Shown here piece after piece: positions 1-64,000 of a stretch of 64,000 bases of DNA. The notes under the pieces were generated by a model. It saw only the letters and a list, made by a program, of their open reading frames with translations, made no database searches and was not told the origin of the DNA. The position numbers were made by a program, and so were the translations under genes. Source of the stretch: Victivallis lenta (GTDB lineage: Bacteria > Verrucomicrobiota > Lentisphaeria > Victivallales > Victivallaceae); the NCBI RefSeq assembly GCF_009695545.1, contig NZ_VUNS01000011.1, positions 62,001 to 126,000 on the forward strand, given 5' to 3'. Every line of letters starts with the position of its first letter. Position 1 is the stretch's first letter.

Positions 1-2
1 TG

Positions 3-1001
3 AAAATATTCGGGATTGATGAAACGTTGGATTGGTCAGAAGAGGCGCTGAACCCGCGTGACTGCCGTTATTGGAACTGGTTATGGGCAGCATTGCAGGA
101 ACGTTGCGCGGTGATTCAGCGCAACGATTTACAATCAAGCATCAAGCAGATGGGAGAACCGTTTACGCCCGGTTGTCCGATGAACTTCAACAAAATCGAT
201 ATGCTGGAAACCAGTTTGATTACCGCCGCGCAAAACTATGCGTCACCGGACTATATCAATGATGACATGATCGGGGATCAAAATATCTGGCTGCGTTCCC
301 CATTGTATTCGTATAATGATTTGTGCAATGAATGCGGCTATCATTTCGGCATGTATTCGGCGCGCTGGATGAGACCGGCTGCGTTAAAACATAAAATGCT
401 GATGCTGAAAAAGCTGGTTCAAATGATGCGGTATTATTGGGATGACAGCAACATGTGCGGGACGGTGGAAAATCCGAATATTGCGATTCACATGAAGCGT
501 ACCGACCCGAATAAAATCACGTCATATCCGATTACGTTTCATGACGCAATCACCAAGACCACAGATTATTACGAGACCGGCTTTTTCGGTTTCGGCCTGA
601 TGTATAAATACGTTGTTGCAAATCAAGGCAACATCAATTGGAGCGCATATGGGACGTGTGAAATTACCGCGAAATTCAACCGGTACTGCTACGCATTCGA
701 TTATGTACTATACGTAATCAGCAGCCAATGCAAATTCAACAATCCGGGCGGCGGGTGGGGGGTGAACGGGAACTATAAAGATAACCTTTACCCGTGGGAG
801 CCGGATAAGAAAGTGTGGGAACTTGCTGCCGGATCATGGCCGGCCGGAGAACGCTTTTTCTATCATGCCGACATGCCGCCGGAGAAATGGCCGGGCAAGC
901 GGATTACTGCCCCGGAAACAATCAGACAAGAAGCTGTACAATACGTATATGCGGACGTTTACGGGTTGCTTGACTTTAAAAAATCCATGACTTATTTTTG
1001 A
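3..1001 (+). CDS. Unrecognised prophage protein, 5'-truncated by the window edge
   Basis: The reading frame is open back to base 3, and bases 1-2 (TG) would complete an ATG with the base just outside the window, so the true start is probably position 0; a TTG at 27 is the first in-window alternative. The product is about 333 aa, rich in Tyr, Trp, Asn and Met, with no signal peptide or membrane segment. I do not recognise the family. Its place directly before a collagen-repeat fibre gene and a spike-like gene suggests a virion structural or baseplate protein. It ends just before an intrinsic terminator. GC content looks lower than in the chromosomal genes after 8.6 kb, consistent with prophage origin. 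Confidence 0.75.
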   Translation, partial: KIFGIDETLDWSEEALNPRDCRYWNWLWAALQERCAVIQRNDLQSSIKQMGEPFTPGCPMNFNKIDMLETSLITAAQNYASPDYINDDMIGDQNIWLRSPLYSYNDLCNECGYHFGMYSARWMRPAALKHKMLMLKKLVQMMRYYWDDSNMCGTVENPNIAIHMKRTDPNKITSYPITFHDAITKTTDYYETGFFGFGLMYKYVVANQGNINWSAYGTCEITAKFNRYCYAFDYVLYVISSQCKFNNPGGGWGVNGNYKDNLYPWEPDKKVWELAAGSWPAGERFFYHADMPPEKWPGKRITAPETIRQEAVQYVYADVYGLLDFKKSMTYF

Positions 1002-1007
1002 CGTTTC

Positions 1008-1033
1008 GCCCCCTCCTAAAAAGGGGGCTTTTT
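1008..1033 (+). terminator. Intrinsic terminator whose stem contains the next gene's Shine-Dalgarno
   Basis: A 7-bp GC-rich stem (GCCCCCT / AGGGGGC) with a 7-nt loop is followed by five T. The ATG of the next gene lies 2 nt after the T-run, and the only Shine-Dalgarno-like sequence for it is the AGGGGG in the 3' arm of the hairpin. Confidence 0.75.
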
Positions 1034-1034
1034 C

Positions 1035-2309
1035 ATGTTGTATGCCAACGTGGATACCAAACATTTCGTTCCGATTCCCGGTAATAACAATGTACAGCAG
1101 CCGGAGCAGCGGGACCAGATTATCTATGGGATGCGTGTCGCACTTCGGTTCAAGTTCTGCAATGACGACGGAACGCCGTTTGTCCTGAATGATTCTGATA
1201 CGTTCTGTTGCGGCGGCGATATCAATTTCATCCATGACGATGATTTGATGTTTTACGCCGGGCACGATGATTGCCGGATCGTGTCGGCGGCGGATGGGGA
1301 AATCGAAGTCATGGTTGATTCGACTTCCGATGTGTTCGGGGCCAAAGCTAACCATAGCAATACCCTGATGTATATTCAGGTGAAGCGACACCGCGCCGGC
1401 GACCTCTTGGGCGAAACACTGTTGCAGGATACTGTTTATGCACAACCGGCAGTCATGACAACCGAGGGTGCGCCGACTGCCGCACAGCCGGAGTACACAC
1501 CGACTGCCGGAATGCTGGCAATCATGCGCGCCGGAGAGGAAACGCAATTCGCTGTTGCTGCTGATGCGCCGGATTCGGAATGGAGCGGAGACGCGACCGC
1601 GGAAAGCCGTTGGAAGCGCTCGCGCAATCGTGCTGCCGGCGGGGAATGGAGCGACCCGGAACCGTTGCTCGGCGGACCGCAGGGCGACACCGGGCCGAAA
1701 GGCGACAAGGGCGACAAGGGCGACAAAGGCGATATCGGACCACAGGGGCCGAAAGGGGAACCGGGCAAGGACGGTGCAGACGGTGCAGACGGTGCAGACG
1801 GTGCAGACGGTGCAGACGGTGCCAGTTTCTATACCTACATTGCTTATGCGACCGCCGCGACCGGCGCAGGCTTCTCATTGTCTCCGTCCGGCAGGAAATA
1901 CCGTGCCGAGATCGTTTCACCCGTGCCGCTGGACCCGCCGCAATTGGGTGACTTCTCCGGAGCTGAATGGGTGAAATTTGCGGGCGATGACGGTAAGAAT
2001 TTTCAGGAAATCGCGGTTGCCGACACCGGACAGTCTGTTACGGCGGTTACTCGTATTGTGTTTGAAAATGCGACGGTCCGCGCCGGCGTGGACGGGGAAG
2101 TCATTGTCAGCATGAATGCACCCGGTCTGATGAACGCGGCGTTTACCGGGTACAGCCAGCTTAACGGCCGGACGAAATTGTCCGCCTGGATCAATGGCGG
2201 CGGCAGCGCCGGCGGCGGCAATTCCTCGATGTATGACAACTGCGACGCGCCGTTGCAGGTGGCAGCAGCGGCCAAAACCAATTATTCAATCTTCAAGGGG
2301 GAACTATGA
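1035..2309 (+). CDS. Phage tail-fibre-like protein with collagen-like repeats
   Basis: 424 aa. Residues 1-135 form an N-terminal domain rich in Asp and aromatic residues; roughly 215-262 are uninterrupted Gly-X-Y triplets (GDT, GPK, GDK repeats, then GPQ, GEP and six consecutive GAD-type units), and a C-terminal domain of about 160 aa follows, with a Gly/Ser-rich stretch near residues 390-400. Collagen-like triplets are typical of trimeric phage fibres and tail needles, where they form a triple-helical shaft. The stop overlaps the next gene's start by 4 nt (ATGA), so the two are probably translationally coupled. Role in receptor binding is inferred from architecture and neighbours only. Confidence 0.75.
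   Translation: MLYANVDTKHFVPIPGNNNVQQPEQRDQIIYGMRVALRFKFCNDDGTPFVLNDSDTFCCGGDINFIHDDDLMFYAGHDDCRIVSAADGEIEVMVDSTSDVFGAKANHSNTLMYIQVKRHRAGDLLGETLLQDTVYAQPAVMTTEGAPTAAQPEYTPTAGMLAIMRAGEETQFAVAADAPDSEWSGDATAESRWKRSRNRAAGGEWSDPEPLLGGPQGDTGPKGDKGDKGDKGDIGPQGPKGEPGKDGADGADGADGADGADGASFYTYIAYATAATGAGFSLSPSGRKYRAEIVSPVPLDPPQLGDFSGAEWVKFAGDDGKNFQEIAVADTGQSVTAVTRIVFENATVRAGVDGEVIVSMNAPGLMNAAFTGYSQLNGRTKLSAWINGGGSAGGGNSSMYDNCDAPLQVAAAAKTNYSIFKGEL
1770..1823 (+). repeat. Tandem 9-bp repeat inside the fibre gene
   Basis: Six consecutive 9-bp units (GACGGTGCA; the last unit ends in C) encode Gly-Ala-Asp triplets of the collagen-like shaft. Gain or loss of a unit keeps the frame and changes shaft length by three residues. 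Confidence 0.9.
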
Positions 2310-4390
2310 TTTTTTCCAATATCGATTTTGCAGTCGTCTATGTTGACCCGTCGAGAGAGACAGCCGGCGACGGCAGCACTCCGGAAACAGCGTTGAAAGA
2401 CCTGCCGGCGACACTAGCGGAATTTGCGGACGGAACTTGTTACCTGATTCGGCGGACTGCCGCGGGCGCGTGCGTCATGCCCTCCGGGACCCGTTCGGAT
2501 ATTCTGAATCTGATCGTTGCTGGAATGCCGAAACCGGATGATTTGCTTTATGACATCGTTCCGGATGCAGCAAAAAGCGCCTGGGGAATGGACAGCGCCG
2601 AACATGCGAACGTCAAGAATATATCAGGCTCATCCGCCAGTTTCGGGAAAATTCGCAACTTTCTACTGCATCGGGTTTACCTGTTCCGGGAGAACTCAAC
2701 CGCCAATTCGTATATTTTTAACTTCACGGAATCAAGCAGCTTTTACGCGAATTTCCTGTTTCAGCATTGCCGGTTCGGATATGCCGGCTATGAGTTGGAT
2801 GCGGCAGACTTCACGACCGCAGCGCCCTACAACGCCGCGCGGATGTGCAACTATATCGGGATATATTACGCGAATTTGTGCAGCATGACCGATTGCGCGA
2901 TGAATTTTGACGCTTACGCACACGGTATCTACTGTTACTATGCGAAAATCGTGCAGGTTGAAAACGTGGCAATTCAGGCGTTGGCGACCTCCCGCAGTAA
3001 CAGTTACCGCGCGCTGTGCCTGTCAGACCGGCAGGAAGGCGGAATCGAAGCGACGGTTCGCGGCCTGACTGCGAATATCTGGTTCAACGGAACGGCGCAG
3101 TATGTGCCGTGTCTGCTGCAATTGATGGACTACCAGCAATCAGATATTTCCGAAATTACCGTGACGATGAACAAGGCGCTGGACGAAAACCGGCCGGCCT
3201 CGCTTATCATGTACGGATATATGTTCTATTTCTACTATCTGCGCGATTTTTCAGTCACGGATGTTTCGATCAGTCTGCCGCACCTATGGAATATTCAATC
3301 CGGGGCATCTGTTTTCCGAATGGAACGTTGCTATACCTGTTCGCAGGTCCCCGGATGCGTGCACGAAGTGCGGAACCTGGCGGTTACGCTGGCGGAGGCG
3401 GACGGTATCGGGGAATCGAACAGTTATGATGAAGTCAAAAGTTCAAGCAACAGCAGCTATCAAGCCGTCTACCTTGACTTCCGGCAGACCGAAACATCGA
3501 ATTACTGGAAAGCCGTGGAGGTTGAAAATATCACGGTCAAGCATCCGCGCGGGCGGGCGCTTTATGCGGCGTACTGCCGGCTTGGAAACTGCACCCTGTC
3601 CGGTACGGCGGTATTCGTGGCGGCGCTGGCGGATGTCAATTCCCTGTCTAGTTGGTTTCCGGGCTATGCGCTTTATGCGTGCGACAGCTCGACGGTTCGC
3701 GTGCGGAATCTGGCGGTCAACCTGTCGAATCCTACCTATCCGGCCTTATCCGGGGACCCGGCAATCGGCAGCACTTACAGCGATTATTCATTTGTTTTCG
3801 TCGATGAAAGCAACGTCGCAATCCGGCCGCTGGAAAACAACAGCGATTACCGAGGGAAAAACTACATCGGTTTTGTCGGCAATAACGAGGCGGCGGCCGG
3901 GCATTTCGTCCAGCGGAATCCGCTCGGGCTTTGCGACACCTGGAACGTGTCCAGAACCGGCGGTTCTCCGGCGTGCCTGAAACTCTGGAACAATACGTAC
4001 AACAGTGAAACCGATATGATGATTTTAGGCCGGCGGCCGTTTAACGGCATGGAGCTTTTACCGGAAACGACCGGCCGTCACCGTCTGAAACTGCATATCG
4101 CTTACAAAGGCATTGCCGATGCTTCGATGCTGTATCGGCAACTGATGCTTTCCGCGACGGTACAGGGGGCGACGCAACGCCGGGTATTTTGGAGCGCCGC
4201 GGGCCAGTGGCAGGAAGATGCGGCGGCGATATGGAACAACGATTCGGATTTGACGCAAAAAATGTTGGTTTTGCCGCTGGAATGGACCGAAACGTCGGTT
4301 GTGAATGTGCGGATTTATTTCAACTGGTACAGTCCCGCCGGTTTCGTGTACATCGATCCTGCGGTCGAATTGGAACAAGTAGAACAGTAA
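2306..4390 (+). CDS. Putative phage tail-spike-like protein (beta-helix-like)
   Basis: 694 aa, no signal peptide. The N-terminus (about residues 10-60, with VYVDPS and DGSTPETALKDL) resembles the entry segment of right-handed parallel beta-helix proteins, where a phrase on a time series or area is followed by repeated short strands. Many repeated pairs of the type 'V-x-N-x-x-V' follow (for example VENVAIQ, VRNLAVTL, VENITVK, VRNLAVNL), consistent with beta-helix rungs. The last 130 aa look like a separate jelly-roll-type domain. Phage spikes of this build often bind or cleave capsule or O-antigen; no catalytic residues can be assigned here. It overlaps the collagen-repeat gene by 4 nt and is followed by a gene with its own strong Shine-Dalgarno. 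Spike is an inference; hypothetical structural protein is the safe call. Confidence 0.6.
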   Translation: MIFSNIDFAVVYVDPSRETAGDGSTPETALKDLPATLAEFADGTCYLIRRTAAGACVMPSGTRSDILNLIVAGMPKPDDLLYDIVPDAAKSAWGMDSAEHANVKNISGSSASFGKIRNFLLHRVYLFRENSTANSYIFNFTESSSFYANFLFQHCRFGYAGYELDAADFTTAAPYNAARMCNYIGIYYANLCSMTDCAMNFDAYAHGIYCYYAKIVQVENVAIQALATSRSNSYRALCLSDRQEGGIEATVRGLTANIWFNGTAQYVPCLLQLMDYQQSDISEITVTMNKALDENRPASLIMYGYMFYFYYLRDFSVTDVSISLPHLWNIQSGASVFRMERCYTCSQVPGCVHEVRNLAVTLAEADGIGESNSYDEVKSSSNSSYQAVYLDFRQTETSNYWKAVEVENITVKHPRGRALYAAYCRLGNCTLSGTAVFVAALADVNSLSSWFPGYALYACDSSTVRVRNLAVNLSNPTYPALSGDPAIGSTYSDYSFVFVDESNVAIRPLENNSDYRGKNYIGFVGNNEAAAGHFVQRNPLGLCDTWNVSRTGGSPACLKLWNNTYNSETDMMILGRRPFNGMELLPETTGRHRLKLHIAYKGIADASMLYRQLMLSATVQGATQRRVFWSAAGQWQEDAAAIWNNDSDLTQKMLVLPLEWTETSVVNVRIYFNWYSPAGFVYIDPAVELEQVEQ

Positions 4391-4405
4391 AAAGGAGTAC
4401 GGAAT

Positions 4406-5047
4406 ATGAATGAACAGGACAAGCGGGAAATCGGTGAAATCGTAGCGGCGGCCATCGTGCAGCATGGCGGTTGCCCGCACGGAGTGAATGCCGCGACCGC
4501 ACACGAACTGATCGATTTTGCAACGACCTGGCGACATTGCAAGCGTACCGCTATCGGTGCATTTATCGTTACGCTGATCGGCGCGGCCGGTACTGCGATT
4601 TGGGCGGGGGTGAAAGCGCTGGCGCACGTCGGAACGCCGCTGTTCCTGCTGGCCGGAGCGCTGCTGCTGGCGGCGGGCTGCAGCACGGACAAGCTGGTCG
4701 AATCGGTCAGTCAAAAAAGCGTCAGCCTGAAAGGTTATGGCGCGGTCAACCTGATTGACACCGGCTATAATCCGGCGACCGGCACGACTACGCCGTCGCT
4801 GAATTCCATTGTCGGCAGCACCCATTACAAAAGTACGATTGTGGCGCGGCCGGAGGGGACCGAAACGCCGGATTACATCGACTATGCGCGGGAGGAAAGC
4901 GCAAGTTTCTGGAACTCGAAAGCCAAAAGCACGACGACCAGTTTCACGATTACGGCATCCGGCAAAGAGGCGATGCAGTTCTATTTGATGAAAATTGCGG
5001 AAATGGAACGGCAACGGGACACGGCAGCGACCGCCGCGGAAAAATAG
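4406..5047 (+). CDS. Prophage membrane protein with an internal lipobox
   Basis: 213 aa, preceded by AAGGAG 10 nt before the ATG. Residues 1-47 are soluble with a Cys/His-containing segment; residues 48-68 are a hydrophobic segment, resembling small phage holins or holin-associated proteins; residues 76-92 form a second hydrophobic segment ending in Leu-Ala-Ala-Gly-Cys, a good lipobox with Cys92. The rest (93-213) is polar, ending in a charged possible coiled coil. A lipobox in the middle of a protein is odd: either an internal GTG at 4610 produces a separate lipoprotein (as in nested phage spanins), or a holin-like gene and a lipoprotein gene have fused. Position after the tail genes fits a lysis function, but this is inference. 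Confidence 0.6.
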   Translation: MNEQDKREIGEIVAAAIVQHGGCPHGVNAATAHELIDFATTWRHCKRTAIGAFIVTLIGAAGTAIWAGVKALAHVGTPLFLLAGALLLAAGCSTDKLVESVSQKSVSLKGYGAVNLIDTGYNPATGTTTPSLNSIVGSTHYKSTIVARPEGTETPDYIDYAREESASFWNSKAKSTTTSFTITASGKEAMQFYLMKIAEMERQRDTAATAAEK

Positions 5048-5058
5048 CCGGAGGCAGG

Positions 5059-5889
5059 ATGATTTATGACCTTGAGAAAAAGCGCTTGGTCGAAGGCCGT
5101 CCGACCCTGCGCTATTCGGATAAGCTTGAAAAGTGGGAAATCGCGTTTTCCGGCAGGACGGTTTCACAACAGGCAATTATCTGGCGTGCTGCCGTGGCGC
5201 TTGACTATAAGGCAGAGAATGTGTTAATCCGGATTGATGACCGCCACATCATCCGACTTGGGAATATGGTCCGGCTGCTGATCGATACGCTGTACCTGCC
5301 GTTTTTGGCTGCGGTCGATGCGCGGCCGGAGGGGAAAACGTTGTATTTTGCACTGTACGGCATGGATGCAAACAGCAGGACGGTGGAATATATCGAGTTT
5401 CCAGTGTTGGGGCTTCCGGCGATTGACCCGCCGGGCCTGAATCCGAAGCCGCCGCAATCGGCACGGGATTATTACGACGCACACATGATTAATTACCTGT
5501 TTTGCTGCTATACCGCCGGAGAACGCAATATCTATCCGCAAAGCGGGAAAGTTGAATTTGAGTTTTCGCCGTGGGTGGCGCGTTACCGGTTGGACCTGGA
5601 AGCGAATACGCCGGCTCTTGAAGTCGTGTTCAGTACCGACACTGAACATATGCCGGAAACAAAAAGTTTCTGGTTCAACATCTGCAAACTTGGAACCGAT
5701 AAAATTGCCTTTACAGATGTTCGATGGTTCGACAGGGAGAACGGGGCGGAAACCGAGACTTTGCCGCTTGATTTGAGCGCACCGGCAATGTATCGGCTGT
5801 TGTTTCACTGGCTGGATGCTTACGGCGACCAGAACGGATACTGGTACAATTGCCGCAAAGACAATAAAATCCAATTATTCACGAGGTGA
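5059..5889 (+). CDS. Unrecognised prophage protein
   Basis: 276 aa with a clear Shine-Dalgarno (GGAGG) 6 nt before the ATG. The protein is soluble, rich in Tyr, Trp and Asp, without signal peptide. An N-terminal half of about 130 aa is followed by a short Pro-rich linker (PAIDPPGLNPKPP) and a second half, suggesting two beta-rich domains. I do not recognise it. It lies between the membrane/lipobox gene and a regulator-like gene whose start overlaps its stop by 4 nt (ATGA), so it is expressed with the late genes. Confidence 0.6.
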   Translation: MIYDLEKKRLVEGRPTLRYSDKLEKWEIAFSGRTVSQQAIIWRAAVALDYKAENVLIRIDDRHIIRLGNMVRLLIDTLYLPFLAAVDARPEGKTLYFALYGMDANSRTVEYIEFPVLGLPAIDPPGLNPKPPQSARDYYDAHMINYLFCCYTAGERNIYPQSGKVEFEFSPWVARYRLDLEANTPALEVVFSTDTEHMPETKSFWFNICKLGTDKIAFTDVRWFDRENGAETETLPLDLSAPAMYRLLFHWLDAYGDQNGYWYNCRKDNKIQLFTR

Positions 5890-6344
5890 TGACAATGGAA
5901 TGTTATGGAAAAAATTACGGGCAGATTGGGGAATGTGCCAAATGCAGACTTCACCGGTATTGCAAAACAGCCGCGGACCCGAAACTGTTGTCTGACTGCC
6001 GTACAGAAGATCAGGAATTGAGGGATATTATTATGAATAGGCGATTGGCCGAGCGGCGGGTGGTACGTTCAGTAGCGGCGGAAGAAGAGAAGCGTTACAG
6101 TCGGGCGGACATGATGGAGGTGATTGGTTTTATGGCGGCGCTTGACTTTCGTTCGCTGCAATTGGTCTGGTTGAAATTGAATTTGCCGAATGCAAATTTG
6201 AGTGAACTTGCAGAGAAGCGCGGCGTAAGCCGTCAGGCTATGCACAAAATGGTACAAAGACGGATCAAAGAAATTCCGGAACTGGAAAAATTTTTCACTT
6301 ACCACAGGCGGAAACGTGCCGAGAGGAAAGTGAAAACCGCCTGA
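5886..6344 (+). CDS. Helix-turn-helix protein with N-terminal Cys cluster
   Basis: 152 aa. An N-terminal segment has six Cys and one His (residues about 5-42, two of them as C-x2-C) and could bind zinc or an iron-sulfur cluster. Residues about 105-145 (LSELAEKRGVSRQAMHKMVQRR) fit a sigma-70 region 4/RNA-polymerase-sigma-like helix-turn-helix, with a basic tail. Small sigma-4-like proteins at the end of phage late operons can control packaging or late transcription; no specific role is visible here. Starts could be 5886 or the ATG at 5895; the first overlaps the previous stop. Convergent with the small - strand regulator gene. Confidence 0.65.
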   Translation: MMTMECYGKNYGQIGECAKCRLHRYCKTAADPKLLSDCRTEDQELRDIIMNRRLAERRVVRSVAAEEEKRYSRADMMEVIGFMAALDFRSLQLVWLKLNLPNANLSELAEKRGVSRQAMHKMVQRRIKEIPELEKFFTYHRRKRAERKVKTA

Positions 6345-6373
6345 AAATCCGGAGACTATCACAGTCACCTGGT

Positions 6374-6409
6374 GCCCGTTCCGCCTTTCATCCTTTCGGC
6401 GGGGCGGGC
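6374..6409. terminator. Hairpin between convergent prophage transcripts
   Basis: Twelve bases (6374-6385) pair with 6398-6409 if two G-U pairs are allowed, with a 12-nt loop. It lies at the meeting point of the + late operon and the - early genes and partly inside the 3' end of the - strand HTH gene. On + it is followed only by GTTTTG, so termination strength is uncertain. Confidence 0.45.
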
Positions 6410-6588
6410 GTTTTGGGAAAGCCATGTTCGATGGCATAATCGAGCGCCCGCAGGAAAAATGCGTTTGACTTCGACCATGCAGCCTCACCGGATCGGAACC
6501 GGGAAATCTGCGACTGTTGAAACCCGGTCAGTTTGGCGAACTGGTACGCCGTCATTTCGTGTTTTTTCAAAAAATCATCGATTGTCAT
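6388..6588 (-). CDS. Small Cro/CI-type helix-turn-helix protein
   Basis: 66 aa. Residues 1-45 form an HTH of the XRE/Cro kind: a first helix (IDDFLKKHE), then MTAYQFAKLTGFQQSQISRFRSG, in which the second and third helices are easily recognised. There is no dimerisation or protease domain, so it is closer to a Cro-like or excision-type regulator than to a full CI repressor. It is the last gene of the - strand prophage set, and a candidate for binding the inverted repeat at 7788-7816. Confidence 0.7.
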   Translation of the reverse strand: MTIDDFLKKHEMTAYQFAKLTGFQQSQISRFRSGEAAWSKSNAFFLRALDYAIEHGFPKTPAPPKG

Positions 6589-6671
6589 AAATGGAATGCC
6601 CGGATTGGCCGCCGGGCGCGGAGCTGTTTGTTATTTTCGATACTATACCGCGTATTTGCTTGAGATGCAAA

Positions 6672-6947
6672 TTACCCGTTGATTGCGTCTTTCAGCAGCC
6701 TGTCCAAGCTGCCGTCATTGAGTGAATAATAGAAATCTTTAAGGGGGGCGCTTATCACCTCTTTGCAATGAACATGGTATTCGCCTGTTCCCACAAATTC
6801 ATGCGGCGTCATATCGATGTACATGATACGATACCAACCGTTGTTATGGTGGAAATCGAAATAGAATCTGTGTTTAGGGGTACAGCTCATTCTGTGAAGT
6901 TTTTCAAGAATCATATTGATCGTCTGAAGCTTTTCTGATTGTTTCAT
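6672..6947 (-). CDS. Small prophage protein, unknown
   Basis: 91 aa, acidic to neutral, many aromatic and His residues (FYFDFHHNNGWYRIMYIDM), no membrane segment. No family recognised. It sits between the HTH gene and the 145-aa gene on the - strand, with spacings of 84 and 54 bases, so the three are likely cotranscribed from the promoter near 7.8 kb. Confidence 0.5.
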   Translation of the reverse strand: MKQSEKLQTINMILEKLHRMSCTPKHRFYFDFHHNNGWYRIMYIDMTPHEFVGTGEYHVHCKEVISAPLKDFYYSLNDGSLDRLLKDAING

Positions 6948-7001
6948 TTCTGCTTATTCCTTAATTGCGCCGGGGCGCGATGCCCGGCCAGTTACTTCCA
7001 T

Positions 7002-7439
7002 TTACTTTTTGCGGCTTGAAATCAGGTGATCGACGATTGCTGTTTTGAGGTATAAGAGCTTGGAAAACTGTTCTTTGCGCCGCTTCCGGAGGTATTTTTC
7101 AAGCTCCATATTTTCTGTATCGACAATTTCCCGTTCGCATTCGATTATAGCTTGGTCAGCTCCCCAGATGCGTTGAATGTAATTTTCAAAGTCATTACAA
7201 AACGCTTCATCCTGAATGACACTTTCCCGATTTTCAGGACGTACCAGCAATTCAAACAGTTCGTCACGGACTTCCCCGGCTTCCGTTCGTCCTTTTTGGA
7301 GCGCCTCTTTTGCAAAGGTCAAATCGCAGGGGGTGCCGCCCATATTCAATAATACTCTTTTGGCGCTGCACTGTTTGCGTCCGGCCTTGATAAGCCGATA
7401 CATCAAAACCTCAAGTTTATTTGTGAGTTCTTTTTCCAT
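7002..7439 (-). CDS. Small charged prophage protein, unknown
   Basis: 145 aa from the ATG at 7439, chosen because AGCAGG lies about 8 nt upstream; an in-frame ATG at 7457 and one at 7487 have no ribosome binding site. The protein is rich in Lys, Glu and Arg, predicted to be helical and probably coiled coil over residues 60-145. No family is recognised. It belongs to the - strand early/regulatory set. Confidence 0.55.
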   Translation of the reverse strand: MEKELTNKLEVLMYRLIKAGRKQCSAKRVLLNMGGTPCDLTFAKEALQKGRTEAGEVRDELFELLVRPENRESVIQDEAFCNDFENYIQRIWGADQAIIECEREIVDTENMELEKYLRKRRKEQFSKLLYLKTAIVDHLISSRKK

Positions 7440-7510
7440 TTTATAACCTGCTTTCATTTTAATTTGGGGATAGGGGGCCGCCGGCATGTTACCGGCGGCC
7501 GGTTCAGCGT

Positions 7511-7615
7511 TTACCGTTCATCCGGGATGTACATTGTCATGGTCTTTACAGCCACTTCCAATGCTGCCGGATCGTTAAACGCTTCGCGGATCATTTTGAT
7601 TATCCGCTTGAGCAT
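7511..7615 (-). CDS. 34-aa ORF with strong Shine-Dalgarno
   Basis: The ATG at 7615 is preceded by AAGGAGGAG with 6-nt spacing, one of the best ribosome binding sites in the prophage. The 34-aa product starts MLKRIIKMIREAF and is basic and amphipathic at the N-terminus, acidic at the end. It precedes the 145-aa gene on the same strand. No family recognised; small phage regulatory or antagonist peptides are the plausible class. Confidence 0.5.
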   Translation of the reverse strand: MLKRIIKMIREAFNDPAALEVAVKTMTMYIPDER

Positions 7616-7653
7616 TTCCGCTCCTCCTTGATTTTTGAACGCGGCAGGTTATA

Positions 7654-7722
7654 TTAACCTTCGTCGCGTTCGTGGTTGACGCTTCGGGGCGACACGCCGG
7701 ATTGAAGTCTGAACCACTTCAC
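7654..7722 (-). CDS. Possible 22-aa leader peptide ORF
   Basis: GTG start at 7722 with AAAAGG about 7 nt upstream; the 22-aa product starts MKWFRLQSG and ends with a charged tail. It lies just after the - strand promoter and before the 34-aa ORF. Only position and the ribosome binding site support it. Confidence 0.3.
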   Translation of the reverse strand: MKWFRLQSGVSPRSVNHERDEG

Positions 7723-7779
7723 CCGGCACCTTTTTTCTATTCGATTTTCAATCAGCCTCTTTTCTCTCTCAACAATTAT

Positions 7780-7816
7780 AATATACACTCAATACTTGCT
7801 AATATCAAGTATTGAG
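7780..7816 (-). promoter_or_regulatory. Prophage promoter with 11-bp inverted-repeat operator
   Basis: On the - strand a -35 TTGATA (7803-7808) and -10 TATATT (7780-7785) are separated by 17 nt; a TATAAT at 7775-7780 overlaps. A perfect 11-bp inverted repeat (arms 7788-7798 and 7806-7816, 7-nt spacer) covers the spacer and -35, the expected position of a repressor site. It faces the set of small - strand genes, including the HTH protein. Confidence 0.7.
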
Positions 7817-7905
7817 CATAAAAAAATTCATTTTTTCTTCAAATTTCTTTCCCCCGATATAAAAAACTCAATTCGGATTAGTTCGTTTAGGTCTTTTATG
7901 GCCCA

Positions 7906-7950
7906 CCATCCTTCGCTCGACAAAGCCGAGCTACGGATGGCAAGCCATCC
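7906..7950. repeat. REP-like double hairpin
   Basis: CCATCC...GCTCG (7906-7918) pairs with CGAGC...GGATGG (7928-7940) with a 3-nt internal mismatch, and the same GGATGG then pairs with a following CCATCC (7935-7950) in a second hairpin with a perfect 7-bp stem. The two are mutually exclusive. The element directly precedes the broken GIY-YIG gene, a typical companion of such repeats. Confidence 0.6.
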
Positions 7951-7975
7951 TTTTCCGCGAGCAAAGTGAGTCATC

Positions 7976-8274
7976 ATGTTTTACGCTTACTCTATCCCCA
8001 TCCCGCTGAATGCTGCATCGGAAGTACCGAAGATTTAAAATCACGCTTGATTAAGCATAGCGAAGGTGATGTCCCGCATACTTCTGAATTCACACCGTGG
8101 AAAGTGGAAGTGTATTTTGCTTTTGAAACCAGAGAGAAAGCCGCGGCATTTGAAGATGATCTCAAATCCGGCAGCGGTCATGCTTTCGCAAAGCGTCACT
8201 TTTCGTTCGAGTCGTTGATAGATTCCTTACAAAACTCGAACCGACTTTCTGAAAGTTCAAGATTCTTGGTATGA
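7976..8274 (+). pseudogene. GIY-YIG nuclease-like gene with an N-terminal frameshift
   Basis: From the ATG at 7976 the frame reads MFYAYS, the usual start of UvrC-like stand-alone GIY-YIG proteins, but it stops at 8037. The second half of the motif and the rest of the domain (CIGSTEDLKSRLIKHSEG, then a W-x-V-x-Y-x-x-F segment and a Glu-rich helix with KAAAFEDDLKSGSGHAF) are in the next frame, which is open from a GTG at 7966 to 8274. One indel near 8012 would join them into a normal protein of about 95 aa. The catalytic 'YIG' is CIG here. These small nucleases are linked to mobile repeats. A sequencing error remains possible; otherwise the gene is decayed. Confidence 0.6.
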
Positions 8275-8569
8275 GCATGTTTATATTGGGCCACCATTTT
8301 TGCTTTTTTTACGGCGTTTTGAGCCCAAAACGAGTTCAGACCACCATTTTTATTTTTTGACCGCACATCATGCAACAAGGCGTTTGGGGTGTTCGTTGAA
8401 CAGGAATTACGGCATTTTTACGGCACGATTCCGGCAAGCATAAGCTCAAGCAATTTCGGTAACGGCGGTACCGGAGTTCGTGCCCGGTTCCGTCAGGACG
8501 GCGCGAGCTGTTTTTCACGCAAAACCGCTCTTTGGAGGAAAAATTCCGGAACTTCACCTCGGGCCGTGT
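8275..8569. other. Intergenic, AT-rich with a short direct repeat
   Basis: No convincing gene is seen. The motif CCACCATTTTT followed by a T-rich run occurs twice (about 8291 and 8341), possible remnants of the repeat family flanking the GIY-YIG gene. The short open frames here lack ribosome binding sites. Confidence 0.4.
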
Positions 8570-8598
8570 TTGACCGGCACTCCTTTTCGTGGTAGATT
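8570..8598 (+). promoter_or_regulatory. Promoter of the aldo/keto reductase gene
   Basis: TTGACC (8570-8575), 17-nt spacer and TAGATT (8593-8598) lie 32 nt before the start codon. Confidence 0.6.
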
Positions 8599-8629
8599 AA
8601 AACAATATCATTGTGAAAGGGAGTATTTT

Positions 8630-9547
8630 ATGAAAAGCATCAATCTCGGCAACAGTGGACTCAAAGCCTCTGCCGTCGCGCTCGGCTGTATGCGTATCGC
8701 GGAACTCGATACCTCCGAACTGGAACAGCTGATCGATGCCAGCCTGGAAGCCGGCATCGACTTTTTCGACCATGCGGACATCTATGGCGGCGGGCGCTGC
8801 GAGGAACGGTTCGGCGAATATCTGCACACTCATCCCGATGTGCGTGACCGGATTCTCATTCAGTCCAAGTGCGGCATCCGGCCCGGCTTCTTCGACTTCT
8901 CGCTGCCGCACATCCTGCATTCGGTGGATCAGAGCCTTACCCGGCTTCAGACCGACCACCTCGATGTGCTGCTGCTCCACCGCCCGGATACACTGATGGA
9001 GCCGGAAGAGGTCGCTGAAGCCTTCACCCGTCTGCACCAGTCCGGCAAAGTGCGCTATTTCGGCGTCAGCAACCAGAATCCGTCGCAAATGGCACTGCTT
9101 CAGAAATATGTGCCGTTCAAGCTGATCGTCGACCAGCTCCAGTTCGGCCCCGCTCATACGCCGCTGGTCGATTCCGGACTGAATGTGAATATCAAAAGTC
9201 CTCTCGGCACCATGTACGATGGCGGCGTCCTCGAATATTGCCGACTCAATGAAATCACCATCCAGACCTGGTCGCCGTTCCTGTTCGGCTTTTTCGAAGG
9301 GGTATTCCTGACCTCGGAACGTTATGCCGGGCTGACCCAGACCCTCGGCCGGATCGGTGAACGTTACCAGCTCAGCCCCGGAGCGGCGGCGGTCGCATGG
9401 GTTGCGCGCCATCCGGCGAAGATCCAGACCATCATCGGCTCGACCAAACCGCAGCGGGTTCGCGAGAATACGCGCGGCGCTGATGTGGAGCTGACTCGCG
9501 AGGAGTGGTACGAAATCTACCGGGCGGCAGGCAATCGCTTACCGTAA
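8630..9547 (+). CDS. Aldo/keto reductase (YdhF-like)
   Basis: 305 aa, cytoplasmic. The ATG at 8630 has GAAAGGGAG upstream; the open frame extends to 8480 but those residues lack the family's pattern. The (beta/alpha)8 family signature is complete: catalytic tetrad Asp47 and Tyr52 (in FFDHADIYGGG), Lys80 (IQSKCG), His117 (LLLHRPD), plus the NADPH-binding end (IIGSTKPQRVREN) near residues 275-290. Such enzymes reduce aldehydes and ketones with NADPH. The DHADIYG form and length match the YdhF branch of predicted oxidoreductases, whose substrate is unknown. It stands alone between the prophage end and the sugar modules. Confidence 0.9.
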   Translation: MKSINLGNSGLKASAVALGCMRIAELDTSELEQLIDASLEAGIDFFDHADIYGGGRCEERFGEYLHTHPDVRDRILIQSKCGIRPGFFDFSLPHILHSVDQSLTRLQTDHLDVLLLHRPDTLMEPEEVAEAFTRLHQSGKVRYFGVSNQNPSQMALLQKYVPFKLIVDQLQFGPAHTPLVDSGLNVNIKSPLGTMYDGGVLEYCRLNEITIQTWSPFLFGFFEGVFLTSERYAGLTQTLGRIGERYQLSPGAAAVAWVARHPAKIQTIIGSTKPQRVRENTRGADVELTREEWYEIYRAAGNRLP

Positions 9548-9764
9548 GTTGAATTGTCTCAGGGAAGATGAGGTAGTGAATGCCGCTTCCTTCCGAGACT
9601 TGAAAAATTCGTTATTTTGAGGATGAGAGAAGATTTCCGGAAATCCTCAGGATGCTCCGCCATTTATTACTCTTGGACGAACGCGGCGGGTGTTTGAAGA
9701 AGAACCGGCCGTGTTCGTTTTTTCATTTTCACGGCAGTTTCGCCTGTGGGATGCGGATATGACT

Positions 9765-9798
9765 CCGACACCGGCGGCGGGCCGGTGCGGAGTGTCGG
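9765..9798 (-). terminator. Hairpin after the GH39-like gene
   Basis: CCGACAC and GTGTCGG arms (7 bp) enclose a second GC-rich stem and start 2 nt after the stop codon. There is no T-run, as with the other gene-end hairpins at 48.6 and 51.1 kb in this window. Confidence 0.4.
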
Positions 9799-9799
9799 A

Positions 9800-12220
9800 T
9801 CATAAACGCTCCGCCGGAGCGATTTCCACGCAGGTGACGGAATTGAGTTCCGGTTCCAGATCGATCAGCAGTTTGTCTCCGGAGAAGCGAAACTTTGTTA
9901 CCGGTTCGGATTTCATCTCGCCGGCCTGCCGAAACGGCGTCACGTCAGGATGCGCGGTTATTGTGGGAGAGCCCGCCTCCCAGTAGGCCGCATGGGAGTT
10001 GGCGTGGCGGCTGTCGACGCGGATCAGCCGCGGAGCGATATTCCGGGAACGCCCGGTCCAGTCAAGCTCCAGGCGGAGCTTGGCTGCAGCGGTTTCTTCA
10101 GGCCGGCGTTCGTCGAAGGTGGTCAGCAGCACCCGGACCGTGCCGGTTTCGTCGACTCCGGCAATCGCGTCGAACGGATCGTTGGAGGAATTCACCGGCA
10201 GCCTCCGGCAGCCTTCGAAGCGGTTCAGGAGCGTCAGGGCGTTCAATACCGGCTTCGGAATCGCCGTTTTGGTGAAAAGGCCGAGACCTCCCTCAAAATG
10301 ATGGTTGTTTCCTGTCCAGAGATGATCGCAGACGGCGAAAAAATAGGCGCGGGCCACCTTTTCATCCAGAAAAATCCGATTCGCCTTGACGAAGAACGCG
10401 GCATTGGTGACGGTATCGAGCCGGGAGTCGCTCATGGTGCTGGCATTGTACTCGGTAATGTATATCGGACGATTTTCCATCGGAGGGTATTCCGACGCAA
10501 TCCGGCGCATCCGGCCGACGTCTCCGGCGAAGGTTCCCATGGAACCGATGAACCCGGCGTAAAGATGCAGCGACAATGCGTCGATTGCATCCAGTTTCCC
10601 GATGGCGCGCGCCTTTTCCAGGCAGCTGAAGAACCAGGGGGTCACTCCTGCCGCGCTCATGGTGCCGATCTGCAGCCTGATGTCGTGCTTTCGTTCAATC
10701 TCGGTCAGCGCATCCAGATATGCACCGAAGATTTCGGCGAATTCAGCTTCCGTTCCCTTGAAAAAATAACTTGCATTGGGTTCGTTCCAGCATTCGAAGG
10801 TCCATTCTGCGACGCATGCTTTTCCATACCGGTCAATCCAGTGGCCGACAACGGCCTGAAGAATGTTTCTCCAGATTTTCAGATCCCGGGGGGGATAAGG
10901 ATGCGCGTAGACGTAATCATCGGGTCCCGGCATCACCGATAACTGGTTCGGAGTCGTTTCCACCGTCACCGTAAGCTGATAACCCAGCTCCCTGACGACA
11001 TAGTCGAAGGTTTTGTCGAGCAGGGAATAGTCCAGTTCGAAGCTGCCGTCCGGCGCAATGCTCTTCACCAGGCGCTGCCCCTGCATGAATTCGCGCAGCC
11101 GCAGGTGGCGGACTCCGATTCTGCGGAGCTCCCTGAGGGCATGACGCATCGGCTTCTGGGCCGCATCGCCGGCAAAGGACATATCGGCGCATTGCCAGAT
11201 CGGTGAAAACACCTCGCCCGGCTTTCCGGTTCCGATCCGGATTTTCCCCCCTTCGGCCCGATAGGGAGGCCGCACGGCGGCTTCTCCCCGGCGGATCACG
11301 GAAACGGCTCCGAGCCGGACCGTCCCTGTCGCTCCGGGAAAAATGCGCGACGCGATGGCGAAACTTTCCGTATTACGCGGCCAGCTGTCCGGTTCGAACG
11401 TCCGGCAATAGTATTTCCAGGGCAGGGCGCCCGCCTGAATCGGAGTCAGGTCGATGTGGCTGATCTCCTTCCCTTTCCGGTCAAACAGGAGAATCTGGAC
11501 ACAGGCGTAAGCCCATTCGGGCTGCCCCGCTCCTTTGCGCAGGTTCTCCTGCATTCCCCAGAGTCCGATCGTAAGCTGCTCGCCGCGATAGGCGAACCGG
11601 GGGGAAACGATCGTTCCCGCATCGGTCATTTCGAGCAGTTTCCCCCGGAAATGGCCGGTGTCGGAAAGAATGCGGCTCTTTCCGCTTTCCACCAGCCAAT
11701 GGTCCCTTCCGAGTTCATTTTGAAAAAACGGGTCTCCGTTGATCGTGATTCCGTCCCCGGCCGCCAGTTTTATTTCCAGTGCTCTCAGGCGTGCTTTCTT
11801 CCCTGGGGCGCCGGAAATCTCGAGCCGGAAGCCGTCGCTCCCGGCGGGAGAATCGGCGACGGGAATGCGGAAGAGGAAGTTTCCGTCCTTTTCCGTCTGA
11901 ACGGAACGGATTCCGACTTCGGTTCCCGGATCGCGGTGATTTCCGCCGCGGAGAAAATGAATCCGCAGCGTCAGGTTCCCGGCGGCAATGCCCCTCACTT
12001 CCAGCTCGCCGGGCGTCAGGGGAAAGTATGGCGTGACAACCGAACTGCCGGCTGAAAGCGAAAGTTCTCCATCCCGGACGGTCGTTTCTCCCCCCTGCGG
12101 AGACAGTATCTCGTTCCAGCCGGGGCGGGAGAAATCCATCTTCAAGTGAATCAATTCCGCGGCACCGGCAATCAGCATCGAGCCCAGCAGCGCCGAAACA
12201 AGGATCAGTTTCTTCATCAT
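9800..12220 (-). CDS. Secreted GH39-like glycoside hydrolase
   Basis: 806 aa. A signal peptide ([22 protein letters not shown]) predicts export. Residues about 25-330 form two beta-rich, carbohydrate-binding-like regions; the TIM-barrel domain covers about 335-690, with the acid/base Glu480 in [12 protein letters not shown] and the nucleophile Glu590 in IYITEYNAS, both in the places expected for clan GH-A and family GH39 (beta-xylosidases, alpha-L-iduronidases and relatives). The last 110 aa form a beta-sandwich-like tail. Its start overlaps the prepilin-like gene by 4 nt, so both are made together under the GntR/LacI-type regulator upstream. Substrate cannot be read from sequence. Confidence 0.82.
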
Positions 12221-12858
12221 CGCGGATCGTCCATCATGTCTTTTTCTATTTCGTTGACGGCCAGCGAAGGCACATGCCCGTCGGCGAAGAGGCAGTTCAT
12301 CATCCGGGCATGAAGAAAAGCACCGTAAAGCCGCAGTTCGGTATATTTGAGCGAAGCCCCGTCGGCAGGCACGATCGTGCCGCCTCCGGTCCGGAAAGAG
12401 TACTCCATGACCAGAAGCTGGTGCGCCGGGCGCTTCAGCGTATCGAGTTTGAAGAAGTCATCAGTGCTGTACCAGCCGTTCTTGCCCCATTGGCTGTTGC
12501 CGACCCGGCAGTAGGTGGCTGCCGCCTGAGCGGGGTCGGCGGCTTCGGCTGCTCCGGTCGGACAGAGCATGATCCCTTTCACTCCCGCCCGGACCGGCGG
12601 AATGTAACCCAGCAGTTCCAGATTCCAGAACCAGTATACGGAAGGAGTGTAACCGTCAATCCACCAGCGCAGAATATAAGAGTCGTAATCGCCCTTGTAC
12701 TGCTCGATTCCAAGGCCGAGCTGTTTCAGGTTGTTGGTGCAGCTGATCGTGCGGGCTCTTTCCCGCGCCTGGTTCATCGCCGGCAGCAGCATCGCAGCCA
12801 GTATGGCGATGATTGCAATGACAACCAGCAGTTCAATCAGCGTGAAGAGACGTTTCAT
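12217..12858 (-). CDS. Prepilin-like protein (N-methylation motif, H-X9-DG)
   Basis: 213 aa from the ATG at 12858; the alternative ATG 6 nt upstream touches the GAAAGGA ribosome binding site, so the inner start is preferred. A short basic leader is followed by [19 protein letters not shown], the prepilin peptidase and N-methylation signal plus hydrophobic helix, then an R-A-R-C-type segment ([17 protein letters not shown]). Near the C-terminus His183 and Asp193-Gly194 give the H-X9-DG motif of PVC pseudopilin-like proteins. The mature protein probably sits in the inner membrane with a periplasmic or surface domain, as a pseudopilin or substrate-handling accessory for the GH39-like enzyme it is coupled with. 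Confidence 0.85.
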
Positions 12859-12934
12859 GTTCATTCCTTTCAACCTGTTAAGTTTTTCTTGGCTATCGCA
12901 TTCATTCCGAAAAAATGTACAAGGCTCCGGAGTT

Positions 12935-14020
12935 TCATCGGCCGATATCGGCGACCGTATTGCCGTCAAGCCGGCGGCAGGCAATGATCCGCTGCGATGT
13001 TCCGTCCGGCTCCCGGATCAGGTTTCCGGCGGCTTTGCCGAGTTCGATCAGCGACGGGACGACCCGGGTGATCACATGGTCCGCAACCAGCAGCGGCGGG
13101 TCGCAGAAGGCGATGACCGACAGGTCCTCCGGTATTTTCCGTCCTGCCGCCAGCGCGCTTTTCAGGAAGCCGAGGACCGGGGTATTGCCGTAAATCAGGA
13201 CAGCGGTAAAAGGCGTCGCATATTCCTCCAGCTCCTTCCACATCTTTTCGCCTTCGGCGGGCGTCAGGTTCGAATACTGCGCCATCAGCCGGGCGTCAGG
13301 TATGATGCCGTGCTCGGCAAGTGCCTTGATATATCCCCGCCTCCGGTTTTCGCAGGAGGGAAAGTGCGGACCGCGGCGGTCGACCAGCGCGATCCGGGTG
13401 TGACCGCGCCCGATCAGGTCGCTGACGACCTCATAAGTTCCCGAAACATAGTCGGTATCCACGCAGGGAACTGACTCGTCCTCGGCCTGTCCGACAGTCA
13501 CGAAACGGATATTCGCCTCGCGCAGCATGTCGGTCAGCTTTGCGGAATAGTTGAAGCCCGCCAATATGGCGCATTCCCCGGGGAGGATCGTCCCGATGAT
13601 CGTTTTCATGTCCTCGTATGAGTGCTCCGTGAAGTCCGCGAAATCAAGGCAGAGCCGCCAGCGGAACGGATCAAGCGCCGCGTGCAGTCCCTGCACTAGT
13701 CCGCTGATGAAAGGATCGCCTTCCCCGATTCGATAAGGATTGGCACAGATGAAGTGAACCACCCCCGCGGAAGTGCTTTCCGCAAGATTCGGCCGCGGTT
13801 CCAGCACGAACGTTCCCTTTCCCCGCACCCGTTCGAGCAATCCGTCGCTGACCAGCGAGGAGAGCGCCTCGCGTACCGTATTCTTACAGATGCCGAGTTC
13901 GCGGAACAACACATTCTCCGACAGAAACAGCGAACCGGGCGGATACTTGCCGCTGTTCAACTCCTGAATCAGATAATTGCGCACCTGATCCTTCTTGGAC
14001 GGTGTTTCCACGATATTCAT
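12935..14020 (-). CDS. GntR-HTH / LacI-type sensor transcriptional regulator
   Basis: 361 aa, start ATG with AGGAG 8 nt upstream. Residues 5-72 are a GntR winged helix ([24 protein letters not shown]...[27 protein letters not shown]). Residues 85-361 match the periplasmic-binding-protein-like sugar sensor of LacI/AraR regulators ([36 protein letters not shown]). Such proteins repress operons until a sugar binds. It is first in its operon (prepilin-like and GH39-like genes follow after 76 nt) and faces a near-consensus promoter with an inverted repeat, so autoregulation is likely. The effector is probably a product of the hydrolase, which is inference. Confidence 0.88.
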
Positions 14021-14107
14021 TCGGGTTCTCCTATAACTTTGCCGGCCTGAGCCGCTGTCTGCTGTTTTTACTCTTTTTTTATCGGTGGCAAGCTCAAATA
14101 ACAGGTT

Positions 14108-14155
14108 GTTTGGTTCACCTATAATTATTATACCAAACTTTTCGTCTCATGTCAA
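14108..14155 (-). promoter_or_regulatory. Consensus sigma-70 promoter with operator for the GH39 module
   Basis: TTGACA (14150-14155), 17-nt spacer and TATAAT (14127-14132) on the - strand are perfect consensus hexamers. A 7-bp inverted repeat GTTTGGT/ACCAAAC (14108-14114 and 14132-14138) brackets the -10 and start site, a good candidate operator for the regulator at 12935-14020. Confidence 0.8.
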
Positions 14156-14345
14156 GAGGGCAAGCTTTTTTTCCTGAAAAAAATTCAACTTCCTGATTCA
14201 GGGAGAAGCACCAGACTGCGGAGCCGGACGAAGGAAGCGGGTTTTCCCGCGCGGTTTGGCCGGGATGTCCGTTCCCGCCGCATCTCCGTTTCCGGTTTTC
14301 GCATGTGCGGGAACCATTTTTTTCGATAAAAGTTTGCTTTGCCTC

Positions 14346-14401
14346 TTGACAACGGTTCCCGTTTTTACTATAATTATATTGACATCAATACAAGTTGTAT
14401 T
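14346..14401 (+). promoter_or_regulatory. Consensus sigma-70 promoter with palindromic operator for the GH42 module
   Basis: TTGACA (14346-14351), 17-nt spacer, TATAAT (14369-14374): again a perfect consensus. The palindrome AATACAA-G-TTGTATT (14387-14401) sits just past the expected start site and overlaps the transcript's 5' end, where a GntR-type repressor would block initiation. Its sequence differs from the operator of the divergent module. The 190 bases between the two promoters hold no gene. Confidence 0.8.
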
Positions 14402-14416
14402 TTTCAAGAGGTTCTG

Positions 14417-15529
14417 ATGCTTTCCACATCAAAGTCGAAGTACGAACAGATTCAGACGGAGCTGTCCCTTCAGATCCGGCAGGGGATGCTGCGGCCGGGC
14501 GACAAACTTCCTTCCGAGCAGGAGCTGGCGGCCGCTTACGGCGTTTCGCGGCTGACCGTGCGCCAGGCGATCGGCGGGCTTGTGACTGCGGGGCTGGTCC
14601 TGCCGATTCAGGGGAAGGGCTCTTTCGTTTCGGAGAAATCGCAGCCCCGGGCGGAACTGAAGACCATTCATCTGCTCACCTCCACGTTCCATTCCCAGGC
14701 GGATGAGGACACCTTCGTAACCCCGTTCCTCTTCCATCTGGGAAGTGAAGCGACCCGGCGGGGGTATTCGCTCTGTCTGTCGCTGCTGCCGCGCCATCTT
14801 TCGTTCCGCGAGTTTCTCCGGAAGGGCGGAATCCCGCCCACTTTTGCTGACGGCGTCGTCCTGAGCAACATCAGTTACGATGCAGAGGATCTCATCATGC
14901 TTGAGCACGAACGCATCGCTTATGTCACCATGCCGTGGAAGGACCAGGTCCTGCGGGGGCCGCGCGTCGGTTCGGACGGCGTGGCGGGAATGCGCATGTG
15001 CGTGGAGAACCTGCTCCGGCACGGGCACCGGGAGATCGGGCTGGTCAATTGCCCGGTCGGTTTCACCGACTTTGAAAGCAACCTCGAAGCTTACGGGCGG
15101 ACACTGGCGGCTTTCGGCGTCGAAATGAATCCCCGGAATATCGTCACCGCCTCTTCCATCAGCGAGGAGGACGGGCGCGCCGCGGCGGAACAGCTGCTGG
15201 CCGCCAATTCCCGGATTACGGCGGCGGTTGTTTTCGGCGACCGCGCCGCGGCGGGCTTCCTGCACCAGCTCGCCCGCCGGAACATCGATGTGCCGGGCGA
15301 CTTTTCGGTGGCGGTGCACGACCGTTACCGCTGGATGGATTCGGCGTTCCCGTTTCGCCCCTCCGGAACCCAGCAGAACATCGAAGGGATCGCCCACGCG
15401 GTACTCGATGAGCTCGACCGGCAGCGCTCCTGCGGGGTCACCGGGGACTCCTTTACCCATATCGCTCCGGACTGGGTCGACGGCAATTCGATCGCCTTTA
15501 CTTCATTCGGCATTTCAAACCTCTTATGA
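14417..15529 (+). CDS. GntR-HTH / LacI-type sensor transcriptional regulator
   Basis: 370 aa from the ATG at 14417 (AGAGG upstream; an upstream in-frame ATG at 14339 lies before the promoter and cannot be used). Residues 6-75 are the GntR winged helix ([47 protein letters not shown]); residues 80-370 are a LacI-type sugar-binding sensor ([38 protein letters not shown]). It opens an operon with a prepilin-like gene 13 nt downstream, then the GH42-like and sialidase-like genes. It shares architecture with the divergent regulator but is clearly a different paralogue. Confidence 0.88.
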
Positions 15530-15542
15530 AAGGACACGCAAG

Positions 15543-16148
15543 ATGAAGAAGCATTTCACGTTGATTGAGCTCCTTGTGGTGATTGCGATCATCGCAATCC
15601 TAGCGGCCATGCTGCTTCCGGCGCTCGCCCGGGCGCGCGACAGTGCGAAACAGAGCAGCTGCATGAACAATCTCAAGCAGATCGGCCTCGGCGTGACGCT
15701 TTACGTCGATCACTATGCGGGGATGCTGCCGCGGAAGTATTACGGCGCCGGCAACGACAACTACTGGGCTCACAATTGCATCAATTTCGTGATGGCGGGG
15801 CGTTATCCGCTCTATGACGGAGCCAAAGGCGACAAAATCTGGTCCTGCCCCGGTCAGGTGAAGACCTATTCGCTTCCCAACGTCAACGGCGAATATCTCG
15901 GGGCGACGAATTACGGCGTCAACCTGAATCTGGACCGGGACATGAATATGAGCCAGATGACGGTGTCCGCTTCGCAGGGAATCATCTTTCTCGACAGCCT
16001 GCATCAGGAGTGCAACCCCTGGATGGACGTTCGGAAACCGGCCCGGAACCATCCGGCCGGCAGCGCGGTTCTGTACCTCGACGGTCATGTGGCGATGGAG
16101 AACACCGAGCGTCTTGCGGGCGTCACCAGCCTCTTCAAACTGCGGTAG
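15543..16148 (+). CDS. Prepilin-like protein (N-methylation motif, H-X9-DG)
   Basis: 201 aa; GAAAGGA is 9 nt before the ATG. Basic leader MKKH, then [19 protein letters not shown] and a Leu/Ala-rich helix, ending in [19 protein letters not shown]. The H-X9-DG motif is His170 with Asp180-Gly181, followed by HV as in its paralogues. It is the second gene of the regulator - prepilin - GH42-like - sialidase-like operon. It should be cleaved and methylated by a prepilin peptidase; the peptidase is not in this window. Confidence 0.85.
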
Positions 16149-16177
16149 GCCGTTCAAGGCCGGGGAGCTTTTCAAAC

Positions 16178-19100
16178 ATGCGTAAATGGTTTTCTTTCTG
16201 TATTGGGCTTCTCCTGTTCGGCGCGGCGGCGGCGGAAGAGAAGCTTTTTGCCGAGTTCGGGGAGCTCGAGGCTCCCGTACTGTTTCCGAAGGGGGCGCCG
16301 GTTACGATCGATGCGCACGGCAACTATTGCCTGGACGGCCGGCCGCGTTTTCTGCTGGGGGCTCAGGTTCCGAACAAGATTGTCGGAAGCATGGCGCCGA
16401 CACAGGGGTATCCCGATTCGCTGAAATGGCTCTACGAGCAGGTGATCGACTACGAAGCGGCGCAGCGGGTCGGTTTCGACACGTTGAGCTTCTTTGCCTC
16501 GGAGAAGTGGGTGAAGGAGATCGACGGCGGTTACGAAAGCTTCCTCTTCGACGATGAGACGCGCGATGCTCTGGACAGGCTTCGCCGCGAAATCGGCCTG
16601 CCGCTTCAGGTCGATTTCACCTGCGCGCCCTGGTCGCACGGCCTGTTCCTGGCAGCAAAGGAGAAATACAAAGATCAAATTCCGCTCTCCGCCTACAATT
16701 CGCGCGGCAGCATGAGCGACAGCAATCATTGGACTCCCTACTGCCTCGCCGATCCGGCCGGACGGGAGCTCTACCGCAAGATGTGGCGTTCCGGAGCGCA
16801 GGAGCTGAAGGCGTCGGGCGGCCGCGCCCTGATGTACGAGCTCTTCAACGAACCGGCCTATCATGATCCGTGTCCCGCCAACCGGAGCCGTTTCGTCGCA
16901 TATCTCAGGGAGAAGTTCAAGACGGTCGATGCGGTCAACCGGTGCTGGGGCAGCAGCTACGCGACGCTGGAGGAGATCGGGGAGTTCCGGGACCGCACTG
17001 ACCAGCCGGGGCTCTATGTCGAGTGGTCGAAATTCATGGAGCGGGAATTCCTGAATCTCTGCCGGGAGGGGATGGAGATCATCCGCTCGATTGACCCCGA
17101 GGCGCGGTTCTGCATTCAGCCCCCCGGCGCGGACAACTACCGGACGCTGCCGAAGAATCATGTCAACCTTTTTGAAATCAATAAATTCTGCGCGACGGTA
17201 TCGACCTCGACCGGCGGCGGCATCTCGTTCGGGCGCGGTTTGCTGCGGAAGAGCGATGCGCTGATCGACACGCCGATGCCGGAGCCCGCTTTCCGGGAGG
17301 ATCTGCTCCAGCGCCGCTTCTTCCGCGCCATCGCCGACGGCAAACCGGTGCATGACGGCGAAACCTATACCAAACAGGATTACGCTTCGCTTCACGGCAC
17401 GCTCTGGCTGCAGTTGGTGCGCGGCGGCAATGCCGGCTATCTCTTCCTCTGGTGCAAGCGGGCATGGGATCCGCGCTGGACGCCGCCCGGCTCGCCGGAG
17501 GGAGGCAGGCGGCTCGCCGAACTGATGCAGTTCCACATCCTCAATCCCTGGGCCTTTCCGACCGAAGGGCTCAAGGCGATCATGGATGTCAAGAAGGAGA
17601 TGCTCGCGCTTGACGACCTTTTCGTGCCGCGCCAGAACTACCGGCGGCCGGAGATCGGACTGCTGCTCTCGTACCCCACCGAACGGCGCGCTCCGGCGAT
17701 CGGCAACACGGTCAAGAACGAGGTGCGCGACACGGCGACCATGCTCGACTTTCTCCATTACCCCTACGGCGTGCTGCTGGAGGAGCAGACGGAGCGCTTC
17801 ACGCCGGAGCGGTTTCCGGTCCTGATCGCCTCCGGCATCCGCAACATCTACCCCGGAACCGAGGCGCTGCTCCGCCGGTATGTGAATGACGGCGGTATCC
17901 TCATCGCCTCTCTGGAGGCGCTGCCGGAGGATGAGTACGGGAAAAAACTGGAGTGGCGGGGAATTTTCGACTCCCTGAAGACGGAGCCCGTCAAGGCCGG
18001 CTCCCCGCAGACGCTGGAGTTCCGGATTCCGGCGTCCGTCCGAATTCCGGGCGCGGTCCGGGTGCGCGATTTCGCCGCGATTACGGCCGGGAAGGAGTGG
18101 CGCGTACTGGCGTCCGCCGGCGGCCGTCCGGCGATCGTCGAGCGCGACTGCGGCAAGGGAAAGGTGATTTTCATCGGCGTTCAGAGCCTCGACTACCACC
18201 TTGCGGCGATCTACGATGCGCTGCTCTCCTCCGCCGGACGCCGGCCGATGGCCGAACTTTCCGCGCCGGGCGGAAACGAGCTGGTTCCCAATGTCGAGCT
18301 TCATCAGGTGAATCACGACAGTCTCACCGGCTGTTTCGCCTTCAACCTCGACCGCTATCCGAAGCTGGCGGAGCTGAAGCTGCCCGCCGGAGAGGCGGCG
18401 ATCGACCCGCTGACCCGGGAGTTGCTGCCGGTGACGTCCGGCCGGGCGCTGGTCTATCTGCCGCCCCGCTTCCGGGCCCTGGTGGTGACCGGGAGCGAAG
18501 CGGCGCTCCGGAAGCGTTTCCCGGGAGCGAAGCGGATCGGGGCCGGCATGCTGGAAGCCCGGCGTGCCGAAGCGGATAAGCAGCTGGAGAACGAGCGCAA
18601 GCCGCCGGAGGCGGAGTTCCGCCATTCGCCGGATTCGCGTTTCACGCGCATTCTCGACCTGCGCAAATTCTGCAACCGCCCCTTCACCGATTCGGTTGCC
18701 GGCGACGGCCGGGGCGGCTGGACCGATCAGGGGGCGGAGAACAGCCTCGACGGCGTGCCGTGGGGAATTCAGGAGTTCTGCGGAGTGCCGACCGAAATCC
18801 TCCGGTTTGACGAAACCGAAAACCGCACCTGCATCGTGCTTGACTCCCGGAATCTCGCGCCCGGTTTCGGGGCGAAGGAGGTTCGGGGCATTCCGCTCGG
18901 CGGCCGGTTGAAGAATCTCTATTTTTTCCATTGCACCGCCTGGACGGACGACAAGGAGGCGTATCGCTTCATCGTTCGCTATGACGACGGAAGTTCGCTT
19001 GCGGTTCCGGTGGTCTGCCGGAAGCAGGTCGGGGACTGGTGGCTCGGCGTGACCCCGCACGCGGGAACGGAGTTCCGCCCCGCCTTCCGCAATACGCTCG

Positions 19101-20233
19101 GTCGCGGTTTCCATATCTGGAAATGGGAGAATCCGGCGCCGGAGAAAAACGCCGTGGCCATGGATATCGTCTCCGCCGGCGGCGCTTCGATTCCGGTCAT
19201 TGTCGGGATCACGGCGGAATTCGTCGATCCGGCGGCGGCGCGAAACACCCGCCTCTCCTGTGAGGGCTGGACCGGCTACGGCTGGTTCGGCTGCAAGGCG
19301 AAGTGGAGCGCAGGCACACTCGAAGTCGGGCTTGATGAGCAGAAAAAGGATTGGTGCGGCTTCAATCTTGCGCTGCCTGAAACGGTGAAGCTCGACACCC
19401 GGAAGATCGATCCCGCCGCCGCTTTTCTCTCATTCCGGATCAACGGTTCCGACGACGCATGGGGGCGCCACACCGGGGGGCAGAGCCTTCAGGTCAGCCT
19501 TGCCGGAATCCGGAGCGGCGCGGATTTCCGGTCGGCACAGGCCCGGATCGGCGGGTTTCTGACTGCCGGCGATTCCGGCATCGACGGAGACCCGGCGACG
19601 TTTCAGGAGGTCAGGATTCCGCTTGTGAAATTCTTTCCGGACGGCATGCCGGAGCAGATCAAAAATATCAGCTTCCAGTTCACCGGGATCGCTCCGGCCG
19701 CGGGCGTGAAAATCCGCGAACTGGCTCTCGAGCTTCCGGCGGAGGCGGTTCTGCGCCAGGCGCCGCCGGAGGAGTTCCGTTTCGAAGAGTGGGGAACATC
19801 CGGTTTTCTCGGCTGCCGGGGCGTCTGGAACGGCGGCCGGCTGCAAATTCAGCTGGACGGGAAGGCGAAACAGAACTGGTGCGGCCTCTCCCTCCGGGCT
19901 CCGGAGAACCGGCCGGCAGGTCTGGAGGGCGCCGACCCGGCACTTTCCTTCCTCCGGTTTCGGATCAACGGCGGTCCGTCCGGCGGGCAGAAACTCCAGG
20001 CCGCGTTCTCCGGGGAGGGCATGGAGTCGCAGAAGGTGTGGATCGCCGATTATCTGCCCGGAAAAAAAATAGACGGCGATTCCGCGACGTTTCAGGAAGT
20101 CCGGATTCCGCTTCGGAAATTTTTCCCGGAGAAGCTCCCCGCCGAGCTTCGGCGGCTCGTGATTCAGTTCATCGACGTTCCGCCGGCCGAAGGGGTTGAA
20201 ATCAGCGAACTTGTTCTGGAGGTGCAGAAATGA
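16178..20233 (+). CDS. Large secreted GH42-like glycosidase with duplicated C-terminal domain
   Basis: 1351 aa. The ATG at 16178 starts a signal peptide (MRKWFSFCIGLLLFGAAAAEEK). Residues about 30-480 form a clan GH-A barrel resembling GH42/GH5-like beta-galactosidase relatives: acid/base candidate Glu225 in MYELFNEPAYHD and nucleophile candidate Glu395 in HDGETYTKQD. Residues about 490-720 look like the GH42 trimerisation (glutamine-amidotransferase-like) domain, including YVNDGGILIASLEALP. After a linker, two related beta-sandwich units (about 1025-1185 and 1195-1351) share the pattern GYGWFGCKAKW/GFLGCRGVW, WCGF-L and ATFQEVRIPL-KFFP, a duplication probably for sugar binding. The family assignment is tentative and the substrate unknown; a cell-surface or periplasmic role is likely. 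Confidence 0.75.
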   Translation: MRKWFSFCIGLLLFGAAAAEEKLFAEFGELEAPVLFPKGAPVTIDAHGNYCLDGRPRFLLGAQVPNKIVGSMAPTQGYPDSLKWLYEQVIDYEAAQRVGFDTLSFFASEKWVKEIDGGYESFLFDDETRDALDRLRREIGLPLQVDFTCAPWSHGLFLAAKEKYKDQIPLSAYNSRGSMSDSNHWTPYCLADPAGRELYRKMWRSGAQELKASGGRALMYELFNEPAYHDPCPANRSRFVAYLREKFKTVDAVNRCWGSSYATLEEIGEFRDRTDQPGLYVEWSKFMEREFLNLCREGMEIIRSIDPEARFCIQPPGADNYRTLPKNHVNLFEINKFCATVSTSTGGGISFGRGLLRKSDALIDTPMPEPAFREDLLQRRFFRAIADGKPVHDGETYTKQDYASLHGTLWLQLVRGGNAGYLFLWCKRAWDPRWTPPGSPEGGRRLAELMQFHILNPWAFPTEGLKAIMDVKKEMLALDDLFVPRQNYRRPEIGLLLSYPTERRAPAIGNTVKNEVRDTATMLDFLHYPYGVLLEEQTERFTPERFPVLIASGIRNIYPGTEALLRRYVNDGGILIASLEALPEDEYGKKLEWRGIFDSLKTEPVKAGSPQTLEFRIPASVRIPGAVRVRDFAAITAGKEWRVLASAGGRPAIVERDCGKGKVIFIGVQSLDYHLAAIYDALLSSAGRRPMAELSAPGGNELVPNVELHQVNHDSLTGCFAFNLDRYPKLAELKLPAGEAAIDPLTRELLPVTSGRALVYLPPRFRALVVTGSEAALRKRFPGAKRIGAGMLEARRAEADKQLENERKPPEAEFRHSPDSRFTRILDLRKFCNRPFTDSVAGDGRGGWTDQGAENSLDGVPWGIQEFCGVPTEILRFDETENRTCIVLDSRNLAPGFGAKEVRGIPLGGRLKNLYFFHCTAWTDDKEAYRFIVRYDDGSSLAVPVVCRKQVGDWWLGVTPHAGTEFRPAFRNTLGRGFHIWKWENPAPEKNAVAMDIVSAGGASIPVIVGITAEFVDPAAARNTRLSCEGWTGYGWFGCKAKWSAGTLEVGLDEQKKDWCGFNLALPETVKLDTRKIDPAAAFLSFRINGSDDAWGRHTGGQSLQVSLAGIRSGADFRSAQARIGGFLTAGDSGIDGDPATFQEVRIPLVKFFPDGMPEQIKNISFQFTGIAPAAGVKIRELALELPAEAVLRQAPPEEFRFEEWGTSGFLGCRGVWNGGRLQIQLDGKAKQNWCGLSLRAPENRPAGLEGADPALSFLRFRINGGPSGGQKLQAAFSGEGMESQKVWIADYLPGKKIDGDSATFQEVRIPLRKFFPEKLPAELRRLVIQFIDVPPAEGVEISELVLEVQK

Positions 20234-21492
20234 ATGGAAACGACAAAGCGGAACTTTTCCGCACCCATCCCGATTATGTCATTTATGTGCCGGACGGGCG
20301 GGGAACGGGCGGGCTGCCCGATGTCGCCAACGAGCATTTCCTGGTCTTCCGCCGCGGCGACGGAACGCTGGCGGCGGTATGGACTCAGTCCGGATTCGAA
20401 GGGGAGTGCAACCAGCATATCGTCTTCGCTTCCTCCGACAGCCGCGGCCGGGTCTGGAGCCCGCCCCGGATCATCGCCGGCGGCAGTCCGGACCCGGCGA
20501 CCGGGCGCGGCATGTGCAGCTGGGGATTCCCGCTGGTCAGCCGTTCGGGGCGGATCTATGTGCTGTACAGCAAGCACATGGGAATCAACGATATTTTCAC
20601 CCACACCACCGGTCTGCTGCACGGGATTTTCAGCGATGACGGCGGGGAGAGCTGGAGCGCCGAGGAGGCGGTGACGCTTCCCCGCACGATCTGGGACCAT
20701 CCGGACCCGGCCGTGCCGCCCAACTGCATCGTCTGGCAGAAACCGCTCCGGTTCGGGGACGGCCGTTATCTGGCGGGCGTTACCCGCTGGGTCAGCCCCT
20801 CGCGCTATCCGGGCCCGGCCGAGGACGGCTGGTACAATGACGACAGCGTGGTCGATTTCCTCCGGTTCGAGAATCTGGACGCCGATCCGGACTGCGGGGA
20901 TTTGGAGATCACGCTGTTGACTCCCGACGAACAGTCGCTCCGTTTCCCGATCGCCGGTCACCCCGAACGTTCGCTGGTTCAGGAGCCGAGCATCGTCGAA
21001 CTGCCGGACGGAAGGCTGTTTGCCGTCATGCGCTCGGTCTCCGGCCACCCGGTCTGTGCGCAGAGCCGCGACGGCGGCGAACATTGGAGCCGGCCCGAAA
21101 TCCTGACCTACGGGGACGGCCTGCCGCCTCTGGCACACCCGCTGAGCCCGTGTCCCTGCTACCGGTTGAATGAGACGGAATACCTGCTGTTTTTCCACAA
21201 CCACGGCGCCGATTTCGGTCCCTGGCGGAACCATGACGGGCGCGGAAGGCGCCCCATCTATCTGTCGCTGGGCCGGTTTGCGCCGGGCGATGGTCAGCCG
21301 TTGCGGTTTTCCGCTCCGATCTCCCTGATGGACAGCGACAACGTCGAGCTGAACCGCCGCAGCGACCTTGCGCTCTACTCGAGTTTCGAGGAGGTGGATG
21401 GCCGGCCGGTGCTCTTTTATCCCGACCGCAAGCACTTTCTGGTCGGCCGGATCATCGGCCCCGAGCTGCTGGACAGGGCGGTCTTTCCGTGA
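20230..21492 (+). CDS. Sialidase-like (BNR/Asp-box) exoglycosidase
   Basis: 420 aa, starting by a 4-nt overlap with the GH42-like gene, no signal peptide. It shows Asp-box repeats S-x-D-x-G-x-x-W of the six-bladed sialidase fold: FSDDGGESW (about residue 135) and QSRDGGEHW (about 280), with a degenerate SDSRGRVW near residue 75, and an invariant-type Arg-rich start and Glu-containing LVQEPSIVELPDGRLFAVMRS segment near 255. Members of this superfamily hydrolyse sialic acid or, in this branch, other terminal sugars or are lyase-like. Lack of a signal suggests intracellular action on imported oligosaccharides. Enzyme type is a family-level call. Confidence 0.72.
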   Translation: MNGNDKAELFRTHPDYVIYVPDGRGTGGLPDVANEHFLVFRRGDGTLAAVWTQSGFEGECNQHIVFASSDSRGRVWSPPRIIAGGSPDPATGRGMCSWGFPLVSRSGRIYVLYSKHMGINDIFTHTTGLLHGIFSDDGGESWSAEEAVTLPRTIWDHPDPAVPPNCIVWQKPLRFGDGRYLAGVTRWVSPSRYPGPAEDGWYNDDSVVDFLRFENLDADPDCGDLEITLLTPDEQSLRFPIAGHPERSLVQEPSIVELPDGRLFAVMRSVSGHPVCAQSRDGGEHWSRPEILTYGDGLPPLAHPLSPCPCYRLNETEYLLFFHNHGADFGPWRNHDGRGRRPIYLSLGRFAPGDGQPLRFSAPISLMDSDNVELNRRSDLALYSSFEEVDGRPVLFYPDRKHFLVGRIIGPELLDRAVFP

Positions 21493-21615
21493 TGAGGCGA
21501 AAATCCGCGCGGCCGGGAACGGAATTGTCTGGAAATTCTGCGGCTGCGCCGACAGCCCCGGAGAACCGGCCGGGCGAACGGTCCGGCATCCCTTGTTCAT
21601 TCCGGGGCGCGGAGC

Positions 21616-22353
21616 TCAGCGCAGGCCGCGCTTTTCGAGCAGCGGAATCATCGTGTGGGCGGCGTTCGTCGTGATCGAATCGATGTCGAGCGCGAGCACT
21701 TTTTCCAGCTGGAGTTCATCGTCCACCGGATAGACGTCGACTTCGATTCCGCGTTTGTGGAACTCCTCGACCTCGGCGGCCGACGCCTCATGGTTCCAGA
21801 TGCAGACCTTGTCGATGAAATCGTAAAGCTCCGGGCACGGAATCTTCAGGTAACGGTGCGGGAAGCCCTGCAGCCGGATGCCGGGCTCGAGCTCGCGCAG
21901 CAGCTTGAGCTGGCGCGAGTGGAACGACAGCACAAGGCTGTTGCCGAGCAGGTTCCGGCGGCGCAGCACGTCGAGCACCATGCGGGTGCACGCCTCGCGG
22001 TCGTCCTTCAGCTCGACCAGAAGAAACAGCTCCGGGCGTTTGGCATGGATCGCATCGAGCGTTTCGTCGAGCGTCGGAATCCGGGTCCCCGCGAACTCCG
22101 GCGATTTCCATTTGCCGAAATCGAGCGCTTTGAGCTGGTTCAGCGTGTAGCTGTTGACGTCTCCGGTCCCGTTGCTGCAGCGGTTCACGGTCGGATCGTG
22201 CGTGACGACCAGCTGTTCATCGCGGGTCATGTGCACGTCGAACTCGATCGCATCGACCCCGGCCTCAACCGCTTTTTCGAATGAAATCAACGTGTTTTCG
22301 GGATAGGCGGCCGCAATGCCGCGGTGTCCGATGACGGTAACGTTCTTTTTCAT
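21616..22353 (-). CDS. ugpQ: Glycerophosphodiester phosphodiesterase
   Basis: 245 aa, GGGAGG before the ATG. The GDPD signature is complete: GHRGIAAAYPENTLISFEKAVEAG near the N-terminus (catalytic His-Arg-Gly and Glu), IEFDVHMTRDEQLVVTHDPTV with the metal-binding Glu-Asp and the second catalytic His, and FLLVELKDD. No signal peptide, so it is the cytoplasmic UgpQ type that splits glycerophosphodiesters to glycerol 3-phosphate and an alcohol with a divalent metal. It is 110 nt downstream of the AraC gene on the same strand and convergent with the sialidase-like gene. Cotranscription with the importer genes is possible. Confidence 0.88.
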   Translation of the reverse strand: MKKNVTVIGHRGIAAAYPENTLISFEKAVEAGVDAIEFDVHMTRDEQLVVTHDPTVNRCSNGTGDVNSYTLNQLKALDFGKWKSPEFAGTRIPTLDETLDAIHAKRPELFLLVELKDDREACTRMVLDVLRRRNLLGNSLVLSFHSRQLKLLRELEPGIRLQGFPHRYLKIPCPELYDFIDKVCIWNHEASAAEVEEFHKRGIEVDVYPVDDELQLEKVLALDIDSITTNAAHTMIPLLEKRGLR

Positions 22354-22463
22354 GGATCAGCCTCCCTGCAGTTATTTCAACCGGTAATATAACCGGCCCG
22401 GCCGCCCGTGTAAAGAGCCGGAGCGCTGTTTCTTCGGAATTTTACTGAAAATAAACAGTCGAA

Positions 22464-23270
22464 TCAACTCCGGTGACGGCGGCGGAATTCGCTCGGCGTG
22501 ATTCCGGTCAGCTGCCGGAAGACGCGGCTCAGGTGGAATTCGTCGCTGAAGCCGCATTCGCGCGCGATGTCGTGCAGCTTCTCCGCGCTGCCGGCCAGAT
22601 AGTGCCGGGCGCGTTCGACCCGTTCGGCCTGCAGCAGACGCGAAAAGCTTTTGCCGAACAGCTGTTTCACCACGAAACTCGTGCGCGAACGGGAGAGCCC
22701 GAGCTCCCGTGCGAGGTCTTCGAGGCCGACCGCGGCGGCCGCATGTTCGCGCAGGAAGGCGGCGATCCGTGCGCTGCGTTCATCCGGCACCGTCTCGAGC
22801 AGCCGCGTTTTGAGCAAATGCATCATGACGCCGTCGGCGGCGAGACGGCAGAGCGCGAAAAGCGCGGCCATTGACTCCGGCAGTTCGGGCAGCTGCTCCC
22901 GGCTGCGGTAGAAATCGCCCGGCAGCCCGGAGGCGGTCTCGCCGTTCCGCCAGAGCCCGGCGTAGAGCATGCCGTAGTGTACATTGCCGTACCGCAGCGG
23001 CGTGACGATCTGCGCCAGCCCCTTCCAGCATACGGCGGTGAACGGCCCCTCTTCCGCCAGGCAGCGGCTGTTCATCGCGTAACGGCAGTGCCGGATGCAC
23101 CGTTCGTCGAATCCGGCCCGGCAGGCCGGATGCTTGCGGTGGCTGCAGCGCATCGGATCGAACACGGCGCGCCGGTTGAAGAAATGGGCGTTGTCGATCA
23201 CGGTAACCGGGAGCCCGAGCAGCTGCTCGAACGCGCGAAAGCCCGCTTCCGGTCCCGGATGACGTTCCAT
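22464..23270 (-). CDS. PocR-domain AraC-family transcriptional regulator
   Basis: 268 aa. Residues about 5-150 match the PocR ligand-binding domain: a conserved Cys cluster (CSHRKHPACRAGFDERCIRHCRYAMNSRC, broken here) and YGNVHYGMLYAGL. Residues about 165-265 are a two-helix-turn-helix AraC DNA-binding domain (VGLEDLARELGLSRSRTSFVVKQL, then IARECGFSDEFHLSRVFRQLTGITPSEFRR). PocR itself senses 1,2-propanediol. The gene starts 6 nt after the GH106-like stop and is the last gene of the ABC importer operon, a common place for a local activator. 1,2-propanediol, a product of rhamnose and fucose use, would fit a rhamnosidase operon, but that is inference. Confidence 0.85.
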   Translation of the reverse strand: MERHPGPEAGFRAFEQLLGLPVTVIDNAHFFNRRAVFDPMRCSHRKHPACRAGFDERCIRHCRYAMNSRCLAEEGPFTAVCWKGLAQIVTPLRYGNVHYGMLYAGLWRNGETASGLPGDFYRSREQLPELPESMAALFALCRLAADGVMMHLLKTRLLETVPDERSARIAAFLREHAAAAVGLEDLARELGLSRSRTSFVVKQLFGKSFSRLLQAERVERARHYLAGSAEKLHDIARECGFSDEFHLSRVFRQLTGITPSEFRRRHRS

Positions 23271-23276
23271 TTCCGG

Positions 23277-26200
23277 TTAAACCAGTTCGACGTCCCGGAT
23301 GCCGAGCCGGACCATGCTGTAGCCCGGATCGTAGGCCGGCGGTTCCCAGCTCACCGCGTTCGCTTCGCGGTTGAACGACAGCGTGTGGACGCTGTAGCTC
23401 TCCCCTTCGGCGAGGTGATGCGGCCCGAGCAGATTCCGCAGCGAGGTCGTAAGCTCGATCTCGAGCGTGTTTTTTCCGGCATGGATCAGCTGGGCGACCG
23501 GGAAGGCGGCAAAACCGTACGACCAGAATCCGGCCTCTTCGTTGTTGAGCCGGATGCGGTACGAATTCGCTCCCACCGGTACGAAGCGCAGCAGCTGGAT
23601 CTTTTCCGCTTCGCTCGCGGTCAGCTCGAACTCCTGGCGCAGCGTGAGCTTGCCGGCGAAGAACGGGAAGCCCTGCCGGACAAGGTCCGACGCATCGAGC
23701 TTTCTGCCGGTTGCCGGCGCGCCGAGTTCGAAACTGCCGCAGAGCCGTTCCGCACCGCGCAGCAGCGGCTCGATCCGGCCGGTGTGGCGGACCGAGAAGT
23801 CGCCGTAAAGATAGATGCTTTCGATTTCGGAATCGTAGGTCAGCATGTTGTACTCGGTTTCGAAGCGGCGGGCCCGCTCGAGCCGCGCGTAGACCTCCGG
23901 GTTCTGGTGGTAACGCATTTTCATGTAGATCACGTTGCGGCCCGCTTTGAGGTTGCCGGGCAGCATGATTTTACGGAAGGCGCTGTCGAAGAGATAACCG
24001 GAGTCGACGCCTTCGAACGTTTCGCCGTTCAGCGCAAAGGAGAACGCCTCCGGCGTTTCAGTCAGCATTGCGAGCGGTTTCGAAAAATCGTAGTCGTCGG
24101 CGAGGTCGAAGCCGTACTCGATCTCGAGATCGCAGTCGCGCTCGAGCTTGAGCAGCCGGCCCTGAATGACGCTGACGTCGTCGGCGATCCAGCCTCCCTC
24201 GTCGACGCGGTAGCGGCAGCGGTCGAGGGTCAGGAGGTTTCCGGCGGCAGCCGCGAGCGTGAACTCATCCGGCAGGCGTTTTTTCGCCGGTTCCCGGAAC
24301 GGGTCGGAGACAGTCAGCTTCGCCGCATGCTTTGCGGGATGCCCGGCAACGTAGAACATCGCGGCCCCGCCCGCCGCGAGCGGATAGGCGAAGGTCAGGT
24401 GTTCTCCGCGGCGGTGAACGCCGGAGAGCACCGAAAAGCTGCCGTTCGCCGGGTCGATGACCTCGACCTGCCTGCCGCCGTTGCGGGGCAGCGAGATTTC
24501 AAGGTCGCACGGCTGGTTGTACGAGACGTTGGCCACGAAGAAGAAGCGTCCGGCCCGGCCGTCGAGGTTGTCGAAGTCGCGGAACGTGCTGACGATCCGG
24601 GTGGCCGGAACGCCGTTTTCGGTGATGACCGTGCGCTGTTCGGCCAGCTCCGCCGCCGCTGCGGCTGCTGCCGCCTCTTCGGAGTCGAAGGCCGGGAGCG
24701 CGCGGAACCAGGCGCGCACCTCCGCCGGAGCGGTTTCGCCGTCGACAGTCAGCTTCTCCGGCTCCAGCCGGTTGCGGACGGTCAGGACCCTGCCGCCTGC
24801 CGCCGCGAATTTCCGCAGCAGTTCGAGCACCGGCTTCGAAAGGTTCGTGATCTGCGGAATGATGACATAACGATAGCTCTGCAGCCCGATCCGGATCGCG
24901 CCGTGCTCGAAGGAGCCTTCGGCCGCGACGATCTGCTCGTCGGCATAGTTGTGGGCGATCTGGTGGACATCGAGCGCACGGGTGATCCGTTCGAGCGTCT
25001 TCGTGTAGAAATCAAGATGCGGATTCGATTCGTCGCCGGTGAAGTGGCACCAGGCCGACGAGAGCGGGTGCAGCACGAGCACTTCGGCGACGGCTTTGCC
25101 TTCGGCGAGCAGCATGCCGACCCGCGCGAAATAGTCATTCACGCTCCTGTAATCCTCCCACCAGGGCTGGTGATAGAAAAGCGAGGCGGGGTAGTCGCGT
25201 TTGCGCAGCCCGCGCAGCGTGTAGCTCGACAGATGCGGGCAGACGAGGTTCACGCCGTGTGCGAACTGCTGCTGGAACATCCAGCGCAGGCCGAAAAAGT
25301 TGATGTTCCAGCCCGAAAGCGCGAAGCTTTCCGAGAGAATCTGCTTCTGCCCGAACTGCATCGCGACCGAAACCAGCTGCGTCATCGCGACCGGCGACGG
25401 CTCGGTGCGGCAGAGGTGATCCATGCCCGGAATATGGTAGTACCGGTACTGCGGCATGATCGCGCCGTTGCTGGCGATCTGCGCCTGACAGGTCTCCTCG
25501 AGGACGTGGTGGCCGGTCAGCAGCCACCCTTTTTCACTGCACCAGTCATGGATCTGTTTCAGGAAGTTTTCGGCGAAGAGCCGGGCGACGAGGCTCCAGA
25601 AACGGACGCGCACGGCATCGCTCTCCGGCGTGCCGAGGAACAGCAGCGGCAGCTCTTTCAGGAGCTCGCAGCGGTACGCTTTCCAGTACTCCTCCTCAAG
25701 AATGAACGACCAGAGCAGCCCGTTCCGCGACAGCTGCGGCTCGTCGGTGAAGATCCCCTTCATATGTGCGAGCAGCGGCTTCGGGATGTTGTCGTAGTAG
25801 TACTTGTGCGTGACCTTCAGGAATTCGCGCACGACCTTCGGGTCGAGGTTGTCGACGTAGAACGGGTTGACCTCGTAGTAACAGCGCAGCAGCCGCCCGG
25901 CGGTTCCCTTCGGCAGTTTTTCGCCGAGCAGTTCGAGCGTGGCGGCGTCGTACCAGGCGATGGTGTTTTCGCGTTCGGAGGCTTCGAGGTCGGCGGCGTC
26001 GAGGTATTCGTGCCGCAGGTATTTCTGCTGGTATTTGACGCCGAGCCCGTTGACGAGTCCGCCGCCGAAGCCGGAAGGCCAGCCGTTTTCGTCATAGAGC
26101 CAGCCGTCGATGCCGCATTTGCCGGCTTCGTCGAGACAGGCGTTCACACACTCCATCCACTCGTCGGAGAGGTAGGCGGTCTGCAGGCCGCCGCGCGCGT

Positions 26201-26345
26201 GCATGAAAAAGCCGCCGAGTCCGGCCTTCTTCATTTCACGGATCTGCCGCCGCAGCTCTTCCGGGTCGAGTTTGTCGTTCCAGCTCCAGAATGGAATCGG
26301 CCGGTACTGCGCCGGCGGATTGGTCAGGTCGGGGGAATTCATCAT
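23277..26345 (-). CDS. GH106-like (alpha-L-rhamnosidase-like) glycoside hydrolase
   Basis: 1022 aa, no signal peptide. The N-terminal third has the features of large GH106/GH2-like enzymes: PFWSWNDKLDPEELRRQI, then GLGGFFMHARGG and GWLYDENGWPSG, which recur in this family around the catalytic barrel. The C-terminal half is rich in beta-sandwich motifs, with a galactose-binding-like domain near residues 920-1000 (FRLNNEEAGFWSY region). Families of this shape remove L-rhamnose from plant or bacterial glycans. It lies 36 nt after the permease gene and before the PocR/AraC gene. The family assignment rests on motif resemblance; a different related family is possible. Confidence 0.72.
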   Translation of the reverse strand: MMNSPDLTNPPAQYRPIPFWSWNDKLDPEELRRQIREMKKAGLGGFFMHARGGLQTAYLSDEWMECVNACLDEAGKCGIDGWLYDENGWPSGFGGGLVNGLGVKYQQKYLRHEYLDAADLEASERENTIAWYDAATLELLGEKLPKGTAGRLLRCYYEVNPFYVDNLDPKVVREFLKVTHKYYYDNIPKPLLAHMKGIFTDEPQLSRNGLLWSFILEEEYWKAYRCELLKELPLLFLGTPESDAVRVRFWSLVARLFAENFLKQIHDWCSEKGWLLTGHHVLEETCQAQIASNGAIMPQYRYYHIPGMDHLCRTEPSPVAMTQLVSVAMQFGQKQILSESFALSGWNINFFGLRWMFQQQFAHGVNLVCPHLSSYTLRGLRKRDYPASLFYHQPWWEDYRSVNDYFARVGMLLAEGKAVAEVLVLHPLSSAWCHFTGDESNPHLDFYTKTLERITRALDVHQIAHNYADEQIVAAEGSFEHGAIRIGLQSYRYVIIPQITNLSKPVLELLRKFAAAGGRVLTVRNRLEPEKLTVDGETAPAEVRAWFRALPAFDSEEAAAAAAAAELAEQRTVITENGVPATRIVSTFRDFDNLDGRAGRFFFVANVSYNQPCDLEISLPRNGGRQVEVIDPANGSFSVLSGVHRRGEHLTFAYPLAAGGAAMFYVAGHPAKHAAKLTVSDPFREPAKKRLPDEFTLAAAAGNLLTLDRCRYRVDEGGWIADDVSVIQGRLLKLERDCDLEIEYGFDLADDYDFSKPLAMLTETPEAFSFALNGETFEGVDSGYLFDSAFRKIMLPGNLKAGRNVIYMKMRYHQNPEVYARLERARRFETEYNMLTYDSEIESIYLYGDFSVRHTGRIEPLLRGAERLCGSFELGAPATGRKLDASDLVRQGFPFFAGKLTLRQEFELTASEAEKIQLLRFVPVGANSYRIRLNNEEAGFWSYGFAAFPVAQLIHAGKNTLEIELTTSLRNLLGPHHLAEGESYSVHTLSFNREANAVSWEPPAYDPGYSMVRLGIRDVELV

Positions 26346-26381
26346 GATGGTTTTCTTTCTTGATATGATCTGTTGCTGTTG

Positions 26382-28052
26382 TCAGAGTTTGAAAATGGAA
26401 CCGATCCGGCTGCCGAGCATGGCTCCGGCGGCCGCCAGCGTCGCGGCGAGGAACAACATCGCCCAGACGCCGAACGCACACGCGATATACGGACCCGAAC
26501 CGAGCACCTGCGACAGATCGTAGATCGCCCGGGTGATCGGATAGAACTGCGCCTTCTGGGCGAGGATCAGGGAGTCCGACACCTCCAGCATCGAGAAGCT
26601 GAAGGCGAAGAGCGCGCCGACGATCACGTTTGCGAAGACGAGCGGCAGCGTGACTTTACGCAACGTCGCAAACGCGGTCGCACCGAAGCTGCGGGCCGCG
26701 TTTTCGAGCTCCTCCGGCGTCTGCTCGAGTCCGGCCGAAACCGAGCGCACCACATACGGCAGCCTCCGCACCGCGTAGGCGATGCCGAGCAGCAGGAACG
26801 GGTTTTCCACCGGGTTGAAATATTCCGCGGCAAACTTGAATCTGACCGACATGCCGAGGTAACCGAAGGCGATGATGATGCCCGGCACCGCAAGCGGCAG
26901 CATGGCGAGCAGGTCTGCGAGCGTGCTGCCCCAGAGCTTCCAGCGCACCGCCGCGAGCGACACGAGCACGCCGACCGCGACCGCGATGACCATGGCCAGC
27001 AGAGAGTAGTGCAGACTGTTCACGATGCTCGGCAGCACGATTTTGTCGGACAATGCGTTCTCGAAATGGAGCAGCGTGAATTCGCGCGGCAGGATCGTGT
27101 TGTACCAGCGCATCGAGAACGAGGTCAGCACAAGCGCGATATGCGGCAGGGCGGCGAGCAGAGTCACGAAGAGGAAGACGCCGGTCGGCACGAAACGCCG
27201 CCAGCCGGCGCGGCGGACGGCGCTCGCTCCGGCCGCCCCCTTGACCGTCGTGTTGAGCGGGGATTTGCCGAGCGCGAATTTCCCGGCGAGGTACATCGCG
27301 CCGGCGAAGAACAGCATGACCACCACGAGCGCATACGGAACCGGGTTGCTCTCGAGCTCCATGATCCCGTTGAAGATCTGGACCGAAGTCACCCGGTTGT
27401 AGCCGAACATGAGCGGGGTGCCGAGCTCCGTGAAGCTCCAGACCAGCACGATGCTGCCGCCGGCCAGGATGCCGGGTTTCATGAGCGGGAAGGTGATGCG
27501 CCGGAACCGCTCCCACCGCGTTGCGCCGAGATTCCGCGCCGCCTCGTCGAGCGCCGGGTCGAGGTTGCCGAGCGCGGTGACCAGATTCAAATAGAGGATC
27601 GGATACAGATGCAGCGCTTCGATGAGGCAGACCGACCAGAACCGGCCGCTGCCGCCGAGGAAATCGACCGCCGGGAGCCCGCAGCCGGTCAGGATCGTAT
27701 TGACCACGCCGTAATGCCCGAGGATCTGCTGGAAACCGAGCGCGCCGACGAACGGCGGCAGGATCATCGGGATCATGACGAAAAGATGCGTGAGATTCTT
27801 CCCCGGGAAGTCGTAGCGGTCGTACAGGATCGCGAGCGGGAACGCGATGAGGAACACGAAGAAGGTCGTGACTCCCGCGATCGCGAAGCTGTTGATGAGC
27901 CCTTCGCGGTAGATGTAGTTGCTGAACACCTCGGCCAGCAGCCGCCGGTCGAGCCCGACGCCGACCACCGTGAAGATCGGCGCGAGCAGGAAAGCCCCGA
28001 GGAACGCGATGACGGCCGCGAGCAGCAGATATTGAACCAGCCGGTTGCCCAT
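26382..28052 (-). CDS. Iron/sugar-phosphate-type ABC transporter permease, fused double domain
   Basis: 556 aa. The ATG at 28052 has GGAGGG 8 nt upstream and follows the preceding stop by 1 nt; the longer open frame upstream is the shadow of that gene. Two binding-protein-dependent permease domains are fused, each with its EAA loop: one near residues 185-205 (DEAARNLGATRWERFRRITFP) and one near 460-480 (ENAARSFGATAFATLRKVTLP). About 12 membrane segments are visible. This FbpB/ThiP-like fused form occurs in importers of ferric iron, thiamine, phosphonates and sugar phosphates (AfuB). Confidence 0.85.
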   Translation of the reverse strand: MGNRLVQYLLLAAVIAFLGAFLLAPIFTVVGVGLDRRLLAEVFSNYIYREGLINSFAIAGVTTFFVFLIAFPLAILYDRYDFPGKNLTHLFVMIPMILPPFVGALGFQQILGHYGVVNTILTGCGLPAVDFLGGSGRFWSVCLIEALHLYPILYLNLVTALGNLDPALDEAARNLGATRWERFRRITFPLMKPGILAGGSIVLVWSFTELGTPLMFGYNRVTSVQIFNGIMELESNPVPYALVVVMLFFAGAMYLAGKFALGKSPLNTTVKGAAGASAVRRAGWRRFVPTGVFLFVTLLAALPHIALVLTSFSMRWYNTILPREFTLLHFENALSDKIVLPSIVNSLHYSLLAMVIAVAVGVLVSLAAVRWKLWGSTLADLLAMLPLAVPGIIIAFGYLGMSVRFKFAAEYFNPVENPFLLLGIAYAVRRLPYVVRSVSAGLEQTPEELENAARSFGATAFATLRKVTLPLVFANVIVGALFAFSFSMLEVSDSLILAQKAQFYPITRAIYDLSQVLGSGPYIACAFGVWAMLFLAATLAAAGAMLGSRIGSIFKL

Positions 28053-28053
28053 T

Positions 28054-29631
28054 TTATTTTCCCTCCTTCGCGAGCCGTTCGGCTTCGAGGTAGTTGAGCC
28101 GCGCCGATTCGCTCCAGCTCCGGATGACGGCGGCGACTTCGACCGCGTCCCGGCGGAGCGCCCGGTTCGCATCGGCGATTTCCGCGTAGGGGAACGGCAG
28201 ACGGTTGAATGCCCGCATCGCCTGCGGCACCTTTTCGGGGCCGCCGGCGTCGATGATCGCCTTCCAGGCGCGCTGGAGTTCCGGCTGCGGATCGAGCGCA
28301 ATGGCCCGGATCAGGATGCGCAGCAGCCCGTAGTAGGGACCGGTCAGCTCGGGCCGGTAGACGAAACTGGCGCCGGATTCATACGGGTTGTAGTTCGGAT
28401 CGGAGCGGTACTCCCGGTATTCGGGGGCGTAGAGGTCGCGCCGGATCGGCGGCCGCCGCAGCGCATGCCTGGCCGGGCCGCCCGGAGTGCCGGTTTTGAA
28501 GGCGTGCAGCTTCTGCCCCTCGACGCTGAGCAGGAAATCGATGAACGCTTCGGCCGCCTTCCGGTTCGGCGCGCCGCGCAGCATCTGCACGGGGTCGGCC
28601 GAGACGGCGGTTCCCCCTTCGGGCGGAACGTAGAAGAAGTGCGGCGTTCCGCCGAACTGGAGCTCGTTCCACTCCTGCTCGGTGAAGCCGTAGGTGTCGA
28701 TCGCCATGCCGGCCGCTGCGTTCCCGGCGGCGACGTCGCGCGGAATTTTCCCCGCCGAGTCGGTCAGGTTCCGCGCGTTGCCGAAAATCCGCTTGATCAG
28801 GTTGAGCCCTTCTTCCCACCCCTTGTCCGGGCTGCCCGAATCGGCCATGCACTGCTGGATCAGAATTTCGAAGCATTTGTTGGCCGAACCCGATTTCGAC
28901 GGGTCGGCCAGCGCGATCGTATTGTAGAAACGGGGCGCGGCGAGGTCGGCCCACCGTTTCGGCGGCGCCGGGTCGGCGAGTTCCGCGATGCGGTCCGCAT
29001 TGTAGCAGATGCCGAACGTGGAGAGCACGATGCCGTAGTAGCGCCCGTCCTTGTCGTACAGCTCGTCGCCGCCGAAACTGCGGGGGATCACGTCGTCGGC
29101 GAAGTACTCCGGGTGGCGCTTCTGCGCGCCGCCGTCGACCGCGAAACCGCGCTTCGCGTGGCGCTGCATGTCGAAGGTGCCGCCGCCGGCCATGAGGTCG
29201 ATGCCGATGCCGACATCCGAGGAGAGGAAGAGCTTGCGGGCCTTCCGGACGGCTTCGGGAGCAGTCGGATCGTTTTCGACGCCGGGCTCCGCGAAACGCT
29301 TGGCGATTTCGGGCGTCCACTCTCCGTTGGCCGGGTCGGATTCGAAGAAATGCCGGAATTCGGCCTCGTACCGGTCCGCAATGTATTTGACGATGTCGGA
29401 AGTTCCGCCGGGGGAACGGAAATCGAGCTCGATATCGCGGCCGAACCGGTCGCGGTAGTATTGGCGGAACGCCCGGTCGTACTCGTATTTGATCGATTCG
29501 TTGTGGGCCGAGATGATCACGAGCTTTTCGGCCGGAGCATCGCTTGGGGCTCCGGAGGCCGGGCGCAGGAAAAACGGGATGGCCAGCAGAACGAAAATCG
29601 GCAGCGCGGCAACCAGGATCTTCTTGAGCAT
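28054..29631 (-). CDS. ABC transporter substrate-binding protein, family 1 (Fbp/Afu-like)
   Basis: 525 aa. N-terminal signal or membrane anchor (MLKKILVAALPIFVLLAIPFFL). The rest is a type II periplasmic binding fold typical of extracellular solute-binding family 1: LVIISAHNESIKYEYDRAF, DFRSPGGTSDIVKYI, GIVLSTFGICYNADRI, and a RWADLAAPRFYNTIALADPSKSGSA segment that in this family frames the ligand site. At 525 aa it is longer than most FbpA/AfuA proteins, with an extra C-terminal region. Iron-coordinating Tyr pairs typical of FbpA are not evident, which weakens an iron role. GAGAGG precedes the start. Confidence 0.82.
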   Translation of the reverse strand: MLKKILVAALPIFVLLAIPFFLRPASGAPSDAPAEKLVIISAHNESIKYEYDRAFRQYYRDRFGRDIELDFRSPGGTSDIVKYIADRYEAEFRHFFESDPANGEWTPEIAKRFAEPGVENDPTAPEAVRKARKLFLSSDVGIGIDLMAGGGTFDMQRHAKRGFAVDGGAQKRHPEYFADDVIPRSFGGDELYDKDGRYYGIVLSTFGICYNADRIAELADPAPPKRWADLAAPRFYNTIALADPSKSGSANKCFEILIQQCMADSGSPDKGWEEGLNLIKRIFGNARNLTDSAGKIPRDVAAGNAAAGMAIDTYGFTEQEWNELQFGGTPHFFYVPPEGGTAVSADPVQMLRGAPNRKAAEAFIDFLLSVEGQKLHAFKTGTPGGPARHALRRPPIRRDLYAPEYREYRSDPNYNPYESGASFVYRPELTGPYYGLLRILIRAIALDPQPELQRAWKAIIDAGGPEKVPQAMRAFNRLPFPYAEIADANRALRRDAVEVAAVIRSWSESARLNYLEAERLAKEGK

Positions 29632-29644
29632 GATCGGCCTCTCT

Positions 29645-30682
29645 TCACCGCATCCGGATCAGGTGGCCGGCCGGAAAATGGAGCAGGTAGTTCCGGCCGG
29701 GCGTCCGCTCCGGAGGAGCGCTTTCGATCACGGTGAATTTTTCCCCCGCCGCCTCGAACTCCCACTCACAGCTTTCGCCGGTGAAGCTGCGGCCGGTGAG
29801 CCGGGCTTCGATCACATTGTTTCCGGGGGCGTCGGAAAAGCGGATTCGCTCGGGCCGGATCATCGCGGTGACGGTTTCGCCCGGAGCGCCGGAGATCCCG
29901 TCGGCGTCGAGCGGTCCGAACGCGGTCTGCCAGCGGCCGGCGGAATCGATTTGCCCGCCGATGAAGTTCGCATCGCCGAGAAAAGAGGCGACGAACTTTT
30001 CGCGCGGGGCGTTGTACGCCTTCTCCGGCGTGTCGATCTGGCGGATGACGCCCTGGTCCATGACGGCGAGGCGGTCGGCCATGCTGAGCGCCTCCTTCCG
30101 GTCGTGCGTCACATAGATTGCGGTCAGTTTCCTCTCCTTGCAGATGCGGCGGATTTCGCGGCGCATGGTATCGCGCAGCCGGGCGTCGAGGTTCGACAGC
30201 GGTTCGTCGAGCAGCAGCAGCGCCGGCTTGACCGCCAGCGCCCGGGCGAGGGCGACGCGCTGCTGCTGGCCGCCGGAGAGCGACGGGATTTTGCGTCCGG
30301 CATAGCCGTCCATGCGGACGAGTTCAAGCGCGGTTTGGACCTCGCGTTCGATTTCGGCCTTCTTTTCCCCCGCGGCGCGGAGTCCGAAGGCGACGTTTTC
30401 GAAGACGGAGAGATGCGGCCAGAGCGCGTAGTTCTGGAACACCATGGCCGCGCGCCGTTTTTCGGGCGGGAGCCGGGTGATATCGACGTCATTGAAACGG
30501 ATCGAGCCGGAGTCGGGTTCGACGAGTCCGGCCAGGATGCGCAACAGGGTCGACTTGCCGCAGCCGGAGGGGCCGAGCAGAAAAAACAGTTCACCGGGTT
30601 TGATCGCCAGATCGATCGGTTTCAGCACCGGCACGCCCGGCTGATAGGATTTCGTGATTCCCTTGATTTCAACACTGGTCAT
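29645..30682 (-). CDS. ABC transporter ATPase (FbpC/PotA-like)
   Basis: 345 aa. Walker A GPSGCGKST at residues 37-45, Q-loop near 83, signature LSGGQQQR at 135-142, Walker B LLLLDE at 156-161, and a D-loop (SNLDARL). Residues about 240-345 form a TOBE-type C-terminal domain, as in transporters regulated by substrate or PTS. It is the first gene of the - strand operon, so the order is ATPase - binding protein - fused permease - glycosidase - AraC regulator. Confidence 0.9.
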   Translation of the reverse strand: MTSVEIKGITKSYQPGVPVLKPIDLAIKPGELFFLLGPSGCGKSTLLRILAGLVEPDSGSIRFNDVDITRLPPEKRRAAMVFQNYALWPHLSVFENVAFGLRAAGEKKAEIEREVQTALELVRMDGYAGRKIPSLSGGQQQRVALARALAVKPALLLLDEPLSNLDARLRDTMRREIRRICKERKLTAIYVTHDRKEALSMADRLAVMDQGVIRQIDTPEKAYNAPREKFVASFLGDANFIGGQIDSAGRWQTAFGPLDADGISGAPGETVTAMIRPERIRFSDAPGNNVIEARLTGRSFTGESCEWEFEAAGEKFTVIESAPPERTPGRNYLLHFPAGHLIRMR

Positions 30683-30741
30683 TTTGTCACTCTTTCCTCC
30701 GGGTGCGGGAGCGAGCCGTTCGTCTGCCGAAGCCGGAGATG

Positions 30742-30781
30742 TTTATACAATATAACCAGTTGGATACAAAAATTCCAGTTG
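30742..30781 (-). promoter_or_regulatory. Promoter of the ABC/GH106 operon with CCAGTTG direct repeats
   Basis: On the - strand TTGTAT (30764-30769), 16-nt spacer and TATAAA (30742-30747). CCAGTTG occurs twice on + (30756-30762 and 30775-30781), starts 19 bp apart, around the -35. Direct repeats at about two helical turns are typical of AraC-family sites, so the PocR/AraC protein at the operon's end may bind here. Confidence 0.5.
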
Positions 30782-30890
30782 ATTTCGCGTTTCGGACGGA
30801 ATCAAAACCGAAATTTTGTCATAAGAGCCGGTTTCGCCGCGAAAACGCCCGGTGCGCCGGTCCGGACCGGCACGCCGCGGGACAGCCGGG

Positions 30891-32474
30891 TTATTCCGGT
30901 TTTTCGTTTTTCTCGAAATAACGCAGCAGAACGCGTTTGCGGTCGGTATCCTCATCGGCCGGAACCGGATGGGCCCCGTCCGGGCCGACGTGTTCGACGC
31001 TCCAGAAGTGGGATTCGCGGAAGGCGTGGTAGCTCCAGTCCCATCCGTATTCTTCGAAAAGCGAAATGACATCCTCGAGCCACCGGGCCGCGCCGGGCGC
31101 ATAACGGACGGCGGAGAATTCGCCGACATAGATTTCGGCTCCATATTTTTTCTGGAATTCGACCACCGGTTTCATGAGCATTGCGAGTCGTTTGCGGTCC
31201 GTATATATGCCGCCGATCACGCCGGGATATCGAGTTCCGATTTTTGAGTTCCAGAACACTCCCTGGTGGGTATACTCGCCAGGGTTGTAGAAGTGGGTCT
31301 GGTAGACGATGTTTTTAAGCGGCAGCGGAGTGAAATCAAGGAATCCGTCCGGGCCGCCCCAGTGATTCGGACTGATGATAATCATTCGTTCCGGATCGAT
31401 TTTGCGGATTTCGCGTGCGGCGTCATATTGAATGGAGAGATAGTCGTGCGGCATATCCAGCGTCTGCATCGGTTCGTTGAAGAGATCGTAACCAGCTATA
31501 ATCGGATATTTTGAGAAGCGTGCAGCGATTCTTCGCCATGTTTCGAGGTAGGCGCGATAATATTTTTCTTCGGCAAGCGCCCGATTGCCGGCGGCATTTC
31601 CGTAGATTGCCGTGGCTTCTTCCCCGGCAGTTCCGAGGGGGCCTGAGCCGTCCAGGCGGCCGCCCGGCAGCAGGTGCATGTCGATGATTACGTTGATTCC
31701 ATTCCGCTCAAACGCAGGCAGGAGTTTTTCCAGATGGTTTAACTGGCTGTCGATCAGTTTATCGTAGATATCGAGATCGACTGCCTGCGCATTGCTTCCC
31801 TTGAGCTGCCAGCGGATGTTGGTCGCTCCCCAGGAGCCGAGATCGTCTACATCCTTTTCGGTCATCTTCAGGGGATCGGGACTCATTACGCCGCGCGTCA
31901 CCGGGCGGGAGAGGAATTCTTTCGTATATTCGCATTTGAAATTCGGCGGCAGCTTCACCGGAGGTTTCAGGAATCCCCCCTGGCTGATCTGGAAATTCCG
32001 GAAGGATGCCTTGCCGCTTGCCTCCTGCAGGCCGGCAACAAGCTCGCCGGAAAGTGCATCCCGAGGTATATTGACTTCAAAATAGGATTTTTTCCAGTCG
32101 AAAGTTCCGCGCATGGCAGGAGCCTGCGGGTAAGACATTCCGCTTTCACTTTTGATGATGAGCATATATTTCAGCCCGAAATAATATGCCGGGGCTTTTG
32201 AGATTTTCTCTCCCTTGACGAAGGTGGTGAACAGCAGCTTTTTGCCGCGCAGGCGCTTCAGGTCCAGCGATTTCACTGTCACCCAGTGGGAACCTTTCCT
32301 GCTGTTCTCCGGAACGGTTACGACGACCGCTTTGCCGGACTCGGTTTCCTCGACCCGGACGAAATCCCGTTTCGGCAGTTCATCGAGATCGATCCGGAGC
32401 AGATCGACGAGGGAGGAGTCGGCGTACAGGCATGCCGCTGCGGTCAGCAACAATAATAGAATTGTTTTTTTCAT
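30891..32474 (-). CDS. Secreted GH5-like glycoside hydrolase
   Basis: 527 aa from the ATG at 32474, which starts a signal peptide (MKKTILLLLLTAAACLYA). Residues about 25-190 are a beta-rich region like a carbohydrate-binding or CBM4/9-type module. The GH5 barrel covers about 200-520, with acid/base Glu334 in DLFNEPMQT, a HFYNPGEYTHQG segment with the conserved His-Tyr, and nucleophile Glu452 in IYVGEFSAV. GH5 enzymes are endo-glucanases, mannanases and related exo-enzymes; this branch is not resolved. It is 23 nt downstream of the prepilin-like gene with its own signal, and third in the regulator - prepilin - hydrolase series. Confidence 0.85.
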   Translation of the reverse strand: MKKTILLLLLTAAACLYADSSLVDLLRIDLDELPKRDFVRVEETESGKAVVVTVPENSRKGSHWVTVKSLDLKRLRGKKLLFTTFVKGEKISKAPAYYFGLKYMLIIKSESGMSYPQAPAMRGTFDWKKSYFEVNIPRDALSGELVAGLQEASGKASFRNFQISQGGFLKPPVKLPPNFKCEYTKEFLSRPVTRGVMSPDPLKMTEKDVDDLGSWGATNIRWQLKGSNAQAVDLDIYDKLIDSQLNHLEKLLPAFERNGINVIIDMHLLPGGRLDGSGPLGTAGEEATAIYGNAAGNRALAEEKYYRAYLETWRRIAARFSKYPIIAGYDLFNEPMQTLDMPHDYLSIQYDAAREIRKIDPERMIIISPNHWGGPDGFLDFTPLPLKNIVYQTHFYNPGEYTHQGVFWNSKIGTRYPGVIGGIYTDRKRLAMLMKPVVEFQKKYGAEIYVGEFSAVRYAPGAARWLEDVISLFEEYGWDWSYHAFRESHFWSVEHVGPDGAHPVPADEDTDRKRVLLRYFEKNEKPE

Positions 32475-32497
32475 ATGGAGTTTTCTATCTGTTGTCG

Positions 32498-33223
32498 TTA
32501 TTGAATTTTTATCTGCAGACCGTTCGAGCCGGGGAGAACGCAATATGCGCCCTGATAGTTGGCCAAATCATCATATCGCTGAAAGGTCCGGTGGATCAAA
32601 TCGCTGAAGTTTTCTTTTGCGGCGGCCGCCGCATGACCGTCGGCGAAAAGGAGATTTCCGCGGCCGCTGTGACACAGACCGAGCTGTCCGAACCGGTAAG
32701 TTCCGCAGTCGGCACCGGAAGCAGAGTATTGGATCGTGTCTCCTGCGATGATGAGCTCGCTGGCGCTTTTTATTCTTTTGAAGTTGATCAGCGAATCGCC
32801 GCCGGTGAATGGAGAAGTGCCCGTGGCAAGCGGCTTGGGCAGCGTTCGGGCTGTGTTTCCTGCATAGGTGATTACTCCGTAAGGATAACTCCATTCCCAG
32901 TTGGCGGCTGGAAGCGCCAGTGCCGGGCAGTACAGAAATGATTTGTTCTTCTGGGGAACGGCGGGTGTGTAACCGTGCGACGCGAGTCCTCCTGCCCAAG
33001 TAGTGAGCTTGCCTGATGAATTTTGCAGGGCGGAGCCGAAAAGGTCTTTGTTTGCATCCCGGTAAAATGTGATGATCTGCCCGATCTGCTTGAGATTACC
33101 GATACAACTGCTCGCCCGCGCTCTGGTACGCGCCTGATTCAGCGCCGGCAGCAGCATCGAGGCCAGGATCGCGATGATGGCAATAACCACCAGAAGCTCG
33201 ATCAGTGTGAACGGTTTGCGCAT
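32498..33223 (-). CDS. Prepilin-like protein (H-X9-DG), start inside an inverted repeat
   Basis: 241 aa from the ATG at 33223, which lies within the left 25-bp repeat. MRKP precedes [19 protein letters not shown], then [16 protein letters not shown]; His185 and Asp195-Gly196 give H-X9-DG. No Shine-Dalgarno lies before this ATG in the present orientation. The frame is open upstream through the 427-bp segment to 33628, but that extension is Pro/Ala-rich and hairpin-coded and looks non-coding. In the inverted arrangement the ATG of an upstream start with AAGGAG would add 13 residues and give a normal translation start. The gene precedes the GH5-like gene by 23 nt. Confidence 0.75.
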
Positions 33224-33692
33224 AATACCGGGTATGTGAAACGAAACAGCATTGCCGCCCGGCGAAAAAGCGCGGTATGCGCCGCGCAGCGGATGTGAAC
33301 GGACTGCACGGTTCGGCGGCAGCCGAAGCGGGCAGCGAGGAGCAGGTGCGACGAAGGTGAACGCAGCGGAGCGAAGGCCCTCTGCCGCAGCCCGCGAAGC
33401 GGGCGGTGAAGAGTTGGCCGCCGCAGGCGGACAAGTAAGGAGGACAAAGTCCTCCGCCGCGGGCGGTAAGGGCGCAACCCGCGGGAAATGAAAGCCCGGC
33501 ACAGAGTAAGAAATGGGGGTGCGGGGGAAATGTATTTCCCCCGCGAATCCCACGGCAATGCAGACGGGCGAGACCAGGAAGAGCAAACAGAACAATTCTG
33601 CCGCCAGAGGCCGAATAGATTCATTCAACGAAAAGGAGTTATATCATGACAGACCGTACAAGGAAACTTCACATACCCGGTATTATGCGCAA
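33216..33692. repeat. Candidate invertible DNA segment: 25-bp perfect inverted repeats around 427 bp
   Basis: Bases 33216-33240 and 33668-33692 are perfect reverse complements of each other; the match ends exactly at those edges. The inner 427 bp have no convincing gene but several perfect hairpins: GGAGGAC/GTCCTCC at 33439-33455, CCGCGGG/CCCGCGG at 33457-33484, and a 10-bp stem with a TGTA loop at 33521-33544. Just inside the right repeat, AAGGAG and an ATG at 33646 read outward on + into a 30-aa dead end. Inverting the segment would place that ATG in frame with the prepilin gene (MTDRTRKLHIPGI fused to [11 protein letters not shown]). No recombinase is present in the window. Confidence 0.65.
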
Positions 33693-33751
33693 TTGCAGTT
33701 ATGTAGTGACATATTCGCCGGCAATTCGATCAGCGTGAATTTTCTTCCCAT
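33683..33751 (-). pseudogene. Truncated prepilin N-terminus left of the regulator gene
   Basis: From an ATG at 33751, directly after the regulator gene and with AAAGGA as ribosome binding site, the - strand reads MGRKFTLIEL and then leaves the family pattern (PANMSLHNCNCA) and stops inside the right inverted repeat. It is the beginning of a prepilin-like gene in the position such genes occupy in the two other modules, cut where the invertible segment and its flank begin. It suggests that the present prepilin gene replaced or was joined next to an older one. Confidence 0.6.
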
Positions 33752-33763
33752 GGGTTTTTCCTT

Positions 33764-34774
33764 TCAGCTTTGGCTATGGTGGCGGCATAACTTATGTTCC
33801 AGAATCCGTTCGAACGGCGGTCGGGCTTCCCTGCATCCGAGAAGCTCCGCCAGCCGGGCGGCGGTCAGCCGGGCGGCCTCCTGCCGCGGCATGGCCAGAT
33901 AGAAGCAGTCGGGGAAATCCGGGTAGATGCCGTCGTCGATGGCGACCAGCCGGGGAATGGCGTCCGGACGATTGCGGCCGAAGAACTTGTGAATGAATGC
34001 AATGTTTTTCGAGTGGGTGATGACGCAGTCATGGTCGCCGCCGCGCAGCAGCGGTTCGAGCTCTCCCGCCGGGACGGACCCGGAGCTCCCGGAGCAGCGG
34101 ATACGTCCGTCGTTTTCCAGCGCCTGCCGGAAGCCGTCGATGTTGCGCGAGTCGTTGAGCTGGAGCACCCGCGGAGAACGGCGCGCGCCGCAGAGGAGTT
34201 CCGCCAGCTCCCGTCCGGCCGCCTCTCCCCGAAAGACCACGCTATCCGTTTCCGGGCAGGGATAGCCGATGTTGACGGCCGGCATCCGGCTTGCGGCGAA
34301 TGCGGTCAGTTCCGGTTCGACCGAAACGGTGACGAGGGCGTCGATATGCGAGTGGCGAAGTTCGACGTCGAGCTCTTCGACGGTCGTGCAGCCCGCGGTC
34401 AGCATATGAACATTGCAGGGGAAGGCACTCAATGCGGACATGAGTTCGGCGATCATTTTCATGAGTGTCGCATCGTAGAAATAGGCGTCCCCCTGATAGA
34501 GCTTGATTCCGACCAGCGGCAGCTTGGTTTCCGGGAAGAAATACTGCTTCGGATTCGTGAAAACCCCGACTCCGTGCCGGGAAACCAGATATCCTTCCCG
34601 CTCAAGGCGGTCGAATTCCTGCTTGATGGTGGAGGCCCCCAGACCGAATTCGGCGGAGAGGGTCCGCAGGGAGGGCAGCTTCACTTTTTTCCCCTCGCTC
34701 TGATAGATGATGTTCATGACGAAATGCCGGATTTTCTGCAGTTCCGGCATCACTTGTTTCGCAGGTCTTTTCAT
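33764..34774 (-). CDS. GntR-HTH / LacI-type sensor transcriptional regulator
   Basis: 336 aa. Residues about 10-75 are a GntR-type winged helix (IRHFVMNIIYQSEGKKVKLPSLRTLSAEFGLGASTIKQEFDRLEREGYL, HGVGVFT); residues 85-336 are the periplasmic-binding-protein-like sensor (LPLVGIKLYQGD, IDALVTVSVE, CVITHSKNIAFIHKFF, RLVAIDDGIYPDF). It heads the third carbohydrate module, followed by the truncated prepilin fragment at its stop codon, the invertible segment, a prepilin-like gene and the GH5-like gene. The direct repeats at 34795-34813 in front of it are a possible binding site. Confidence 0.85.
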   Translation of the reverse strand: MKRPAKQVMPELQKIRHFVMNIIYQSEGKKVKLPSLRTLSAEFGLGASTIKQEFDRLEREGYLVSRHGVGVFTNPKQYFFPETKLPLVGIKLYQGDAYFYDATLMKMIAELMSALSAFPCNVHMLTAGCTTVEELDVELRHSHIDALVTVSVEPELTAFAASRMPAVNIGYPCPETDSVVFRGEAAGRELAELLCGARRSPRVLQLNDSRNIDGFRQALENDGRIRCSGSSGSVPAGELEPLLRGGDHDCVITHSKNIAFIHKFFGRNRPDAIPRLVAIDDGIYPDFPDCFYLAMPRQEAARLTAARLAELLGCREARPPFERILEHKLCRHHSQS

Positions 34775-34794
34775 GGCGGCTCTTGTTTTTTTTA

Positions 34795-34813
34795 TGAACA
34801 GTTGTGAACAGTT
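34795..34813. promoter_or_regulatory. TGAACAGTT direct repeat upstream of the third regulator
   Basis: TGAACAGTT occurs at 34795-34803 and 34805-34813, one helical turn apart, 20-40 nt before the regulator start and next to an AT-rich -10-like TATAAT region (34813-34820). It is in the place expected for an operator of the GntR-type protein. Confidence 0.5.
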
Positions 34814-35171
34814 ATAATTATGAAGAACTTTTCTGAAAAAAGCAAGAGGCGGAACATAAAAAAAGCAAAAAAATCACCGTTTCGGCTCCGGCAAGGCGGC
34901 ATCTCCGCCGCCCGGGAGGGCAGGAAGGGGAACCCGCTGAGGGGGCGGAAGAAAACGGCGGCGTGTTTGAAGGGGCCGGCAGAGGCGATCGGACAGCACA
35001 GGATCGACGACGCGGCGGAGGAAAGCTGTTTCGCCGGCCGGGCCGGATTTCTCCGGGTTCGTTCCGGCAGCAGCCGTTCCGCGCCGGGAGTGTGGGGGGG
35101 GATGCCCGGATACCTCCCCCTCCGCCGCACCGGCAGCGCCGGCGCGGCGGAGAGCCGATGCCGGGCCGCGT
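34814..35171. other. Intergenic, no gene seen
   Basis: About 360 bases between the regulator promoter region and the end of the 97-aa gene. The first 60 bases are A-rich; the rest is very GC-rich. Open frames on + lack start signals and have the composition of shadows. No RNA gene or repeat was recognised. Confidence 0.4.
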
Positions 35172-35465
35172 TCAGCAGACGGTGCAGCGCAGCGCCCGGA
35201 TCGTTCCGTCCAGGTCGCGGCACGGTTTTACCGCTGCGACATCGTAGGTCGTGCCGCGCCAGGTCAGCCGGCTCCCCGGCGGGAGCCGGAATCTGCCCGG
35301 CAGCAGGAATTCAAACGCGGCTGAGGCGCCGTCCTCCGGCCGGTAGCCGCGACTTTCGATGACGACCGCCGTTGCGCTGCGCTCTTCGTAACGGACCTCG
35401 CCATCCGCAAAGCCCGGCTGAAGAATCCGCAGCGTGACCGGTTCGGTACAGCGGAATTCATCCAT
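35172..35465 (-). CDS. Small protein after a portal-like gene, possible head-tail connector
   Basis: 97 aa; its ATG overlaps the portal-like gene's stop by 8 nt, so the two are translated together. The sequence is beta-rich (VTLRILQPGF, SATAVVIESRG, RFRLPPGSRLTWRGTTYDVAAVKPCRDLDG), in size and in the W-x-G-x-x-Y-x-V pattern like phage head-completion or connector proteins that follow portals. Those similarities are weak; a safe call is a small protein of unknown function coupled with the portal. Confidence 0.5.
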   Translation of the reverse strand: MDEFRCTEPVTLRILQPGFADGEVRYEERSATAVVIESRGYRPEDGASAAFEFLLPGRFRLPPGSRLTWRGTTYDVAAVKPCRDLDGTIRALRCTVC

Positions 35466-36879
35466 TGTCCACCTCCTGCCGCAGCGACTGCCAGGATTCG
35501 ATCTCGCGCCGGATCAGTTCGCGTCGCGCCGGATCGATCTTTCTGACCTTTTCGAGCAGGAAGAGCGCGGTTCGCGCGACTTCGCGGCGGTATTCGATGC
35601 CGCCCGAGAAACGCTTGAGTTCGACCAGCGATTCGATGGAGGACTTGAGGTCGGTCACCGCGAATTCGCGGTTGTAGGCGATGCGCGGGACCCGGATGCT
35701 GCGGTCGTAGCGGCGCATGAGCTCCCAGCAGTGAAGTTCGGCCTGCTCGAGCTGGTCGACCCGGCTGGCGAGGAATTGCTTGATCTGGTGGTGGTCCCAC
35801 GCTTTCGCCTCGGCGGTCTGGGCGGCGCGCGAGGGCTGGATCAGCGCCATGCCGACCACGTCGAAAAGCTCGCGTTTCAGCGCGTCGTTCTCAGCCCGGA
35901 TCGCAGCGGAGTCCGCGCCGGAGGGGGAGATGTAACGGCTGATGCCCTTCTCCTCCGGGCTCTCCCAGATTGCGGCGGAGCGGGCGAGCAGGTGGCTGAA
36001 CTTCTCCCGGCCGTCCGCGTTTTCTCCTCCGGCCGGGTGTGCGCCGCGGGCGAAGCTGTCGGAGATGACCAGAAGCCCGAACATCTGCTTGACCACATTC
36101 ATCTGCGCCTCGGACTCGTTGTTCAGAATCGCGTCGGAGATGCGCACGACGTCCTCGAAGTAGTGTCCGCCGTCGATGCCGAACCCGTCCGGTTCGAACG
36201 AGAGCAGCGCCGGGACGCAGCCGAGCTTGTGTCCGGCGCGCGAGAGCAGCATGGTCCGCCCGGTCCCGGCCTCCCGCTCGAAGATCATCGTTTCGGTCCG
36301 CGTGAAAAGTTTGCGCCGCAGCGCAGGGGAGGGCGGCTGGAACGGGCCGTTGTCGGAAAGAATCCGTTCCTCGAAGATGATCCAGTCGAGCTGCCCGTCC
36401 GCGCCGCAGGACCAGTCGGCGACCTCAAGCGGCGACCAGGCGCGGACGGCGGGGCGGATGCGTTCGAGCTTTTTGCGTTCGCAGTCGATTTCTCCCGAGA
36501 AGTACGGCATCTCGACCGACAGGGCCGCACCGCCGTAGATGTTGAGCAGGGTCGAGAACTGTCTCATGACCTCATTGGCGCGAAGCCCGGTGCGGGAGAA
36601 GTCCTCGACGAGCTCCGGTTCCGCCCCGTCGCGCTGCGGCTCGACCGACAGGATGAACTGCGTGATGAGCCGCGCGAGCTTGCGCGGATAGTTGAAATAA
36701 TATGCGCGGCGCAACCGCTCCTCGAACTCTGGTTCGACCTCCGACACGTGCCGCACCAGAGCACGGCGGATGTACGCCTCGCCGCCGTAGTAGGCGGCGC
36801 GGGAACGTTCCCATACCTCGCGGTTCTCCCGGTGCAGCGCATGGCGCCGCCGGAACAGATAGTCGTAATCCTGCTCCAT
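35458..36879 (-). CDS. Phage-type portal protein, isolated from other phage genes
   Basis: 473 aa. The arrangement resembles SPP1-gp6/DUF4055-type portals: an N-terminal alpha-helical lead, YFNYPRKLARLITQFILSVEP, a middle segment with WSPLEVADWS and IFEERIL typical of the portal stem domain, and a long C-terminal helix with ASRVDQLEQAELHCWELMRRYD. Portals are dodecameric rings through which DNA enters a phage head. Here it lies between AMMECR1 and a sugar regulator with only one small coupled partner and no terminase, capsid or protease. It may be a remnant, a satellite or a domesticated gene; no frameshift or stop is seen, so it could still be expressed. Confidence 0.65.
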   Translation of the reverse strand: MEQDYDYLFRRRHALHRENREVWERSRAAYYGGEAYIRRALVRHVSEVEPEFEERLRRAYYFNYPRKLARLITQFILSVEPQRDGAEPELVEDFSRTGLRANEVMRQFSTLLNIYGGAALSVEMPYFSGEIDCERKKLERIRPAVRAWSPLEVADWSCGADGQLDWIIFEERILSDNGPFQPPSPALRRKLFTRTETMIFEREAGTGRTMLLSRAGHKLGCVPALLSFEPDGFGIDGGHYFEDVVRISDAILNNESEAQMNVVKQMFGLLVISDSFARGAHPAGGENADGREKFSHLLARSAAIWESPEEKGISRYISPSGADSAAIRAENDALKRELFDVVGMALIQPSRAAQTAEAKAWDHHQIKQFLASRVDQLEQAELHCWELMRRYDRSIRVPRIAYNREFAVTDLKSSIESLVELKRFSGGIEYRREVARTALFLLEKVRKIDPARRELIRREIESWQSLRQEVDNG

Positions 36880-36964
36880 CCCATATCCTTTCCGTTTGCG
36901 CTTCCGGCGTGAATTTCCGGAAGCTGCAAACAGCGGGATATGTCAACTTTTCCGTTCCGTGCGG

Positions 36965-37513
36965 CTATTCTCCGAACACTTCGGCGCGGAAGGTCTGGAA
37001 AACGGTTCCGGGCTGCTGCCAGCCGTTGGCCGGGAGTCCGGCTTTGCGCGAAAGGTATTCGAGCGTGGTCCGCTGGTCCCAACCCTGTTCAAGCGCGACC
37101 TGCGGCAGAAACACCGCGCCGCGCGACCCCTGCCGCAGGATGATGCCGTCGACGCCGATCAGAAAGGCCGTCGGGTCTTCGATCGGGCGCGGCGGCGTCA
37201 GGATCGACAGTTCGATCAGCGTTTCGCCGAGTTCATCCGGTTCAAGCGGCGGAAAGCGCGGATCGGAGAACGCCGCATTCAGCGCATTGCGCCTGAGATT
37301 TTCCCCGAGCGGCTCGAACGCCTCGATGTTGCCGATGCAGCCGCGGAGCCCCCCGGAGCAGTCGTGCAGCGTGACGAAGCAGGCACGTTCGACGGCAAGC
37401 TGGGGAATGGCCGGAGCCGCCGGCTGTTCCGCATTGCTGAATTCGCCTGCGATGACTTTACGGACGAACGCGAGCAGCTCGCGCCGTTCCCGAGGAGTGA
37501 ATTCCGCCGTCAT
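36965..37513 (-). CDS. AMMECR1-domain protein (AmmeMemoRadiSam system protein A)
   Basis: 182 aa, cytoplasmic. The AMMECR1 signature is clear: LRGCIGNIEAFEPL, the NALNAAFSDPRFPPLEPDEL segment, and IELSILTPPRPI. The domain is conserved from bacteria to humans, where its loss gives the AMME syndrome; its biochemical role is unsettled. In bacteria it is often with MEMO and a radical SAM protein; neither partner is next to it here. It starts 25 nt after the permease stop, and the portal gene follows after 85 nt. Confidence 0.9.
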   Translation of the reverse strand: MTAEFTPRERRELLAFVRKVIAGEFSNAEQPAAPAIPQLAVERACFVTLHDCSGGLRGCIGNIEAFEPLGENLRRNALNAAFSDPRFPPLEPDELGETLIELSILTPPRPIEDPTAFLIGVDGIILRQGSRGAVFLPQVALEQGWDQRTTLEYLSRKAGLPANGWQQPGTVFQTFRAEVFGE

Positions 37514-37538
37514 ATGCCGTCCTCCCGTCTCTGCTGAA

Positions 37539-38861
37539 TCAGTTCCTGTCGTGATAGATGCGCCATGCGCCGCAGGCGATGAATGCCGCCGTCGGCGCCA
37601 GCCCCGCGAACATCGGGTTCAGAATGCCGGCTTTGCCGAGCACGAGAAACACCTGCGCCACGACGATATAGACCACGATGATCACCATTGCCGTGATGAT
37701 CGCGAGCAGACTGCCGGTCCGCTCGTTCTTGGTCGCCAGCGGGATGCCGAGGAACACCGCCAGAAAGCAGGCCCACGGAAACGCCAGCCGGTAGTAGAAC
37801 ACCGTCATATAGATCGACTTGACCCGCTCCGCCATGTTCGGCGAACGCTGCACCAGGTCCCAGATCACCCAGGTCGGCAGGTCGTCTTTCTCCTTGACGG
37901 CGTTCAGGATATCGTTCGTGGCCTCCGGAATTTCGTTCTTCGGAAAGCGCAGCTCCGTCAGCGGAATCTGCTCGTGGATTGCGGAGGTGCCGGTGCTGGC
38001 CGAGAAACGCGTGTCATCGTTCCGGTCGTAGGAGATGAAGTTGCCGTTGCGGAAAATCCACGTTTCGTTTTCCGGATCGTACGCGGCTTCGCGGCCGTAG
38101 AAGTCGACCTTGCGGCCGACCAGCTCCCGGCGCACCTGCTTCTCCATCTCGGCGCGCGAGAGCGACAGGAGCCGCTCCGCTTTGCCCGGGAAAATTTCGA
38201 GGATCATTCTCCGGCGTGCCGCTTCATCCGGCACAAGGACAAGCGAATCGATCATGCCGTCGGTCCAGAAGGTTTTCAGCGTCACGTCGTTCTGGATGTT
38301 GCCGGTTGTGAAATTGTTGAACAGCCAGTGACGCTGCTGGTCGTTGCTGCGGTAGGTCAGCAGCCCGCGGACGTACCGCCGCCGCTCCGTCGCGTTGGAA
38401 CGGATGATTTCAGCCGAACGCTCCGTGAACGGCACCAGCGCCTCGTTGAAGTAGATGTTGATGAAGGTGACTGCGAGCCCGACCACGAAAATCGACCCGC
38501 CGCAGCGGAACAGCGACACGCCGGAGGCGCGCATGGCGGTGATTTCCATATTCTTGCCGAAGGTCGCCATGGTCCACATGCAGCCGAGCAGCATCGAAAT
38601 CGGCAGGATGAAACGGATGTTGCCGGGCTGCTTGTAGGCCAGATAGAGCAGAATGTCGGAGACGGACGCCTTGTTTTCGAGAAAGTCGGAGATGTCCCGG
38701 TATACGTCACCCAGGATGAACAGGATGATGAATACGAGCAGGAGCACGCTGTATTTGATCAGGAACTCCCTCAGAATATAGAAATCGAGCCGCGGCAGAG
38801 GAAACCACCGGCGCGGCAGCAGAGTCAGGTCTTCGTAACGGGTTTGATGCTTTTTGTCCAT
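37539..38861 (-). CDS. LptF/LptG-family permease of lipopolysaccharide export
   Basis: 440 aa from the ATG at 38861 (GGGAG 4 nt upstream). Three membrane segments at the N-terminus (about 22-48, 68-86 and 110-130), a long periplasmic beta-jellyroll region (about 135-310) and three segments at the C-terminus (about 345-430) give the LptF/LptG pattern. With LptB these form the inner-membrane ATPase that extracts lipopolysaccharide and hands it to LptC and LptA. Only one LptF/G gene is in the window; its partner is probably elsewhere. It supports a diderm LPS-bearing organism. Confidence 0.85.
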   Translation of the reverse strand: MDKKHQTRYEDLTLLPRRWFPLPRLDFYILREFLIKYSVLLLVFIILFILGDVYRDISDFLENKASVSDILLYLAYKQPGNIRFILPISMLLGCMWTMATFGKNMEITAMRASGVSLFRCGGSIFVVGLAVTFINIYFNEALVPFTERSAEIIRSNATERRRYVRGLLTYRSNDQQRHWLFNNFTTGNIQNDVTLKTFWTDGMIDSLVLVPDEAARRRMILEIFPGKAERLLSLSRAEMEKQVRRELVGRKVDFYGREAAYDPENETWIFRNGNFISYDRNDDTRFSASTGTSAIHEQIPLTELRFPKNEIPEATNDILNAVKEKDDLPTWVIWDLVQRSPNMAERVKSIYMTVFYYRLAFPWACFLAVFLGIPLATKNERTGSLLAIITAMVIIVVYIVVAQVFLVLGKAGILNPMFAGLAPTAAFIACGAWRIYHDRN

Positions 38862-38917
38862 AATACTCCCTAATATACACCGGGAACGCAAACAAGGAAA
38901 GTTCCGAATTCATATTT

Positions 38918-39595
38918 TTAAGGAATTGTTGCTTCTGCAAAGGGGCGGAAGGCCGCAAGCAGCGAATCCGGCGTGAGCAGCGGCTCGAGCTTCAGCAGCC
39001 TGACCCAGTCCGCTTCGCGCGAAATGGTGACGAGCCCGGCACGGGCGAGCAGATGCCGCAGCACGGTTTTCCGGTCCGGACCCAGCGCTTCCGCCGTCAG
39101 CAGGTAATCGAGGTCGAGGTCGAAGATGAACCCCTCCTCCGGCGCGAACTCCGCTTCCGCCAGCCGGGTTGCGAGGAAATCGTCCTCGAAGACGCGCCGG
39201 GCCAGCGGTGCGAAGCGGACCGGATCGTTGAGCAGAAGCTGCAGGTCCGGCCAGCTCCGGTCGCAGACCACCCGGATGCGGTCGTTTGCGCAGCCGGGGT
39301 GGTCCGCATGGGCGACGATGACCGCCCGGCTGACCACTCCGCCGCGGAGCGCCAGGTCGATATGCTCGTCATGGCGCAGCCGGGAGAGCGCTTCCGTTAC
39401 GGAGTCGTCGCGGCGAAAATCGAAGGCGGCGACCAGCTCCCGCCGCTCCGGTTCGCTCTTTGCGGCGCGCCCGAAAGCCGGCAGCGTGTCGGTGTGGTGG
39501 TCGAAAGTCAGCAGGGACGGCGGAGACGGAAGCGTCCGGCGGTAGCGGGACCACTCCGCAAGGGCCTCGTGATGTTCGTCGACGATCCGGATCAA
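38918..39595 (-). CDS. UPF0489-family protein (arginase-like fold)
   Basis: 225 aa. Start overlaps the histidine kinase stop by 4 nt (ATGA). IRIVDEHHEALAEW at the N-terminus, TFDHHTDT near residue 30, IVAHADHPG and FDLDLDYL later are the conserved UPF0489/C5orf22 motifs: Asp/His residues that in arginase-like enzymes bind two Mn ions. Recent work on related RiPP enzymes showed arginase activity on peptides, but most UPF0489 members have no known role. Its coupling to a histidine kinase gene is notable. Confidence 0.75.
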   Translation of the reverse strand: MIRIVDEHHEALAEWSRYRRTLPSPPSLLTFDHHTDTLPAFGRAAKSEPERRELVAAFDFRRDDSVTEALSRLRHDEHIDLALRGGVVSRAVIVAHADHPGCANDRIRVVCDRSWPDLQLLLNDPVRFAPLARRVFEDDFLATRLAEAEFAPEEGFIFDLDLDYLLTAEALGPDRKTVLRHLLARAGLVTISREADWVRLLKLEPLLTPDSLLAAFRPFAEATIP

Positions 39596-41514
39596 GATTT
39601 CACCTTCCCCTGGCCGGCAGGCAGGAAGAGGTAGAACGTCGTTCCCTCACCCGGCGCGCTTTCGAGCTGAATCCAGCCCTGATGATTCGTGACGGTTCCG
39701 TAGACCATGGCCAGCCCCATGCCGGTTCCCTTGCCGACCGGCTTGGTGGTGAAGAACGGCTCGAACAGCTTCCGCTGCGTCGCTTCGGTCATGCCGCAGC
39801 CGTTGTCGGAGACGCGGATGAAGAGGTAGTCGGCGGGATTGATGCCGGCCCGTTCCGGCGGCGGCTCAAGCGGAACCGGCGAGGCGTCGGCCGGCCCGGC
39901 CGTGATGGTCAGAATCTGTTCGCCCTTGTTGTTCGCCATCGCGTCGATCGCGTTGATCATCAGATTCAGCATGACCTGCTGGAGCTGGAGCGAATCGGCG
40001 CGGACCGGTTTCAAATCGTCCGGCACGTCGACCGAAACCGAGAGGTCGCGCTGCTTGCGCGGCCCGAGCAGCCCGAGGCTGTTTTCGAGGAGCTGCCGCA
40101 GGTCGAGGTCGGTGACCTGGTATTTCCCTTTCCGCGCGAAACCGAGCAACTGGCTGGTCAGGTGCCCGGCCTGTTCGGCGATGGTCGAGATTTTTTCCAG
40201 ATGGTTCAGCACTTCGGGATCATCCGGCTGGTGCAGATAATTGATGACGTCGATGTGTCCGAGGATCGCATGAATATAGTTGTTGAAGTCGTGTGCGATG
40301 CCTCCGGCGAGCATGCCGAGCGCTTCGATGCGCTGCGAATGCACGAGCTGTTCGGCCAGCCGCGCCTTCTCTTCGGCGAGCTTGCTCTCTTCGGTGACGT
40401 CGCGGCCGATCAGGACCAGCAGCAGCTGCCCGCGAATCCGCATCGGCGAAAGCGAGCAGCTGAGGAGCTTGCTCTCCGGCGATTTCTCGTCCAGCCGGCA
40501 CTGGAACCGCACCGGGCCGTCGAGTTCCGCGCCGAGCGTCAGGCCGGGCCGGTCGAGGACGCGCATGCGCGGAAAGAGCCGCCGGTTGGTCAGCTCGCCC
40601 GGATTCGCGCTGCCGAGCAGCCGGGCCGCGGAGAAATTCGCGTCGATGATCCGCCCGTCGCTGGTCAGCATGACGATCATCTCGCCGGCGTTCTCGAGCA
40701 CGAGGCGGTAGCGGTCGGTCCACTCCCGCAGGTTCGCTTCGAGCTCTTTCGAACGGCTGTAGCTGCCGACGAAGGCGAACAGGATGTCCAGCGGACTTTT
40801 GCCGCCGGAACGGATGTCCACTTCGATTTTTGCAAGATAGATTCCGAGCATGACTGCCAGCCAGAACCCGGCGATCAGCCGCGCGATGAAATTGCCGTTG
40901 AAGAACGAGGCGGGCAGCCCGTAGATGAGCGCGATGATCTGGCTCAGCAGCGCGCCGAGCAGCAGCGCGGTCAGCAGCGCACCGAGAATGCAGAAGAAGC
41001 GCCCGAGGCCGAAGTTTTTGAAACGGGTATAGGCGATCGGCAGCACCAGGAAGTCGAAGAGGTGCGAAAGCGCCACGAGGTTCATCGAATTGCGGCTGCC
41101 GCCGAGCAGATTGTCCAGCGTGACGGCTTCGGTTCCGCTGGTCAGCGAGAAGCCGTACCAGTTGCATTGCAGCCGGGTCAGTTCGCCGAGATACAGGTAA
41201 AGCCCGAACAGCACGGCCGCGCCGATGATGATCCGCTGCGCCGCCAGCGTTCCCTCCGTAATGTACACCATGAGGTAGGCGGTCAGGATCGGCAGGAAGA
41301 TCACGATGCGGCCGACCTCGAAATCGATGGTGCCGAAGAGGACCGTGCGGATTTCGGCAGCACTGACGAAGTGCGAGAAGAGGAACAACAGCCCGAGGGC
41401 CATGTAGAAGGGCGCTTTGCCGATGGCGCGCCGCTGGCTGTACAGCATGCCGAGGCCGACGAAAATGAAGGTCATTTCGAGAAAGGTCAGCAGCAGCGCG
41501 TGGAAATGTTCCAT
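39592..41514 (-). CDS. Membrane sensor histidine kinase with PAS domain
   Basis: 640 aa. Six to seven hydrophobic segments fill residues 1-245, forming an integral membrane sensor region; a linker and PAS domain (RYRLVLENAGEMIVMLTSDGRIIDANFSA) cover about 275-390; HisKA carries the phospho-acceptor His408 in GGIAHDFNNYIHAILGH; an ATPase domain follows with N box (LMINAIDAM), G1 (VSDNGCGM), and G2 (GTGMGLAMVYG). The GGIAHDFNN form marks hybrid-like kinases without a fused receiver. No response regulator is next to it. It follows the BASS transporter gene by 10 nt and precedes the UPF0489 gene. Confidence 0.87.
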   Translation of the reverse strand: MEHFHALLLTFLEMTFIFVGLGMLYSQRRAIGKAPFYMALGLLFLFSHFVSAAEIRTVLFGTIDFEVGRIVIFLPILTAYLMVYITEGTLAAQRIIIGAAVLFGLYLYLGELTRLQCNWYGFSLTSGTEAVTLDNLLGGSRNSMNLVALSHLFDFLVLPIAYTRFKNFGLGRFFCILGALLTALLLGALLSQIIALIYGLPASFFNGNFIARLIAGFWLAVMLGIYLAKIEVDIRSGGKSPLDILFAFVGSYSRSKELEANLREWTDRYRLVLENAGEMIVMLTSDGRIIDANFSAARLLGSANPGELTNRRLFPRMRVLDRPGLTLGAELDGPVRFQCRLDEKSPESKLLSCSLSPMRIRGQLLLVLIGRDVTEESKLAEEKARLAEQLVHSQRIEALGMLAGGIAHDFNNYIHAILGHIDVINYLHQPDDPEVLNHLEKISTIAEQAGHLTSQLLGFARKGKYQVTDLDLRQLLENSLGLLGPRKQRDLSVSVDVPDDLKPVRADSLQLQQVMLNLMINAIDAMANNKGEQILTITAGPADASPVPLEPPPERAGINPADYLFIRVSDNGCGMTEATQRKLFEPFFTTKPVGKGTGMGLAMVYGTVTNHQGWIQLESAPGEGTTFYLFLPAGQGKVKS

Positions 41515-41524
41515 TCTTTATCCC

Positions 41525-42472
41525 TCAGTCGTTGGTTTCCCGTTCCTGCGGCGGATTCATCCGCTGTGCCTGCTTCAGCCGGATCTCCCGCAGGTGGCGC
41601 CTTCTGCCGTACCGGTGCAGCTGCCAGGTGTTCCAGCCGTTGTGCCAGAGCACGTAGAAGGTCGGGCCGAGTGCCACGAGCGGGTTCGCGTTGGCCAGCG
41701 CGAGATAGATGGTCAGCGTCGTGTTTTTCTGGCCCAGCACCTGACTCGACTCCCGGCGGAATTTCTTCCCGCCGAGGAACTGCCCGAACCAGAAGTTGAA
41801 AGCGCAGATCGCCAGCGAAATTGCCGCGATTTCGAGCAGTACGGTTTTGGGCAGGTGGCTCTGGCCGTGCAGGAACGCCGAAGCATTTGCGATGATCAGG
41901 AAGATCGCTCCGACCCAGAGGAAGAATGAGAAATTCTTGAGTTTTTTCGGCAGCTCCGTCGCTTTTTTACAGAAGAGCCGGATCGGAACCGCCGCCGCCA
42001 GCGGAATTCCGATGACGACGAGCAGACTCCGGATGACGTCCGCAAAAACGGTCGGCGCCGGATTGCCGATCGCGACCGGGATCAGGAACGGGAGCAGCAG
42101 CGCCATGCCGAGATTTGTGGTCAGGAACGCGCTGACCGCATATTCGACCCTGCCGCCGAGCAGGTGGACGATGACCGCCGCCGCCGTCGCCGTCGGCGTG
42201 ATGCCGGTGAAAAAGGCGGCCATGGCCAGTTCGCTGCTCCCGAAAATCCTGCACAGGAACCAGCTGCCCATGCCGATTCCGATGTTGGCGAGCAGGATGT
42301 TCAGGTGCCCGAGCCGCAGCGTCCGCCAGGAGACCCTGACCTGCAGGAAAACGAGGAACATCATGATGACGATAAGCCAGCGGATCAGTCCGTTCAGCGC
42401 CGAAGCCCACGGACAAAGATAACCGAGCACGAAGGCCGCGATCATCGCAGAGGTGCGCAGGTGCTGCATCAT
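41525..42472 (-). CDS. BASS-family (SBF-like) sodium:solute symporter
   Basis: 315 aa; start ATG overlaps the gmhB stop by 4 nt. About nine to ten hydrophobic segments with the bile acid:sodium symporter pattern: AAFFTGITPTATAAAVIVHLLGG, which resembles the crossover region of these transporters, and NTTLTIYLALANANPLVALGP in the second half. A basic, Gln/Arg-rich tail of about 35 aa is extra. Family members import bile acids, pantoate, pyruvate or other organic anions with sodium; the substrate is not evident. Confidence 0.8.
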   Translation of the reverse strand: MMQHLRTSAMIAAFVLGYLCPWASALNGLIRWLIVIMMFLVFLQVRVSWRTLRLGHLNILLANIGIGMGSWFLCRIFGSSELAMAAFFTGITPTATAAAVIVHLLGGRVEYAVSAFLTTNLGMALLLPFLIPVAIGNPAPTVFADVIRSLLVVIGIPLAAAVPIRLFCKKATELPKKLKNFSFFLWVGAIFLIIANASAFLHGQSHLPKTVLLEIAAISLAICAFNFWFGQFLGGKKFRRESSQVLGQKNTTLTIYLALANANPLVALGPTFYVLWHNGWNTWQLHRYGRRRHLREIRLKQAQRMNPPQERETND

Positions 42473-43026
42473 TCCGCATCCTGCTCCAGTTTCAGGAAGC
42501 GGTTCACCGCGTCCTCCAGGTCTTCGGCCACCTCGATGCCGCTGACGTCCTCGTTGCGGAGAACTTCGGCGCCGTAGCCGGTTTTGACCAGGTAGCAGGC
42601 CCGGCAGCCGGCGGCCCGCCCGGCCGCGATGTCGCTCAGCCGGTCGCCGACCATGGCTGAACGGGCCGGGTCGATGTCGAAGTCGCGGCAGCCGGCCAGC
42701 AGCATGCCGGGTTCCGGCTTGCGACAGCCGCACGGGGAGCCGTATTTCGGGTGGTGCGGACAGTGGTAGAAGCCGTCCACCCCGGCACCTTCGGCGGCCA
42801 GCAGCTCCCGGATTCGTTCATGCACCGCATGCACGTCCTCTTCCGCATACATGCCGCGCGCCACGCCGGACTGATTCGTGACCACGACCGCCAGGAACCC
42901 GTGTTCGCGCATGCGCTTCAATGCCGGGACGACCCCGGGGAGAATCACGACCTTGTCGGGTTCGAAGAGGTAATCGACCTCCGCGTTGATCACGCCGTCG
43001 CGGTCCAGAAAAAATGCTTTGTTCAT
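42469..43026 (-). CDS. gmhB: D-glycero-beta-D-manno-heptose 1,7-bisphosphate 7-phosphatase (GmhB-like)
   Basis: 185 aa from ATG 43026, the first start with the HAD motif directly after it; the longer frame has no support. HAD motif I FLDRDGVINAE, motif II VVTNQSG, the zinc-binding Cys/His cluster CPHHPKYGSPCGCRKPEP, and motif III/IV MVGDRLSDI match the GmhB family, which removes the C7 phosphate in ADP-heptose synthesis for LPS core. It sits between the DciA-like gene and the BASS transporter in the envelope gene run. Confidence 0.9.
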   Translation of the reverse strand: MNKAFFLDRDGVINAEVDYLFEPDKVVILPGVVPALKRMREHGFLAVVVTNQSGVARGMYAEEDVHAVHERIRELLAAEGAGVDGFYHCPHHPKYGSPCGCRKPEPGMLLAGCRDFDIDPARSAMVGDRLSDIAAGRAAGCRACYLVKTGYGAEVLRNEDVSGIEVAEDLEDAVNRFLKLEQDAE

Positions 43027-43033
43027 CGTCGTT

Positions 43034-43450
43034 CTATTTCCTTCTTGAGAGGCTGCCGGCCGGAACCAGCCGGATCTCCCTGATCTCATCACTGCCCACC
43101 GCCGCCGCGATCCGCGCCAGAAACAGATCCAGCGACGGCGTCAGTTCGCGCACCAGCGCGCTGTGGCGCACCTCGAGAAAGAGCACACCCTCCCGGCAGC
43201 GCGCCGGCCTGGCGCATGCCGCGAGCTTGCCGGGAATGATCTCCTTCCAGCGCGTTTCGAGCGTGATGTAGAGCGCCACATCGCGGTCGATCAGATTCTC
43301 GCAAAGCTCCTTCATGACCTCGGCGGCGCTGACCGGCCCGGCGGAGTGGGCCGACAGCTCGAGCGTGCCGCGTTCGCGCCCGTACCAGCTGCGGAACAGC
43401 GGCAGCAGCGTCCGGCGCTGCCGGAACTGTTCTTTGCGCGACTCGGCCAT
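43034..43450 (-). CDS. DUF721 / DciA-like protein
   Basis: 138 aa. The C-terminal 90 aa match DUF721: a basic, beta-rich RNA/DNA-binding-like fold (EIIPGKLAACARPARCREGVLFLEVRHSALVRELTPSLDLFLARI). DciA proteins with this domain load the replicative helicase DnaB in bacteria that lack DnaC. The N-terminal 40 aa are Arg-rich and variable. It precedes gmhB by 7 nt. Confidence 0.75.
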   Translation of the reverse strand: MAESRKEQFRQRRTLLPLFRSWYGRERGTLELSAHSAGPVSAAEVMKELCENLIDRDVALYITLETRWKEIIPGKLAACARPARCREGVLFLEVRHSALVRELTPSLDLFLARIAAAVGSDEIREIRLVPAGSLSRRK

Positions 43451-43459
43451 GCTTTCTCT

Positions 43460-43822
43460 CTAGATGTTGATGTTGACGCCGAACAGCATGACCGGCAGGA
43501 GCAGCGTGTGGACTATGAGCTTTGCAGGCGCTATTCCGCCTTTTATGACATAGACCAGGCCGTGCTTCATGCTGCCGAAGCACATGTAGCCCAGCCCGTA
43601 CGGCAGGTAGAAGATCTGAAAGACGTCCTTGCCCATCTGAAGCAGGCATTTCCCGGCGTTGTAGACGCCGCGGTAGATGTAAGGCGCGGTTTTTTCGGCC
43701 GCCTTGATGGCGATGGGGGCGAGGATCGCCAGCGTGACCGGGTCGATCGCTTTCGCTTCGGGCATCGGAAATGCGACGGTTACCATGGCGACCAGCAGAC
43801 AGATTGTGATGATTCTTCTCAT
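43460..43822 (-). CDS. Small exported or membrane protein, unknown
   Basis: 120 aa. A typical signal peptide at the start (MRRIITICLLVAMVTVAFPMPEAKA) and a C-terminal hydrophobic segment (LIVHTLLLPVMLFGVNINI). The middle part is Gly/Tyr-rich with a YLPYGLGYMCFGSMKHG region. No family recognised. It is between murG and the DciA-like gene on the same strand with short gaps. Confidence 0.55.
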   Translation of the reverse strand: MRRIITICLLVAMVTVAFPMPEAKAIDPVTLAILAPIAIKAAEKTAPYIYRGVYNAGKCLLQMGKDVFQIFYLPYGLGYMCFGSMKHGLVYVIKGGIAPAKLIVHTLLLPVMLFGVNINI

Positions 43823-43870
43823 GATCTTCCTGAAATTACGGTTTCATATCGTTCACTATGTCAATAACAC

Positions 43871-45001
43871 TCACGGCTGCGGCGACAGCCGGGTTGCGAT
43901 TTCTGCGAGCAGCCGTTCGGCGGCGGCCGGTCTGGCGAGCTCCGCGGCGAGGGCTCCGCGCTGTTTCAGCCGCTCCGGCTCCGCGAGGAGCCCGGCGAGC
44001 AGCCGCTCGATCCGTTCCGGCGTGCATTCGGCGTTCGGGAGCAGTTCCGCCGCACCGTGTCCGGCCAGAACCCGGGCATTGTCGTACTGATGATTCTCGG
44101 CCGCGTACGGGTACGGAATCAGGACCGAAGCTTTGCCGAACCGCGCGAGTTCCGCGACCGTGCTGCCGCCGGAGCGCGAGAAAACGAGGTCGGCGGCGCC
44201 GAGGAACAGCTCCATTTTTTCGCTGCTTTCAAGCAGGAGCGACGGGAAGACGACGTCGCCGTAGGCGTCTCTGACCTCGGCCAGCTTCTTCGGCCCGGCC
44301 AGATGGAGCACCTGAAACTCGGTTTTCTCCTGCAGCTTCCGAAGCGCCTTCGGCACCGTTTCGTTGAAGATCGAAGCGCCCTGACTGCCTCCGAAGATCA
44401 GCAGCGTCGGGATCGCGGTGTCGAGCTCAACGCCGAATTCGCGGTTGAGCCCGGCGATCGCCTCTGCCCGCGTGATTCCGGCCGCCTGTTCGAGCTCCGG
44501 ACGCAGCGGCATGCCGGTGACCAGCAGCTCGCCGCGGCATTTTTCCGCATTGCACGTTGGAAACGCCGTGGCCAGCAGCTTTGCATGCCTGCTGAAAAAG
44601 CGGTTCGCCTTGCCGACCCGCGCGTTGCCGTCATGCAGGAATACCGGAATTCCGCTCCGGCGCGCCGCCAGAATCGCCGGCAGCGATGTGAAGGAGCCCA
44701 TGCCGAGCAGCGCCTGCGGCCGCAGCGTGCGAAGCTCGCGCCGCGCCGCATGGTAACCGCCGAGCGCGCCGCAGCCGAATTCAAAGAGCGTGCCGATTCC
44801 GCGCGGAGACGGCATGCGCGGCAGCGCCACGGCCGGGACGCCGAACGAGGCGGCGATGCTTTTCTGTCTGGCGGCATTGGTGCCGGAGAGCAGCAGCAGC
44901 GCCCTGCCGCCCCGCTTCTGCAATACGCGCGCCACGGAGAGCCCGGGGTAGAAATGTCCGCCGGTTCCGCCGCAGGTGATGGCCAGTGTCAGTTCGGGCA
45001 T
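43871..45001 (-). CDS. murG: UDP-GlcNAc:undecaprenyl-P-P-MurNAc-pentapeptide GlcNAc transferase
   Basis: 376 aa; the ATG at 45001 overlaps the ftsW stop by 1 nt. N-terminal TCGGTGGHFYPGLSVA and C-terminal FGGSQGA and SRSGGSTVAELARFGK are the three conserved glycine-rich motifs of MurG (GT28). The enzyme makes lipid II at the inner face of the inner membrane. Long upstream open frame belongs to ftsW's shadow. Placement after ftsW is the usual division/cell wall cluster order, here reduced to two genes. Confidence 0.95.
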   Translation of the reverse strand: MPELTLAITCGGTGGHFYPGLSVARVLQKRGGRALLLLSGTNAARQKSIAASFGVPAVALPRMPSPRGIGTLFEFGCGALGGYHAARRELRTLRPQALLGMGSFTSLPAILAARRSGIPVFLHDGNARVGKANRFFSRHAKLLATAFPTCNAEKCRGELLVTGMPLRPELEQAAGITRAEAIAGLNREFGVELDTAIPTLLIFGGSQGASIFNETVPKALRKLQEKTEFQVLHLAGPKKLAEVRDAYGDVVFPSLLLESSEKMELFLGAADLVFSRSGGSTVAELARFGKASVLIPYPYAAENHQYDNARVLAGHGAAELLPNAECTPERIERLLAGLLAEPERLKQRGALAAELARPAAAERLLAEIATRLSPQP

Positions 45002-46245
45002 CACAGCTCCTCCTTGCGCTTCCGGTACTGGCGGAACCAGGGCAGGAAGGAGAGCTTCGCCCGGATCGAATTCTGATACTGCATGTTGTAATTCGGGTAT
45101 GCGTTGTCGAAGGCGATGGAGGCCAGGATTCCGACCGCGATCAGGCTGGCCATGATGTTGCTGCCGCCGTAGCTGATGAAGGCTGCCGGCATTCCCTTGG
45201 TCGGCGCCGACCCGGTGACCACCGCGATGTTGATCGCCGCCTGGACTGTGATGCCGAGCGTGAGCCCGCACCCGAGCAGCATGCCGAGGCGCGACCGCGA
45301 ATTCATGCTGATCCGGAGCCCGTACCAGGTGAAAAAGGTATAGAGCGCCAGGACGCCGAGCATGCCGATGAGGCCGAGCTCTTCGCCGACGATCGAAAGA
45401 ATGAAGTCCGTGTGCTGCTCGGGCAGGTACTTCTGTTTCAGGCGGCTCTCCATGAAGCCGACGCCGGTCCAGCCGCCGGAACCGAAGGCGAGCAGCGAGT
45501 TCCAGAGCTGGTATCCGCCGCCTTCGCGCATCTCCTCCGGCCGCAGGAAGGTCGTGACCCGCCCGAGCCGGTTCGCATCGAAGAAGACGACGTAAAGCCC
45601 GGCCAGCACGACGAGCGTTCCCGGAATGGCCAGATAGTACCAGCGCAGCCCGGCCATGACCGAGATGGCGACGGCGACGGTCAGCACGAGCGCCGTCGTC
45701 CCGAAGTCGCGGCCGATCAGGATGCCGCAGATGACCGCCCCCGCGATGCCGACCAGCGGCAGGACGCCGCGGCGGCCGAGGAAGTTGTTGAAGGTCCGGA
45801 TATTCTCCGAGCAGTATTTCGCCACGAAGAGCGCCACGGCTATCTTCGCGAATTCGGAGGGCTGCAGCGTCATGACCAGACCCGGCAGCCGGATCTTGAT
45901 CCAGCGGTTCGCCCCGTTGATTTCGGGAAAGCAGAAGGCGGCGATGAGGAGCAGCAGGAAGACGCCGCCCATCAGGAAGAGACTCCACGACGCGAGCTTG
46001 CGGTAGCCGATGACGAAAGCCGCCGCCCCCCCCAGGCCGCCCATGGCGGCCCAGATGATCTGGTTGCGGAAATACTTGAGCCCATCGGTGTTGTAGCTGG
46101 CCGAATAGAGCATGGTCAACCCGAAGACGACGATCAGCGTCACGACCAGCAGCAGCCCGTGCATCGCGTTGACCGATGCCGCGCTCTCCCGCGTATCGAG
46201 CTCCACCGGGGCGGCGGGCTCATCGTTCAGGAAAATGCTCCTCAA
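45001..46245 (-). CDS. ftsW: FtsW-type peptidoglycan glycosyltransferase
   Basis: 414 aa with about ten membrane segments. SEDS family motifs: GANRWIKIRLPGLVMTLQPSEFAKIAVALFVAKYC near residues 110-140, the catalytic Asp of the large loop region, LGLIGMLGVLALYTFFTWYGLRI, and SYGGSNIMASLIAVGI. FtsW polymerises lipid II at the septum. The N-terminal 25 aa are polar and variable. It lies between the UDP-sugar pyrophosphorylase gene (12 nt upstream) and murG. Confidence 0.93.
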   Translation of the reverse strand: MRSIFLNDEPAAPVELDTRESAASVNAMHGLLLVVTLIVVFGLTMLYSASYNTDGLKYFRNQIIWAAMGGLGGAAAFVIGYRKLASWSLFLMGGVFLLLLIAAFCFPEINGANRWIKIRLPGLVMTLQPSEFAKIAVALFVAKYCSENIRTFNNFLGRRGVLPLVGIAGAVICGILIGRDFGTTALVLTVAVAISVMAGLRWYYLAIPGTLVVLAGLYVVFFDANRLGRVTTFLRPEEMREGGGYQLWNSLLAFGSGGWTGVGFMESRLKQKYLPEQHTDFILSIVGEELGLIGMLGVLALYTFFTWYGLRISMNSRSRLGMLLGCGLTLGITVQAAINIAVVTGSAPTKGMPAAFISYGGSNIMASLIAVGILASIAFDNAYPNYNMQYQNSIRAKLSFLPWFRQYRKRKEEL

Positions 46246-46257
46246 GGGCCGCCTCCG

Positions 46258-47685
46258 TCAATCCAGCGAGAGTTCCGCGCCGCGGGCGATCTCGGTGAGC
46301 CCGTGCGAGGCGACGTAAGCGGCTGCGTCCTCGTCGTCGAAGACCGCCAGCGGCGAAAGCTCGATTTTCGCATCGACTCTGCCGTCGGCCGTGCGCGGAA
46401 TCCGGACGCCGGCCGCTTCGAGCCGCTTCGCGTCGCGCTCGATCAGCATTTCTCGGCAGCTTTCGACCGAATCGACCCCGGTCGGATTCTTGGTCGGAGC
46501 GAAAACGGAGCTGCGGTCGCCTTCGAGCACCATGGTCCGCTTCGCGAGCGGCATTGCATCGAAGATGAACGATTCGAGCTTGACCGCATTCGGTGCATCC
46601 GGCTTGATCAGGCAGCCGGTGTCGTCCACGTACGGGACCTTCTTGTCGGCACGGTGCCACGGCAGCTTCAGGCTGCCGCCCACGGTCAGCTGCTCGATGA
46701 AGCTGCGCGAAATCATATGGATCGCCGGGCTGCCGGCGATGAAACGCAGCGATCCGTCCGGATTCCGGCTTTCGGCGAGGGCGGCCGGCAGGTCGCTGTA
46801 CTCGATGATTTCGAGCCGGCCGTTGGTCACGCAGAAGTTGCCGAGCTTTTCGAACGGGCCGGTTTTGGCCAGCATGATGGCGGACATTTCGGACTGTTCA
46901 AGGTCATGCAGCCCGAGGAACAGCGGGGAGACCACCGGAACCAGCGGATTGTCGACCTGGAAGTAGGAGAGATAATCGACTCCCTCGGATGCCATCCGGT
47001 CGAGCGCGCCGGATTTGCGCAGCGCGAGCAGCGTGCCGCCGTGTCCGTCCGGAGAAAGCGAGAGCGACGACTTCGAAGCGAGCAGCAGCTTGCCGTCGTA
47101 ACCGCAGGCCGGCATGGTTCCCTGCGTGAAGAAGAACACCTGCTCCGGCGCGAGCCCGAAAAATCCGTTCTCTTTGAAAAACGCCTCGGTCGCTTCGCGG
47201 TTCAGCAAACTGGTCATGATGTACCAGGTCAGCGGCCGGCCGAATTTTTCGCCGGCGCGCCGGATCGACTCGGCGAAGTACGCGAAAAGCGGCCGGCCGG
47301 TGACCGGGCCGATCGGGTAAGTCCCCTTCGGACCGTCGAAGCCGAGCCGGGTGCCCTGGCCGCCCGCGACGGTCAGGCAGCTGACCTTGCCGGCTTTCAG
47401 GAGCTCGACGCCGCGTTCGGCGGCGCGCTTGTAAAGCGCGGCCTGTTCCGCGTCGCGCGGCTTCAGCGGGAAATAGGGAGCCGGGCCGAGATCGTCCGGA
47501 ATCGCCGTTTTCGGCTTGCTGAGCACGTAATCGCGGATCAGGTTCGTCATTTCGGGGAAATCGATCGCTTCGATCTGCCCGGCGAGTTCATCCTTCTCCG
47601 CGGCGGAAAGCTCGTTCCAGAAGCGCAGGAGCTGATCCTGCCCGGCGGCCGCGGTTATGTTCAAAAGTTTCTGATAGGCGTCCAT
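46258..47685 (-). CDS. UDPGP-family pyrophosphorylase (UAP1-like)
   Basis: 475 aa. LTVAGGQGTRLGFDGPKGTYPIGPV is the UTP/G-loop motif, and the FQVDNPLVPV segment, RVPYVDDTG-like KKVPYVDDTGCLIKPD and KLESFIFDAMPLA match eukaryote-type UDP-GlcNAc pyrophosphorylases, which occur in PVC bacteria. It makes UDP-GlcNAc (or UDP-glucose) from the sugar 1-phosphate. This fits the ftsW-murG neighbourhood, as UDP-GlcNAc is the MurG substrate. A Shine-Dalgarno AGGAGC lies 9 nt before the start. Confidence 0.85.
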   Translation of the reverse strand: MDAYQKLLNITAAAGQDQLLRFWNELSAAEKDELAGQIEAIDFPEMTNLIRDYVLSKPKTAIPDDLGPAPYFPLKPRDAEQAALYKRAAERGVELLKAGKVSCLTVAGGQGTRLGFDGPKGTYPIGPVTGRPLFAYFAESIRRAGEKFGRPLTWYIMTSLLNREATEAFFKENGFFGLAPEQVFFFTQGTMPACGYDGKLLLASKSSLSLSPDGHGGTLLALRKSGALDRMASEGVDYLSYFQVDNPLVPVVSPLFLGLHDLEQSEMSAIMLAKTGPFEKLGNFCVTNGRLEIIEYSDLPAALAESRNPDGSLRFIAGSPAIHMISRSFIEQLTVGGSLKLPWHRADKKVPYVDDTGCLIKPDAPNAVKLESFIFDAMPLAKRTMVLEGDRSSVFAPTKNPTGVDSVESCREMLIERDAKRLEAAGVRIPRTADGRVDAKIELSPLAVFDDEDAAAYVASHGLTEIARGAELSLD

Positions 47686-47895
47686 GTTTCAAGTGCTCCT
47701 TCGTATGAAAACGTCGTCGAAAACGTGTATGATGAAGCGGCTGAAGCCGCCGGATACAATATAGCCCGCCTCGGCGTTCTCCGCCACTGTTTTTACGATA
47801 ATTTTGTCATCTTTTGCCGGAGCGGATTGCAAGATGCCCGGATGACGTGTATCTTTAACCGGCAGAAGCGGAAACAAATTCGGGGGGACGGGCCT

Positions 47896-48618
47896 GTGGC
47901 GAAGAAAACGGAAACGGATGGAAAGAGGAAAAAACGGCTGTGGATCATTCTGCTGCCGGTTCTCGGAGTATTTGCGGCGCTGTTCGTCGCGGCGTTCTGG
48001 ATCGCGGCGCTCCTGTTCGGCGGCGAACCGCAGCTTCCGGTCGAACCGCTCAGGCCGGAGGATTTCAAGCTGATCAGCAAGCTGACCGCCCGCTTTTCAA
48101 ACGAGTTCCTGAACGGGAAGCCGGAGGAATCCGAGCTGGTCCTCACTCCCGGGGAGATCGCTTCGCTGATCCGCGTCTCCGACAACGGCGCGCTGCTGAG
48201 GATGTTCGGCGGCGGCAGCGGCGGTGGCAAGACGAAGAATTACGACGCGCGTTTCGAGAACGGACGGTTCGAGATTCTTTCGCCGGTCCGGACCGGGCTG
48301 ACCTGGCTGCGGGGCGGCGTCATCATGGTGGATATGAGCGTGCGGCCGGAGAAGGACGGCGACGAACTCACGCTCGATATTTCGCGGATCAAAGCCGGTT
48401 CGATCGCGCTGCCCGGCTTTCTCGTCGACCGGATGCGCCGCCAGTCGCTCGAAGAGGCGCGGAACCTGGAGGAGTACCGGCTGTTCGACCGCTGCGTGAA
48501 AAGCCTCCGCATCGACGAAGAAAACAATCTGCGGATCGTCTATCGCCCGGCGGAACTGCTGAAGCTGATGCCTCCCAAAGTGCAGCAGTTCCAGCAGATG
48601 ATGCGCCGGGGGCGGTGA
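47896..48618 (+). CDS. Membrane-anchored protein, unknown
   Basis: 240 aa from a GTG at 47896 with GGGGGGA 7 nt upstream; an ATG at 47842 would add 18 residues without a good ribosome binding site. A basic stretch precedes one membrane segment (RLWIILLPVLGVFAALFVAAFWIAALLF broken over residues 13-40), then a soluble periplasmic part with repeated charged beta strands, ending in a Gln/Met-rich tail. Its long, open upstream frame is a GC shadow of the murG/ftsW/UAP genes. No family is recognised. A strong hairpin begins at its stop. Confidence 0.55.
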   Translation: MAKKTETDGKRKKRLWIILLPVLGVFAALFVAAFWIAALLFGGEPQLPVEPLRPEDFKLISKLTARFSNEFLNGKPEESELVLTPGEIASLIRVSDNGALLRMFGGGSGGGKTKNYDARFENGRFEILSPVRTGLTWLRGGVIMVDMSVRPEKDGDELTLDISRIKAGSIALPGFLVDRMRRQSLEEARNLEEYRLFDRCVKSLRIDEENNLRIVYRPAELLKLMPPKVQQFQQMMRRGR

Positions 48619-48639
48619 GGCGGCGCCGGACGCCTCACC
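48614..48639. terminator. Convergent-gene hairpin
   Basis: A perfect 9-bp stem (GGTGAGGCG / CGCCTCACC) with an 8-nt loop, overlapping the stop codon of the + gene. It lies between two converging genes and can serve both; no T-run follows. Confidence 0.6.
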
Positions 48640-48653
48640 CTGGCCGGAGCGGG

Positions 48654-49388
48654 TCAGTATTTCTTGTAGAAGCTCTTGAAGGATTTCTCCGCATTTTTGA
48701 GCATGGCGGCCTGTTCGGTGTTCACGTGGCCGTCCAGATAGCAGACGTTGGCGAGATTGTTTCCGCCGTGGCGGTAGGCGACATAGTTCGATGCGGCGGG
48801 GCTGGCGTCCCAGTAGCCGTATTCGTTGACCTTGAGGTAGGTGCTCGGGTCATCCCCTTTGCGGTAGACGGCCCAGTCGCAGCTGTCGATGAAGCCGATG
48901 CGGGTGCCGGGTTCGACCACGCGCGGAAGCTTCCAGGCCAGGATTTTGTCGCTGGAGTCGCTGGCCCAGGCGCCGATGGCGAAGTCGTGGGCCGGGATTC
49001 CGTAGCTGCGGGTGAGATCGTGCAGCCCGCCGCTCGTGTGCCTGGGGGAGAAGGCCGACGCCGCGTTCGGACAGATCAGCCCGGATGACGTGTAGCCGTC
49101 CTGCATATTGTCGGCTTCGCTGGCGCCTTTATAGGCTCCGCCGAGATACTTCATCCAGGTCAGGTTCCGGTACCAGGTGATGTTCATGTGCCCGGGCACC
49201 CAGTAGTCGTCGTTCGCGCCGGCGTACAGGTGCGATGCGGTTCCGAACTGTTTCAGAATGCCGGTGCATTTGATCTTCTTCGCGGTTTCCCTCGCCTGGT
49301 TCAGCGCGGGCAGGAGCATCGAGGCCAGAATGGCGATGATCGCAATCACGACCAGAAGCTCAATCAAAGTGAATCCGTGCTTTTTCAA
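48654..49388 (-). CDS. Prepilin-like protein (N-methylation motif)
   Basis: 244 aa from a TTG at 49388 with GGAGGAGG 8 nt upstream. [21 protein letters not shown] and the [20 protein letters not shown] continuation match its paralogues; the Cys-rich middle and C-terminal CYLDGHV remain, but the spacing from His to DG is 11, not the usual 9. It stands alone, with no adjacent regulator or hydrolase, and its own promoter and operator-like palindrome. Confidence 0.8.
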
Positions 49389-49431
49389 TTCTCTTTCCTC
49401 CTCCGGGTAGTGAAATTACTGGTCAAGGAGC

Positions 49432-49490
49432 GGTTAATGCGTTAACCGGCTTTCTTTAAATATTATACCAAAAAAATTCCGGAAAGCCAA
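49432..49490 (-). promoter_or_regulatory. Promoter of the stand-alone prepilin gene with palindrome
   Basis: On the - strand TTGGCT (49485-49490), 17-nt spacer, TATAAT (49462-49467), then the palindrome GGTTAA-TGCG-TTAACC (49432-49447) just after the expected start, in the usual place for a repressor. Confidence 0.65.
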
Positions 49491-49595
49491 CCCTCTTTTG
49501 CCGGAAAGCGGAAAATTATTGCCAAAACGATTGAATCGCGGGTCGTTTACCGATACATTATAGATAGTGTTCACTGTTTTACCGGGGAGGATCGA

Positions 49596-50174
49596 ATGTC
49601 GAAAAAATTGCTGTTTGTCATTGCCGGCCCGCGTCTGGCGGGCTGCACCGCGTTTGCGGCCCGCACGGCGGCGGAAGCCGCCCGCGCCGCGGGCAGCGAG
49701 GTCACCATCGTCGAATTGCCGAAGGTCAAAGGCGGCACGACCGGGTGCATTAGCTGTTACGGCTGCCAGCGCTCGGCAGAGTACCGGTGCGTACTCGATG
49801 ACGGGATGAGCGAGCTGGTCGCTTCCGTGCCGCAATATGATGCAGTCGTGATTGCGAGCCCGGTGTTCTTCTTTTCGATCTCCTGCCAGGCCAAGGCGTT
49901 CCTGGACCGCTTCTTCTGCCTGATCAAGCATCGGGAGGACGGTTCGATCGCAACGCCGCTCGGCCGGGTCGGACTCGCGTTCATCACGACCTCGGGCGGG
50001 GATGAGGACGACAGCGGCGTCAGGAACATTTATGGCACGATGCGCGACTGCGCGGCCTTTCTGGGCTCCGGCGAGCCGAAGTTTCTCTATTACGGGCTTT
50101 GCGGAGACCCGGCCGTTTTCAAGGCCGACCCGGCCAACGCTGAAAAAGCGGCGGCGTTCGGCCGCTCGCTCTGA
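49596..50174 (+). CDS. NAD(P)H-dependent FMN reductase / flavodoxin-fold protein
   Basis: 192 aa. Flavodoxin-like fold: LLFVIAGPRLAGCTAFAARTAAEAARAAG near the start for FMN phosphate binding, and GCISCYGCQ, the Cys motif found in iron-sulfur flavoproteins and in related reductases. SPVFFFSISCQAKAFLDRF marks the FMN isoalloxazine region. The family reduces flavins, quinones or other small molecules. The dus gene starts 20 nt downstream, so the two are likely cotranscribed. Confidence 0.8.
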   Translation: MSKKLLFVIAGPRLAGCTAFAARTAAEAARAAGSEVTIVELPKVKGGTTGCISCYGCQRSAEYRCVLDDGMSELVASVPQYDAVVIASPVFFFSISCQAKAFLDRFFCLIKHREDGSIATPLGRVGLAFITTSGGDEDDSGVRNIYGTMRDCAAFLGSGEPKFLYYGLCGDPAVFKADPANAEKAAAFGRSL

Positions 50175-50194
50175 GGAAGCGGGAGGAACGCGCC

Positions 50195-51073
50195 GTGGAA
50201 TATTGGCCGGGGCCGATGGAGGGAGTCATGACTCCCGCGCTGATTCGCGCCGCGAATGAATTGGAGCTGGTTTCCCGCTGGATGACTCCGTTTCTGCGGA
50301 TCACCGCCGGGGCGCCGAAGCGGCGCATTCTCGACGCTTTCCTTGCGCCGTTTTCCGGGACGGTTCCGGTGACGGTTCAGTTGATGGGGACCGATCCGGC
50401 GGCAGTGGCGGCTTCCGCCGCTGCACTGGCCGGGCTCGGCATCCGGGCGTTCAACCTGAATTTCGGCTGCCCGAGCCGTCAGGTGACGTCGGGCGGCGCC
50501 GGGGGCGGTGCGCTGCGCGATCCGGCCGGAATGCTGCGGATGGCGGAGGCGGTCAAGGCGGCGGCGCCGTCGCTTCCGCTTTCCGCCAAGCTCCGGACCG
50601 GCTGGAGCGATCCGGCGGAGCAGGAGACGTTTCTGCCCATGCTGGCCCGCAGCGGATGCGTCGATCTGTTTTTCATACATTTCCGGACGGTGGCGGAGCA
50701 GTACCGTCCGGTCGGAGGACGGCTCGAACGGCTCGGGCGCGCCGTGGAGCTGGCCGGGGAGGTGCCGGTCGTGCTGAACGGCGACGTCGATACGCTTGAG
50801 GATGCGGAGCAGCTTTCCGCCGCGCTGCCGGGAGCAGCCGGAATCATGTGCGCACGCGGCTGGCTGCGCGACCCGTACCTGCTGCGGAGGCTGGAAGGGC
50901 ATTCCGCGCCGGAGCCGGAAACCGGGCGGGAACGGTTTTTCCGCACGGTCGTCGGGAACGGATTTCCGGTCAATAAATCGATCGAGCTTTCGAATTTCAT
51001 CTGGGGCCGGGAACGGAATCCATACTTCCGGCACCTGGTCACCCTGCCGCCGCACACGCAGTTTCGCCCCTGA
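50195..51073 (+). CDS. tRNA-dihydrouridine synthase
   Basis: 292 aa. TIM-barrel flavoenzyme that reduces uridine in tRNA D-loops. PMEGVMTPALIRA at the start, FNLNFGCPSRQVTSGGAGGGALLRD with Cys92 of the conserved GCP motif, and GDVDTLEDAEQL near residue 200. The canonical H-G-R-T near residue 165 is His-Phe-Arg-Thr here, a mild deviation. The Dus subtype (A, B or C) is not assigned. It converges with serS. Confidence 0.85.
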   Translation: MEYWPGPMEGVMTPALIRAANELELVSRWMTPFLRITAGAPKRRILDAFLAPFSGTVPVTVQLMGTDPAAVAASAAALAGLGIRAFNLNFGCPSRQVTSGGAGGGALRDPAGMLRMAEAVKAAAPSLPLSAKLRTGWSDPAEQETFLPMLARSGCVDLFFIHFRTVAEQYRPVGGRLERLGRAVELAGEVPVVLNGDVDTLEDAEQLSAALPGAAGIMCARGWLRDPYLLRRLEGHSAPEPETGRERFFRTVVGNGFPVNKSIELSNFIWGRERNPYFRHLVTLPPHTQFRP

Positions 51074-51084
51074 AAACGCGAGAG

Positions 51085-51111
51085 AGCGGTGCCGGCGAAT
51101 CCCGCACCGCT
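51085..51111. terminator. Convergent-gene hairpin between dus and serS
   Basis: A perfect 8-bp stem (AGCGGTGC / GCACCGCT) with an 11-nt loop in the 48-base gap between converging genes. No T-run. Confidence 0.5.
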
Positions 51112-51121
51112 GCCGGAAGCG

Positions 51122-52369
51122 TTATTTACCCGCCGGGGATATGCGGTCGAAGCCGCAGAGCGGGCGGAGCACTTCCGGGATGACGACGGTGCCGTCTTCC
51201 TGCTGGAAGTTCTCCATGATCGCGATCAGGACGCGGTCGGTGACGGCCGTGGCGCTGATGGTGTGGACATAGTCGCGGGTGTCGCCGTCCTTGTAGCGGA
51301 TGTTCAGCCGGCGGCTCTGGAACGAGGTCAGGTTTGTATTGCTGGTGACTTCGCGGTAGCCGCCGAAACCGGCGAACCAGGCTTCGATGTCATACTTCTT
51401 GTACCCGGGCGCGCCGAGATCGCCGACACAGACGTTGACGACGTGGTACGGGATGCCGAGCTGCTGGAGGATATACTCCTCGTTGGCCAGGCACATCTCA
51501 TGGTATTTCACCGAATCCTCCGGCTTGCAGAAGACGATCTGCTCGACCTTGTGGAACTGGTGGACGCGGAAGATGCCGCGCGACGCCTTGCCGTAGCTGC
51601 CGGCTTCGGTGCGGAAGCAGGGCGTGAAAGCCGTGTAGCAGAGCGGCAGCGAGGCGCCGTCGAGCACGTCGTCGGCATGGTAGCCGACCAGGGTCTGCTC
51701 GGAGGTGCCGATGAGCGCGAGGTCTTCGCCTTCGAGGTTGTAGGTCTGGTCTGCGAAAAACGGCAGGTAGCCGGTGCCGAAGAGCGTGCGTTCCTTGGCG
51801 ACGCACGGGGTCATGAACATCGTGAAGCCGCGTTCGACGAGGACGCGCTGGACCCAGAAGTAGAGAGCCTGCGCGAGCATGGCGCCCTTGCCCTTCCAAT
51901 AGTAGAAGCCGGCGCCGGCGACTTTCGTGCCGCGCGGGATGTCGAGGATGCCGAGCAGCTCCCCGAGCTCCTGATGGTCGCGCACCTTGAAGTCGAAGGT
52001 CGGGATCGTGCCCTCTTTGCGGAGTTCGACGTTGCCCGAGTCGTCGAGCCCGTCCGGCACGTCCGGAGCGAGCATGTTCGGCATGCGGATGACGACCTGA
52101 TGGATCTTGTTCTGGATTCTGGCAAGCATCTCCTCCTTCGAGCTGAGGACCTCCTTGAGCTGCTTGACCTTGTCGCGGGCGGACGGGTCCTTGGCGCACT
52201 CCTTGCTGAGCCGGTTGCGTTCGGCGCGGAGCGCCTCGGCTTCCTGCGAAAGCTGCCGCGAGTCGGCGTCGAGTTTCAGGAGTCCTTCCAGGTCGATCGG
52301 GAAACCGCGCCGGACGCAGTTCGCCTTGACTTCCTCCGCATGTTCACGGATAAATTTGATGTCGATCAT
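51122..52369 (-). CDS. serS: Seryl-tRNA synthetase
   Basis: 415 aa. N-terminal coiled-coil tRNA-binding arm (residues about 30-110, LKLDADSRQLSQEAEALRAERNRLSK) and class II catalytic domain with motif 2 (FRTEAGSYGKASRGIFRVHQFHKVEQ) and motif 3 (LIAIMENFQQEDGTVVIPEVLRP). Charges tRNA-Ser in the cytoplasm. It lies 23 nt downstream of the rpiB/glyA fusion, and serine made by GlyA is its substrate. Confidence 0.95.
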   Translation of the reverse strand: MIDIKFIREHAEEVKANCVRRGFPIDLEGLLKLDADSRQLSQEAEALRAERNRLSKECAKDPSARDKVKQLKEVLSSKEEMLARIQNKIHQVVIRMPNMLAPDVPDGLDDSGNVELRKEGTIPTFDFKVRDHQELGELLGILDIPRGTKVAGAGFYYWKGKGAMLAQALYFWVQRVLVERGFTMFMTPCVAKERTLFGTGYLPFFADQTYNLEGEDLALIGTSEQTLVGYHADDVLDGASLPLCYTAFTPCFRTEAGSYGKASRGIFRVHQFHKVEQIVFCKPEDSVKYHEMCLANEEYILQQLGIPYHVVNVCVGDLGAPGYKKYDIEAWFAGFGGYREVTSNTNLTSFQSRRLNIRYKDGDTRDYVHTISATAVTDRVLIAIMENFQQEDGTVVIPEVLRPLCGFDRISPAGK

Positions 52370-52392
52370 TTTCTCAAATCCTTACAGATTAT

Positions 52393-54111
<1,719 letters not shown>

Positions 54112-54151
54112 GATGTCTGCTCCTTAAAGAAATATAGAATGATGCAATCGA

Positions 54152-54592
54152 TTATGCTTTATCTCCTGAAACCGCGCGGAACAGGGCGTCGAGCGCGGGC
54201 TTCATCGCTTCGAAGACCCGGGTGTAATGCCCGACGCTGCCGCCGAACGGGTCCGGCACGTCGCCGTCGGCCAGAAGCCGGATTTTACCGGCTGCGGACG
54301 GGGCGATTTCGACCATCGCCTGCCGATGGGATTCGGTCATGGCGACGAGAAGGTCGTATTCGCGGGCGAGCTCCGGCGTGAAACGGGCGGAACGGAAGCC
54401 GGAGGAGTCGATGCTGTATTCCGCCATGACCGCGGCGGCCTGCCGGGAGATCGGAGAACCGTCCCAGGCGAAAATTCCGGCCGAACCGGCCTCGAGGTCG
54501 TCGCGCCCGGCCTGCCGGCAGAGGGCGTTGAAATAGAGGTCCGCCATCGGGCTGCGGCAGCTGTTGCCGGTGCAAACAAATAAAATCCGCAT
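54152..54592 (-). CDS. Low-molecular-weight phosphatase (YwlE/Wzb-like)
   Basis: 146 aa from the ATG at 54592, with AGGAGG 8 nt upstream. The P-loop VCTGNSCRSP holds the nucleophile Cys7 and Arg13; the general acid Asp lies in DVPDPFGG near residue 112. Residue 11 is Ser; in YwlE a Thr here gives specificity for phospho-arginine, while Tyr phosphatases usually have Ile or Leu. The neighbourhood (rpiB, glyA) matches ywlE's. Substrate remains open: phospho-arginine, phospho-tyrosine, or capsule regulation. Confidence 0.85.
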   Translation of the reverse strand: MRILFVCTGNSCRSPMADLYFNALCRQAGRDDLEAGSAGIFAWDGSPISRQAAAVMAEYSIDSSGFRSARFTPELAREYDLLVAMTESHRQAMVEIAPSAAGKIRLLADGDVPDPFGGSVGHYTRVFEAMKPALDALFRAVSGDKA

Positions 54593-54684
54593 ATCGACCT
54601 CCTTGTTCAGAAAGCGGTAATATACACCCATCTCCCCTGTATTGAAAGTCTTTCCACGGGCAATCTTCAAAAAAAGCCCGATGC

Positions 54685-55494
54685 TCAGGTCAGGCTGATC
54701 CGTTCGACACGGCCGGGAGGGGCTCCGAGAAAGCGGGTCGCATGGCGGTGGAACTCTCCCGGCAGGTCGGTCACGAAGCAGCCGAACGAAGGGGTGTTGT
54801 CCGGCCGCGCGGCCATTTTTTGCTCCTCGAGGAAGCGCGCGGTATAGGCGGCGCAGGCAGTCGCGCTGTCGAGAATCCTGACTTTGCCGGAGAAATAGTC
54901 CGCGAGCGCCGCCGCGAAGAGCGGATAGTGCGTGCAGCCGAGCAGCAGCGCATCGGGCGGATCGTCCCTGAGCCTGCCGAGATAGGTGTCGAACACTTCG
55001 CGGGCGATGACGCCGCCGGTGATCCCCTCTTCGGCCAGCGGCACGAGCAGCGGACAGGCGATGCTTTCGACCCGGATCGAGCGGTCGACGGCATGGATGC
55101 CCCGCCGGTATGCGTCGCTGTTGATCGTCGCGCGCGTTCCGATGACCGCGACGCGCTCGGCGCCGGAGTCGATGACCGCGCGGACGCCGGAGTCGATCAT
55201 GCCGAGGATGATTTCATCCGGATAGTCGCGTTTCAGGCTGTCGAGGGCGACCGCCGACACCGTGTTGCAGGCGGCCACGATCAGCTTCACGCCGCGCGAC
55301 AGCATGAATTCGACGTCCTGGTGCGCGAAGCGGATGATCGAATCGACCGATTTGTCCCCGTACGGCACGCGCGCCGTGTCTCCGAGATAGGCGACCGCTT
55401 CGCCCGGAAGCGTGCGGCGCAGCGCGGCCGCGACGGTGAGCCCGCCGAGGCCGGAGTCGAAAATGCCGATGGGCCGGTTGTCGAATGGTTTCAT
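54685..55494 (-). CDS. murI: Glutamate racemase
   Basis: 269 aa from the ATG at 55494; the longer frame is a shadow of the prepilin-like gene opposite. IGIFDSGLGGLTVAAAL near the N-terminus, YLGDTARVPYGDKS, the first catalytic Cys in AACNTVSAVAL and the second in LLGCTHYPLF. It makes D-glutamate for peptidoglycan. It heads the - strand group murI - phosphatase - rpiB/glyA - serS. Confidence 0.93.
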   Translation of the reverse strand: MKPFDNRPIGIFDSGLGGLTVAAALRRTLPGEAVAYLGDTARVPYGDKSVDSIIRFAHQDVEFMLSRGVKLIVAACNTVSAVALDSLKRDYPDEIILGMIDSGVRAVIDSGAERVAVIGTRATINSDAYRRGIHAVDRSIRVESIACPLLVPLAEEGITGGVIAREVFDTYLGRLRDDPPDALLLGCTHYPLFAAALADYFSGKVRILDSATACAAYTARFLEEQKMAARPDNTPSFGCFVTDLPGEFHRHATRFLGAPPGRVERISLT

Positions 55495-55664
55495 GAACTG
55501 TTTCCCCCGTCCGGCTAATATATCGCGTAAAATCCGGCATTGCAAGGGGGAGTCCGCTTGAAAGCGGGCGGAAAGATCGGTATATTGAAAAAGCGGCGAA
55601 ATTAAAATAAAGCAAGAGCAGGACAAGTAAAAGAAACCGGCTCCGGCATTTGCCGCTATATTAT

Positions 55665-55785
55665 TTCGTATACCGGCCGCTTGAAACGGTGAATCACGGT
55701 GAAAATCCGTGGCTGTCGCGCAACCGTAAAAGCCGGACCCCGTGGCGGCCGGTCGAGTGGACAATTGTGCGCGCAACACAAAGGA
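55665..55785 (+). ncRNA. Cobalamin riboswitch (short, class II-like)
   Basis: The conserved core GGTGAAAATCC followed by GGCTGTCGCGCAACCGT and AAGCCGGA matches the B12-binding core. A perfect 9-bp closing stem pairs 55672-55680 with 55745-55753. The loop CGCGCA (55717-55722) can pair with TGCGCG (55768-55773), the L5-L13 kissing contact, directly before the AAAGGA ribosome binding site at 55780-55785. This geometry suggests translational control: B12 binding locks the contact and hides the site. The operon behind it is for B12 uptake and synthesis, as expected. Confidence 0.88.
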
Positions 55786-55792
55786 CTGAAAA

Positions 55793-56635
55793 ATGCAAGC
55801 TTTCCGCCGGTTCCTCCGTCTCCGAACGTTCACCCTCATCGAGCTCCTCGTCGTCATCGCGATCATCGCGATTCTCGCGTCGATGCTGCTGCCCGCGCTG
55901 AACCAGGCGCGCGAGAAGGCCAGGACGACCACCTGCCTCGGCAACCTGCGCCAGATCGGCGCCGCGAACCAGATGTATGCGAACGACAACGACGACATGT
56001 TCGTGATCTACTGCAGCAGCGCGACCGCGACGAATGCGAAGAACGCCGATTACTGGCTCGGATATCTCGGCGCGAAGAATTACGACCTGACGAAGAGCAA
56101 TCTGCTCGGCCGTTATTACGGCGGTTCGCCCCGGGTCATGGTCTGCCCCGGCGTGATGCTGAAGAGCAAGCAGGGCAACAACGGCAGCGGAGACGAGCTG
56201 ACCGGCGATCTGACCGACCTGGCCGGGGGCGGCGGTTACGGTTACAACGGCAACTGGCTCGGGCAGTATATTCTGGACGGCGTCCGCTACAGTTTCAAGC
56301 GGAGCCGCATGAAGCAGACCTCGAACACGGTCGCTTTTGCGGACTGCGCCCGTTCGAAGATGGGCAGCACGATGTACAATCCGGTACGGGTGACCCCGCT
56401 TCTGTACTGCAAGATGAAGCCGAATGGCGACGAGTACGAGGCCGAATCGAGCGGGACGACCCACTTCCGCCACGGCAAGATGGCGAATGTCTCCTGGGTC
56501 GACGGGCATGCGGGCACGGAGCACCCGGGGTCGATCAACGACGACAACGCCGCGCAGGCGGATCTGGTCGGCTACGTCGGCATGCTGAAGCAGGATCTGT
56601 ACAATCCGATGCGTGACAAGGATGAACTGGAGTAG
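55793..56635 (+). CDS. Prepilin-like protein (H-X9-DG) in the cobalamin operon
   Basis: 280 aa; first gene behind the riboswitch with AAAGGA 7 nt upstream. Leader [12 protein letters not shown] precedes [19 protein letters not shown], then [16 protein letters not shown]. His227 and Asp237-Gly238 give H-X9-DG with HA after it. The same protein type that accompanies glycosidases elsewhere in the window is here placed under B12 control, so a part in capture or passage of corrinoids at the envelope is a fair hypothesis. Confidence 0.87.
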
Positions 56636-56638
56636 ACG

Positions 56639-57040
56639 ATGAAAAAGCTTCTGATCATCGCCGCGGTTCTGGCGGTTTGCGCCGGAGTCTGGTTCATCTG
56701 CTCGCGGGAAAAAGTGCCGGCCGCGGCCGAAACGCAGGCGGCTCCGGCGGCCGAAGCGGAGAGAGCGGCCGCGTTCGTTTCGGAATTCCGGGCTGTCCTG
56801 GCCGCGAACGATCTTGTGAAATTGAAGGCGCTCTGCGACAATCCGAAATCGGGGGACCTTGCGGCACAGCTTGAACTGCTGCGCGGCGCCGAATTGCCGG
56901 AGAAGCCGGAACGGGTCGAATTCCGCACCGCCCGCAGCGACAGCTGGTCGCTCTGTTACCCGGTTGACGGCGGCATGATTCAAATTGTGCTGCGCCGGGT
57001 GGACGACGGTTCATTCCGTTTCAAGAGCGCATACCGGTGA
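56639..57040 (+). CDS. Small membrane-anchored protein in the cobalamin operon
   Basis: 133 aa; starts 3 nt after the prepilin-like stop. One N-terminal hydrophobic segment (MKKLLIIAAVLAVCAGVWFIC, with no proper lipobox), an Ala/Glu/Pro linker and an acidic C-terminal part of about 90 aa. No family recognised. Its stop and the next gene's GTG share bases. Confidence 0.6.
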   Translation: MKKLLIIAAVLAVCAGVWFICSREKVPAAAETQAAPAAEAERAAAFVSEFRAVLAANDLVKLKALCDNPKSGDLAAQLELLRGAELPEKPERVEFRTARSDSWSLCYPVDGGMIQIVLRRVDDGSFRFKSAYR

Positions 57041-57054
57041 AGGGAAGGGCGGCC

Positions 57055-58335
57055 ATGATGAAGCAGACGGTACTGCGCGGCATGATGGGGTTCCCCTGCC
57101 GGGAGCTGCCGGAGCCGCCCCGGGTGTGGGAGGAGGCGCTGGCGGCCGACACCGCCACGCGGCGGACGCTCTATATCCATATTCCATATTGCCGGAGCCG
57201 CTGCCCGTTCTGCCCGTTTTATTTCGGCGGCGCGGGAGAAGAGGAGACGGCGGAGTATGTCCGGCTCCTGCGGCTCGAACTTGAGCGGTGGGGAGAACTT
57301 GCCGGGCGTTTTCCGGTCAACGCGGTTTACTTCGGAGGCGGTACGCCGAGCGACCTCGGCGCGGAGTCGCTTGTGTCGCTGCTTGACGCGGTGCGGAAGA
57401 ATTACCGCCTCGCGGCCGACTGCGAGATCACCGTCGAGGGGCGGATTGACGGTTTTGAACCGGAAAAGGCCAGGCGGCTTGCCGCACACGGCGCGAACCG
57501 GCTCTCGATCGGAATCCAGACCTTCGACACGGAACTGCGGCGCAGGCTCGGGCGGGTTTCGGACCGCCGCGCGATTCTCGGGCGGCTCGAAGCGCTGGCG
57601 GCGATCAATGAATTTTCGCTGGTCATCGATTTGCTCTACGCCCTGCCGGGGCAGACGGCAGCCCGGTGGGAGGCGGATCTTGCGACGCTGCTTGCCGCGA
57701 CCCGGGTTTCGGGGCTGGACCTCTACCGGCTTAAAGTTTCGGACACCCTGCCGCTTGCGGCGGCGATCCGCGCCGGAAAACTGCCGCCGGTGCCGGACGA
57801 TGAAACGGCCTATGCGATGCATCTGGCCGGTGTGGAGGCGATGCGTTCGGCCGGGGCTGTGCGGATTTCTCCGGTCCACTTCGCGTTCGAGGCGCGGGAG
57901 CGGAATCTGAATAACACGGTTTCGAGCTCGAAACAGGTCTGTCTGCAGTTCGGCATGAAGGCGGTCGGCCGCCTGGCCGGACGCCGCTTTATGCAGCACA
58001 GTGAGTTCCGGTCCTACCGTGAGCTGGTTTCCGCCGGGAGGAAGCCGGTGAAGAGCGCCGGGCTGCTGCCGCCGGACTTCGCGGCCTGCGGCGAATTGGC
58101 CGGGCAGATCTACCGCCCGATGCGGATTTTTCCGGGCCGGGTGGCGGCCGCCGCTCCGGCCACGGTCCGGGAACGGGTCGAAACTGCCGTCCGGAGCGGG
58201 GCGGAACATTGGGCGGAGCGCGGATTCCTGACGGCGGAGCCGGGGGGAGGATTCGCGTTGACCGAACGGGCGAATTTTTCGCATCGGGAGATGGCGTCGG
58301 ACTTGATGGAACGAATAGCGGAGGCGTATTCATGA
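57055..58335 (+). CDS. HemW/HutW-like radical SAM protein
   Basis: 426 aa from the ATG at 57055, preceded by AGGGAAGGG; a GTG at 57037 overlapping the previous stop is an alternative. The cluster motif C-x3-C-x2-C is Cys46, Cys50 and Cys53 in IHIPYCRSRCPFC, followed by AVYFGGGTPSDL and the NRLSIGIQTF segment of HemW-type coproporphyrinogen-dehydrogenase relatives. A C-terminal HemW-like domain covers residues about 300-426. HutW/ChuW relatives act on haem; a tetrapyrrole-linked role for this member fits its place between pseudopilin and B12 importer. Exact reaction unknown. Confidence 0.8.
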   Translation: MMKQTVLRGMMGFPCRELPEPPRVWEEALAADTATRRTLYIHIPYCRSRCPFCPFYFGGAGEEETAEYVRLLRLELERWGELAGRFPVNAVYFGGGTPSDLGAESLVSLLDAVRKNYRLAADCEITVEGRIDGFEPEKARRLAAHGANRLSIGIQTFDTELRRRLGRVSDRRAILGRLEALAAINEFSLVIDLLYALPGQTAARWEADLATLLAATRVSGLDLYRLKVSDTLPLAAAIRAGKLPPVPDDETAYAMHLAGVEAMRSAGAVRISPVHFAFEARERNLNNTVSSSKQVCLQFGMKAVGRLAGRRFMQHSEFRSYRELVSAGRKPVKSAGLLPPDFAACGELAGQIYRPMRIFPGRVAAAAPATVRERVETAVRSGAEHWAERGFLTAEPGGGFALTERANFSHREMASDLMERIAEAYS

Positions 58336-59261
58336 GACGGGTTCTGCTGCTGGCTGCGGCGCTGCTGCCGCTCTGCGGTTTGTTTGCCGAAGTGCTTTCG
58401 GAGAGTGCCGGGGCGGTCGTGTTCCGCCAGCCGGACGGAAAGGCGGTGACCCTGCGCAAGAAGCCGGAGCGGGTGGTGGCCTGCTACGCCTCTTTCGTTC
58501 AGGTCTGGTACGCGGCCGGAGGAAAGGTGGTCGGCATTCCGCTGGTCCGGAGCCGGGAGGCGCTTCCCGAGGCGGCGCGGAAGCTCCCTGTGGTCGGCGG
58601 CCTGACCACTCCGAATCCCGAAAAGGTGCTTGCGCTCAAGCCGGACCTTGTGCTGCTGCTCGACAAGTTCGAGAAGCATCGGGCGGTAAGTGAGGTGCTG
58701 AACCGGGCCGGCGTCGAAACGGTGCTGCTCGAGTGCGGCAACTACACCGACTTCTCCGGTCTGCTCGACCTCTTCTGCCGTTTGAACGGGACGACCGTTG
58801 CCGCGCACCCGGAGGGGAAGCGGATCACGGACGAGGTCGCCGCCGTCTGCCGTGAAGTTTCCGCCCTGCCGCCGCCTTCCGCCGCGATCGTCTTCGCCGC
58901 GACCCACGGGTTCAAGCTCGAGGGCGACGAATCGAATACCGGAACCATGCTGAAGATGCTCGGCGCCGGAAACATCGCTTCCGGCATCCGGGGTGTCCGG
59001 GCCGGATTCAGCTTCGAGCGGCTGCTGGTCGAGAATCCGGATGTGATTCTGGTGGTCACCATGGGCGATGCCGAGGCGCTGAAGGAGAAGTTCCGGCGTG
59101 AAATCATGTCGCAGGAGGCGTGGAAGGCGTTGAAGGCCGAGAAGGAGAAGCGGGTCCACTTTCTGCCCGCCGACCTGTTTCTGTATCAGCCCGGCACGCG
59201 CTATCCGGAGGCGTTCCGTTATCTGGCGAAGCTGCTTTATCCGGGATGGGAGGATAAATGA
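58332..59261 (+). CDS. Cobalamin-type ABC transporter substrate-binding protein (BtuF/FecB-like)
   Basis: 309 aa from the ATG at 58332, overlapping the radical SAM stop by 4 nt. Signal peptide MRRVLLLAAALLPLCGLFA; mature part has the two-lobed type III binding fold with KKPERVVACYASFVQVWYAAGGKVVGI, the GGLTTPNPEKVLALKPDLVLL segment and a C-terminal ESIVVTMGDAE-like VILVVTMGDAE. Members carry corrinoids, haem or siderophores to a FecCD-type importer. The riboswitch points to cobalamin or a precursor. Confidence 0.85.
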   Translation: MRRVLLLAAALLPLCGLFAEVLSESAGAVVFRQPDGKAVTLRKKPERVVACYASFVQVWYAAGGKVVGIPLVRSREALPEAARKLPVVGGLTTPNPEKVLALKPDLVLLLDKFEKHRAVSEVLNRAGVETVLLECGNYTDFSGLLDLFCRLNGTTVAAHPEGKRITDEVAAVCREVSALPPPSAAIVFAATHGFKLEGDESNTGTMLKMLGAGNIASGIRGVRAGFSFERLLVENPDVILVVTMGDAEALKEKFRREIMSQEAWKALKAEKEKRVHFLPADLFLYQPGTRYPEAFRYLAKLLYPGWEDK

Positions 59262-60268
59262 CGCGCGTTTTTTCTTCTCTCCGCACGACTGCCGGCCGCT
59301 TTGCGGTGAACTTCGCGCTGCTGGCGCTGCTGGCGCTCGTCATGCTGGTCAGCATGCGCTTCGGTTCGCTGAAACTGACTTTCGCGGAGATCGTCGGGAC
59401 GCTCTGGAACCGGCCGGACGGAATCAACGGCCAGATCATCTTCAATATCCGGCTGCCGCGCATCCTGCTCGGCGCGCTGGTCGGCGGCAGCCTTGCCGCG
59501 GCCGGCACGATTCTGCAGGGGGTCATGCGCAATCCGCTCGCGTCGCCCGGGATCATCGGCGTTTCGGCCGGCGGCGGACTCGGCGGTATTCTGGTCATGC
59601 TCGTGCTGCCGCAGTTCGGTTATCTGCTGGTTCCCGCCGCGTTCGGCGGGGCGCTGGTCACGGCGGTACTCGTCTATCTGCTGGCCTGGAAGCGCGGCGT
59701 GAACCCGGTGCGGCTGATTCTGGCCGGCGTGGCGGTATCGGCCATGCTCGGCGCGTTCAGCAGCACGATCCTGATTCTGAACGCCGAGAAGGCGGGCGGC
59801 GTGCTCGATTTCACGATCGGTTCGCTTTCGGCCCGGAGCTGGCCGCAGATCGAACAGGTCGCGCCGTATATGGCGGCCGGTTTCGCCGTCGCGCTGATGC
59901 TCGGGCAGAAACTCAATATCCTGACCCTCGGCGATGAGGTTGCGACCGGGCTCGGCATGCGGGTCGAGCGGACACGCTTCCTCCTGCTCGCCGTCGCGGC
60001 GCTGCTGGCGGCGTCGGCAGTCAGCGTGGCCGGACTGCTCGGCTTCGTCGGGCTCATCGCTCCGCACATCGTCCGGATCGTGATCGGCTCCGACAACCGG
60101 TTCCTGATTCCGGCCTCGGCGCTGTTCGGCGGAATCATGGTGGTCGGCTGCGACACGGTCGGCCGCATGGCGATGGACCCTTCCGAACTGCCGGTCGGCG
60201 TCATCATGTCGCTGCTCGGGCCGCCCTTCTTTCTCTGGCTGTTGAGGAGGCACAGCTATGAAGCTTGA
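59258..60268 (+). CDS. FecCD/BtuC-family ABC importer permease
   Basis: 336 aa with about ten hydrophobic segments; 4-nt overlap with the binding protein gene. RLPRILLGALVGGSLAAAGTILQGVMRNPLASPGIIGVSAGGG is the FecCD signature (broken here), and GLLGFVGLIAPHIVRIVIGSDNRFLIPASALFGG is the conserved C-terminal loop that meets the ATPase. Inner-membrane translocation pore for cobalamin or a related compound. Confidence 0.9.
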   Translation: MTRVFSSLRTTAGRFAVNFALLALLALVMLVSMRFGSLKLTFAEIVGTLWNRPDGINGQIIFNIRLPRILLGALVGGSLAAAGTILQGVMRNPLASPGIIGVSAGGGLGGILVMLVLPQFGYLLVPAAFGGALVTAVLVYLLAWKRGVNPVRLILAGVAVSAMLGAFSSTILILNAEKAGGVLDFTIGSLSARSWPQIEQVAPYMAAGFAVALMLGQKLNILTLGDEVATGLGMRVERTRFLLLAVAALLAASAVSVAGLLGFVGLIAPHIVRIVIGSDNRFLIPASALFGGIMVVGCDTVGRMAMDPSELPVGVIMSLLGPPFFLWLLRRHSYEA

Positions 60269-61049
60269 TGTGAAATCCGTTTCAGCCGGCTACGGCGGCA
60301 AGCTCGTGCTCGACGGCGTCGACCTGACCGTCCCGGAGGGCGGCATCCTGACGCTGGTCGGCGCGAACGGCAGCGGCAAATCGACGCTGCTGAAGGTCAT
60401 CGGCCGGCTGCTCGAACCGCGCGCCGGGGAGATCGTGCTGGACGGCAGGGCGATCCGCTCCTACGGCACAACCGAGCTGGCCCGGAAGATGGCGATCCTG
60501 CCTCAGCTGCACCATGCTGCGGGGGAGATCACGGTGGGCGAACTGGTCGGTTACGGCCGTTTTCCGCACCGGCGCGGCTTCGGGCAGCTGAGTGCGGATG
60601 ACCGCGCGGTGGTCGACGAGACGCTGAAGCTGACCCGGCTCGAGCCGTTCCGCAACCGTCCGGTCGGCACGCTGTCGGGCGGAGAGCGCCAGCGGGCGTG
60701 GATCGCCATGACGCTTGCGCAGCAGCCTCGGTTCCTGCTGCTCGACGAGCCGACGACGTTTCTCGACGTGCGCTGTCAGTTCGACATCATCGAACTGGTC
60801 TGCGACCTGAACCGGCGGCTCGGCATTACGGTGCTGATGGTGCTGCACGACCTGAATCTCGCGGCGCGCTGTTCGGATATTCTGGTTACGCTGAAGGAGC
60901 GGAAGATCCGTCACATCGGAACTCCGGCGGAGATCCTGCGGCCGGAAATCCTGCGGGATATTTTCGGCATCGAAGCGGAAATCAGCACCGGAACGGACGG
61001 CATCCCCTACTGCATTCCGACCGGAAGCGTAAAGGAGGATCAAAGATGA
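60258..61049 (+). CDS. FecE/BtuD-family ABC importer ATPase
   Basis: 263 aa; start overlaps the permease gene by 11 nt. Walker A GANGSGKST at residues 35-43, signature LSGGERQR, Walker B LLLDEP, and switch His in VLHDLNLAARC. TOBE is absent, as usual for this type. It energises the BtuC-type permease. Its stop overlaps the next start by 4 nt. Confidence 0.92.
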   Translation: MKLDVKSVSAGYGGKLVLDGVDLTVPEGGILTLVGANGSGKSTLLKVIGRLLEPRAGEIVLDGRAIRSYGTTELARKMAILPQLHHAAGEITVGELVGYGRFPHRRGFGQLSADDRAVVDETLKLTRLEPFRNRPVGTLSGGERQRAWIAMTLAQQPRFLLLDEPTTFLDVRCQFDIIELVCDLNRRLGITVLMVLHDLNLAARCSDILVTLKERKIRHIGTPAEILRPEILRDIFGIEAEISTGTDGIPYCIPTGSVKEDQR

Positions 61050-62311
61050 AATGCCTGGTGGTTTACACGAGCCGGAGCGGCAATACGGAAAAGCTCGCCC
61101 GGGCGATTGCGGCGGCGCTGGGGCCGGAGTGCGTTCTTGCGGCGGCCGCCGATGCGCCGCCGCCGGAGAATTTCGATTTCATCGCGCTCGGGTTCGGCGT
61201 GTACGGCGGCTGGCCGGACGGCGATCTGCGCAGCTATATGAAACGCTGCCGCCGGAAGAACGTCGGCCTTTTCATGACGCTCGGCGCATGGCCCGATTCG
61301 GAACACGCCTTCCTCTGCATGGGGCGCGCCGAGGGACTGCTGGAAAACTGCACGACGCGGGTGAAATTCATCTGCCAGGGCGGTTACACGCCCGAACACC
61401 TCGCGCGGATGAAGAGCCGCCCGGCCGATTCCCCTCACGCCTGGGACGCCGGGCGCGAGGCGCGCGTCGCCGAAGCGATGAAGCATCCGGACGAAACGGA
61501 TCTCCGCATCGCCGCCGACCGTTTCCGGGCCGCCGCGGAGAAGCTGCGGAACGCGCCGCCGCGCCCGGCGAAGCCGCCGAAGCGGGCGCAGGTGCTCGCC
61601 GTGTTCGGCAGCACCGTGCCGGGGGCCGAAGCCTCCTATCGCGCGATCGAAGACGCGATGCGCGAACGGCACCCGGAGCTGCCGCTCTTCCGGGCCTGCA
61701 CCTCGTACGCGGTCCGTTCGAAGTGCGCCGCCGCCGCGCCGTCGCTGTCGGGCGTATTGATGCGCCTGGTGCGCGAAGGGTATGCGGCCGCGAATCTCGT
61801 CGTCGGCTTTTTGTCGGCGGGGGAGGAATATCACAAGGTCCGGAGCGAGGCTGCGGCGTTCGGCCCGCAATTGGAGCTCTGCGTCACACGGCCGCCGCTG
61901 TCGGACCGGGCCGGACTGCGGCGCTTTCTCGGTGCGGTGCTCGCGGGGCTGCCGGAGCGCGCGCCGGACGAATGTGTGCTCTTCATGGGCCACGGCCACG
62001 CCGGCGGCCGTTCGGATTTTCAGTACATGGCGGCCGCGTCGGAACTTGCCGGGCTCGACCCGGCGCTGCATCTGGCCTGCGTCGAGGGGGAGCCCTCCTT
62101 CGACCCGGTGCTGCCGGAACTCCGGGGGAAACGGGTCCGCCTGGTCCCGTTCATGCTCGTCGCGGGCGACCATGCGCTGAACGATATGGCGGGCGACGGG
62201 CCGGAGTCGTGGAAAAGCCGCCTCGAAGCGGCCGGATATGAAACGGAATGCGTTCTGCACGGTCTCGGGGAGAATCCGGCCGTCGCGCGCTACTTTGCGG
62301 AGCTGGTATGA
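61046..62311 (+). CDS. cbiK: Flavodoxin - CbiK (cobalt chelatase) fusion
   Basis: 421 aa from the ATG at 61046 (GGAGG 9 nt upstream); the longer upstream frame is a shadow of the ATPase gene. Residues 1-150 are flavodoxin-like: LVVYTSRSGNTEKLARAIA for the FMN phosphate and FIALGFGVYGGWPDGDL. After a linker, residues about 190-421 are CbiK: AVFGSTVPGAEAS, His316 and His318 in MGHGHAGG, and the cobalt ligand-type His376 in VAGDHALNDMAG, whose spacing from His316 is close to that in Salmonella CbiK. CbiK inserts cobalt into sirohydrochlorin, the first step of anaerobic B12 synthesis. The flavodoxin domain may reduce a partner or a precursor; unusual. Confidence 0.87.
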   Translation: MKCLVVYTSRSGNTEKLARAIAAALGPECVLAAAADAPPPENFDFIALGFGVYGGWPDGDLRSYMKRCRRKNVGLFMTLGAWPDSEHAFLCMGRAEGLLENCTTRVKFICQGGYTPEHLARMKSRPADSPHAWDAGREARVAEAMKHPDETDLRIAADRFRAAAEKLRNAPPRPAKPPKRAQVLAVFGSTVPGAEASYRAIEDAMRERHPELPLFRACTSYAVRSKCAAAAPSLSGVLMRLVREGYAAANLVVGFLSAGEEYHKVRSEAAAFGPQLELCVTRPPLSDRAGLRRFLGAVLAGLPERAPDECVLFMGHGHAGGRSDFQYMAAASELAGLDPALHLACVEGEPSFDPVLPELRGKRVRLVPFMLVAGDHALNDMAGDGPESWKSRLEAAGYETECVLHGLGENPAVARYFAELV

Positions 62312-63003
62312 AAAAAGGAATGTTTTACGGTGTCGGGCTCGGTCCCGGCGACCCGGAGCTCGTCACTTTGAAGGCGCTCCGCGTGCTGCAGGGGGTCGGC
62401 CGGATTTACGCCGTCGCCTCGCGCCAGTCGGACAGGAGCGTCTCGGGGGCGGTCATCGCGGCGCTGCCCGGCATCACGGCGGAGCTCGTCGAGCTTGAAT
62501 TCACGATGTCCACCGACTGGGGCGAACGGCTTGCCCGGATCGACGCGCATGCGTCCGCGATCCATGCCGAACTCGCATGCGGCGCCGACTGCGCCTTCGT
62601 CTCGATCGGAGACCCGATGACTTACAGCACCTGCTCCTATCTGCTGCGGAGCCTCCGCCGGCTCGACCCCGGCCTCGCGTTCGAAATCGTGCCCGGCGTG
62701 AACTCCTGGAGCGCGCTCGCCGCAAAGTGCGGTGAACCGCTCTGCGAGGATCGCGAAATCCTGCGCATCGTGCCGAGCTACTCGATCGCGGAGGGAGAAG
62801 CGCCGGAACTGCCGGAGTGCAGCACGACCGTGCTGCTCAAGACCTACCGGACGCGGAACCGGCTGCTCGAAGCATTGCCGCCGGAGGCCCGGGTGCTCTA
62901 CGGAGCGAACCTCGGGCTGGACAACGAAACGTACAGCTCCCGGCGGGATGAGATCGACGCTCTGCCGGAGGCGTATCTGTCGATGCTCGCGGTAAAGAAG
63001 TGA
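62308..63003 (+). CDS. cbiL: Precorrin-2 / cobalt-factor II C20-methyltransferase
   Basis: 231 aa from the ATG at 62308, 4-nt overlap with the fusion gene. GVGLGPGDPELVTLKALR is the class III tetrapyrrole methyltransferase N-terminal motif; SIGDPMTYSTCSYL and VPGVNSWSALAA match CobI/CbiL. With CbiK of the anaerobic route upstream, the cobalt-factor II form (CbiL) is the likelier. It methylates C20 in corrin-ring formation. Confidence 0.9.
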   Translation: MKKGMFYGVGLGPGDPELVTLKALRVLQGVGRIYAVASRQSDRSVSGAVIAALPGITAELVELEFTMSTDWGERLARIDAHASAIHAELACGADCAFVSIGDPMTYSTCSYLLRSLRRLDPGLAFEIVPGVNSWSALAAKCGEPLCEDREILRIVPSYSIAEGEAPELPECSTTVLLKTYRTRNRLLEALPPEARVLYGANLGLDNETYSSRRDEIDALPEAYLSMLAVKK

Positions 63004-63986
63004 AGAAGCGCGCCGGCATCATCCTCTCAGTTGCTGCGACGGCGGGCGCCGTGGCATGCACGCCGCCGGCAGAGCTGCCGCGCGCGTTCCTGTCGCTGGG
63101 CGGCATCATTGCGATGGTGCTGGCGATCTGCGTTGCGGCCGGGGTGCTTGAATACCGCTGCTGGCTGCACCGGATTGCGGTGCTGGTCCGGCCGCTCATG
63201 CGTTTTTCGCGGCTGCCGGAGCCGTGCGCGCTCGCCTTCGTCGCCTCCTTCGCCTCCGGCAACGTCGCGGCGCTGATGCTGGCCGACAGCCGGAAGGAAG
63301 GGGCCATCGACCGCCGGGAAATGATTCTCGGGGCGCTCTGCAACTCGGTTCCGTCGGCTTTCATGTTCACCTGCTATCTGGCGCTTCCGGTCATCGGCAT
63401 TCTCGGGCGGGCCGGAGTGCTTTACTTTGCGGTATCGTTCGCGATCATGGCGGCGGCGCTGTCGGTTTTTCTCGTCCTCTCCCGCCGGCTGGCGCGCGGG
63501 AGGGTGCCCGCGGGAGGCGTCGCGGCTGCCGCTCCGCCGCTCGCGTGGAGCGAGGTCCGGCGCAAGGTGCGGCGCCGGGCCTGGAGCTTTCTCGTCCGGC
63601 TGCTGCTGCTGACCGTGCCGTTCTACCTGTGGACCTCGTGTGCGATCCGGCACGGCTGGCTGAATTTCACGGCGCCGAAAAACTTCGAGGCGTTCCTGTC
63701 GCCCGCCGCGCTGACCGTGATCGGTTCGCGCGTCGGCGGGCTGCTCGCCTCGTCCGGCACCGCTGCTGAATTGCTGAAACAACAGCAAATTACCGTAATT
63801 CAGCTTGTAATTGCGCTTCTGGTCGGCAATATTTTAAACGGGTTTACGCGCCTGGTCCGCCGCGGTCTGCCGGTTTCGATGGGAATCTATCCGCGCTGTG
63901 ACGGCGCGGTGATCGCGGTGGCCGGCGTCGGCACGCGGATGGTGCTGACTGCGGCGGCGGTCGTGATTTTATGGAGATTGCAGTGA
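63000..63986 (+). CDS. GATE-domain (nucleoside-recognition-like) membrane protein
   Basis: 328 aa from a GTG at 63000, 4-nt overlap with cbiL. About seven or eight hydrophobic segments. ALAFVASFASGNVAALMLADSRKEG and ALCNSVPSAFMFTCYLALPVIGILG match the Gate domain of SpmA/YjiH-type proteins, and a second copy lies near residues 240-290 (LTVIGSRVGGLLASSGTAAELL). Such proteins are poorly known; some are linked to spore, nucleoside or metal transport. In a cobalamin operon it may move a precursor or cobalt, which is inference. Confidence 0.7.
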   Translation: MKKRAGIILSVAATAGAVACTPPAELPRAFLSLGGIIAMVLAICVAAGVLEYRCWLHRIAVLVRPLMRFSRLPEPCALAFVASFASGNVAALMLADSRKEGAIDRREMILGALCNSVPSAFMFTCYLALPVIGILGRAGVLYFAVSFAIMAAALSVFLVLSRRLARGRVPAGGVAAAAPPLAWSEVRRKVRRRAWSFLVRLLLLTVPFYLWTSCAIRHGWLNFTAPKNFEAFLSPAALTVIGSRVGGLLASSGTAAELLKQQQITVIQLVIALLVGNILNGFTRLVRRGLPVSMGIYPRCDGAVIAVAGVGTRMVLTAAAVVILWRLQ

Positions 63987-64000
63987 TGATCGAACATGGC
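63986..64000 (+). CDS. Start of the next gene of the cobalamin operon (cut by the window end)
   Basis: ATG at 63986 overlaps the previous stop by 1 nt and reads MIEHG before the window ends. CobD-type threonine-phosphate decarboxylases often start with an E-H-G-G motif, so CobD is a guess in keeping with the operon; five residues cannot prove it. Confidence 0.35.

Follow-up and report, generated by a model that had tools for sequence, protein, structure and literature searches.

In Rhodobacter capsulatus, the gene transfer agent (GTA) RcGTA is encoded by a core structural gene cluster, and outlying loci for head spikes, tail fibres and lysis genes are placed under the regulator GafA, the two ends of which are tentatively compared to DnaA and to sigma factors (PMC9638019). 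A second report describes FpGTA of Faecalibacterium as a most likely podovirus-like system whose host-kept particle genes form two operons about 125 kb apart, with the large terminase (TerL), portal, scaffold and capsid kept and with both particles and packaged host DNA shown; the same text presents PBSX of Bacillus subtilis as a host-kept particle that packages host DNA (PMC12946183). Within the Lentisphaerae, a study of the cultured strains zth2 and WC36 relates that cells fed polysaccharide, such as laminarin or starch for zth2, release filamentous particles as well as hexagonal or icosahedral ones, that phage genes rise in the transcriptomes under the same condition, and that the authors took the particles for phages and assembled phage genomes from them (PMC11361711); the zth2 RNA-seq data are deposited as PRJNA756144.

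In this work, we analyzed a portal gene and its small downstream neighbor in Victivallis lenta. We consider that the pair is probably one unit of a domesticated, dispersed and co-regulated siphophage-like particle, most likely a GTA. RcGTA likewise consists of domesticated siphophage-like structural genes, and its virion chains 6tba_3A and 6tba_50 match the Victivallaceae stopper and tail tube, respectively, a similarity at the level of fold only. In contrast to the RcGTA core cluster, the Victivallaceae core itself (portal, capsid, terminase and tube) is divided among loci of one or a few genes each. FpGTA is the nearest precedent seen for split particle genes, whereas the Victivallaceae set comprises at least three to five units, has a siphophage-like tube and belongs to the Lentisphaerota. 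The XkdH protein of PBSX has the stopper fold that is predicted for the small protein studied here. PBSX is a single contiguous cluster with a contractile tail, whereas the Victivallaceae genes are mostly scattered. Close relatives are the Victivallales prophages G067:C10, G066:C40 and G037:C63, with homologous portal, stopper, capsid and adaptor genes; in these the genes are contiguous and accompanied by neck and tube genes, and in G067 also by a tape-measure match.

The window, that is, the whole 64-kb stretch of DNA analyzed, is G000:C11:62001-126000 of the 5.55-Mb V. lenta genome (G000), and holds the following features:

35458..36879, minus strand: portal protein gene, 473 aa, for the DNA entry and exit ring of the head (phrog_145 profile)
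35172..35465, minus strand: gene for a predicted head-completion or stopper protein, 97 aa (AlphaFold2 model, Foldseek, VIA)
36941-36947, minus strand: promoter-like element GTTGACA, within the 85 nt between AMMECR1 and the portal gene, 68 bp upstream of the portal start

An earlier note on this DNA, made from the letters, had described a lone portal-like gene free of frame damage and coupled to a 97-aa partner by an 8-nt overlap. Both the intact frame and the coordinates of the pair were borne out, the shared 8 nt being ATGGATGA, which contains the ATG of the 97-aa gene and the TGA of the portal gene. The 473-aa ORF matches the phrog_145 "portal protein" profile over most of its length (residues 10-422, E 4e-31), and Pfam DUF4055 at E 2e-4 only, under the family cut-off; a PDB sequence search with the portal alignment found no portal. 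The profile match, which is beyond chance, and the occurrence of homologues amid capsid and terminase genes identify it by sequence as a phage portal protein. The 97-aa protein had no family match in PHROG or Pfam searches.

AMMECR1 (PF01871, E 8e-50) and LptF/LptG (PF03739, E 2e-58) lie upstream and a GntR-type regulator (PF00392, E 1e-7) downstream, and the flanking ORFs also include a cellulase, an ABC transporter and a histidine kinase; among seven more flanking ORFs between 29.6 and 43.1 kb, a Pfam scan recognised no phage family, and an Rfam scan around the pair found no match. Contiguous head, tail, integration and lysis genes, as in an intact prophage, were not found around the portal. 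The absence of terminase, capsid or protease genes nearby, also asserted earlier, thus holds true: the nearest recognised phage genes occupy positions 1-6344 of the window, about 29 kb from the pair, and are the 3' end of another element, a lambda-like prophage at about 42-68 kb of G000:C11 that encodes a portal (phrog_21), a terminase, a protease and a capsid of its own, all of other PHROG families. The proposed housekeeping operon stood in part, since the pair does lie beside AMMECR1 but transcription reading on from that gene is not required, the 85-nt gap carrying the promoter-like GTTGACA.

The prophage end in the window also encodes a collagen-like fibre protein and an inner-membrane or lipoprotein-like ORF; the lipoprotein shares 38% identity over 100 aa with a counterpart from a zth2 operon described below. 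The window ORFs 27-6344 were considered as a tail module of the system and rejected, since they belong to the lambda-like prophage. Rejected too was the window copy of k10 (5886-6344), a paralogue of the putative regulator treated below, as it is the last gene of this prophage, whose portal is of another family.

The 97-aa protein was modelled with AlphaFold2 from an alignment of 25 homologues (mean pLDDT 85). In a Foldseek search of the PDB, the 15 top-ranking matches were all chains of phages or phage-like particles, mostly named neck or connector, with modest E values (3e-4 for the first, above 0.001 for the remainder). VIA-align gave Z 9.7 with the cyanophage Pam3 neck, 9.4 with the RcGTA virion chain 6tba_3A and 8.6 with the SPP1 connector chain 7z4w, to be read against a baseline in which unrelated 3C proteases reached Z 7.1 with the same model. 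SPP1 gp16 (7z4w, 2kca) was among the best matches and the predicted model has the beta-barrel stopper fold; PDB sequence searches with the stopper and 491-aa protein alignments gave no useful match. The model thus predicts a head-completion or stopper protein shutting the portal channel. A stopper homologue immediately follows the portal in 18 of the 19 portal loci compared (none was seen behind the portal of G068), and in prophages of the same protein families it stands between the adaptor and the tail genes.

A strain-specific and degenerate pair was one of the two outcomes named beforehand as refuting, and the survey of 137 genomes of the order found neither trait. The portal had a match in 72 of them and in 65 of the 78 genomes of its own family, the Victivallaceae, so the view of a strain-specific oddity was rejected; 63 of the 72 portal-positive genomes have a single match, and just three match rows of the order-wide search contain an inner stop. 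A wider scan with the portal alignment, restricted to two peptide patterns, yielded 73 loci, 70 from Lentisphaerota, Victivallales or their members and three from "uncultured bacterium". Among four genomes of its own genus, the dN/dS of the portal is 0.06-0.13 at dS 0.7-1.9. The corresponding values are 0.02-0.10 for the major capsid protein (MCP) and 0.06-0.14 for TerL (two pairs saturated) in the same genus, and 0.13-0.22 for the stopper in three genomes, as compared with 0.02-0.08 for SerRS (one pair saturated).

The same genomes encode the capsid and the terminase elsewhere. The MCP (phrog_1328, E 4e-37) had matches in 71 and TerL (phrog_979, E 8e-67) in 85 of the 137 genomes. Portal, MCP and TerL are all present in 64 of the 78 family genomes, all absent in 12 and partially present in two, some TerL matches in this tally being contig-edge fragments. 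TerL retains its Walker A motif in 32 of 32 rows, and D335, E394 and D468 in at least 31 of 32. In V. lenta, the portal is on C11, the MCP on C9 and TerL on C12; on a single 3.88-Mb contig of G126 they lie at 1.86, 0.57 and 2.24 Mb, respectively, and on the single contig of zth2 (G135) at 1.786, 1.774 and 1.604 Mb. Dispersal was read by eye in the 34 genomes of the family that possess all three genes and do not belong to genus g15: portal and TerL are adjacent in two (G122 and G123), portal and MCP at most 12 kb apart in three (G067, G135 and G136), and in the remaining ones the head genes are on separate contigs or at a great distance from each other. The four g15 genomes laid out (G088, G098, G099 and G119) have the head genes together in one short cluster, with no tail genes seen inside. 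Among the loci of the collection used for the portal tree, 28 have the MCP beside the portal. Few neighboring genes are common between genera, and the neighborhoods differ even within the own genus. As would hold for a GTA, phage-type head and packaging genes are therefore under selection in the host genome and do not make up one self-packaging, self-replicating element, being on three contigs in V. lenta and far apart in G126 and zth2, with no phage family among the flanking ORFs scanned at the window pair.

These data bear on the three origins that had been proposed for the pair. A remnant is disfavored by the retention in the family, the low dN/dS and the scarcity of inner stops. A domesticated DNA channel is too narrow a description, as terminase, capsid, scaffold and adaptor are retained as separate units in the same genomes. 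Of a GTA fragment, the GTA fits best and the fragment does not, the pair being one unit of a scattered set.

A wider form of the remnant view would see all the lone genes as leftovers of an old prophage, split by rearrangement and slowly decaying. It could draw on the 12 family genomes without portal, MCP and TerL, which count against a GTA as well, on a tail tube not found in the own genus, and on V. vadensis DSM 14823 (G134:C31, L411 14519-16866), in which the lone MCP is interrupted, with only its last 85 codons left, and a gene for a 518-aa serine recombinase (Resolvase and Recombinase domains) starts 135 bp past the break, as if an element had taken the capsid gene for its integration site. 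That genome also has a second copy of the capsid gene, 47% identical; given the interruption, the system may not work everywhere. Purifying selection on the portal at considerable dS, frames intact in all but three portal rows, the preserved catalytic motifs of TerL, joint retention in 64 of 78 genomes and a common upstream element nevertheless make such slow decay very unlikely.

Further putative particle components accompany the dispersed head genes. In all 14 MCP loci the MCP is preceded by a scaffold-like ORF (PF06810, E 4e-6, under the cut-off), and in 12 of them an adaptor-like ORF comes after the MCP. Ahead of TerL, some genera have a small-terminase-like ORF, so named by resemblance to prophage ORFs and free of Pfam matches, and the own genus has the gene for a 491-aa protein. 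At E 0.001, the 491-aa family was matched in 37 of the 137 genomes, in a few of these weakly; in genus g16 its gene is close behind the tail tube, and a profile comparison of the two families gave no match. In zth2 (L274 8869-16464; G135:C1, about 2.605 Mb) the 491-aa gene opens a row that also comprises two small genes, lipoprotein-like ORFs and a gene for a collagen-like tail fibre of 750 aa. This row stands behind a GTTGACA element and is possibly a tail-tip module of the same system.

The tail-tube family, first reached via the prophage relatives, had matches in 43 of the 137 order genomes, prophage copies counted in. Several g15 tube genes are alone among housekeeping-like genes, and the model of one of them (pLDDT 79) matches tubes of phages and injection systems, including RcGTA 6tba_50; the PDB sequence search with the tube alignment found two tail-tube chains, at E 0.2 only. 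In the nine genomes of the own genus, three profile searches gave no tail tube at E 0.001 (best value 0.585), and a neck gp10 profile, with matches in 8 of the 137 genomes, had none in this genus. As a separate observation, two genera have two diverged tail-tube-like ORFs in tandem directly after capsid and adaptor (L157 11602-12560 and L160 11962-12898).

With no demonstrated tailed set in the own genus and a cargo open to other readings, the capsid might have been domesticated to serve otherwise, for instance as a compartment filled with DNA or protein or as a killing or protecting particle. We regard this as unlikely: portal, stopper and a TerL whose ATPase and nuclease motifs are intact have all been kept, which points to DNA packaging, and some genera have tube genes, with a fibre gene after the 491-aa gene in zth2. 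A DNA-packaging head is the setting in which portal, stopper, motif-intact terminase, capsid and scaffold make most sense together, and tube and fibre genes would add delivery. Since the scattered genes are not packageable as a set, the simplest function for such a particle would be the packaging of host DNA, that is, a GTA.

The head genes also appear to share much of their history. Pairwise distances correlate between portal and TerL (0.90, 24 genomes), portal and MCP (0.87, 26 genomes) and MCP and TerL (0.78, 24 genomes), one TerL row (G122) being a prophage copy; with the SerRS distance removed, the values are 0.83, 0.73 and 0.62, respectively (17 genomes). Portal and SerRS distances correlate at 0.80 (22 genomes). 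Without the own genus, the correlation with SerRS is 0.55 for the portal, 0.66 for the MCP and 0.18 for TerL (not significant) in 15 genomes, and 0.38, 0.43 and 0.26, in the same order, in 12 genomes. For the pair G133/G132, dS is 0.14 for SerRS versus 0.67 for the portal, with portal, capsid and terminase in the range of 0.47-0.69, a hint of recombination affecting either the particle loci or serS. The moderate to weak correlation outside the own genus and this mismatch leave room for transfer, and the head genes may have moved between relatives. In the portal tree, the rows nearest to the V. lenta portal are Victivallis MAGs, a Victivallales MAG and V. vadensis. The WC36 portal is on another branch, the G066 and G037 prophage portals are in another clade and that of G067 stands beside the g15 portals. 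The branches of the lone portals are interspersed with some viral contigs, so that there may have been more than one domestication.

Those viral contigs, together with the existence of close prophage and viral relatives, the same upstream element in the related prophage G037 and neighborhoods that differ even inside the own genus, could be accommodated if lone genes had been captured repeatedly from Victivallales phages instead of being inherited as one system. We hold this to be very unlikely in view of the strongly correlated distances of genes at three separate loci (r 0.78-0.90; partial 0.62-0.83), their joint presence or absence and the single portal match in 63 of 72 genomes.

The element upstream of the portal suggests co-regulation of the units. 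Exact GTTGACA occurs twice in the window, on both strands together, and one copy is that of the portal. Within 150 bp upstream, it was found in 33 of 45 head units as against 8 of the 570 ORFs used as controls (Fisher p 4.5e-37), a count made on the same 45 units in which the element was discovered, with several row starts shifted by hand and with mechanical, longest-first control ORFs that may include antisense ones. By gene, 13 of 18 portal, 13 of 14 MCP and 7 of 13 TerL units carry it. Outside the discovery set, it precedes the 491-aa gene in 9 of 15 loci, one more being off by a base. Two g15 head clusters have it at a distance of 20 bp upstream, one of three stopper-tube loci checked has it 54 bp ahead of the stopper, and it is present at 1 of 11 k10 loci; none of 20 tube genes had an exact copy in the upstream region searched.

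The element is not peculiar to the lone set, as prophages carry it too. In the G037 prophage (L049 8373, 10744 and 13549) it is found ahead of the scaffold-like ORF (83 bp), the portal (36 bp) and the k10-type ORF (50 bp), and in the G067 prophage 44 bp before a small-terminase-like ORF, with none before the portal, MCP or k10-type ORF of the latter; neither three starts checked in G066 nor the portal start of g15 genome G099 has it. Its presence before single ORFs of the G037 prophage suggests that the element is older than the scattering. TTGACA is the sigma-70 -35 box. No -10-like partner was found downstream of GTTGACA, which points to an activator or another sigma factor.

A candidate for such an activator is k10, a cysteine-rich protein with a helix-turn-helix and, by eye, a likeness to sigma-4, encoded at a further locus; the copy at G000:C2 is the candidate in V. 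lenta. Its proposed role as a regulator reading GTTGACA is drawn by analogy to GafA of RcGTA. In some prophages a k10 homologue adjoins terL, and for this reason k10 may instead have a small-terminase role.

Altogether, a working particle can be pictured as follows: (i) the portal ring and stopper would form the DNA gateway of the head, (ii) scaffold, MCP and adaptor would be supplied by a second locus, (iii) the terminase motor would come from a third, with the small-terminase-like ORF or the 491-aa protein, and (iv) the tail tube, in some genera, and the 491-aa/fibre operon would be provided by further loci. GTTGACA before many units, possibly read by k10, would allow their joint switch-on wherever they lie, and the products would assemble into one particle that packages chromosomal DNA, delivers it to other cells and thereby acts as a GTA. 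If a phage had promoters ahead of single genes, its scattering could have gone on without loss of control. We thus lean towards a GTA dismantled nearly to single genes, in which the particle genes left the cluster, the units kept an ancestral phage promoter element, and k10, as a phage-derived regulator with a sigma-4-like helix, perhaps still reads it. The g15 head cluster may be an earlier state, in which case the dismantling could be traced stepwise.

We found no report of a GTA or of scattered phage genes in Lentisphaerota or Victivallales in the open-licence literature, preprints aside, and a GTA in this phylum would therefore be new to that record. It would also be an extreme host takeover, in which structural genes that are clustered in phages survive as a chromosome-wide regulon. 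No packaged fragment of a dismantled GTA could carry the whole set, and since the scattered genes would be unable to spread jointly by their own particle, the question of the benefit of GTAs to the host becomes testable. Besides, finders based on gene clusters are likely to miss a scattered set, and for this reason systems of this kind may be more widespread than assumed. The lone set also provides a concrete hypothesis for the hexagonal or icosahedral particles of cultured Lentisphaerae. Finally, the 3' part of k10 overlaps a 57-65-aa coiled-coil-like ORF in another frame (L180 10055-10683 and nine further loci); both frames are open in these 10 loci across genera, which may point to an overlapping gene or to a programmed frameshift.
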